32,143 bases of DNA from Granulosicoccaceae bacterium (GTDB taxonomy: Bacteria; Pseudomonadota; Gammaproteobacteria; Granulosicoccales; Granulosicoccaceae): assembly GCA_020629835.1 (NCBI GenBank), contig JAHDCO010000045.1:1-32143 (forward strand), in the 5' to 3' direction. The position numbers were made by a program, and so were the translations under genes. The notes under the pieces were generated by a model. That model was given only the letters and a program-made list of their open reading frames with translations. It had not been told where the DNA came from and did not search any database. Shown here piece by piece: positions 1 to 32,143 of the stretch; positions within the stretch are counted from its first letter, which is position 1; each line of letters starts with the position of its first letter.

Positions 1-209
1 TGGGCAGTACCCAAAGCTCAGAGCTCTTGGCCCCTCAAGATTGGCCAGGCTTTGCGGGCGATTGCGTATACGCCTTACAAGATCATGTCGTCAACGCGCT
101 GCTGGATGACACCCCGCTGGAAAACACGGCGGAAGACTATTTATCAGTTATGCAAACAGTAGAAGCCATCTATGACTCAGCAGAGTCCGGGCAAAAACAG
201 TATTTGTAA
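1..209 (+). CDS. Gfo/Idh/MocA-type oxidoreductase, C-terminal fragment
   Basis: The frame is open from the left edge (first full codon at 3) to a TAA at 207-209, so this is the last ~68 residues of a gene starting outside the window. The end reads like the C-terminus of Gfo/Idh/MocA dehydrogenases: an aromatic segment (WPGFAGD), a helix, a PLEN-type turn followed by a Tyr, then a final helix ending in VEAIYDSAESG, matching the usual 'ALxVVEAxYxSAxxGR' ending of sugar- or inositol-type NAD(P)-dependent dehydrogenases. The substrate cannot be inferred from this fragment. The next gene is convergent. Confidence 0.6.
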   Translation, partial: GSTQSSELLAPQDWPGFAGDCVYALQDHVVNALLDDTPLENTAEDYLSVMQTVEAIYDSAESGQKQYL

Positions 210-316
210 AACACTATCATTACTCAGGCCTCCCGCTGTTTGCTGTTTGCGAAAATCAAACGGTTTTGGAAATTGGTAGACACAAATGCTGTACGGCTTT
301 TGGTAGCGAGACTTAA

Positions 317-829
317 CTATAAATTCAAGTCCGACAACCCTGCGTAGTCGTCCGGCCGAACGCCTTCATCCCAGTGAAATAAACGAGCCTCAGCACTTAT
401 GGGAAGGTCGTTAATACTGGCGATTCGCCGACGCATTAAGCCTTCCTCACTAAATTCCCAGTTTTCATTACCGTAGGAGCGATACCACTGATTCTTAGTA
501 TCGCGCCATTCATACGCGAAACGCACTGCGATGCGATTTCCCTGTGTAGCCCACAGTTCTTTGATCAAACGGTAGTCCAGCTCCCTCGCCCATTTTCGTT
601 CAAGAAACGCCTTTATCTGTTCCCTACCCTGTAAAAACTCGGATCGATTGCGCCAGATGCTGTCGGGGGTGTACGCAAGGCTCACCTTTTCCGGGTCTTT
701 GGTATTCCAGGCGTTTTCAGCCAGCCTTACTTTTTGTGTGGCGGATTCAACGCTGAACGGCGGCAGCGGAGGCCGCGGCTCTGATACGGCCGCGACCTTT
801 GTTGTAGTTGGGCTTTGTGAATCAGTCAT
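317..829 (-). CDS. DUF1348 NTF2-like protein, last gene of the cyanate operon
   Basis: This 170-residue protein has a Pro-rich N-terminal ~25 residues followed by an NTF2/SnoaL-like alpha+beta fold of the DUF1348 type: an N-terminal helix with [13 protein letters not shown], then [10 protein letters not shown], then [19 protein letters not shown], then a strand block [26 protein letters not shown]1348 proteins are usually about 150 residues and have no established biochemical role; NTF2-like folds often bind small molecules or act as small enzymes. The ATG lies 4 nt after the cyanase stop, so it is almost certainly co-transcribed and possibly translationally coupled. Context suggests a job in cyanate metabolism, perhaps handling a cyanate-derived product, but this is inference. 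Confidence 0.85.
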
Positions 830-833
830 GCGC

Positions 834-1313
834 TTACCACTGATTGTATTTTAAAAATTTCCCGCTCATCTTCACTTCAATGCGATCACCATTCGGGTTT
901 GGCACTTTCTCAACACTCATATCAAAATCGATTGCGCTCATGATTCCATCACCTCCTTTTTCATGTATGAGTTCTTTAATGGTTTCTCCGTAAACACCAA
1001 CAATTTCGTACAAACGATAGATGCAAGGATCAGTCGGTACGGTTTGAGAGAACACTTTATTCGGTGGTTCAATCATCACCTCAATGATCGCCTCAGGCAG
1101 TTCTAGTAACGTGGCAAGTTTTTGAGCGCTGGCTTCTGGCATTGAATTCATGCCCAAGCACGCAGAAGTTGTGAAAACTTCCGACATTCCTATTGCCGAG
1201 GAAATGCTCGCCCAACTTAGCTTCATTGAGCGTTTTTTAGCCAAAATCGCCTCTGTGACTTCAGTCATCTTTAGCGTGGCCGGTAGTAAGTCGTGTTGCG
1301 TTAAATCGTTCAT
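834..1313 (-). CDS. cynS: Cyanate hydratase (cyanase)
   Basis: Cyanase converts cyanate and bicarbonate to ammonia and CO2 (via carbamate) in the cytoplasm, giving detoxification and a nitrogen source. The 159-residue protein has the expected N-terminal helical domain (residues ~10-85) and the C-terminal dimerising domain with [11 protein letters not shown] and [14 protein letters not shown]. The catalytic triad of E. coli CynS (Arg96, Glu99, Ser122) corresponds to R100, E103 and S126 here, all present. Length matches the family (~156). Its ATG overlaps the stop of the upstream ATPase gene by 4 nt (ATGA), showing translational coupling to the transporter. This is the most secure functional anchor for the substrate of the whole operon. 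Confidence 0.97.
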
Positions 1314-2377
1314 GATGCTGCTCCAGGATTAGATGCTTTTAACGTGGCTCGGATTGGCGTCTGCACAGTAGAGTTATTGGTTCCAGATGTTGAAAACACC
1401 GACGATTCACGTTGTTGGTTATCAGAAAGTGGTGATATTTCTGCGGTAGTTTGATCAGGGTCAGGATCCGCATCAGGTTCAGTACTTAACTCAGAGCGCA
1501 CTGATTTTGCGGGGTAAACGGTGGTGGGCAACTGATTTTTTGGTGTAGGATTTCCCGCATTTTGTAACGCGAGTTTTTTAGATCGAGACGTCAAAAACTC
1601 TACCAGGTGGTTTCGTGTTTCGTAGTACGCCGGGTGGTGAATAATGTCCCCTCGATTTCTTGGTCGCGGGATATCGATGACCACACTTTCCGCTACAGTA
1701 GCCATCGGACCGTTACTCATCAGAAGTATGCGATCCGCCAACAACATGGCTTCATCCACGTCGTGAGTAATCATAAAGACGGTCTGATCAGAGCCCGACC
1801 ATACTTCGATAAGCTGATCCTGAATGGTGCCGCGCGTTAACGCGTCTAATGCACCAAACGGCTCATCCAATAAAAGCAACTTAGGTTGAATCGCAAATGC
1901 TCGTGCAATGGAAACACGTTGCCGCATACCGCCTGATAATTGCGCAGGCTTACGATGTTCGGCACCGTCAACTAACCCCACTTGTTTCAAATGCTTATAG
2001 GCATGCGCGCGAACTTGTTTTCGAGTCCAATCCGGATAACGTGCCTTCACACCAAATATCACGTTATTTAATGCACTCATCCAAGGTAGCAACGAATAAT
2101 TCTGAAACACAACACCGCGGTCAAGACTGGGGCCACTGATTTCCTGGTTGTCCATAATGACAGCGCCATCAGAAGCCTTATCCAGGCCAGCTAGGATATT
2201 CATAATGGTGGATTTGCCACAGCCAGAGTGGCCGATGATGCAAACAAACTCACCACGCTTAATTTCAAAATTGGCGTTTTCGAAAACGGTTAGCTGCCCG
2301 TCTCCATCCGGGCTCGGGTATTGCCGAGTCAGGTTTTGAATACGAAGCAGAGGACTTTGATCAGAGGAATCATTCAT
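1310..2377 (-). CDS. cynD: ABC transporter ATPase, nitrate/cyanate type, with long C-terminal tail
   Basis: This is the ATP-hydrolysing subunit of a nitrate/sulfonate/cyanate-family importer (NrtD/CynD/SsuB-like). Counting from the ATG at 2377: Walker A GHSGCGKST at 49-57, Q-loop near FQNYSLLPW, signature LSGGMRQR at 147-154, Walker B LLLLDEP at 167-173, H-loop His205. I chose 2377 because the upstream ATG at 2407 adds a basic stretch lying inside the permease gene, whereas 2377 starts at the family-typical place and overlaps the permease stop by 8 nt (ATGAATGA). After ~residue 265 there is a tail of ~90 residues rich in Ser, Thr, Pro, Asp and Gln that NrtD/SsuB proteins normally lack; it has no domain I recognise. 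The substrate call rests on the adjacent cyanase; the symbol is by context. Confidence 0.9.
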   Translation of the reverse strand: MNDSSDQSPLLRIQNLTRQYPSPDGDGQLTVFENANFEIKRGEFVCIIGHSGCGKSTIMNILAGLDKASDGAVIMDNQEISGPSLDRGVVFQNYSLLPWMSALNNVIFGVKARYPDWTRKQVRAHAYKHLKQVGLVDGAEHRKPAQLSGGMRQRVSIARAFAIQPKLLLLDEPFGALDALTRGTIQDQLIEVWSGSDQTVFMITHDVDEAMLLADRILLMSNGPMATVAESVVIDIPRPRNRGDIIHHPAYYETRNHLVEFLTSRSKKLALQNAGNPTPKNQLPTTVYPAKSVRSELSTEPDADPDPDQTTAEISPLSDNQQRESSVFSTSGTNNSTVQTPIRATLKASNPGAAS

Positions 2378-3194
2378 GGTAAGCCACCACTTTTTGAACC
2401 TGTGCAAATATGGTGTCTAACAGCATGCCCACAACACCAATTACAAGGATCGAAAAAATTACGCTGGTTAAGTCAAGGTTATTCCACTCATTCCAAACGT
2501 AGTAACCCACACCCGTCCCCCCAACTAACATTTCAGCGGCCACAATAACCAGCCAGGCAATGCCGATAGAAATACGCATACCTGTAAGAATGGTGGGCGC
2601 AGCCGCCGGTAGAATGACCGTCGCCGCCGTTTTGAGATTGCTCAGTTCATGCGTACGTGCAACATTCACCCAGTCTTGTCGCACATTGGCAACACCGAAA
2701 GCGGTGTTAATCAACATGGGCCAGATAGAACAAATAAAGATCACAAATATCGCCGATGCTTCACTGTCTTTGATGACAAATAGCGCCAGAGGCATCCATG
2801 CCAACGGTGAGATTGGCCTCAGTACTTGAATAAACGGATCTAACGCTTTGTACGCTAACGGTGACATCCCGATAAGGAAGCCCAGTGGAATCGCCACTAG
2901 TGCTGCAAAGAAATATCCCGACAAAACACGGTAAACTGAATACGCGACCTGGATGCCAATACCCTTATCGTTTGGGCCATTGTCATAAAATGGATCAGAC
3001 AATTCCTCAACAGCTTTAGCAGCGATGGCGGACGGAGGAGGAACGCGCGCCTCTTGAGACGCGCCTCCCATCAACAGTTCGTACTCCGTCATCTCCGCTG
3101 CGTCTTTAACAGTCGGCGTTATCCCTTCCCAGATACCCAGCACCGCAAACAACAGGATGAGTGACAGAATGGGCGCCTTCAGCGCATCAGACAT
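2370..3194 (-). CDS. cynB: ABC transporter permease, nitrate/cyanate type
   Basis: This 274-residue inner-membrane permease belongs to the NrtB/SsuC/TauC group of the binding-protein-dependent transport family. It has one N-terminal membrane helix (residues ~8-25), a periplasmic stretch of ~65 residues, then five or so membrane helices. The EAA cytoplasmic loop that docks with the ATPase is visible as VARTHELSNLKTAATVILPAAAPTILTGMRISIG. The C-terminal part LVIVAAEMLVGGTGVGYYVW is typical of the family. The gene starts 5 nt after the binding-protein stop and its own stop overlaps the ATPase start by 8 nt, so the subunits are made together. The substrate (cyanate, possibly nitrate or bicarbonate) is inferred from the operon. 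Confidence 0.92.
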   Translation of the reverse strand: MSDALKAPILSLILLFAVLGIWEGITPTVKDAAEMTEYELLMGGASQEARVPPPSAIAAKAVEELSDPFYDNGPNDKGIGIQVAYSVYRVLSGYFFAALVAIPLGFLIGMSPLAYKALDPFIQVLRPISPLAWMPLALFVIKDSEASAIFVIFICSIWPMLINTAFGVANVRQDWVNVARTHELSNLKTAATVILPAAAPTILTGMRISIGIAWLVIVAAEMLVGGTGVGYYVWNEWNNLDLTSVIFSILVIGVVGMLLDTIFAQVQKVVAYHE

Positions 3195-3199
3195 TACGG

Positions 3200-4657
3200 T
3201 TAGCTACCTTTGCCGATAGCAAAGCTATCAACGTAGGCTTCAGGTTGATCAGGGTCAAACGTCTTACCCATGATTTCATAGCTCTGGTAGGTTTTGTTTG
3301 GAGTTTCCAGACCCAGGCTCTTCATGATGGACGTTGCATCGGCAGCGTTGTACACCTGCTCGGCAATGCCTTTGTAATCTACATCCCCTTCGATATAACC
3401 CCAGCGCTTCATTTGGGTCAGTATCCACACACCCATGGAGTGCCAGGGGAACGGATCAAAGTCAATTCTATCTGGTACATCTTTAATGTTGCCCAGACCA
3501 TCGGCGTAGCGTCCAGTTAACACTTGAGAGATAACCGGCACAGGTTGGTTCAAGTAATTTTTAGGAGCGATAGCTTCAGCAATCTCTGCACGATTTTCAG
3601 CAGGGCTTGCATATTGGGTCGCATCTATCAGTGCTTTAAGCAAATTGCCGTAGGTGTTGGGTAACGTTTCTGCAAACTCAGCGCTGCAGGCGAAGGCACA
3701 ACAAGGGTGACCATCCCAAATATCTTTTGTTAGCTTATGAATAAATCCAACCTTTTCCCAAACCGCTCTCTGGTTAAAGGGGTCTGGAGATAAATACCCA
3801 TCCAAGTTTCCGGCCCGCAAGTTAGCTACCATTTCCGGTGGTGGCACTACTCGAATTTGTATATCAACATCAGGGTCAAGACCAAACTCTGCAACGTAAT
3901 ATCGCAAAAGGAAGTTATGCATGGAATATTCGAATGGCACGCCAAACTTGAAACCCTTCCACTTACTCGGATCGTCGTTTTTATCCAAGTGATCGGTGTG
4001 TAAAACAATTGCTTGACCATTGATGTTTTCAACAGCCGGCATCAGATACGGTTCAGCAACAGAACCAGCGCCCATGGTGATGGCCAGTGGCATTGGTGTC
4101 AGCATGTGTGCGGCGTCGTACTCTTTATTCAGCGACTTATCACGAGCCACAGCCCAACCAGCCGTCTTTATGACATCTACATCCAAACCGTACTTTTCAT
4201 AAAAACCCAACGGTTTGGCCATGATGATAGGAGTAGCGCATGTAATCGGTACAAAGCCAACATTGAGCTTTGTTTTCTCTGGCTTTCCCAGAGACTCAGC
4301 AATGGCTGCCTTAGCAGCCTCCATTGGAAATATCGAACCCAAGGCTGCGGCCAACGTGCCACCACCCACCATCTTGGCAAACGCACGACGGCTTATTTCA
4401 TTGTGGCCAAACACCGATCGCACAACAGCGCTTTCTACCATGTGCGACAACGCTTCATCTGAATCCATAGCAGCGTGGTTTGGTTCGTCAAAATCGCGAT
4501 GTGGGGCAGCTTGCGCTGGTTCAACAAGCGCCTCTCGATGTTCATCACTGCCGGTGCTCGCGTGTTTGTGGTTCGAACAGGTATCGCAGGTACAGCTTTT
4601 CCCATGTCTTAAATCTACGTCGCCGTCGTATGGGTTTCCAAAACTCTTGATGGTCAT
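3200..4657 (-). CDS. cynA: CmpA/NrtA-family substrate-binding protein with Tat signal and Cys-rich leader
   Basis: Periplasmic solute-binding protein of the nitrate/cyanate/bicarbonate class, 485 residues from the ATG at 4657. That start is chosen because the ATG at 4720 lies almost exactly at the predicted sigma-54 transcription start, and the protein from 4657 opens with the family-like MTIKSFGNPYDGD. A twin-arginine motif SRRAFAK occurs unusually far in (residues 89-95), followed by a hydrophobic Gly/Ala segment and a likely cleavage after an Ala-rich stretch near 118. The leader before it holds C22-x-C24-x-x-C27 with His30 and His32, which looks like a possible metal or redox site. The mature part has the family fold with LNVGFVPITCATPIIMAKPLGFYEKYGL and the conserved PDPFNQRAVWEK. 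First gene of the operon. Confidence 0.92.
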   Translation of the reverse strand: MTIKSFGNPYDGDVDLRHGKSCTCDTCSNHKHASTGSDEHREALVEPAQAAPHRDFDEPNHAAMDSDEALSHMVESAVVRSVFGHNEISRRAFAKMVGGGTLAAALGSIFPMEAAKAAIAESLGKPEKTKLNVGFVPITCATPIIMAKPLGFYEKYGLDVDVIKTAGWAVARDKSLNKEYDAAHMLTPMPLAITMGAGSVAEPYLMPAVENINGQAIVLHTDHLDKNDDPSKWKGFKFGVPFEYSMHNFLLRYYVAEFGLDPDVDIQIRVVPPPEMVANLRAGNLDGYLSPDPFNQRAVWEKVGFIHKLTKDIWDGHPCCAFACSAEFAETLPNTYGNLLKALIDATQYASPAENRAEIAEAIAPKNYLNQPVPVISQVLTGRYADGLGNIKDVPDRIDFDPFPWHSMGVWILTQMKRWGYIEGDVDYKGIAEQVYNAADATSIMKSLGLETPNKTYQSYEIMGKTFDPDQPEAYVDSFAIGKGS

Positions 4658-4726
4658 AGTTTTCAGCCTGGTTGCACAGAAATTATTGGAATGATCGAAT
4701 CGCTGCCGATCTCCTCTCATACTGTT

Positions 4727-4745
4727 ATTCCACGCTTCGTGCCAA
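4727..4745 (-). promoter_or_regulatory. Candidate sigma-54 (-24/-12) promoter for the cyanate operon
   Basis: On the minus strand the stretch TTGGCACGAAGCGTGGAAT matches the sigma-54 consensus YTGGCACGrNNNTTGCW perfectly through the -24 element. The -12 element is GTGGA instead of TTGCA, so GG-N10-GG replaces GG-N10-GC. Predicted transcription starts near 4718, giving a ~60 nt leader before the ATG at 4657. A sigma-54 activator gene is immediately divergent, which supports the call; the -12 mismatch lowers confidence. Confidence 0.55.
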
Positions 4746-4814
4746 CCACTAGTAAATATTTATTTACCTTATTTATCAATAAGTTAAGATACTTTTGAGG
4801 GAATATTTTATTTA

Positions 4815-4820
4815 TATAAT
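4815..4820 (+). promoter_or_regulatory. Possible -10 element for the activator gene
   Basis: A perfect TATAAT lies 57 nt before the activator ATG in an AT-rich tract. No convincing -35 sits at 16-18 nt; the nearest candidate, TTGAGG at 4795-4800, has a 14 nt spacer. A weak sigma-70 promoter at best. Confidence 0.3.
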
Positions 4821-4822
4821 TT

Positions 4823-4848
4823 CGTAATTTTCATTTTTACGTAATTTT
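4823..4848. promoter_or_regulatory. Direct repeats CGTAATTTT, candidate enhancer (UAS)
   Basis: Two exact copies of CGTAATTTT occur at 4823-4831 and 4840-4848, offset by 17 nt (about 1.6 helical turns). They lie ~105-130 bp upstream of the predicted operon start site, the usual distance for enhancer-binding protein sites, and would also sit in the leader of the activator gene, allowing autoregulation. The surrounding AT-rich tract (4746-4860) makes chance repeats more likely. Confidence 0.35.
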
Positions 4849-4876
4849 TATTTACGATATTTGGTAAGGTGATCTC

Positions 4877-6868
4877 ATGGTTACCTCGACGCCGCCCAAG
4901 CAGAAAAAAACGCCTCACCGCGATTCTAAAAAAGCACCGCAAACATCCACTGGGAGCAACAACGCCGCATCGGCAGCCGATCCGATCGATCGCATGTTCG
5001 TGCATCGAACCCTGTATCAATGCTTTGGCTTATCGAAAGAACCTTGCTATCTGTTTGACCCTCACAGCGGGAACATCCTGCATGCCAACAAAGCTGCGGA
5101 ACGGTTTTTTCACAGGATAAAAGGCCTTGCTCACAACACGAAGATTGACCAACTTTATCCAAACAACGCAGATGCGCTGTTTGTCTTTACCGAAGAAGCG
5201 ATAGAGCTCGGAGAGGCATACACGCGACAATTAGAATGTTTAAGCCCCGACGGAAAAGTCATTCCCATCGAACACTCAGCCATTTCATGCAAATCGAAAG
5301 ATAAAACTGTTATTGCCGTTCGTTTAAATAATCTAGAAGCGCTGAAAAGACGCACCATTGAAGACGCATCACACCAATACGTTCGCGAAGGGTTACTTAC
5401 CTGGTTACGTGATGAGCAATATTTTCGTGATATCGAGCGTCAGTATCAATTGATACTGGGTGCTGCCGGAGAAGGCATTTACGGTATCGCTATCGATGGT
5501 AAGACAACATTCCTGAACCCCGCAGCGGAACGGATGCTGGGCTACAAAGCTCACGAATTAATCGGCAAACCCATGCACGACATGATTCACCATCACCGCC
5601 CCGATGGTCGTGAATATCCCCTGTGTGAATGCCCAATTTACAACGCATTTCAAAATCGACAAATCAATGCAGTAGATGATGAAGTGTTTTGGCGTAAGGA
5701 CGGTACGTCATTTGAGGTTGAGTACGTTTCAACACCCATAATTGATTCCGAAGAAGTTGTGGGTGCCGTCATCGTGTTTCGGGATGTTTCCTCTCGACGT
5801 GAAAATGAAAACTCGCTGCGCGATGCCTTGTTAGAAAATGCAGCGCTAAGAGAACGCTTAGAGATGGAGAACGCTTACTTACAGGAAGAAATTCTCAATC
5901 GTGATAACCACCACAACCTCATTGGTGTTTCAGAGTCTTTGAACACGTTGATTGCCCAAGTGGAGTTGGTCGCCCCAACCGATGCCAGTGTTTTAATCGG
6001 TGGGGAGAGCGGTACGGGAAAGGAATTGGTTGCGCACGCCATTCATCAAGCCTCTTCCCGAGCGGGTCGCCCGTTAATTCGCGTGAACTGTGCAGCGATT
6101 CCACCCGAGCTATTCGAAAGTGAAATTTTTGGCCATGTTAAAGGCTCCTTCTCGGGCGCTTTACGAGATCGAATTGGTCGCTTTGAGTTAGCGGACGGCG
6201 GCACATTATTTTTGGATGAAGTGGGTGAGCTTGACATCAAGCTGCAGGCTAAATTACTGCGCGTTGTTCAAGAAGGTCAATTCGAACGCGTGGGTGAAGA
6301 AAAATCTCGGCAGGTAGATGTACGACTGATAGCAGCTACGAACAGAGATTTGAAAATGGCGGTTGAAAACGATGAGTTCAGAGAAGATCTGTATTTTCGA
6401 TTGAATGTGTTTCCCATTGAATGTGTTCCATTACGCCAACGTGCTAGCGACATACCCGTATTGGCTGAACATTTTTTAGAAAAAAGCATAAAAAAACTTA
6501 ATTTACCGCCTTTAAGGTTAACGAAGGCCAACGTCAAGACGCTCATGCAATACGACTGGCCCGGCAACATTCGCGAGCTGCAAAATGTTATCGAGCGCGC
6601 AGCCATTGTCTCCAGAAATCAACGTTTAACCCTTGACCTGCCTGGAGGCACGCGAGCGATATCAGCGGCCACCTCCTCTGATGAAAAACTAGATGATCCA
6701 GAAACCATTTTAGACGCTAAGCAAATGCTGGCGTTCGAGCAACAGAATCTAGCCAGAGCGCTGAAAGCCTGTGGTGGGAAAGTGTCAGGCCCAAAAGGCG
6801 CAGCAAACCTACTAGGCATGAAGCCCACGACGGTTTATTCCCGTATCAAACAGTGGGACTTAAAGTAA
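4877..6868 (+). CDS. Sigma-54-dependent transcriptional activator with two PAS domains
   Basis: This 663-residue enhancer-binding protein probably activates the divergent cyanate operon. Order: variable polar N-terminus (1-40), PAS ~45-150, PAS ~185-305 (with the CECPIYNAF segment and FWRKDGTSFEVEY), a coiled coil ~305-342, AAA+ domain ~345-580, Fis-type helix-turn-helix ~615-660 (GPKGAANLLGMKPTTVYSRI). Key AAA+ motifs: Walker A GESGTGKE 376-383, sigma-54 contact loop GSFSGA 423-428 (usual form GAFTGA), Walker B GTLFLDE 442-448, WPGNIREL 561-568. It has no receiver domain, so the signal is sensed directly through PAS rather than by phosphorylation. The ATG is preceded by AAGGTGAT, a good ribosome site. 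The ligand is unknown; cyanate or a redox/nitrogen cue are guesses. Confidence 0.95.
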   Translation: MVTSTPPKQKKTPHRDSKKAPQTSTGSNNAASAADPIDRMFVHRTLYQCFGLSKEPCYLFDPHSGNILHANKAAERFFHRIKGLAHNTKIDQLYPNNADALFVFTEEAIELGEAYTRQLECLSPDGKVIPIEHSAISCKSKDKTVIAVRLNNLEALKRRTIEDASHQYVREGLLTWLRDEQYFRDIERQYQLILGAAGEGIYGIAIDGKTTFLNPAAERMLGYKAHELIGKPMHDMIHHHRPDGREYPLCECPIYNAFQNRQINAVDDEVFWRKDGTSFEVEYVSTPIIDSEEVVGAVIVFRDVSSRRENENSLRDALLENAALRERLEMENAYLQEEILNRDNHHNLIGVSESLNTLIAQVELVAPTDASVLIGGESGTGKELVAHAIHQASSRAGRPLIRVNCAAIPPELFESEIFGHVKGSFSGALRDRIGRFELADGGTLFLDEVGELDIKLQAKLLRVVQEGQFERVGEEKSRQVDVRLIAATNRDLKMAVENDEFREDLYFRLNVFPIECVPLRQRASDIPVLAEHFLEKSIKKLNLPPLRLTKANVKTLMQYDWPGNIRELQNVIERAAIVSRNQRLTLDLPGGTRAISAATSSDEKLDDPETILDAKQMLAFEQQNLARALKACGGKVSGPKGAANLLGMKPTTVYSRIKQWDLK

Positions 6869-6882
6869 AACGACGTTCACCT

Positions 6883-6920
6883 ACCCCTGACAACTCATCT
6901 GCCTTCGGTTGGGCTTTTTT
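6883..6920 (+). terminator. Weak intrinsic terminator-like element after the activator gene
   Basis: A CCC/CAAC segment (6884-6894) can pair with GTTGGG (6908-6913) with a CTGA bulge, followed by a run of six T (6915-6920). The stem is imperfect, so only the T-tract and position (just after the stop) support it. Confidence 0.3.
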
Positions 6921-6997
6921 CCTTGTAAGCTTCACGCGCAATGAGAAATTGCTGAACCCGCAGCTGCTCTGGCAGCGATGAAACTGGCAGAACCCAA

Positions 6998-8146
6998 ATG
7001 AACAATCCGAGCGACTTCGGCTTCGGCACGCAAATCCGCAAGTCTCCATTCTTTGATGCCACGGTGCGTTGGGGCGCGAAAGACTTTTCGGTGTACAACC
7101 ACATGTACATCCCCAGAGACTTCGGTAACCCAGAAGAGAATTTTTGGAACCTGGTCAATACCGCCATCTTGTGTGACGTGGCGGTGGAGCGACAAGTCGA
7201 GGTCACAGGTCCCGATGCGGCCGAATTTGTTCAGCGCCTTACACCGAGAAATTTATCCACCATGGCTGTAGGCCAGTGTAAGTACATACTCATAACCAAT
7301 GCCGACGGCGGAATTCTAAACGACCCGATTTTATTGCGACTGGCTGAGAATCATTTTTGGATTTCATTAGCGGATAGCGACATACTGCTGTGGGCGCAAG
7401 GGGTGGCTGTTAATTCGGGTTTAGACGTTACCTTGCGAGAGCCGGATGTCTCTCCTCTACAATTGCAGGGCCCAAGATCAACTGACGTTATGGTTTCGTT
7501 GTTTGGCCCGGAAATCCAACAGTTAAAGTACTACTGGTTAACACGCGTTGAACTGGATGGCTTTGAACTCGTCGTGTCTCGTACGGGTTGGTCAAGCGAA
7601 GTGGGTTATGAAATTTACCTGCAGGATGGCTCGCGCGGCGGGGAACTGTGGGACAAAATCATGGCGGCAGGACAACCTTATGATTTAAAACCCGGTCACA
7701 CCTCCTCCATCCGGCGCATCGAGGGCGGCATGCTGTCCTATCACGCGGATGCCGACAACCAAACTAATCCATTTGAATTGGGATTGGACAGGCTGGTGGA
7801 TTTAGAGATGGATGCAGACTTCATCGGGAAGTCAGCGCTTAAGGCGATAAGCGCTACCGGGGTTAAGCGCAAACAAGTCGGGTTGATTATTGGTGGTGAC
7901 CCGTTAACCGGGCCTAACACGACTTTCTGGCCGGTCTTGAAGGATGGCAAGACGGTGGGAAAAGTCACCTCAGCAGTCTATTCACCTCGGTTGGAAAAGA
8001 ATATTGCCCTGGCAATGGTTGCCACGCCGTGCGCCGAACTAGATTTGCCATTGAGCGTGGACACATCAACCGAGGTTCGCCCTGCCATGGTTACCCGAAC
8101 CCCGTTTTACGATCCTAAAAAACGAATTACCTCGGCCTCTTTATAA
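6998..8146 (+). CDS. DmdA-like aminomethyltransferase-fold protein, candidate DMSP demethylase
   Basis: This 382-residue protein has the GcvT (glycine cleavage T-protein) fold, and from memory of the family it resembles dimethylsulfoniopropionate demethylase DmdA more than GcvT. Shared landmarks: YNHMYIPRDF near the N-terminus, VERQVEVTGPDAAEFVQRLTPR, MAVGQCKYI, GGILNDPILL, WISLADSDILLWAQG and the C-terminal GLDRLV/FIGKSAL. GcvT has a catalytic Asp in a GG..DD context; this protein has GGILNDP, as DmdA does. DmdA transfers a methyl group from DMSP to tetrahydrofolate, leaving methylmercaptopropionate. The only in-frame start after the upstream stop is the ATG at 6998, with a poor ribosome site. 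It could instead demethylate another methylated amine or sulfonium. dmdB, dmdC and dmdD are not nearby. Confidence 0.65.
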   Translation: MNNPSDFGFGTQIRKSPFFDATVRWGAKDFSVYNHMYIPRDFGNPEENFWNLVNTAILCDVAVERQVEVTGPDAAEFVQRLTPRNLSTMAVGQCKYILITNADGGILNDPILLRLAENHFWISLADSDILLWAQGVAVNSGLDVTLREPDVSPLQLQGPRSTDVMVSLFGPEIQQLKYYWLTRVELDGFELVVSRTGWSSEVGYEIYLQDGSRGGELWDKIMAAGQPYDLKPGHTSSIRRIEGGMLSYHADADNQTNPFELGLDRLVDLEMDADFIGKSALKAISATGVKRKQVGLIIGGDPLTGPNTTFWPVLKDGKTVGKVTSAVYSPRLEKNIALAMVATPCAELDLPLSVDTSTEVRPAMVTRTPFYDPKKRITSASL

Positions 8147-8148
8147 CG

Positions 8149-8174
8149 ACGGCCTACCAGGTGCGGTAGGCCGT
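8149..8174 (+). terminator. Perfect 10-bp hairpin after the DmdA-like gene
   Basis: ACGGCCTACC (8149-8158) and GGTAGGCCGT (8165-8174) pair perfectly around the loop AGGTGC, two bases past the stop codon. No T-tract follows, so it may be a Rho-assisted or processing/stability hairpin rather than a classic intrinsic terminator. Confidence 0.5.
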
Positions 8175-8239
8175 GAGAGTGATCCCTTTGGCGATCATAT
8201 ACAACGATTGGCGCGCAATGAACGCAGCATTCAGGCGGG

Positions 8240-8419
8240 TTACCCAGTGCGCATCATGGCGGCTTGAACCGCTTCTCGACGAGGAAGAATCCGGCGTTTT
8301 GGCGTAGCTGCCTTCTGGGCAGACTGCGCTTTCTGGCCAAAAGTCACGCCGTTGTGTGTATGGGCGGTGGTTCCAGCACGGCTCGCAGCTTGTGGCTGCT
8401 GTTTTGCTGAGTGGGTCAT
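8240..8419 (-). CDS. Small basic hypothetical protein (59 aa)
   Basis: The ATG at 8419 is preceded by GGAG with a 6-7 nt spacer, a clear ribosome site, and gives a 59-residue, Lys/Arg/Gln/Ala-rich protein with a basic KRRILPRRE segment near the C-terminus. It has no Cys, no membrane segment and no domain I recognise. It follows the response regulator gene by ~120 nt on the same strand and could be a target or part of that transcript. The frame also extends upstream to 8491, but that extension lacks a ribosome site. Basic composition suggests nucleic-acid or ribosome binding, which is only a guess. Confidence 0.4.
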   Translation of the reverse strand: MTHSAKQQPQAASRAGTTAHTHNGVTFGQKAQSAQKAATPKRRILPRREAVQAAMMRTG

Positions 8420-8526
8420 GGTTATCTCCAGTAGTATCTCAACTTCGAGGAGTGCATGATCTAATGGAACTGAATCACAGGAAACCCTCAAAAGACACTA
8501 TTTTGAGAAACAAATGTGTTGGCTTT

Positions 8527-8551
8527 AACCCACCCCTTTAGGTGGGGTTTT
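8527..8551 (+). terminator. Terminator-like hairpin between convergent genes
   Basis: CCCACC (8529-8534) pairs with GGTGGG (8541-8546) and is followed by GTTTT on the plus strand, so it would stop rightward transcription from the DmdA-like side. It overlaps the stop codon of the response regulator; read leftward, it forms a similar hairpin without a T-run. Confidence 0.4.
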
Positions 8552-9173
8552 CAGAGCCGAGCCCACAATCTATCGCGCAACGAATCAGCGCAGGCATCGA
8601 ATTTAAGCCCAGTTTTTTCTTAATATTGCGCCGGTGGGTTTCTACCGTTCGCGGGCTGATGTTCAGTTTAGCGGCGCTGGCCTTGCTGCTTAAGCCCTGA
8701 GCCAGCATGCCCAAAATGATTTGCTCTCGATCCGTAAGGGAATCGGTAGGAGAGGCCGGCTTGTTTACCAATGCATCGGCTACCGAAGGGCTGTAGTACA
8801 CCCCTCCAGAATGCACAGCTCGTATGGCATTCAGCATTTCCTCAGCCGATGCGCTTTTCAGAACATAACCACGAGCTCCCAGTTCAATTAGCTGGACAAC
8901 GTATTCTCTATCATCGTGCATGCTCAACACCAATATGATGGTGTCGGGCCGGACATCCATTATCGCTTCGGCCGCTTGAATACCATTTAAAACCGGCATG
9001 TTGATATCAAGCAACACCACCTCAGGGTTCAACTCCTGAACCTTTTCCAGTGCTTCCTGCCCATCACAAGCCTCACCCACCACCATCACTTCATCCGAAC
9101 GCGCAAAGCGCGAACGTAGCCCATCGCGCACCAATGGATGGTCATCAACAATCAACGTGCGAATGCAAGGCAT
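8538..9173 (-). CDS. NarL/LuxR-family response regulator
   Basis: This 211-residue two-component regulator has an N-terminal receiver (residues ~3-120; acidic pair in LIVDDH, phospho-acceptor Asp in VVLLDINMP, Lys in YVLKSAS) and a C-terminal LuxR-type helix-turn-helix (LTDREQIILGMLAQGLSSKASAAKLNISPRTVETHRRNI). I prefer the ATG at 9173 to a TTG at 9182, because the AGGA upstream is too close to the TTG. It lies 18 nt after the stop of the cognate kinase gene, so the two form one transcript. Its phosphorylated form should bind DNA as a dimer; targets are unknown, with the small ORF downstream as one candidate. Confidence 0.95.
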   Translation of the reverse strand: MPCIRTLIVDDHPLVRDGLRSRFARSDEVMVVGEACDGQEALEKVQELNPEVVLLDINMPVLNGIQAAEAIMDVRPDTIILVLSMHDDREYVVQLIELGARGYVLKSASAEEMLNAIRAVHSGGVYYSPSVADALVNKPASPTDSLTDREQIILGMLAQGLSSKASAAKLNISPRTVETHRRNIKKKLGLNSMPALIRCAIDCGLGSENPT

Positions 9174-9191
9174 GGTCAGCAAAATTCCTGT

Positions 9192-10571
9192 TTATTGACT
9201 CAAAGACAATGATGTTCGAGGTATGGAGGCTAACACCGTCGTGCCAGCTGCAGTCGACACGATATCGAACTTACCTTTGAAGTAATTGATGCGTTCGGAC
9301 ATATTACGCAGCCCTAACCCAAACTCATCAGGCTTTGTATGCTGCTTTCCATTTTTATCAAAGCCGATACCGTCATCTTGTATCGTAAGGTGAAATCCAT
9401 CTTTCTTTATCTCAAAAGCCACGTGCACTTTGTCCGCTTTTGAATGGCGTTCAATGTTTGACAAGGCCTCCTGGGTCACCCGGTACAACGCCGTTTTTGC
9501 TGACGTGTTCAATAAGTTTCGAAACGGTACCTTCGTTAAAGAAACCTCAATACCTGTGCGCCGAGAGAACTGCTCAACCAAGGACTCCACCGCAACCATC
9601 AATCCCAGATCATCCAGGATACTTGGGTGTAAGTCTCGGGACATACGACGCACTTCCATTAACGTATCATCCAACTGCGCTTCACTCGATCGTATTAATG
9701 AATCCGGGGCGGCATCGTGCTGGTCTGAATCGTGCGCTAACCTCGCCTCTTCCAGTGAATACTTAATCGCGACGAGGCGTTGGCTAATGCCATCGTGTAG
9801 CTCTCGCGAAACCCGCCTGCGCTCTTCGTCCTGCGTAGTCATGATGCGCTTGGTTAGCATCACAAGTTTTTGATCGGCCGAGCGTAGCTCGTTGATTTGA
9901 ACAGCTAAACCGCACAGCACGACAGCCACTACCGCAGCTGCCGCGATGGCCATCACCGAAAGAGAGGTTTCTTTGATTTGATTTTCAAACAAGGCATTAA
10001 GCGCTTGTAGTTGGCGATCGATATCATCGATGTACACCCCAGTGCCTACGATCCAATCCCAATCGGCAATCATTTCCGCATAACCGAGCTTTTTGGTAAT
10101 CTCGCCCGATGACGGTTGCTCCCACAGATAGTTCGTGTAGCCCCCGCCACTTTCAGCCTGTTCAATAAGATCCTGAATGATCAGCTGGCCTTCACTGTCA
10201 GCGAGATCCCACCAATTTTTACCCACTCGAAACGGTTGTTTCGGATGCACCAGATTCTCACCGTCAACACCGTAAACGAAAAAGTAACCGTCATCGGCAT
10301 AGGCTAATTTGGTCAGAATCGCCTTGGCCTCTTCGCGTTTTTGCTCTTCGGTCAAGTTGCTGTTGGTGAGCAGTGGCGTCAAGGAGGACTGCGCGAGCTG
10401 AGTGACCTTCACCAATTCCTCTTGATAGACGTTAAGCAACGCATCGTGAAATACATCAGACTGCTGCTCTGACAGTTGACGGATTTGGCTGTTCACCAGC
10501 AGCGAAACAATCAGCATGCCCAGTAACATGGGCACCACTGTCATTAGGACTATTTTCTGACGTAGGCTCAT
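9192..10571 (-). CDS. Single-Cache sensor histidine kinase (NarX-like catalytic core)
   Basis: Membrane sensor kinase, 459 residues from the ATG at 10571. Order: membrane helix (~5-27), periplasmic single-Cache domain (~35-195) with the characteristic DDGYFFVYGVDGENLVHP and GGGYTNYLWEQP, second membrane helix (~210-230), HisKA_3 dimerisation domain with the phospho-His in SRELHDGISQR, then HATPase_c (NIERHSKADKV, DDGIGFD, GLGLRNMSERI). Single-Cache domains of this kind often sense small organic acids. The frame extends to a GTG at 10712, but the extra 47 residues are Cys-rich, unlike the family, and precede an otherwise normal start at the first membrane helix. It pairs with the response regulator just downstream and is divergent from the helicase gene. 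Confidence 0.93.
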   Translation of the reverse strand: MSLRQKIVLMTVVPMLLGMLIVSLLVNSQIRQLSEQQSDVFHDALLNVYQEELVKVTQLAQSSLTPLLTNSNLTEEQKREEAKAILTKLAYADDGYFFVYGVDGENLVHPKQPFRVGKNWWDLADSEGQLIIQDLIEQAESGGGYTNYLWEQPSSGEITKKLGYAEMIADWDWIVGTGVYIDDIDRQLQALNALFENQIKETSLSVMAIAAAAVVAVVLCGLAVQINELRSADQKLVMLTKRIMTTQDEERRRVSRELHDGISQRLVAIKYSLEEARLAHDSDQHDAAPDSLIRSSEAQLDDTLMEVRRMSRDLHPSILDDLGLMVAVESLVEQFSRRTGIEVSLTKVPFRNLLNTSAKTALYRVTQEALSNIERHSKADKVHVAFEIKKDGFHLTIQDDGIGFDKNGKQHTKPDEFGLGLRNMSERINYFKGKFDIVSTAAGTTVLASIPRTSLSLSQ

Positions 10572-10815
10572 AGGGTGAGTATAGCGCCACGTCCCTTTGA
10601 CCACGTGTGCATCCGGTCCGGTTTCGTGGCTTTGAATGGATGTCGAGGAGGCGTCTAAGCGGCCGTCAGTACCCAGCGAACAAAAGCAGTTCGGCGGTAA
10701 GCAATCGAACACTGTAGACTAGCGCAGGCAGTACCTCTCTCCTTAGCGCACCAGCTTTTCATTACCAGCCCACAGCGCACACTTTTCCAACATCATTACG
10801 TTCGAGCACCTTATT

Positions 10816-12063
10816 TTGCCCTCAGAAGTTCAAGCATTTGCAGACCTCGGTTTAGCCGATCCGCTTCTTCGCGCTATTAGCGATACCGGTTACACAGCCC
10901 CAACCCAAATTCAGGAACAAGCGATTCCTAAGGTCATGGACGGAGGCGATCTGCTCGCTGCAGCGCAAACCGGCACCGGGAAAACCGCCGGTTTTACACT
11001 GCCCGTACTGCACCGATTGATAAGCGATCCCATTACCAAACGCCGCGTCGGAACACCGCGCTGCCTAGTACTGGTACCCACGCGGGAACTGGCCATACAG
11101 GTTGACGCCTCGGTGAAAACCTACAGTAAACATGTGCCAATTCGTACTGAGCTGGTATTCGGCGGCGTGAGTATTAACCGCCAAATCGCAGCTTTGAAAA
11201 AGCCTGTGGATATTTTAATTGCGACACCGGGCCGTTTATTAGACCTTGTAGGTCAGCACCACATACATTTATCCAAGGTTGAGATCCTGGTTTTAGACGA
11301 AGCCGATCGTATGTTGGACATGGGCTTTATCAGAGACATGAAACGCATCATGGCGCTGGTACCTAAAACCCGGCAAACCTTGCTGTTCTCGGCCACGTTT
11401 TCCAATGAGATTAGAAAGTTAGCAACGACATTCCTGAGTAACCCGCAGGAAGTGTCGGTAGCGCGACGAAACACTGCATCCGAGCTCGTTGAGCAATCGG
11501 TGTATTGGGTTGATAAACCCAAAAAACGTGCGTTGGTGACGCACTTAATCAAAACGCAGCAGTGGTCGCAAGTGCTGATTTTTACTAAAACCAAACACGG
11601 TGCTAATCGCCTGGCCACGCAGTTGAACAAAGACGCTATTACTGCCGATGCGATACATGGAAACAAAAGCCAAACGGCAAGGACACGCGCGTTGGCTGAC
11701 TTCAAAAGTGGCAAGGTGCAAGTTTTGGTGGCCACTGATATTGCGGCACGCGGTTTAGATATTAAAGCGCTTCCACACGTAATAAACTACGAGCTTCCCC
11801 ACGTGGCCGAAGACTATGTTCACAGAATTGGTCGCACTGGCCGAGCCGGTTCAACCGGCACAGCGGTGTCTTTGGTTGATGCGAATGAACTGCCTTTACT
11901 CAAAGCCATCGAGCGAGTGATCAAGCGCGCAATACCCACAGTGGAACTGGACGGCCATACCGGTCATGAGATTGCCGCCAGCGCGCCTGAGAAAAGAACT
12001 CGATCGAAAAAACGATCCCGAACCCGACGGCGAAAATCACCGGCGGCGCAGTCGGGCAGCTAA
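10816..12063 (+). CDS. rhlE: DEAD-box RNA helicase, RhlE type
   Basis: ATP-dependent RNA helicase of 415 residues, probably acting in ribosome assembly or RNA turnover. All core motifs are present: Q-motif region [14 protein letters not shown], motif [10 protein letters not shown], Ia PTRELAIQ, Ib TPGRLLD, motif [14 protein letters not shown], motif III SAT, motif [11 protein letters not shown] and motif [12 protein letters not shown]. The C-terminus is short and strongly basic ([11 protein letters not shown]), as in RhlE proteins. No ATG exists near the expected start; TTG at 10816 gives the family-like [14 protein letters not shown] a few residues in, but lacks a clear ribosome site, so the start is uncertain by a few codons. 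Confidence 0.92.
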
Positions 12064-12104
12064 AGCACTGATCGAACCTCGCAGTGACTGAGTAAATACC
12101 CACT

Positions 12105-13196
12105 ATGGATTCACTTTCTCAGATTGCTTTAGGCGCGGCCATTGGTGAAGCGACCCTGGGGCGTAAGTTAGGGCGCTCTGCTGCGTTAGTGGGCGGTGCC
12201 TTGGGCACGCTGCCGGATCTGGATGTATTGATGCAATACACCGATGCGGTAGAAAGCTTTACGTTTCATCGCAGTTGGAGCCACTCTATATTCGTCTTGG
12301 GTATCGTTGCACCCCTCGTTGCGGTAGCACTTCATAAACTGTTTCCCACCCGCTGGATCCGACCGCATTCCACGCAACACAGAACTTCTAGCAACGGGCA
12401 GCCACAGAGACCCAGCTACGCACTCTGGTTACTGTGTTGTGCTTTGGTTCTACTGACTCACCCGTTGTTGGATGCGATGACAGTTTACGGCACTCAATTG
12501 CTATGGCCCATGCAATCCACACCGGTCGCTTGGGGATCGATCTTCATCATCGATCCGTTGTACACCCTTCCACTGGTCATTGCGTTATGGGTAGCGTGGA
12601 AAAAACGCCATAAAGCTCAGGCAGCTGCTATCGCCGGGCTGGTAATCAGCACCGGTTATCTTGGCGTAACGCTAGCTGCGCAAGCGCACACACGAGATTT
12701 AGCCATCGCTTCACTCGAACAGCAGGGAATTGCCTCAGACCATGTCCTGGTGGCACCGACACCCATGTCATTACTGTGGAGGGTAGTCGCTTTTGAAACC
12801 GAGCAATATCACGAGGGCTTCTACTCGTTACTCGATAACAACAACGAAATAGCATTCAAATCGTTTCCATCAGGTCGTCAATGGATTGAATCGGCCAGAG
12901 ATCATTGGCCAGTGCAGCAGCTGGAGTGGTTTACTGACGGTATGATTTCAGCGTCGGTAACCGATGACAGGCTGATCATCAACGACTTGCGCATGGGCGT
13001 TGAGTCTTCCTATATATTTCGGTTTGACGTGGGTTCTTTAGATTCATACGAAAGTTTAGGATCCAAGCCTTCATCGAATACCGCTCCAACATTCACCCCA
13101 GAAACTAGCGTGCTGCTGCCACCTGAAATCGAGTTTGACCGCATAAAAGCACTAATCAAACGTGTGGGAAACGACTCAGGTTATCCGACCTACTAG
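12105..13196 (+). CDS. YdjM/YbcI-type membrane-bound metal-dependent hydrolase (DUF457)
   Basis: This 363-residue integral membrane protein begins MDSLSQIALGAAIGEATLG, the hallmark of the DUF457 (YdjM/YbcI) family. It has conserved acidic and His residues that probably bind metal: LPDLDVL, HRSWSHS and THPLLDAM. About four or five membrane helices occur in residues ~20-195, and the remaining ~165 residues form a soluble domain with no name I can give. In E. coli ydjM is SOS-inducible, but I see no LexA box here. The substrate is unknown. It starts 41 nt after the helicase stop and may be co-transcribed. Confidence 0.85.
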   Translation: MDSLSQIALGAAIGEATLGRKLGRSAALVGGALGTLPDLDVLMQYTDAVESFTFHRSWSHSIFVLGIVAPLVAVALHKLFPTRWIRPHSTQHRTSSNGQPQRPSYALWLLCCALVLLTHPLLDAMTVYGTQLLWPMQSTPVAWGSIFIIDPLYTLPLVIALWVAWKKRHKAQAAAIAGLVISTGYLGVTLAAQAHTRDLAIASLEQQGIASDHVLVAPTPMSLLWRVVAFETEQYHEGFYSLLDNNNEIAFKSFPSGRQWIESARDHWPVQQLEWFTDGMISASVTDDRLIINDLRMGVESSYIFRFDVGSLDSYESLGSKPSSNTAPTFTPETSVLLPPEIEFDRIKALIKRVGNDSGYPTY

Positions 13197-13236
13197 ACAC
13201 TTCTGGCTGGCAGTCACACTCAGAGTGTCTTGCTTT
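13195..13236 (+). terminator. Terminator-like hairpin after the DUF457 gene
   Basis: AGACACT (13195-13201) can pair with AGTGTCT (13224-13230), and a nested ACACT (13216-13220) can pair with AGTGT (13224-13228); TGCTTTT follows. It overlaps the stop codon. Its position makes the far-upstream TTG at 13230 an unlikely start for the next gene. Confidence 0.4.
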
Positions 13237-13310
13237 TACTCTTAGATTTGCACTTACGCACGCTCTGCTCGGAAAAACTGAGAACAGCTGCCACTTGCGC
13301 AGGATCTTGC

Positions 13311-16256
13311 GTGAATTCCCTATCAATCTCGCCGATCACAGCTCATATCGGAAATTTATCGTGCGGCGATGAGATTTGTTTCGCAGTGAGTCATAAACAC
13401 CCAAACACCGTTATCCCAAGCGCTGTGCGTTGCGTGGTTAACCAAACAGCCGATCGGTTAGCCATCGTTGACTGGCAAGGCGAATTGCTGCACAGCTCGG
13501 TCGCCTTTCGTAAAGCCTGGTGTCACCATCAAGCGCCGGATTCTCTATGCGAGCTTACACCGGTGGGTTCATGGTCAAGCGACATACTGGCAGCATTGAA
13601 TACCGTACGTGCAGGCGAGTCTGCCACGCTATCTTTCCAAAACAGCGCACTGTTCGCAAATTCAGAATCACCATGTGACGCTCAACAGTTTGTTTTTTCA
13701 CCTCTATTTGATGACAACGGTCAAACGCTTGCGGCACTGATACGCTGGGACGAACAGTGCGATTTATCGTCGATGCACAGTCAACTTGCTCTGGCGCATC
13801 AGCGCGCGGCAGACTTTGCGTCTGCGTCTTCGGATTGGCAGTGGGAGATGGATTCAGAGCTGCGGTACACCTGGTTTTCTGACCGATTAAGCGAGTTCTA
13901 CGGCTTAAATCCTGACGACTACATCGGTAAGAAGCGAACCGAATTAGCCAAAGAAAAACTCGATCAGCATTGGCTGGATCATGTAGCGGCTTTAGAAGCC
14001 CACCTACCGTTCCAAAATTTTGATTACCAACTGGATCTTGGGGACGGTGAGTTCCGTTGGTGTCGAATAAACGGCGTGCCCTATTTTGATAAAGACGGCG
14101 AATTCCTGGGTTACCGTGGCACCGGAACCGACATTACTAACATCAAACAAATTGAGCGTGAAGCTGAAGCAGCGAATGCGCGTTTCATGCGGGCTATGGA
14201 CCATTTTCCTGGTGCCTTTTTACTAATTGACCCTAAGAAATGTTGTGTTGTTTACAACGCTAAGTTGTTAGAGATGTACCGCCTCAGCCCATCCCAGCTT
14301 CAGCCCGGTGAGCACATCTCTCGGTTTCTCTACACAGTAGCGGGACCCTATCTTGAGACAAGTTCAGAAGAAGACAAAAAAACCTGGGTTGAGCGCCGTT
14401 TGAATTGGATCAACGGATCATCTGATTTGTCGGATGTTCAATTGCATGGACGATGGTACCGAGCTGCATCGCATCGGCTCCCGGATGAATCCAGGCTAGT
14501 TACGATGCTCGATATAACTGAGCATAAGGAAACGGAGTTGGCCGTTGCCAATGAACGGCTTCTGCTGCGCTCCATCATTGACGCTATTCCAGATAAAATC
14601 CACGCGACCGATCAGGCCGGGCGATACACCTTGATGAACGCCGCCGAATTGAAACAACTCGGCTACAACACATTTGATGAGGTTTTGGGTCAGCCGGCAG
14701 CCGACGACTACAACTCTGAGGTAGCTCGCGAATTAATTCGGGCTGACGAAGAAGTGCTTGAGCGTGGCTCAGCAATACTGGATCGCGAACATCAGACTGT
14801 CGACGCAGAGGGACGGCCGCGTTGGATGACGTGCAATAAGTTACCTTTGCACGACCCATCCGGTAATACGGTAGGTATGGTCAATTGGGAACGCGATATT
14901 ACCGATGCAAGACAGCTCGCTGAACAGCTGCGTTACCAGGCCAATCACGACACACTGACCAAGCTGCCAAACCGGTTGTCGTTCGAATCGTTTCTGAATC
15001 GACGCTGCAGTGAAATCGCTGAACATGGCGGTTCCGCAGTCTTAGGCTACCTGGACTTAGATCAGTTTAAGATCGTTAACGATACCGCCGGCCACGCCGC
15101 GGGAGATAAGCTACTGCAACAAGTGACGCTTCGCATCGCCAGTGCGTTAAAGAACGATGAAATACTGGCTCGCTTAGGTGGCGATGAGTTTGGCTTACTG
15201 TTTCATCGAAAAAGTATTGAGGCTGCAAAACAGGTTTCAGAGTCAATCGTTGAGCTACTCGAAGATTACCGCTTTGATTGGAACGGCAGTGTATTCAGTA
15301 TTAACGCCAGTATAGGCTTAGTTGAAATCAACCCGAAAAACTGTGACCCGGCAATTGTGCTATCCCAGGCTGACATGGCCTGTTATTCCGCCAAAGATCA
15401 GGGTCGCGGCCGAGCATGCGTGTACACGCAAACCGATACCACTCACACAAAGCGTCATACCGATCTTCAAGCCGCAGCAGGTATTACAGAAGCCATAGAA
15501 CAAGATCGCCTTGTGTTGTATGCACAACCCATCGCAGCCGTAGACCCGTCAGGTGTTAGCTTATCTCATGTTGAAATCTTGTTGCGTATGCAAGATAAAA
15601 ACGGGGAGTTGGTGCAGCCAGGTGGATTTATTCCTGCAGCTGAGCGGTATGGACTCATGAATCGTGTCGATCGCTGGGTGATCGAGCGAACACTGGATCT
15701 CATACCGTCCGTGCTATCGGAGGCGCAAGACGTCGGCGTCACGATTAACCTATCGGGTCAAACACTCACTGACGAGTCTTTGGCTGCACGCGTACACGAA
15801 CAGCTATATCGTTCAGGAGTAGAACCAAACCGCATTTGCTTTGAGCTAACCGAAACCGCCGCAATTAGTAACCTCGCACTCGCCGATGAGTTTATTGGTG
15901 CGATGAAGAAAATCGGTTGTAACTTCGCTTTGGATGATTTTGGAAGCGGGTTATCGTCTTTCTCGTACATCAAGAATTTTCCGGTCGATTATTTAAAGAT
16001 CGATGGTGCATTTGTCAAAGATATACTGACCGACCCGACCGATCAGGTCATGGTGTCCGCCATTAACCAAATGGGACAGGTCTTGGGTGTAAAAACCATT
16101 GCCGAATTTGTTGAAACGGAAGACATACAAAAAGAGCTCATCAAAATTGGCGTGAACTATTTGCAGGGGTACGGCGTCTGTCGACCGATGCCATTCGATG
16201 AAAATTTCTTCAAAGCCTGCAAGTACTTAACGATTCAACCCAAAAAGGCCGCGTAA
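13311..16256 (+). CDS. PAS-GGDEF-EAL bifunctional cyclic-di-GMP signalling protein
   Basis: Cytoplasmic cyclic-di-GMP turnover protein of 981 residues from the GTG at 13311, which has AGGATC at a good distance; the frame is open to a TTG at 13230 that lies in a hairpin, so I reject that. Order: PAS-like segment ~40-145, PAS ~175-290 (ending in GYRGTGTDITNIKQ), PAS-like ~295-410, PAS ~420-540, GGDEF ~545-705 with LARLGGDEFGLL intact, EAL ~725-975. The EAL signature reads EILLR but the catalytic landmarks remain: NLSGQ, ELTET, DDFGSGLSS, YLKIDG, AEFVE. The product-inhibition I-site RxxD is KNDE here, so feedback inhibition is doubtful. No membrane helix is seen, so signals are sensed in the cytoplasm. 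Whether synthesis or breakdown dominates cannot be read. Confidence 0.93.
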   Translation: MNSLSISPITAHIGNLSCGDEICFAVSHKHPNTVIPSAVRCVVNQTADRLAIVDWQGELLHSSVAFRKAWCHHQAPDSLCELTPVGSWSSDILAALNTVRAGESATLSFQNSALFANSESPCDAQQFVFSPLFDDNGQTLAALIRWDEQCDLSSMHSQLALAHQRAADFASASSDWQWEMDSELRYTWFSDRLSEFYGLNPDDYIGKKRTELAKEKLDQHWLDHVAALEAHLPFQNFDYQLDLGDGEFRWCRINGVPYFDKDGEFLGYRGTGTDITNIKQIEREAEAANARFMRAMDHFPGAFLLIDPKKCCVVYNAKLLEMYRLSPSQLQPGEHISRFLYTVAGPYLETSSEEDKKTWVERRLNWINGSSDLSDVQLHGRWYRAASHRLPDESRLVTMLDITEHKETELAVANERLLLRSIIDAIPDKIHATDQAGRYTLMNAAELKQLGYNTFDEVLGQPAADDYNSEVARELIRADEEVLERGSAILDREHQTVDAEGRPRWMTCNKLPLHDPSGNTVGMVNWERDITDARQLAEQLRYQANHDTLTKLPNRLSFESFLNRRCSEIAEHGGSAVLGYLDLDQFKIVNDTAGHAAGDKLLQQVTLRIASALKNDEILARLGGDEFGLLFHRKSIEAAKQVSESIVELLEDYRFDWNGSVFSINASIGLVEINPKNCDPAIVLSQADMACYSAKDQGRGRACVYTQTDTTHTKRHTDLQAAAGITEAIEQDRLVLYAQPIAAVDPSGVSLSHVEILLRMQDKNGELVQPGGFIPAAERYGLMNRVDRWVIERTLDLIPSVLSEAQDVGVTINLSGQTLTDESLAARVHEQLYRSGVEPNRICFELTETAAISNLALADEFIGAMKKIGCNFALDDFGSGLSSFSYIKNFPVDYLKIDGAFVKDILTDPTDQVMVSAINQMGQVLGVKTIAEFVETEDIQKELIKIGVNYLQGYGVCRPMPFDENFFKACKYLTIQPKKAA

Positions 16257-16272
16257 GCTGAACTTACAGCGG
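16249..16272 (+). terminator. Hairpin overlapping the stop of the GGDEF-EAL gene
   Basis: CCGC-GTAAG (16249-16257) pairs with CTTAC-a-GCGG (16263-16272) around loop CTGAA, nine pairs with one bulged A. The TAA stop lies in the left arm. Only a pyrimidine-rich tail without a true T-run follows. Confidence 0.4.
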
Positions 16273-16462
16273 TCTGATCCTTCTCACTCGCTCCTGCTCC
16301 AGCAATAGACTGGCCTCAATGGCGGAGAATCTAAGGGCTCACCGGGTCACCATGAACGCGTGTCCCAGTTCACTTTTCCGAATGGAATACGGGTAAAACT
16401 TCGTCGTTTACAATCGTTTTCCTTATAGTGTTGGCAACGAACTTTGTTGGAACACCCGCGCC

Positions 16463-17134
16463 ATGCGCTCTTTCAAACGACACCTGTGCATTTTAGTGTT
16501 AGCGCTCACCCACGCGTCTGGCTGTGCACTATCTCCCGACACCCCGGTCATCGATGCCGATAGTAATTTCGATTTATCTGACTATTTGTTTCACTCAAGT
16601 CTGATGACCGAAGGCTCGAGCGTATCTTTCATTGCTAAGTACTACAAAAAAGATAACGTGAAGGAAGTGGTGGTTGCGCCAACCTATCGGTACTCACATA
16701 ACAATGGCCAAATAGAGGTTACCAGCCTTCAACACGATGGCGTAATTTCTGCCTTTGATGTGGGTAAGTCAACTATTGTTGAAACACATCCTGGCCTAGA
16801 TGAGCAATGGACCATTAGCCGTTACGCCCGACTGGGAGATCAGTATTTGGACGGGCGTTTAGACAGTATCGCTTTGAATCAGCGCTGTGTTTTGCTGGAG
16901 TATTTTCCCTCCTATTACTTATCCTCAGCAACGGGGTCCGTGGCCATCGCGCAGGGTATCTACGACAATGTGATTAAAGTTCGCTGTGAGAGTGAGTTTG
17001 TCTCAGCCACAGACCGACAGAACAATTTTCGTTGGAATATATACTACGCCAAGGGTGTCGGCCCTATTTTCAAAGATGGTGATTGGACCAACCATTTAGG
17101 CCTGGTCTACACCATCTACGATTACTCTGGATAG
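16463..17134 (+). CDS. Hypothetical lipoprotein
   Basis: This 223-residue protein starts with a basic n-region (MRSFKRH), a hydrophobic core and a lipobox ASGC with the Cys at about residue 21, so it should be exported and lipid-anchored; the residues after the Cys (ALSP) do not include the Asp typical of inner-membrane retention, suggesting the outer membrane. The mature part is predicted beta-rich with several Tyr/Trp-containing strands. I do not recognise the family. About 205 bp before it contain nothing convincing beyond the hairpin described above. Confidence 0.75.
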   Translation: MRSFKRHLCILVLALTHASGCALSPDTPVIDADSNFDLSDYLFHSSLMTEGSSVSFIAKYYKKDNVKEVVVAPTYRYSHNNGQIEVTSLQHDGVISAFDVGKSTIVETHPGLDEQWTISRYARLGDQYLDGRLDSIALNQRCVLLEYFPSYYLSSATGSVAIAQGIYDNVIKVRCESEFVSATDRQNNFRWNIYYAKGVGPIFKDGDWTNHLGLVYTIYDYSG

Positions 17135-17227
17135 CTCATCGGCCTCAAACGCAGGCTCAACGCTAACATTGCTATGTTCGCGCGCCCGTGACACACTGCG
17201 CCAAGCTTTATCAGGCGCTCTTTCGTT

Positions 17228-18658
17228 ATGACCAGCAGTATTGCCATACCCTTTTGGCTTTACAGTCTTCTTGTTTTTATCGCGGTGCTGTGGGTGTTAC
17301 AACACTGCCTGCTACCTTCAGCTCGATGGTTTTTCCGACGACGGGCCAACCGTCTTATTGATGAAGTCAATAACAAGCTGGCGCTTCGCATCCCCTCATT
17401 CAAACTTACCCGGCGGGAAGTATTGATTGATCGATTGGTTTACAACGAGCGTGTAATTGCGAGCGTTGATGAGATGGCACGTACCGAAGGCGTGCCACGC
17501 GAAGTCTTACTGGAACGCGTACAAACCTACGCTCGTGAAATCGTACCCGCCTTTAACGCGATTCTGTATTTCAAAGCCGCCTACTGGCTCGCCAAACGCC
17601 TCGTACATGCGGTGTATCGAGTTCGCTTGGGCTTTGCCGACGATAAAGCGCTGGAGCAACTGGATGACAACAGCAGTGTTGTGTTTGTCATGAACCATCG
17701 CAGCAACATGGACTACATACTGGCAACGTACCTTGCCGCTGAACGAACGGCCTTGTCCTATGCGGTTGGTGAATGGGCACGGCTGTGGCCGTTACAACAA
17801 CTTATACGGTCCATGGGTGGCTATTTTGTGCGTCGGGATTCAGGTGATGCACTGTATCGACGGGTACTGGAAGTGTATGTGCAGATGTCGGCCGAAGGTG
17901 GCGTACCGCAAGCCATCTTCCCCGAAGGCAAATTGAGCCGGGACGGCGCTTTAGGCCAGGCCAAACTTGGGCTATTGGGTTATCTGGTCAGAGGATTTGA
18001 CCCCAGCGCATCGCGTGACATCGTCTTTGTGCCAGTTGGCATTAACTACGATCGGGTACTGGAAGATCGCACCTTGCTGCGCGCCAACCAACGTCTACCG
18101 CGTCGCGGGCGCGCTTATGTATCGTTAAAGAGCTTCGCATTTTTGGGCAAGAATCTATGGCAAGCGTTATTGGGCAAACGCTACCGCAACGGGTACGCCT
18201 GTGTGAACTTTGGCAAGCCTCTCTCTCTTAAGCAGTGGGTTGCCGAGCAGCACGGTGATGAAACGGATAAAGCCAAGTTAGCCCCGTTGACAGATGCAGC
18301 GCCCTTGGCCAATGCGCTGATGCATCGTATCGGCGAGATAACCCCCGTATTACCTGTTGCATTGGTCGCTACCGTATTTACCCAGCACTTAAACGAATCG
18401 CTGAGTGAAATCGCTTTAAAGAGCCACGTGTACACCCTGCTAAATCAATTAGATGATGCGGGTTACCGGGCGTACATTCCGCGTTCAGATGTTGACTATG
18501 CCGTATCGGTAGGACTGCGCATGTTTACCCTGCGACATATCGTTCTGGAAAATGATGACGGAGAGCTGACAGTGAACACAGACGAACTGGATTTATTGAA
18601 CTACTACGCCAACTCAATCCGCCATTTGGTCAAACAGTCTCAAACCCCTACCACGTAA
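17228..18658 (+). CDS. PlsB-like glycerophosphate acyltransferase
   Basis: Membrane-associated acyltransferase of 476 residues, probably acylating glycerol-3-phosphate or lysophosphatidate. It has an N-terminal membrane helix (residues ~7-28) and the PlsB/PlsC motif set: motif I NHRSNMDY (the catalytic HX4D), motif II GGYFVRRDSGD, motif III FPEGKLSRDG, motif IV FVPVGINYDRVLED. The spacing and 'HRSNMDY' form are closer to PlsB than PlsC, but the protein lacks the long extra regions of E. coli PlsB (~800 residues). The ~200 residues after motif IV are family-specific. Stands alone on the plus strand; the next genes are convergent. Confidence 0.85.
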   Translation: MTSSIAIPFWLYSLLVFIAVLWVLQHCLLPSARWFFRRRANRLIDEVNNKLALRIPSFKLTRREVLIDRLVYNERVIASVDEMARTEGVPREVLLERVQTYAREIVPAFNAILYFKAAYWLAKRLVHAVYRVRLGFADDKALEQLDDNSSVVFVMNHRSNMDYILATYLAAERTALSYAVGEWARLWPLQQLIRSMGGYFVRRDSGDALYRRVLEVYVQMSAEGGVPQAIFPEGKLSRDGALGQAKLGLLGYLVRGFDPSASRDIVFVPVGINYDRVLEDRTLLRANQRLPRRGRAYVSLKSFAFLGKNLWQALLGKRYRNGYACVNFGKPLSLKQWVAEQHGDETDKAKLAPLTDAAPLANALMHRIGEITPVLPVALVATVFTQHLNESLSEIALKSHVYTLLNQLDDAGYRAYIPRSDVDYAVSVGLRMFTLRHIVLENDDGELTVNTDELDLLNYYANSIRHLVKQSQTPTT

Positions 18659-18770
18659 GCCCTGACACTACCCCCCAACACTTCACCCCTAAGCACTTAC
18701 CCCAACTGAGCACACTCTGGAATAGCCGGTTAACGCGAATCAAAGTCAGTCAGCTAAGACAAAAAAACGG

Positions 18771-19409
18771 TCAAGGTAACCAATTCATCACTCGAATGAC
18801 TGGCGTATCGTCATAGTAATCAACACACGTGATCGCTGAATAACACTGGTCCAGTCTAAATACATGCTCAGGTTGCAAACACAACAGCTTCGCTAGGATG
18901 ATGCGTATGACCCCTCCGTGCGCCACCACCACACGCACGGTATCTGTTCCAGATGCCAAAAGCGCTTCATAGCCTTGGCTGACGCGTTTAGCCATGGCGG
19001 TGTAGCTCTCCCCATTAGGGAACGTCACCTGCGTTGGACGCGCCATCCATTGTGCGTAAAAATCCGGGTGTTGGGATTCAACCTCTTCGTACTTAAGCCC
19101 CTCAAAATCGCCAAAGTCCAATTCAGCAAACGCCTCATTGACACTCACAGTAAGAGCGCAGGCACGCGCGATCGCTGAGGCACTATCAAGGGCGCGAATG
19201 CGTGGGCTCGATATCACGGCGGTGGGTTGCAGCGGCGCTAACAAATCCGCGGTATCGGCCATTTGGAGTAAGCCGCGTTCAGACAACGGTACATCCAATT
19301 TGCCGTAACAGTGTCCTTTGGCCGATGCATCCGTTTCACCGTGACGCACAAGAAAAATACGTTGTGTTACGCCGGGGGGAGTTCCCGCCTGTCGCCAATC
19401 CGAACTCAT
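18771..19409 (-). CDS. cobC: Alpha-ribazole phosphatase-like histidine phosphatase
   Basis: This 212-residue enzyme of the histidine phosphatase superfamily has the N-terminal catalytic RHGET, a second Arg in SSPRIRAL, the acid FAELDFGDFEG and the second His in VVVAHGGVIR. In the cobalamin pathway CobC removes the phosphate from alpha-ribazole-5'-phosphate or the final cobalamin phosphate. Its ATG overlaps the CobS stop by 4 nt (ATGA), making the assignment to the B12 pathway strong. A T7 run follows just after its stop without a clear stem. Confidence 0.88.
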   Translation of the reverse strand: MSSDWRQAGTPPGVTQRIFLVRHGETDASAKGHCYGKLDVPLSERGLLQMADTADLLAPLQPTAVISSPRIRALDSASAIARACALTVSVNEAFAELDFGDFEGLKYEEVESQHPDFYAQWMARPTQVTFPNGESYTAMAKRVSQGYEALLASGTDTVRVVVAHGGVIRIILAKLLCLQPEHVFRLDQCYSAITCVDYYDDTPVIRVMNWLP

Positions 19410-20155
19410 GCACTAACCCAGGCCGCACCCAGTGCGAGCAACATCACTTCGGATACTTCCGTTGTAGCGCCTAACGTATCACCGGTAACGCCACCAATTT
19501 TTCGCCAGCACAACCAAGCCATAACGATAAATACGACGCTGGCAAGACCTATCGCCGGTAACGCCCCGAGACCAACACACACAAAGGCCAATAAAAGCGC
19601 AAATACTATCGCCCCCAGTACCTCAGCAGGCCCTGTGATTTGAGTTAACGATTGACCGGTGCCTTGGGTGTCGCGCGCATAAGGCATAAGCCAACCCAAA
19701 CAGATGGAACATCGTGACAAGGCCGCTGCGGTGAATACCCATAACGCGCCTGAAGGCTCTACCATAAGCGCAGCCAAGGCCGTGATTCGTGTTGCCAGCG
19801 ACAACAGCAATGCCAAGGCGCCGTAGGTGCCTATGGTGGAATCGCGCATGATGGTTAGCACCCGTTCCTTGGTATAGCCGCCACCGAACCCGTCAGCCAT
19901 ATCCGCCAAACCATCCTGGTGCAGGCCGCCTCCTGCCAACATCAACACAGCCGTTGCGGCAATAGCCTGCAGAACGATCGGTACCGATAACGCTGATAAG
20001 CCCAGCATGGTTAGCACCTGAATGGCGGCCAACAGGCACGCCACCCAGGGAAAGAACACACTGGATTTAGCCACATCCTCACCGGTATGCGGCACCGTGG
20101 GGTTAACCGGAATGCGGGTCAAAAAGGCAATAGCCGTTGTAAAACGACGCAGCAC
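19406..20155 (-). CDS. cobS: Adenosylcobinamide-GDP ribazoletransferase (cobalamin synthase)
   Basis: Integral membrane enzyme of 249 residues that joins adenosylcobinamide-GDP to alpha-ribazole to finish the nucleotide loop of cobalamin. It has several membrane helices and the conserved acidic Mg-binding motif HQDGLADMADGFGGG, then MRDSTIGTYGALAL, both hallmarks of CobS. The N-terminus FTTAIAFLTRIPV is typical. The start is GTG and overlaps the CobT stop by 1 nt (TAGTG). Together with CobT and CobC it covers lower-ligand activation and attachment; the kinase/guanylyltransferase CobU/CobP is not in this window. Confidence 0.96.
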   Translation of the reverse strand: MLRRFTTAIAFLTRIPVNPTVPHTGEDVAKSSVFFPWVACLLAAIQVLTMLGLSALSVPIVLQAIAATAVLMLAGGGLHQDGLADMADGFGGGYTKERVLTIMRDSTIGTYGALALLLSLATRITALAALMVEPSGALWVFTAAALSRCSICLGWLMPYARDTQGTGQSLTQITGPAEVLGAIVFALLLAFVCVGLGALPAIGLASVVFIVMAWLCWRKIGGVTGDTLGATTEVSEVMLLALGAAWVSA

Positions 20156-21246
20156 TACGCTTTATCCTCAACACCCGCTTCGTCAAAAGTCGCCATGTCA
20201 CTCATGGCTCGGGCAGCCGCTTTTAACAGCGATAAACTTAAACAGGCACCGGTGCCCTCACCCAGCCTTAGCCCGAGATCCAGTAACGGTTTTTGATTCA
20301 TTGCATCAAGCAACGCCTGATGACCGGGCTCGGTAGACCGGTGGCCGCAAAATACATAATCAGACACGCCGCTGGTGAGTGTGGTAGCCGCAAACACCGC
20401 TGCGGTGGATATATACCCGTCGGCAACCACCGCAATTCGTCGCCGGGCAAGCCCCAGAGTTAACCCCGCAATACCGGCCAACTCAAAACCGCCGAGGCTG
20501 CGAAGCACTGAAAAACCTGAATCTAAAGATGCCTTATTGACATCCATGGCTTGCTCAATGAGGGTAATTTTTCGGCGCAAGGTATCGTCATCGGCACCGG
20601 TACCACGACCGGTTACATCAGCGGGTGCCATATGCAATAACGCGGAGGTCACGGCACCGGCTACTGTGGTATTGCCGATGCCCATCTCACCCACAGCCAC
20701 GGCCTGGTACCCCGCATCAGCACATTCATCAGCCAATCGAATGCCGGTGCTTAAAGCTTGATACAACTCTGCTTCACTCATGGCAGGCCCGGATGTGATG
20801 TCCTGCGTGCCTGCAGCCACTGGCGCTTCTATCAGGTTTTCCGATTCGCTCAGACCAAACTGACTAAGCTCTGCGTCCACTCCCATATTCACCACCGCAA
20901 AACTCGCATCATTTAATCGGGCGAACGCGTTGATCGCTGCGCCTCCTGCAGCGAAATTCGCCACCATTTGTGCTGTCACTTCGCGTGGGTACGGGCCTAC
21001 CACGTGATGCCTGGTCAGGCCATGATCAGCGGCAAATACGATGACCTTGGTTCGATCAATTATTGGAGGAAGCGTTTGTTGAATTCCACAAAGCCGAGCT
21101 GCCACAGTTTCCAATACACCCAGACTACCGGGTGGTTTCGTTAAGCGACATTGATAACTGGACGCACGATCCAGCCATTGGACGTCCATCGGTTCAATGG
21201 CGCTCAGCGTGCGTTCATAGAGCGCTTTATCTTCAGTAATCGTCAT
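20155..21246 (-). CDS. cobT: Nicotinate-nucleotide--dimethylbenzimidazole phosphoribosyltransferase
   Basis: This 363-residue enzyme activates the lower-ligand base (usually 5,6-dimethylbenzimidazole) with nicotinate mononucleotide, yielding alpha-ribazole phosphate. Family signatures: RLTKPPGSLGVLE near the N-terminus, FAADHG, GEMGIGNTT, and LRLGEGTGA with the catalytic Glu at 330 (Glu317 in Salmonella CobT). Length is normal. It overlaps CobS by 1 nt and begins 48 nt after the EamA transporter stop on the same strand. I see no cobalamin riboswitch in this short upstream gap. Confidence 0.96.
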   Translation of the reverse strand: MTITEDKALYERTLSAIEPMDVQWLDRASSYQCRLTKPPGSLGVLETVAARLCGIQQTLPPIIDRTKVIVFAADHGLTRHHVVGPYPREVTAQMVANFAAGGAAINAFARLNDASFAVVNMGVDAELSQFGLSESENLIEAPVAAGTQDITSGPAMSEAELYQALSTGIRLADECADAGYQAVAVGEMGIGNTTVAGAVTSALLHMAPADVTGRGTGADDDTLRRKITLIEQAMDVNKASLDSGFSVLRSLGGFELAGIAGLTLGLARRRIAVVADGYISTAAVFAATTLTSGVSDYVFCGHRSTEPGHQALLDAMNQKPLLDLGLRLGEGTGACLSLSLLKAAARAMSDMATFDEAGVEDKA

Positions 21247-21294
21247 GAGTTTTACGGGTTGTTATCTTGTGTTTGGGGGTTACCGACCGGCATT

Positions 21295-22161
21295 CTACAA
21301 GCGTGATTTCTGGTACTCACGGTAGGTGGTGTAAATACCCGAGGTGACGATAATCGCACACCCTACGACCGTCCAACGATCAGGTAAATCACCGAACACC
21401 CAAAAACCAAAAATAGTGCCCCAGATAATTAAGGTGTACTGAATCGGCGCGACAACAACCGACTCGGCAATGTCCAATGCACGAATAATAAAAAGTTCAC
21501 CGAAGGCCGCTACCAACGCCATCGCGGCAATCACCCAGTAAATACTGAGATTCGGTGGAGCTTGCCATACAAACGGTTGGAACAAGGTAATGATGAAGAA
21601 CGCAATGAGCGCGGTGTAGACCACCGTGGTTTCGATGGAGTCCACACCGCTAAGCCAACGCGAAACGAGCTGCCTAACCGCAAAACAGCTCGCGGCCCCA
21701 AAGATGAAAAAGATCGCCGGATGGAACACACCGAGTCCGGGACGGGTAACCACCAGCATTCCGATGAACCCTGTAAACACCGCCAACCACCGACGAACCC
21801 CGACCGGTTCTTTTAGCACCAACGCGCCAAGCAAGGTAACAATAAACGGCGCAACAAAAGATACGGCGATCGCATCAGACAGAGGCACGTAACTGATGCC
21901 ATAAATAAACATGGTGGCCGAACCCGCCGCCATTACACCCCGGGCGATCTGTAGTTTTGGCTGAGGAGTTCGTAGTAAGCGTCGCCCGCGCAGCGCAAGC
22001 AAAATGCAGACACCGGTTACCAACCCAAGGGTACGAAACCACGCCACTTGCAACGGATGAAAATCATCGGTTAGCAACTTGGCCAATACATCTCCGATAG
22101 AGAAAAATAGAAAACCCAGCGCCATCAACCCGACGCCTTTCATGTTGTTATTGGTATTCAA
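21295..22161 (-). CDS. EamA/DMT-family membrane transporter
   Basis: This 288-residue protein has ten predicted membrane helices in two EamA repeats, with the family features FRTLGLVTGV in repeat one, SDAIAVSFVAPFIVTLLGALVLKEPVG, and the second-repeat AESVVVAPIQYTLIIWGTIFGFWVFGD. Such drug/metabolite transporters export or import small metabolites, and the substrate cannot be read from sequence. The TTG at 22161 overlaps the ferredoxin stop by 4 nt; an ATG at 22143 is an alternative that removes six polar residues. Neither has a strong ribosome site. Its place in the chain suggests a metabolite connected to the thiol or cobalamin steps, but this is a guess. Confidence 0.9.
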   Translation of the reverse strand: MNTNNNMKGVGLMALGFLFFSIGDVLAKLLTDDFHPLQVAWFRTLGLVTGVCILLALRGRRLLRTPQPKLQIARGVMAAGSATMFIYGISYVPLSDAIAVSFVAPFIVTLLGALVLKEPVGVRRWLAVFTGFIGMLVVTRPGLGVFHPAIFFIFGAASCFAVRQLVSRWLSGVDSIETTVVYTALIAFFIITLFQPFVWQAPPNLSIYWVIAAMALVAAFGELFIIRALDIAESVVVAPIQYTLIIWGTIFGFWVFGDLPDRWTVVGCAIIVTSGIYTTYREYQKSRL

Positions 22162-22493
22162 ATACCAGAAAGCCTTTTAGTAAATGGGTTTTCGTATAGT
22201 TGCCCATGAGATTCCACACCCTCTTCAATCACGCAATCTTCTGATGGTCTTGCCACACACAGTAAAATATAGCCTGCCTGTGATTGCCGACGATTTAACG
22301 CCGATGCGCCCGGCTGCTTCACTTTTCCTGAAGTAAGCTTTGCAGCGCACGTGATACACCCGCCGTAATCACAACCGATAGGCAGTTGTACTCCAGCCTG
22401 TAAGGCGGCTTGGTAGATCGGTTGATCTGCTCGTACAGACAACACCACACCGGCGTTTTTTAACGTCACTTGGTAGGACGGAACCGCACTCAT
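22158..22493 (-). CDS. [2Fe-2S] plant-type ferredoxin
   Basis: This 111-residue electron carrier has the plant-type ligand pattern C-x4-C-x2-C (GCDYGGCITCAAKL) and a fourth Cys later in GYILLCVARP. The GVQLPIGCDYGGC region and ~110-residue length match the family. The ATG overlaps the CoA-binding protein stop by 1 nt (TGATG), and its own stop overlaps the transporter start. Its redox partner is unknown; no reductase or oxygenase is adjacent. Confidence 0.93.
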   Translation of the reverse strand: MSAVPSYQVTLKNAGVVLSVRADQPIYQAALQAGVQLPIGCDYGGCITCAAKLTSGKVKQPGASALNRRQSQAGYILLCVARPSEDCVIEEGVESHGQLYENPFTKRLSGI

Positions 22494-22942
22494 CAGATAC
22501 TCTGATTCAACTTAGGTTTCCAGAAAGGCCGAAACAGCTCGATCTTAGGACAGCGATCCATAACCACCCGCAAGCCATTTGCCTCTGCGAGCGCAGCAGC
22601 CTCTTCGTTGTACACGCCAATTTGTCCCCACAATACTTTGGCGTTTATATCCACAGCCTCTTGGGCGATACCTAATAATGCATCCGAGTTTCTGAATACG
22701 TCCACCATATCCACCGGTTGATCAATGTCAGCCAATGATGCGTAAACCTTCAGCCCACGAATTTCATTACCCGCCTCACGCGGATTCACCGGCAGCATGG
22801 TGTACCCCTGCTCGTGCAGAACGCGCAGAACGCCGTAACTAAATTTCGTCGGGTCCGGGCTGGCTCCCACCATAGCGATGGTTTTCACTTCGTTAAGAAT
22901 ATCGGCTAAATATTCTGCGCTATAGCCTTCTGAATGGTTCAT
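22493..22942 (-). CDS. CoA-binding domain protein (YccU-like)
   Basis: This 149-residue single-domain protein has the Rossmann-type CoA-binding fold, as in succinyl-CoA synthetase alpha N-termini: MVGASPDPTKFSYGV nucleotide-binding turn, LPVNPREAGNEIRGLKVYASLADI, VDMVDVFRNSD and KVLWGQIGVYNEEAA with a conserved MDRCPKIE. E. coli YccU/HcxB-like proteins of this size bind CoA but have no firmly known role. It sits 52 nt after the methanethiol oxidase gene and overlaps the ferredoxin gene. Confidence 0.9.
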   Translation of the reverse strand: MNHSEGYSAEYLADILNEVKTIAMVGASPDPTKFSYGVLRVLHEQGYTMLPVNPREAGNEIRGLKVYASLADIDQPVDMVDVFRNSDALLGIAQEAVDINAKVLWGQIGVYNEEAAALAEANGLRVVMDRCPKIELFRPFWKPKLNQSI

Positions 22943-22994
22943 GGTGTTTGCTTCTTTGGAGGTTTAACCTACATCAAACGTGTGAGTGAATACG

Positions 22995-24353
22995 TTACAG
23001 CCAGATGTCCGATGTGCAGTCACCGCCCGGGTAACGAGTCTCGTGACATCGAGAGGGGCCATTCGGTTCTTTTCCGAAATCTACAATAAATGACTCGTTG
23101 ATTTGCATACCACCAGAATCGGTATCACAGTCCACCATCAGCATGACGCCGCCCTTGTGTCTAATGTCCGGGTAAAACTGGTTATCCCATGTAGAAAAGA
23201 GCGATGTCGTAACGAACAATCGCTTGCCATCCAGACTGAGCTGAATCATCTGCGGGCCACCGGCAATGTCCACACCATTCACGGTGGGGGCTTTGTTCAA
23301 CATACCTCCCATCCAGACTTGACCAGTAAGCACAGGATTATGCGGATCGCTGATATCGTATTGACGAATATCGCCGTGCAACCAATTACTGAAGTATAAG
23401 AAGCGATCGTCCATAGAAATCAGAATGACGGTGATAAGCCCCGGCAACGGTATGGGCCAGTCAGGGTGCCGCTCGTTTTCAACGTCAATGATTTTTTCAA
23501 CGATCCATTCCTGATCCTTCTTGTACCAGTGAATGACGTTCGATGACAGCGCCGCACCGACGAAACCGTGTGTGGAAGACGGTTCGTGATGAAAGCGTAC
23601 TTCAAGGGGTACCAAGCCATCTTCACCAAGGTACACGGTGTCATCTACTGTCTTTTTTTCAAAATCCCAAAAATGAATTTCACGGCCATACTTCAAATGG
23701 CCTACTTCTTCTAAATCAAATCCGGGCATGAAGGTGTTGGGAGCCGCCCACTCGCTGGATACCATCACGTTGTGACGAGGCTGGTACCAAAAATCGTAAT
23801 TGAACTTCATGCCGCCTAAATCATTTTCCCAGCGCCCTACGATTTCAAAGTCTTTATTGATGTGTAAAAAACCACCCGGGGCATGGCCTTTGGCATCGCC
23901 GAGCATCGAAATGATGATGTCAGAGCCCAGACAGTGAACCGTATGTGGAGCCGACAGGTCAGTTTTTTCCTTTATTTCTTCACCCGAAATCACTTTGTGC
24001 ACAGTCGGATTTCTGGGGTCGGTTGCACAATCGATGATGTGTAGGTTCGAACTGCGCACGCCGGGAACAATGAGATACCGGCGTTCCATGCTTTCATCAT
24101 CAAAACACGAGGAGCAGGCGTTCCAGCCCATGTGATGCAATTCGTCACCTATACCGGGCATTTCGCAGCGGCTGATGACCTGAGAGTACGTGGGGCTATC
24201 CGGATCGGCGTCAATTGTTGCCAGGTAGTCCGGCTTCTGAATACCGGTTCCCACGTATATGGCGATGGTATAGAGCAGTTTCTCCCTGGGCGCTTGCATC
24301 GCCTCAGCCGGAGAGGCATAGCCCGGCCCACAGCAAGTGGATAATGCAGACAC
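22995..24353 (-). CDS. SBP56 / methanethiol oxidase
   Basis: Selenium-binding-protein family enzyme of 452 residues. Known bacterial (MtoX) and human (SELENBP1) members oxidise methanethiol with O2 to formaldehyde, H2S and H2O2. The sequence tracks the family end to end: CCGPGYASPAEAM, CSSCF (residues ~80-83, the conserved Cys site), FWYQPRHNVMVSSEWAAPN, RFHHEPSSTHGFVGAALSS, FSNWLHGDIRQYDISD, GGPQMIQLSLDGKRLFVTTS, and the ending YPGGDCTSDIWL. I chose GTG at 24353 because AAGGGG precedes it at a good spacing and it matches the human start position relative to CGPGY; a TTG at 24368 is possible. No signal peptide is seen, although MtoX is reported as periplasmic. Confidence 0.93.
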   Translation of the reverse strand: MSALSTCCGPGYASPAEAMQAPREKLLYTIAIYVGTGIQKPDYLATIDADPDSPTYSQVISRCEMPGIGDELHHMGWNACSSCFDDESMERRYLIVPGVRSSNLHIIDCATDPRNPTVHKVISGEEIKEKTDLSAPHTVHCLGSDIIISMLGDAKGHAPGGFLHINKDFEIVGRWENDLGGMKFNYDFWYQPRHNVMVSSEWAAPNTFMPGFDLEEVGHLKYGREIHFWDFEKKTVDDTVYLGEDGLVPLEVRFHHEPSSTHGFVGAALSSNVIHWYKKDQEWIVEKIIDVENERHPDWPIPLPGLITVILISMDDRFLYFSNWLHGDIRQYDISDPHNPVLTGQVWMGGMLNKAPTVNGVDIAGGPQMIQLSLDGKRLFVTTSLFSTWDNQFYPDIRHKGGVMLMVDCDTDSGGMQINESFIVDFGKEPNGPSRCHETRYPGGDCTSDIWL

Positions 24354-24372
24354 AATCTTCCCCTTCAAGTAA

Positions 24373-24458
24373 CGCTAACCGATTCATCAAGGCAGAGCCC
24401 TTGAGGCCTGCCCTTTGCGCCAATGAAGATAGCGCAGATTGACCTCGACCGGTTAGCG
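24373..24458. repeat. Inverted repeat CGCTAACCG ... CGGTTAGCG flanking a hairpin
   Basis: The 9-bp arms at 24373-24381 and 24450-24458 are exact inverse complements separated by 68 bp. Between them, GGCAG-a-GCC (24391-24399) and GGC-CTGCC (24405-24412) form an 8-pair hairpin with one bulged A and loop CTTGA. This fills the whole gap between the saccharopine dehydrogenase and methanethiol oxidase genes. It may be an operator pair, a leader structure or a U-poor terminator. Confidence 0.4.
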
Positions 24459-24474
24459 CTTTGCGTGTATCACG

Positions 24475-25545
24475 TTAAGAGGCGGCGCTATGAAGATCGA
24501 ATAGTGCTCGGGCCTTTCCCCAAACGCCTGTACTCAAGGAGTCCAGCTGCAACAAATAAGGCAAAAGCTGACCGGCAAAGTCTTCCGAACTCTCGAAAGG
24601 CAGTAAGGAGGGTAAATTATCGATGGCCATGACATCCAGCGGCGGCGTATTGTGCACCCGGAGCACCGGGGCATCCCAAGTGGTTGCTTGCGAATAGATA
24701 GCGATAGGGTTGTATTCACTGTCCGGATCGCAGGCAATGTCACCCACTACTCGAAGTCTGCGCTCAGCCGCGCAATCATCAGGCCGCAGGAACCGCGGTG
24801 TACGTTCGTGGGCAAGAATGCAGTTCAAAAACAGTTCATGCTCCAACACTTCAGGAAACGGCCCGCCGTGGGCTGTTTCCGCCAAATCCCACCGCGTCAC
24901 TGGTAATCCAACCGCCTGGCACAAATCGGTAGCCCCGGATCCCACACGACCGAGCGCGCCGATGACAAGAGCTTTCGGCAAACCCGCAGTTTCATCGCTT
25001 AAGTCTGATTGCAGTAGCGTTGATCGGAGTTCGGCAAGCAATGCCTGTTGATTGGCGTATGAGCCAATCGCAGGACATGGCTCACCTCGCAGTTGTGCTG
25101 CCCATGCCAGCAAAGAAACGGCAGCACCTGCAAAACCTGCCCAATACCCAAAGGCTGCAACACGACGTTCTGTGTCGTCAGTAAGATATTCAAGGTCGTA
25201 CAGCACCCCACCACCGGCTGAAAAGCGATCCAATAAAACGCGTCCGGCTCTTTGGCCTTTGTAGGCATGACCGAACATGACATGGCGATGTATCAGTGGA
25301 GTGCCATCGTCAGGCAGTTCTTTTAAGCCCAGGATGATCGCGTCCGCTGGTGCTGTCACCCAAGTATTTTCGTCGGTAATGACAGCACCCGCGTCTTGGT
25401 AACCATCGGTACCCAACACCCGACTAACACTGGCTTCAACGGTTAGCTTAAAACCGGCAGCAACGAGAGCCCTCGCACCTTGGTGCGTCAGCCCTACCCG
25501 GGTTTCATGGTCTCTTTGCTCTGCTCGTAGCCAAATGTGGGTCAC
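24475..25545 (-). CDS. Saccharopine dehydrogenase (LYS1-like), AlaDH/PNT fold
   Basis: NAD-dependent dehydrogenase of 356 residues resembling saccharopine dehydrogenase (lysine-forming). Features: MTHIWLRAEQRDHETRVGLT at the start with the Arg/Lys motif that binds the oxo-acid, LGLKELP, MFGHAYKGQ (conserved in LYS1), DLEYLTDD, and the Rossmann turn VIGALGRVGSGA. The C-terminal half reads NPIAIYSQATTW and NTPPLDVMAIDNLPSLLPFESS, also family-typical. The start is GTG with a perfect hairpin immediately before it. In bacteria such proteins may act in lysine metabolism or on another amino/oxo-acid pair. No lysine pathway neighbour is present. Alanine dehydrogenase is less likely. Confidence 0.85.
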   Translation of the reverse strand: MTHIWLRAEQRDHETRVGLTHQGARALVAAGFKLTVEASVSRVLGTDGYQDAGAVITDENTWVTAPADAIILGLKELPDDGTPLIHRHVMFGHAYKGQRAGRVLLDRFSAGGGVLYDLEYLTDDTERRVAAFGYWAGFAGAAVSLLAWAAQLRGEPCPAIGSYANQQALLAELRSTLLQSDLSDETAGLPKALVIGALGRVGSGATDLCQAVGLPVTRWDLAETAHGGPFPEVLEHELFLNCILAHERTPRFLRPDDCAAERRLRVVGDIACDPDSEYNPIAIYSQATTWDAPVLRVHNTPPLDVMAIDNLPSLLPFESSEDFAGQLLPYLLQLDSLSTGVWGKARALFDLHSAAS

Positions 25546-25552
25546 GGAATAA

Positions 25553-25576
25553 CGCCCGTTGGTTTAATAACGGGCG
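25553..25576 (-). terminator. Perfect 8-bp hairpin between DUF1127 and saccharopine dehydrogenase genes
   Basis: CGCCCGTT (25553-25560) and AACGGGCG (25569-25576) pair perfectly around an 8-nt AT-rich loop. Read leftward it lies 11 nt after the DUF1127 stop and is followed by TTATT, as in an intrinsic terminator. It also ends only 7 nt before the GTG of the next gene, covering its ribosome-binding region, so it may control that gene's translation. Confidence 0.5.
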
Positions 25577-25587
25577 AAAGTATATCG

Positions 25588-25839
25588 TTACCGCAGTCGG
25601 TACTCAGGAAGATCGTAGCTGGCTCGTCTGGATTCCAGCTCTGCTTCCGCACGCGTAATTCCTAAATCTTTTAACGCATGGTCAGAAAGCTTCTCCAGTG
25701 CCCGTCGTTCACTGTAAACGGTACGCGCCAATTTCAATCTAGCCAGCCATGCCGTTACCCACCTCAATACAGGATTGTTTGAAGCATTATGTGGTGGCGA
25801 AACTCTAAATAGCCTCGCACTTTGAATTGTATTATTCAT
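25588..25839 (-). CDS. DUF1127 small protein
   Basis: This 83-residue protein carries a C-terminal DUF1127 (YjiS-like) domain: W..ARLKLARTVYSERRALEKLSDHALKDLGITRAEAE, where the Arg-rich helix and DLGITR turn are the signature. Such small basic proteins are common in alpha- and gammaproteobacteria; some bind RNA and act in phosphate, carbon or stress regulation, but this one has no tested role. It is divergent from the LysR gene across a dyad-rich spacer and is followed by a strong hairpin. Confidence 0.88.
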   Translation of the reverse strand: MNNTIQSARLFRVSPPHNASNNPVLRWVTAWLARLKLARTVYSERRALEKLSDHALKDLGITRAEAELESRRASYDLPEYRLR

Positions 25840-25915
25840 GATTGGCCCTATCGCTTTGTCTTTGACTTCATCTTTATATTGCGTATGGTTAAGGTGAAAG
25901 TGAAACGATAGATTT

Positions 25916-25990
25916 TGATGTCAGTCATCACGTTTATTGATCAGTGAGTACCTATCAATTGGCGTGATTTAAATAATCAATTTTGTTGAT
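25916..25990. promoter_or_regulatory. Three dyads between DUF1127 and LysR genes, candidate operators
   Basis: Three perfect inverted repeats follow one another: TGATG-N5-CATCA (25916-25930), ATTGAT-N12-ATCAAT (25936-25959) and ATCAA-N5-TTGAT (25976-25990). The last two share the half-site TTGAT/ATCAA four times in 54 bp. LysR regulators commonly bind such dyads in the divergent spacer and repress their own gene while activating the neighbour. None fits T-N11-A exactly. Confidence 0.5.
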
Positions 25991-26011
25991 GTAAATAGCT
26001 CGGAGGGGTCC

Positions 26012-26908
26012 ATGCAACGGAATCTAGATATCGGCACATTACGCGCTTTGGTGACCGTGGTTGATATGGCAGGCGTTACTCGAGCAGCGAATAAGCTTCA
26101 CCTCACCCAATCTACGGTGAGTATGCAAATTAAGCGCTTGGAAGAAACGCTGGGTGTTACCTTATTGCAGCGCGACGGCCGAACCGTAAAGCCAACACGC
26201 AAAGGCGAGCAGTTGGTTAAATACGCCAAAAAATTAGTGGCTATTAACGATGAAACAATTGATCGATTAACGAATATTGATCATAACGGTGAGTTACGTT
26301 TTGGGGTGCCGATGGATTTGGCGGCAGCGTACATACCGGAAATTCTAAAACGCTTCGTTCACGATTACCCACAGGTTACGCTGTCGCTTACCATCGACAA
26401 CACAAACATCCTGCATGAGAAGTTCTTAGCAGGAAAACTCGATCTGATTTTTACAACAGAATTTGAGATCGGACCCAAAGGTCAAAACTTGTTATGCACC
26501 GATTTAGTTTGGACCGGTGCGGTAGGTGGAAAGGCCTGGTTAAAAGACCCCATACCCTTAGCGTTTACGCCAGAGTGCGTGTTTAATTCGCCAGCAGTTA
26601 CTGCGTTGGAGTCTGTCGGAATTGGGTGGGTGGACGCTCTACAGGACATCAATTACAGCTTTGATTCAAGTTCTATTGCGGTAGCGGCGGATTTGGCCAT
26701 CCGTGCCGATATTGGAGGCTTTATCGCACCGGGTACTGAGCAAATCATTGATGAAGAAAACCGACTACCCGTGCTACCCCGATACCAGGTGAATGCGTAT
26801 GTCACTGATGGGCCGGACAAAGATATCGCCGATGTGTTTTTACGCTGTGCAAAAAGTATTTTTGCAAAGTCGAATGAGCAGGCTTTCATCGATAATATTG
26901 CGGTATAG
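26012..26908 (+). CDS. LysR-family transcriptional regulator
   Basis: This 298-residue regulator has an N-terminal winged helix-turn-helix (residues ~7-66: LRALVTVVDMAGVTRAANKL, HLTQSTVSMQIKRLEETLGV, LLQRDGRTVKPTRKGEQL) and a periplasmic-binding-like effector domain (~93-290). A strong GGAGGGG precedes the ATG. It is followed 51 nt later by a cupin gene on the same strand, probably co-transcribed, and is divergent from the DUF1127 gene. The effector ligand is unknown; the cupin or the leftward genes beginning at DUF1127 are the likeliest targets. Confidence 0.95.
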   Translation: MQRNLDIGTLRALVTVVDMAGVTRAANKLHLTQSTVSMQIKRLEETLGVTLLQRDGRTVKPTRKGEQLVKYAKKLVAINDETIDRLTNIDHNGELRFGVPMDLAAAYIPEILKRFVHDYPQVTLSLTIDNTNILHEKFLAGKLDLIFTTEFEIGPKGQNLLCTDLVWTGAVGGKAWLKDPIPLAFTPECVFNSPAVTALESVGIGWVDALQDINYSFDSSSIAVAADLAIRADIGGFIAPGTEQIIDEENRLPVLPRYQVNAYVTDGPDKDIADVFLRCAKSIFAKSNEQAFIDNIAV

Positions 26909-26959
26909 AATGCTGATCCGTCAGACCCTGCACGAACACTAACCAAAGGAAATCAGACA

Positions 26960-27622
26960 ATGGATGTAAACGCTGACTTCAGTAAACGCGTGGTTATGCA
27001 CGGTAGCTCCCTGCCCTGGGAGGAGTCGCCCATGCCTGGTGTGCACCGCCGGCGGCTTGATCGGGTGGATGCCGAACAGGACCGAGTTACCACCATTGTT
27101 CGGTATGCTCCTGGAAGTCAATTCTCATCACACGTGCATACCGGTGGAGAGGAATTCATTGTATTGGAAGGCGTTTTTGAGGACGACTACGGGGATTGGC
27201 CAGCCGGCTCCTACATCCGCAACCCTCCGTCGTCTAAACACACACCTGGTTCAAAAGATGGATGCACGATACTCGTGAAGCTGTGTCAATTCCAACCCGA
27301 TGATAGAACCTTCGTGCACGCAAACCGATATAAACTCGGTGCAGTTTCGCCGCACAATCGATCAGGCGTCCGTGTCTCCCCGCTGTACCGCGATGAATTT
27401 GAGGAAGTCAGCTTTGAATACTGGGAACCCGGTGCGACTATCAATATCGATGCGCCAGGAGGCTTGGAAATTTTTGTTCTTGAAGGTGGGTTCCAACAGG
27501 ATTCGGACACCTTTACTCAATACTCGTGGTTGCGTATGCCAGTCGGTTCAAGCCTCACAGCTCAAGCCAGCGATACCGGAACCACTGTGTGGGTGAAATC
27601 AAACCACCTGATTGGACTCTGA
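26960..27622 (+). CDS. ChrR-type double-cupin protein
   Basis: This 220-residue cytoplasmic protein contains two cupin barrels similar to the C-terminal domain of ChrR. The first (~25-115) keeps probable metal ligands: two His and a Glu in SSHVHTGGEEFIVLEG and a later His in SSKHTPGSKD. The second (~135-215) repeats the fold (YWEPGATINIDAPGGLEIFVLEG) but lacks the His pair, so it is likely structural. It has no zinc-binding anti-sigma domain at its N-terminus and no ECF sigma gene adjacent, so it is not a classic anti-sigma factor. AAGGAAAT precedes the ATG. It could bind a metal, a thiol oxidant or a small acid. Confidence 0.85.
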   Translation: MDVNADFSKRVVMHGSSLPWEESPMPGVHRRRLDRVDAEQDRVTTIVRYAPGSQFSSHVHTGGEEFIVLEGVFEDDYGDWPAGSYIRNPPSSKHTPGSKDGCTILVKLCQFQPDDRTFVHANRYKLGAVSPHNRSGVRVSPLYRDEFEEVSFEYWEPGATINIDAPGGLEIFVLEGGFQQDSDTFTQYSWLRMPVGSSLTAQASDTGTTVWVKSNHLIGL

Positions 27623-27633
27623 CACGAAAGTCG

Positions 27634-28356
27634 TTACGCCAGGAGCGACCAGGCGTTTATCAACACAAGACGAATACCTAATAGCGTTAACACCCATTTG
27701 AGTAAACGTTTAAAGCCAACCTCTGACACCTGCATCAGTAAGCGAGCGCCAATTAAGGTTCCAACCCAGGCGCCAACAAACAGCACAACAATGTGAGCAA
27801 GGTAATCGTTCAGTTGTACACCCACGGCGATATACGCCAGCACTTTAAAACCATGCTGGAAAGCTGTGGCCACGCCATAAGTACCGGTTATCTCCTCTTT
27901 TGACCAATGCTGTTTTGGCAAAGCCGACATTACCATGGGCCCCACTGCACCAAATACCACACCTAAGCCTGACGTCACTGCACCACTTAGCCATGAGGGA
28001 AGTTTTTCAGCGCTGAGTTGATTAGGAAACCACGTCGTTAACAGGACGAACACGCCAAGCAACAAAGCACCCACGGTGGCGGGTATGAATACAACAAATG
28101 GGGCAATGAGCGCAGCCCCGGCCAGAGACCCCAGTAAAAACGGCAGTAAATACGCTTTTTGAATACCCTTGCGGAATAAAATGCCGCGGCTTGCGTTAGA
28201 AAAGCACTGTGCGATTCCGTGCAAGGGAATCAAAATAGCGGGTGGGAAAATCTGCGCCATTAAGGCAAGCAGTAGCATGCCGCCACCTAACCCCGCCAGG
28301 GCCGTAATGACAGAGGTCAGTGTGGCAATGCCTGCAAGAATGACGAGTTCGTTCAA
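27634..28356 (-). CDS. TauE/SafE-family membrane permease
   Basis: This inner-membrane protein has about seven or eight membrane helices and the TauE/SafE/YfcA fold; the family includes sulfite, sulfonate and organic anion exporters. I chose TTG at 28356 (240 residues) because the preceding ~48 residues are polar and Arg-rich, unlike the family, and because the frame's furthest start at 28500 overlaps the divergent oxidase start by 12 bp. Landmarks: ITALAGLGGGMLLLALM near the N-terminus, and the second-half GAVTSGLGVVFGAVGPMVM repeat. The substrate is not readable from sequence. Confidence 0.8.
   Translation of the reverse strand: MNELVILAGIATLTSVITALAGLGGGMLLLALMAQIFPPAILIPLHGIAQCFSNASRGILFRKGIQKAYLLPFLLGSLAGAALIAPFVVFIPATVGALLLGVFVLLTTWFPNQLSAEKLPSWLSGAVTSGLGVVFGAVGPMVMSALPKQHWSKEEITGTYGVATAFQHGFKVLAYIAVGVQLNDYLAHIVVLFVGAWVGTLIGARLLMQVSEVGFKRLLKWVLTLLGIRLVLINAWSLLA
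27636..27660 (+). terminator. Possible terminator after the cupin gene
   Basis: ACGCC (27636-27640) pairs with GGCGT (27652-27656), followed by TTAT. The stem is only five pairs with an 11-nt loop and lies in the end of the convergent TauE/SafE gene. Confidence 0.25.
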
Positions 28357-28488
28357 GAAGTGCCGGCCTGGGGTTCGTACAAAGCGGTAGCGTCTCTTTA
28401 AGTTTGCGCCGGTCAGTATACGAAAGTCCCGTCGGTCTATTACACTGGTGGCGTACACAACCCTAAGCACCGCAGCACCACCCAAGCC

Positions 28489-29913
28489 ATGACAGATCAA
28501 TCTTCAGCCGCTCTAGAACACGCTAAATTTTTTCCGTATTGGTTGGATTCGGCTGAAGCACCCGCGCCGCAACCCAGTTTGACAACCGAAATCGAGACGG
28601 ATTTATTGATCGTGGGCGCTGGCTTTACGGGGCTATGGGCGGCGGTTATCGCCAAAGAGAAGGACCCTGCGCGAGAGGTAACCCTTATCGAAGCTGCCAC
28701 AGTCGCGTTCGGCGCTTCCGGCAGACCCGGTGCCATTGTGTCTACATCGGTCATGCACGGGTTGCACATCGCATCAGAAATTTATCCTGATGACTTAGAT
28801 ACGTTGGAACGCTTGGGCCGTGAAAACATGAAAGCGTTTAAGGCAACCCTAGAACGCTATAGCATCGACTGCGATATGGAATGGTCCGGTGAACTCACGG
28901 TTGCCGTCGGTCAAGCCGGCGTTCCAATGGTTCACGATGAGTTTGAGCTGCACCAACGCTATGGGCACGAGGCTCAACTGTTTGATTCGACAGGTGTAAA
29001 GGAAGAGCTTAATTCACCGTTATTTAGTGGCGGCTTTTGGTCAAAGCAAGACAGCGGCACGTTGCACCCGGCCAAGCTGGCCTGGGCATTAAAACAAGTT
29101 GCGATTGATCTGGGCGTGAAGCTGTATGAACACACCGCATTAAACACGCTCGAGGAAAACCAGGAACATATACGGGTCGTTACGGACCGCGGTGGCATCA
29201 CGGCATCGAAGGTTTTGTTATGCACTAATGCATTCGCTGCAGGCCACCGATCAATTCGTAAACGCGTTGCCATGATTCGCGACCGGATCTTAATGACTGA
29301 GCCATTAACCGACGAACAACTCAACCGCATTGGATGGAAGCATCGCCAAGGTGTGTACGATACTCGCACTCAGCTAAATTACATGCGACTAACCAAAGAT
29401 AATCGCATCTTGTTTGGTGGTCGATTGGGCTATTTCTACGGCGCCAACGAAGACCCCGCTTTAGACAAAAGCACAGCACCTTACATTAAATTAGCTGACG
29501 CATTTTTCACAACCTTCCCGCAATTGCAAGATGTGTCGTTCTCTCATGCCTGGAGTGGCCCAATTGGGTTAAGCACACGCATGGCTGTACACTTTCAGAC
29601 CTACCATGGCGGTAAGGTGCTGTACGCGGGAGGTTACTCCGGCTTTGGCGTATCAGCCAGCCGTTTCGGTGCTGACATTGGCCTTGCCAAGCTGGACCAG
29701 GAACCCCGCCCGGAACTGGAATTAGATTTTGCTCGAACCTTGCCAAACTGGATACCGCCAGAGCCATTTCGAACCATCGGAGCAAAGATAACGATGTACG
29801 CTCTGGACACCGCGGATGAAAAAGGTGGCTGGCGTAAGCTATGGCTTATGATGGTAGATAAGATGGGTTTTCCTTTATCTTGGGTAACCGCTGACGAGCC
29901 AACGAAGCAATAA
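28489..29913 (+). CDS. FAD-dependent amine oxidoreductase (DAO family, PuuB-like)
   Basis: This 474-residue flavoprotein resembles gamma-glutamylputrescine oxidase (PuuB) and related DAO enzymes, which oxidise an amine or amino acid to an imine or aldehyde with H2O2 or with a membrane acceptor. The FAD-binding dinucleotide turn VGAGFTGLWAA lies near residue 43, followed by IEAATVAFGASGRPG; family members usually have SGRNGG here. C-terminal landmarks: NYMRLTKDNRILFGGR, FSHAWSGPIGLSTR and VLYAGGYSGFGVS. The ATG has no strong ribosome site. A 12-bp tandem repeat follows its stop. The substrate (polyamine derivative, methylated amine) is not determinable here. Confidence 0.9.
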   Translation: MTDQSSAALEHAKFFPYWLDSAEAPAPQPSLTTEIETDLLIVGAGFTGLWAAVIAKEKDPAREVTLIEAATVAFGASGRPGAIVSTSVMHGLHIASEIYPDDLDTLERLGRENMKAFKATLERYSIDCDMEWSGELTVAVGQAGVPMVHDEFELHQRYGHEAQLFDSTGVKEELNSPLFSGGFWSKQDSGTLHPAKLAWALKQVAIDLGVKLYEHTALNTLEENQEHIRVVTDRGGITASKVLLCTNAFAAGHRSIRKRVAMIRDRILMTEPLTDEQLNRIGWKHRQGVYDTRTQLNYMRLTKDNRILFGGRLGYFYGANEDPALDKSTAPYIKLADAFFTTFPQLQDVSFSHAWSGPIGLSTRMAVHFQTYHGGKVLYAGGYSGFGVSASRFGADIGLAKLDQEPRPELELDFARTLPNWIPPEPFRTIGAKITMYALDTADEKGGWRKLWLMMVDKMGFPLSWVTADEPTKQ

Positions 29914-29932
29914 ATCAAAAGTACCGGCTGCA

Positions 29933-30028
29933 GGTGCAAGTGCGGCTGCAAGTGCCGGTGCAAGTGCCGGTGCAAGTGCCGGTGCAAGTGCGGGTGCAAG
30001 TGCGGGTGCAAGTGCGGCTGCAAGTACG
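29933..30028. repeat. 12-bp minisatellite, eight units
   Basis: Eight head-to-tail copies of GGTGCAAGTGCS (first base pair GCT in units 2 and 8; last unit ends ACG) occupy exactly 96 bp between the oxidase stop and the hybrid kinase start. The reading frame of the kinase is open back through it to 29888, where it would encode a (Gly-Ala-Ser-Ala)n peptide, but no ATG, GTG or TTG precedes the repeat in that frame. The minus strand gives an Ala-Pro-Ala-Leu repeat. Confidence 0.97.
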
Positions 30029-30037
30029 CCGCAGGTA

Positions 30038-31870
30038 ATGGAAGCTAAAAGCGTGAACGCAATGGACAGCACAGAAAACACCAGCAATTCAGAACAGATC
30101 AAACTCATTCAACTGCAGCAATTTTTGTCGCAGTTGCCCACCTTGCTTATTGCACAAGCCATCGTGGCAGTTCCCGTTGTTTACCTCACAAGTCATTACA
30201 CCAATTTCGCAGGTATCAACCTCTGGGTTATGGGGTTCTGTCTTATTCTTTTGCTGCGTTCGGCCATGTATTTTCACCATAAGACTCACGCCAGTACACT
30301 GCAGAATCGACAGCGTCGCGTCGTATGGCACACGTTCGCAGGTGGAGCCATGGGTGCGTTATGGGGTGGATTAGCCTTTTTTACGATGCAAGGTGCTAAT
30401 GATCCATTCACGCTACTCATTGTGACGGTGTTAATTGGAATGGTGGCCAGTTCTGTTACGTCTACCGCTCACTTAAGGCCGCTGTTTATCCTGCACTCCA
30501 TAACGACTCTTGCACCGGTAGCGTTAAAATTTTCTCTACTCGGCGGCCCTGTTTTTACGGCTTTTTCGTTTCTCATCGTAGTCTTTTGCGTATTGACCAC
30601 ACTACTCAGCAACAGCTTACAGCGCACGGTCGTCGATTCGATTCAACTGCGCCTCAACAACTTAAGACTCATTGGCAATCTAACGCATGAGAAACTTCGT
30701 GCTGAACAGTCGCAACGTAAAGCAGAAGCCGCCTTGTTGGTTGCGGAGAATGCGAACAAGGCTAAAACTCAGTTCCTGGCGGCAGCGAGTCACGATTTAC
30801 GCCAGCCTTTACACGCCTTGCGACTACTAAATTCAACACTTGAACGCACAGAGCTAAATGCCGAGCAAGCTCCGTTAGTGCAGAACATGTCGTCTTCGGT
30901 GCAGTCATTGAAAGAACTATTAAATTCGTTGTTGGATATTTCAAAGCTCGATGCGGGCACTCAATCAATAGAAATTTCCAATTCAGCTTTATCCAATGTA
31001 TTTGATGCGCTAGAACGCCACTACGCACCGGTTGCAGAATCCTATGAGGCAACGCTAATCTTCAAACCCACAAAGTCAATCGTGTGTACCGATATCATTC
31101 TTATCGAACGCTTACTGTCCAATCTGATTAGTAATGCGCTCCGATACTCGCCAGGTGGCACAGTGACTGTGTCAGACACCCTCATTAACGAGCGTAGCGT
31201 TATATCCGTGTCGGATACGGGCGTCGGCATCCACAGTGAAGACCAGGCCCGAATCTTTGAAGAATTTGTACAGTTGGACAACCCAGAAAGAGACAGAAGC
31301 AAAGGCATTGGTTTGGGGTTAGCCATCGTTCGAAGAACCGCTGAGCTATTGGAACTGTCAATCTCATTAAAATCCGAGCCCGGTGTCGGGTCTACGTTCT
31401 CGGTTACCGTGCCAACGGGGGACCTTCAAGTTAATTCGATACAACCTGCAGAAGAAGAAAACGCGATCGATGACTTTGATGGCTTACTGGTTCTGGTCAT
31501 AGACGATGAACTGAGCGTTCGAGAAGCGATGGATTACCTACTCGATTCCTGGGGGTGCGTAACCTTGACTGCCGGAGATGGCGATGAGGCTGAAAACATC
31601 ATCAGAGAAATCGATACACTGCCGGATGCAATCATAGCCGACTTACGCTTACGCGATAATGAAACCGGTGTGGATGTCGTGGAACGCATTCATCGTGTGT
31701 TTGATTCAACCTGCCCCGCGCTAATACTCACCGGGGAGACTGCACCCAATCGGTTACGACAGTTAAACGATTCGGCCTACCCTATCTTGCATAAACCCTG
31801 CGATCCATACGAATTGAATCAATTTTTGAGGCAAGCTGAACAGCGCGTTAAGATGCCAGCGTTTGCTTAG
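30038..31870 (+). CDS. Hybrid histidine kinase with membrane sensor and C-terminal receiver
   Basis: This 610-residue kinase has six or so membrane helices in residues ~35-195 with only short loops, so it probably senses within or at the membrane. A linker helix leads to HisKA (phospho-His252 in AASHDLRQPLH), HATPase_c (~345-460: N366 in SNLISNAL, DTGVGI, GIGLGLAIVRR) and a receiver (~483-605) with DD at 489-490, phospho-acceptor Asp535 (IIADLRLRD) and Lys in PILHKPCDP. Family: RpfC/CqsS-like hybrids and related kinases that end in an inhibitory or relay receiver. ATG at 30038 has a weak AGG; an ATG at 30062 is an alternative. No DNA-binding partner is adjacent. Its end overlaps the convergent glycosyltransferase by 23 bp. 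Confidence 0.93.
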   Translation: MEAKSVNAMDSTENTSNSEQIKLIQLQQFLSQLPTLLIAQAIVAVPVVYLTSHYTNFAGINLWVMGFCLILLLRSAMYFHHKTHASTLQNRQRRVVWHTFAGGAMGALWGGLAFFTMQGANDPFTLLIVTVLIGMVASSVTSTAHLRPLFILHSITTLAPVALKFSLLGGPVFTAFSFLIVVFCVLTTLLSNSLQRTVVDSIQLRLNNLRLIGNLTHEKLRAEQSQRKAEAALLVAENANKAKTQFLAAASHDLRQPLHALRLLNSTLERTELNAEQAPLVQNMSSSVQSLKELLNSLLDISKLDAGTQSIEISNSALSNVFDALERHYAPVAESYEATLIFKPTKSIVCTDIILIERLLSNLISNALRYSPGGTVTVSDTLINERSVISVSDTGVGIHSEDQARIFEEFVQLDNPERDRSKGIGLGLAIVRRTAELLELSISLKSEPGVGSTFSVTVPTGDLQVNSIQPAEEENAIDDFDGLLVLVIDDELSVREAMDYLLDSWGCVTLTAGDGDEAENIIREIDTLPDAIIADLRLRDNETGVDVVERIHRVFDSTCPALILTGETAPNRLRQLNDSAYPILHKPCDPYELNQFLRQAEQRVKMPAFA

Positions 31871-32143
31871 TCGTACTTTGGGTTTTTATCATAGGTTGAG
31901 CTGTATTCGTATGGGTAACATTTAACACGCGTAACAGAAACTCACCATAATGCGATAACTGACACTGCGTGCGCACGTAGTCCGTGCGGGCTTGCTTCAG
32001 GCTTAGATTATCCTCGTTGATCAGATGGTTCAGGGCAGTAATGGAAGCCGACACATCCCCCCTTTCTACCATCTGGCCAAACCGGTCGGCAAGCTCAGTT
32101 AATCCAGAACACGCGCGGTAACCCACAAACGGCAAGCCTGCCT
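31848..32143 (-). CDS. Glycosyltransferase (GT4-like), C-terminal fragment
   Basis: The minus-strand frame is open to the right edge, so this is the last ~98 residues of a longer protein. AGLPFVGYRACSGLTELAD fits the donor-binding strand of GT4 glycosyltransferases, where the usual form is 'GLPVVGYxxCSGxxELI'. The following MVERGDVSASITALNHLINEDNLSLKQARTDYVR resembles the closing helices of the second Rossmann domain. Acceptor and donor are unknown. The stop codon lies inside the end of the hybrid kinase gene. Confidence 0.6.
   Translation of the reverse strand, partial: AGLPFVGYRACSGLTELADRFGQMVERGDVSASITALNHLINEDNLSLKQARTDYVRTQCQLSHYGEFLLRVLNVTHTNTAQPMIKTQSTTKQTLAS

Follow-up and report, generated by a model that had tools for sequence, protein, structure and literature searches.

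The DNA analysed here, a stretch of 32,143 nucleotides from a Granulosicoccaceae bacterium (the window), very probably holds a CynF-type cyanate switch, made up of a divergent activator gene, three palindromes and a sigma-54 promoter in front of a cyn operon. This reading draws on comparison of the window with the corresponding regions of other genomes. The comparison shows where the promoter lies, how many sites there are and how they are spaced, and that box and sites are missing from two Granulosicoccaceae operons with no activator alongside. In the mechanism we propose, the activator would bind the palindromes at 4812-4827, 4829-4844 and 4852-4867, and their fixed spacing would let about three dimers form an AAA+ ring near sigma-54 RNA polymerase at 4729-4744. 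The PAS part of the activator would sense cyanate or nitrogen shortage, upon which the cyn promoter would be opened, with its off-consensus -12 element presumably in use. The same sites, when occupied, may also curb the activator's own transcription.

The cyn operon, the divergent activator gene and the predicted promoter

Five genes follow one another on the minus strand of the window, all in one direction: cynA, encoding a substrate-binding protein (3200-4657); a gene for an ABC permease of the NtrB/CynB type, recognized by domain and family matches (2370-3194); one for an ABC ATPase of the NtrC/D, CynD type (1310-2407, in the frame listed by the ORF program); cynS, whose product scores above both NCBIfam cyanase cut-offs (834-1313); and, last in the operon, a gene for a DUF1348 protein (317-829). 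The mechanical call that places the start of cynA at 4720 is probably wrong, judging by the conserved start, the ATG at 4657, and a start there gives a leader of about 61 nt. A sizeable share of the other cyn loci likewise have a DUF1348 (SnoaL-like) gene, as at 317-829, in the neighbourhood of cynS. Divergent from cynA, on the plus strand, lies the CynF-type activator gene (4877-6868), with a PAS domain, a sigma-54 AAA+ domain carrying the loop GSFSGA, and a putative Fis-type helix-turn-helix (HTH). The AAA+ domain matches PF00158 at 8.7e-71 and has the Walker motifs GESGTGKE and TLFLDEVGE. The HTH reaches 21.2 bits against PF02954, for which the cut-off is 22, and three C-terminal helices are present in the structure model. 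The top NCBIfam model for the whole protein is NorR, below its cut-off (372.8 of 476 bits). From the secondary structure of the AlphaFold model (mean pLDDT 79.6, pTM 0.43), which we used for the domain outline only, there is a suggestion of a second N-terminal PAS-like fold at about 36-152.

A sequence-only reading of this DNA had proposed a perfect -24 element with GG-N10-GG spacing on the minus strand, and it is indeed found at 4745-4726 (TTGGCACGAAGCGTGGAATA). Within this segment, the sigma-54-type promoter TGGCACG-N4-GTGGA (4729-4744, minus strand) has 2 mismatches to TGGCACGN4TTGCA; its second GG sits at the sigma-54 GC position, and the transcription start is predicted at about 4718. Of the -24/-12 element that had been proposed, the first half therefore stands as consensus, and the -12 half turns out to be off consensus. 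Sigma-54 promoters are marked by GG and TGC elements, according to the available part of PMC3844500. The window has the GG at -24, within its TGGCAC box, and has TGG in place of TGC at -12, and because of that substitution we call the promoter sigma-54-type by position rather than a consensus member.

Taken by itself, the window lifts the promoter and the repeats upstream of it only partly beyond chance. With up to 3 mismatches allowed, 39 occurrences of the promoter pattern are expected in the window and 30 are found, of which three have 2 mismatches. At 10 or more of 12 the window has 4 matches, and five shuffled versions of it have 4, 6, 11, 7 and 8. What is unusual is such a match so close to cynA: only 7 of 2000 shuffles produced one of 10 in the 220 nt ahead of the gene. 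We accept the promoter reading because the -24 box is conserved in place relative to the three palindromes in all six Granulosicoccus loci that have a divergent activator, the window included. Each of the six keeps TGGCA(C/T)(A/G)AA-N2-(A/G)TG(G/A)A in the same place.

One might ask whether the Granulosicoccus promoter is instead decaying, that is, weak or silent after the loss of the -12 C, with an operon that is little used. The -12 letter itself (G in five of the six loci, A in the sixth) and the degenerate state of two of the window's palindromes, sites II and III, would fit such decay, but all six loci retain the -24 box, the G at -13, the three palindromes and the genes of the operon, and we regard decay as unlikely. 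A CynF-type switch with a working promoter is the reading that we carry forward.

Three palindromes in the window and across loci

Upstream of the promoter, on the minus strand, we predict three activator sites, scored against a consensus that is a 16-bp palindrome, TTACGA-N4-TCGTAA. Site I (TTACCAAATATCGTAA, 4852-4867) agrees with it at 11 of 12 positions and is centred 115 nt upstream of the T of TGGCAC. Site II (TTACGTAAAAATGAAA, 4829-4844) is degenerate, with 8 of 12, and has its centre at 92 nt; site III (TTACGAAATTATATAA, 4812-4827) has 9 of 12 and its centre at 75 nt. The sequence-only reading had seen the enhancer as exact direct repeats about 105-130 bp upstream of the start, and both copies of CGTAATTTT on the plus strand (4823-4831 and 4840-4848) are exact and fall at that distance from 4718, where the start is predicted. 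Enhancer-like sites are thus present, in a different form: there are three palindromes, and the repeats are half-sites of two of them, copy 1 holding the TTACG half-site of site III and copy 2 that of site II. The third palindrome, site I, had been missed; it lies outside the range then considered, 4727-4848, and ends 9 bp ahead of the activator ATG. The direct repeats as a functional unit are rejected, since 538 of 2000 shuffles of the AT-rich gap hold an exact 9-mer direct repeat. Site III also overlaps a TATAAT at 4815-4820 (plus strand), read by eye and absent from the sigma-70 scan list, which may serve the activator gene as its -10 box. Such an overlap would explain the degenerate arm of site III and may point to autoregulation.

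For comparison, we took cynA loci from one scan of genome contigs, keeping the best 80 of at least 539 confirmed. Four of these (L039-L042) were left out as duplicates of L151, L154, L152 and L150, and the window, the Granulosicoccaceae stretches L149-L155 and five others (L158, L159, L160, L162 and L164) were added. The resulting 89 upstream regions comprise 73 where a match to the activator lies divergent and no more than 1 kb away, among them L164, which has cynS in place of cynA, and 16 where none does. Among Pseudomonadaceae, an activator match was found in 33 of 398 genomes, and 31 loci were examined (L185-L187 and L191-L218): 11 have cynA adjoining, 19 have a nitC match and L217 has neither. 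The 11 Pseudomonadaceae cyn loci and the 73 together give 84 loci with a divergent activator (cyn or cynS). The search for the array left its position free within 500 nt, allowed spacings of 16-18 and 21-23 bp, and used 60 mononucleotide shuffles, which preserve base content only.

The three-palindrome array exceeds all 60 shuffles in 82 of the 84 loci, a count to be read with the facts that the set includes the best 80 of at least 539 cynA loci, that many of the loci counted had themselves contributed to the consensus, and that many are close kin. The Pseudomonadaceae were fetched after the consensus had been fixed, and 11 of their 11 cyn loci pass. In the two remaining loci, L087 and L093, a divergent activator is present, yet no array rises above the shuffles. 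Spacing is narrowly held, at 17/22 in 48 of the 82, 17/23 in 23, 17/21 in 5, 18/22 in 4, and 18/21 and 16/22 in 1 each. As for the distance between the T of TGGCAC and the centre of the nearest site, 64 of the 82 loci have 72-78 nt, 11 have 62-64, 1 has 80, 3 have 88-89 and 1 has 99; the other two loci are L118, which has no convincing -24 box, and L191, where the box was wrongly picked. Box picks in this comparison were required to hold TGG; picking by best score alone went wrong, for example in L059, L066 and L072. An earlier test, with the sites fixed relative to the -24 box, gave values below 0.05 against local shuffles in 68 of the 73 loci; the other five are L075, with sites at 62/79/101, L115, with weak sites at 64/81/104, and L078, L087 and L118.

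These distances also bear on a second possibility, that the palindromes serve mainly as an operator through which the activator represses itself, and that the operon is driven by another regulator or by a sigma-70 promoter. The closeness of site I to the activator ATG and the overlap of site III with the TATAAT would suit such an operator. But the array keeps its distance to the box in most loci, whereas the start codon may be as near as 67 nt to the -24 box or as far as 274 nt from it (across the 82 loci whose box-array gap is 60-100 nt, which include L087 and L093 and leave aside L118 and L191). Moreover, sigma-70-like matches around the gap are near chance (2 found, 1.4 expected), and the published cynF mutant loses rather than gains cyanase activity, as given in the available part of PMC6627978. 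We therefore think it improbable that self-repression is the main role of the palindromes, and prefer an enhancer for the CynF-type activator.

Loci that lack an adjoining activator offer the complementary view. Some cynA match is present in 27 of the order's 48 genomes and a close one in 9, the window's own included. Six of these operons, the window's and L149-L153, have a divergent activator, and all belong to the window's genus. Two others, L154 from the same family and L155 from the same genus, show no activator in the 13-16 kb fetched, and upstream of their operons there is neither the array nor the -24 box; the ninth close cynA operon, L156, is cut off. More widely, among the 16 loci where no divergent activator lies within 1 kb, 14 have no array in the region tested, and L080 and L104 do have one. 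In L104 an activator match lies 6 kb off. A -24/-12 match of at least 10 occurs in 4 of the 16 (L080, L104, L105 and L114), and L114 has an upstream activator in the same direction and no array. The palindromes are also unlike the NtrC site, which is TGCACC-N5-GGTGCA. Repression of cynABDS by ammonium in Pseudomonas (PMC6627978, in the part available) might suggest that NtrC, through general nitrogen control, binds the enhancer as activator in place of the divergent protein. This is highly improbable, since array and divergent gene occur together: 82 of the 84 loci that have the gene carry the array, as do 2 of the 16 in which it is not directly adjoining (L080 and L104).

With the divergent protein as activator, the mechanism in the sequence-only reading, a sigma-54 promoter with an upstream enhancer and a divergent PAS-type activator, is strongly supported by the comparison across genomes. 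The conservation in relatives that it proposed as a check is found for the -24 box (6 of 6) and for the array to which the repeats belong as half-sites (82 of 84 loci); at -12, all six Granulosicoccus loci have G or A. Several observations nevertheless count against a CynF-type switch: the -12 element departs from GC, sites II and III are degenerate, L087 and L093 lack the array and L118 the box, and a box-like match (L080, L104, L105 and L114) or an array (L080 and L104) can occur with no divergent activator within 1 kb.

Some of these loci have features of their own. At L080 1-1300, ORFs that look transposase-like by eye occupy the activator's place, and the promoter and array remain. L162 is counted among the 14 loci without an array on the basis of its pre-cynS region; an array does lie ahead of the gene that pairs with its cynS. 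In L162 (6226-9846) and L164 (6465-10091), CynF-like activators lie divergent from a cynS unit with a formate/nitrite-transporter-like gene (by eye), with a promoter and three sites between the activator and the cynS unit; neither has a cynA match in 18 kb. The transporter-like gene is a candidate cyanate channel.

Relation to CynF, NitA and NorR

In Pseudomonas pseudoalcaligenes (= oleovorans) CECT5344, the divergent Fis-family sigma-54-type regulator CynF is essential for cynABDS, cyanate induces and ammonium represses the operon with the activator needed, a cynF mutant has no cyanase activity, and a putative sigma-54 site lies upstream of cynA (all from the available part of PMC6627978). 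The window shares with this system the divergent activator, the cyn gene order and the putative sigma-54 site ahead of cynA. A dedicated PAS-type activator had been taken by the sequence-only reading to be a distinct logic for cyanate operons; that claim falls, as CynF is already published (PMC6627978) and cyanate lyase is among the predicted sigma-54 targets enriched in alpha- and gammaproteobacteria, in the portion available of PMC12316311. The CynF-type switch is thus known as a kind, and what is new, as far as we have seen, is in the detail, namely the three-site geometry and the -12 of Granulosicoccus. We found no description of the CynF site in the open-licence literature searched.

The window differs from Pseudomonas-type cyn loci in its added DUF1348 gene, in having GG at the -12 element and in its loop, GSFSGA. 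In Pseudomonadaceae the -12 is GC, and the array lies about 12 bp nearer the box in 10 of 11 loci (62-63 vs 72-78, L198 being at 76). The activators of L191-L201 are 50-52% identical to that of the window. Longer stretches around L191 and L193 (L219 and L220), read by eye and with tblastn, have the order gltB-gltD-cynF, a 268-bp gap and cynABDS-hemE, and both carry the array; arrangement and gap equal the published ones of CECT5344, a likeness to the description in the available part of PMC6627978 rather than to the CECT5344 sequence.

NitA, a Fis-family sigma-54-dependent regulator divergent from nitBCDEFGH (PMC11049912, in the part available), offers a further parallel. The nit1C nitrilase cluster has a related activator (48-49% identity), a divergent operon and three similar palindromes upstream of the -24/-12, an array present in all three loci for which both strands were examined (L188, L189 and L190). 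It differs in its distances, 97/115/137 from the -24 box, and in its genes, which are for nitrilase and not cyanase. In 16 further nitC-match loci, scanned on one strand so that promoters lying the opposite way were missed, there is a part-array in L202, L208 and L210 and none in the rest. NorR, the best NCBIfam model for the window activator albeit below cut-off, has sites that differ in sequence from TTACGA-N4-TCGTAA. It too has three enhancer sites: those in the norR-norVW intergenic region are essential and act as a scaffold for the oligomer, and NorR differs from the PAS-bearing window activator in its GAF sensing domain and in its signal, nitric oxide (PMC2941729, in the part available). 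From our comparison come a binding motif for CynF that can be tested and, shared by alpha- and gammaproteobacteria, a rigid enhancer geometry of three sites. Both could be used for target finding, and together with NorR they raise the question of whether three fixed sites are a general seat for a ring-forming activator.

The -12 letter in Granulosicoccus and the history of the locus

Letters -13/-12 are GG in five and GA in one of the Granulosicoccus loci (n = 6 loci/species). Among the 67 other divergent loci they are GC in 65, counting L118 with its unconvincing box, and GA in 2 (L087 and L093). At the GAFTGA position, the loop reads GSFSGA in four of the six Granulosicoccus activators, including the window's, and GAFSGA in two; in the 67 other loci it has Thr in 57, Ser in 5 and is unreadable in 5. 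Since Ser also occurs in 5 other divergent loci that have GC at -12, the Ser of the window's loop would not conflict with a system that is still maintained. Those 5 loci, and 2 in which Thr goes with GA, leave no support for a strict link between Ser in the loop and a changed -12.

An altered RpoN is likewise unsupported: the RpoN of the genome is above the family cut-off, and the letters of its HTH (HESTISRVTTQKY) and RpoN box (ARRTVAKYRES) are identical to those of the solved sigma-54 chain 7qxi_M. Genome-wide, the strict TGC pattern occurs at 5 places vs 18 in a backward control, and two of the 5 immediately precede two pilin-like genes that neighbour a sigma-54-type regulator (genes read by eye). 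The TGGA pattern occurs at 10 places vs 7 in the control, and the nine besides the window's overlap a mechanical ORF of at least 70 aa. A genome-wide -12 shift in Granulosicoccus is unsupported, on thin evidence, as canonical TGC boxes exist upstream of the pilin-like genes. With the RpoN letters kept and these two TGC boxes in place, the -12 change looks local, on pattern counts too few for proof.

In a midpoint-rooted tree of 50 activators, the six from Granulosicoccus form one clade (100/100), which groups with Kiloniellaceae, Sneathiella and Filomicrobium (99/97) inside a larger alphaproteobacterial set (100/100). This grouping suggests that the cyn locus was transferred horizontally from alphaproteobacteria into Granulosicoccus. 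Because the Granulosicoccus activators are one clade, a joint change of loop and -12 would be one event or few, beyond test by counts. Dago et al. (2007) reportedly linked the GAFTGA loop to promoter DNA at -12. We find it tempting, if doubtful, to speculate that the -12 C to G/A and GAFTGA to G(S/A)FSGA changed together after entry into Granulosicoccus from alphaproteobacteria, such that the activator opens a non-consensus fork junction that others open poorly. If this were true, the joint change would be an example from nature of that connection between loop and -12 DNA. A genus-conserved off-consensus -12 beside a changed sigma-54-contacting loop is a natural test of how much sigma-54 promoters tolerate at -12.

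Elsewhere in the window, 6998-8146 encodes a GcvT-type protein near the dimethylsulfoniopropionate demethylase model, below its cut-off (369.7 of 410 bits), and 8538-10712 a response regulator and a Cache-domain kinase that are MctR/MctS-like, both below curated cut-offs. At 29947-29986, one 16-mer occurs in three copies at 12-bp steps, which points to a short tandem repeat.
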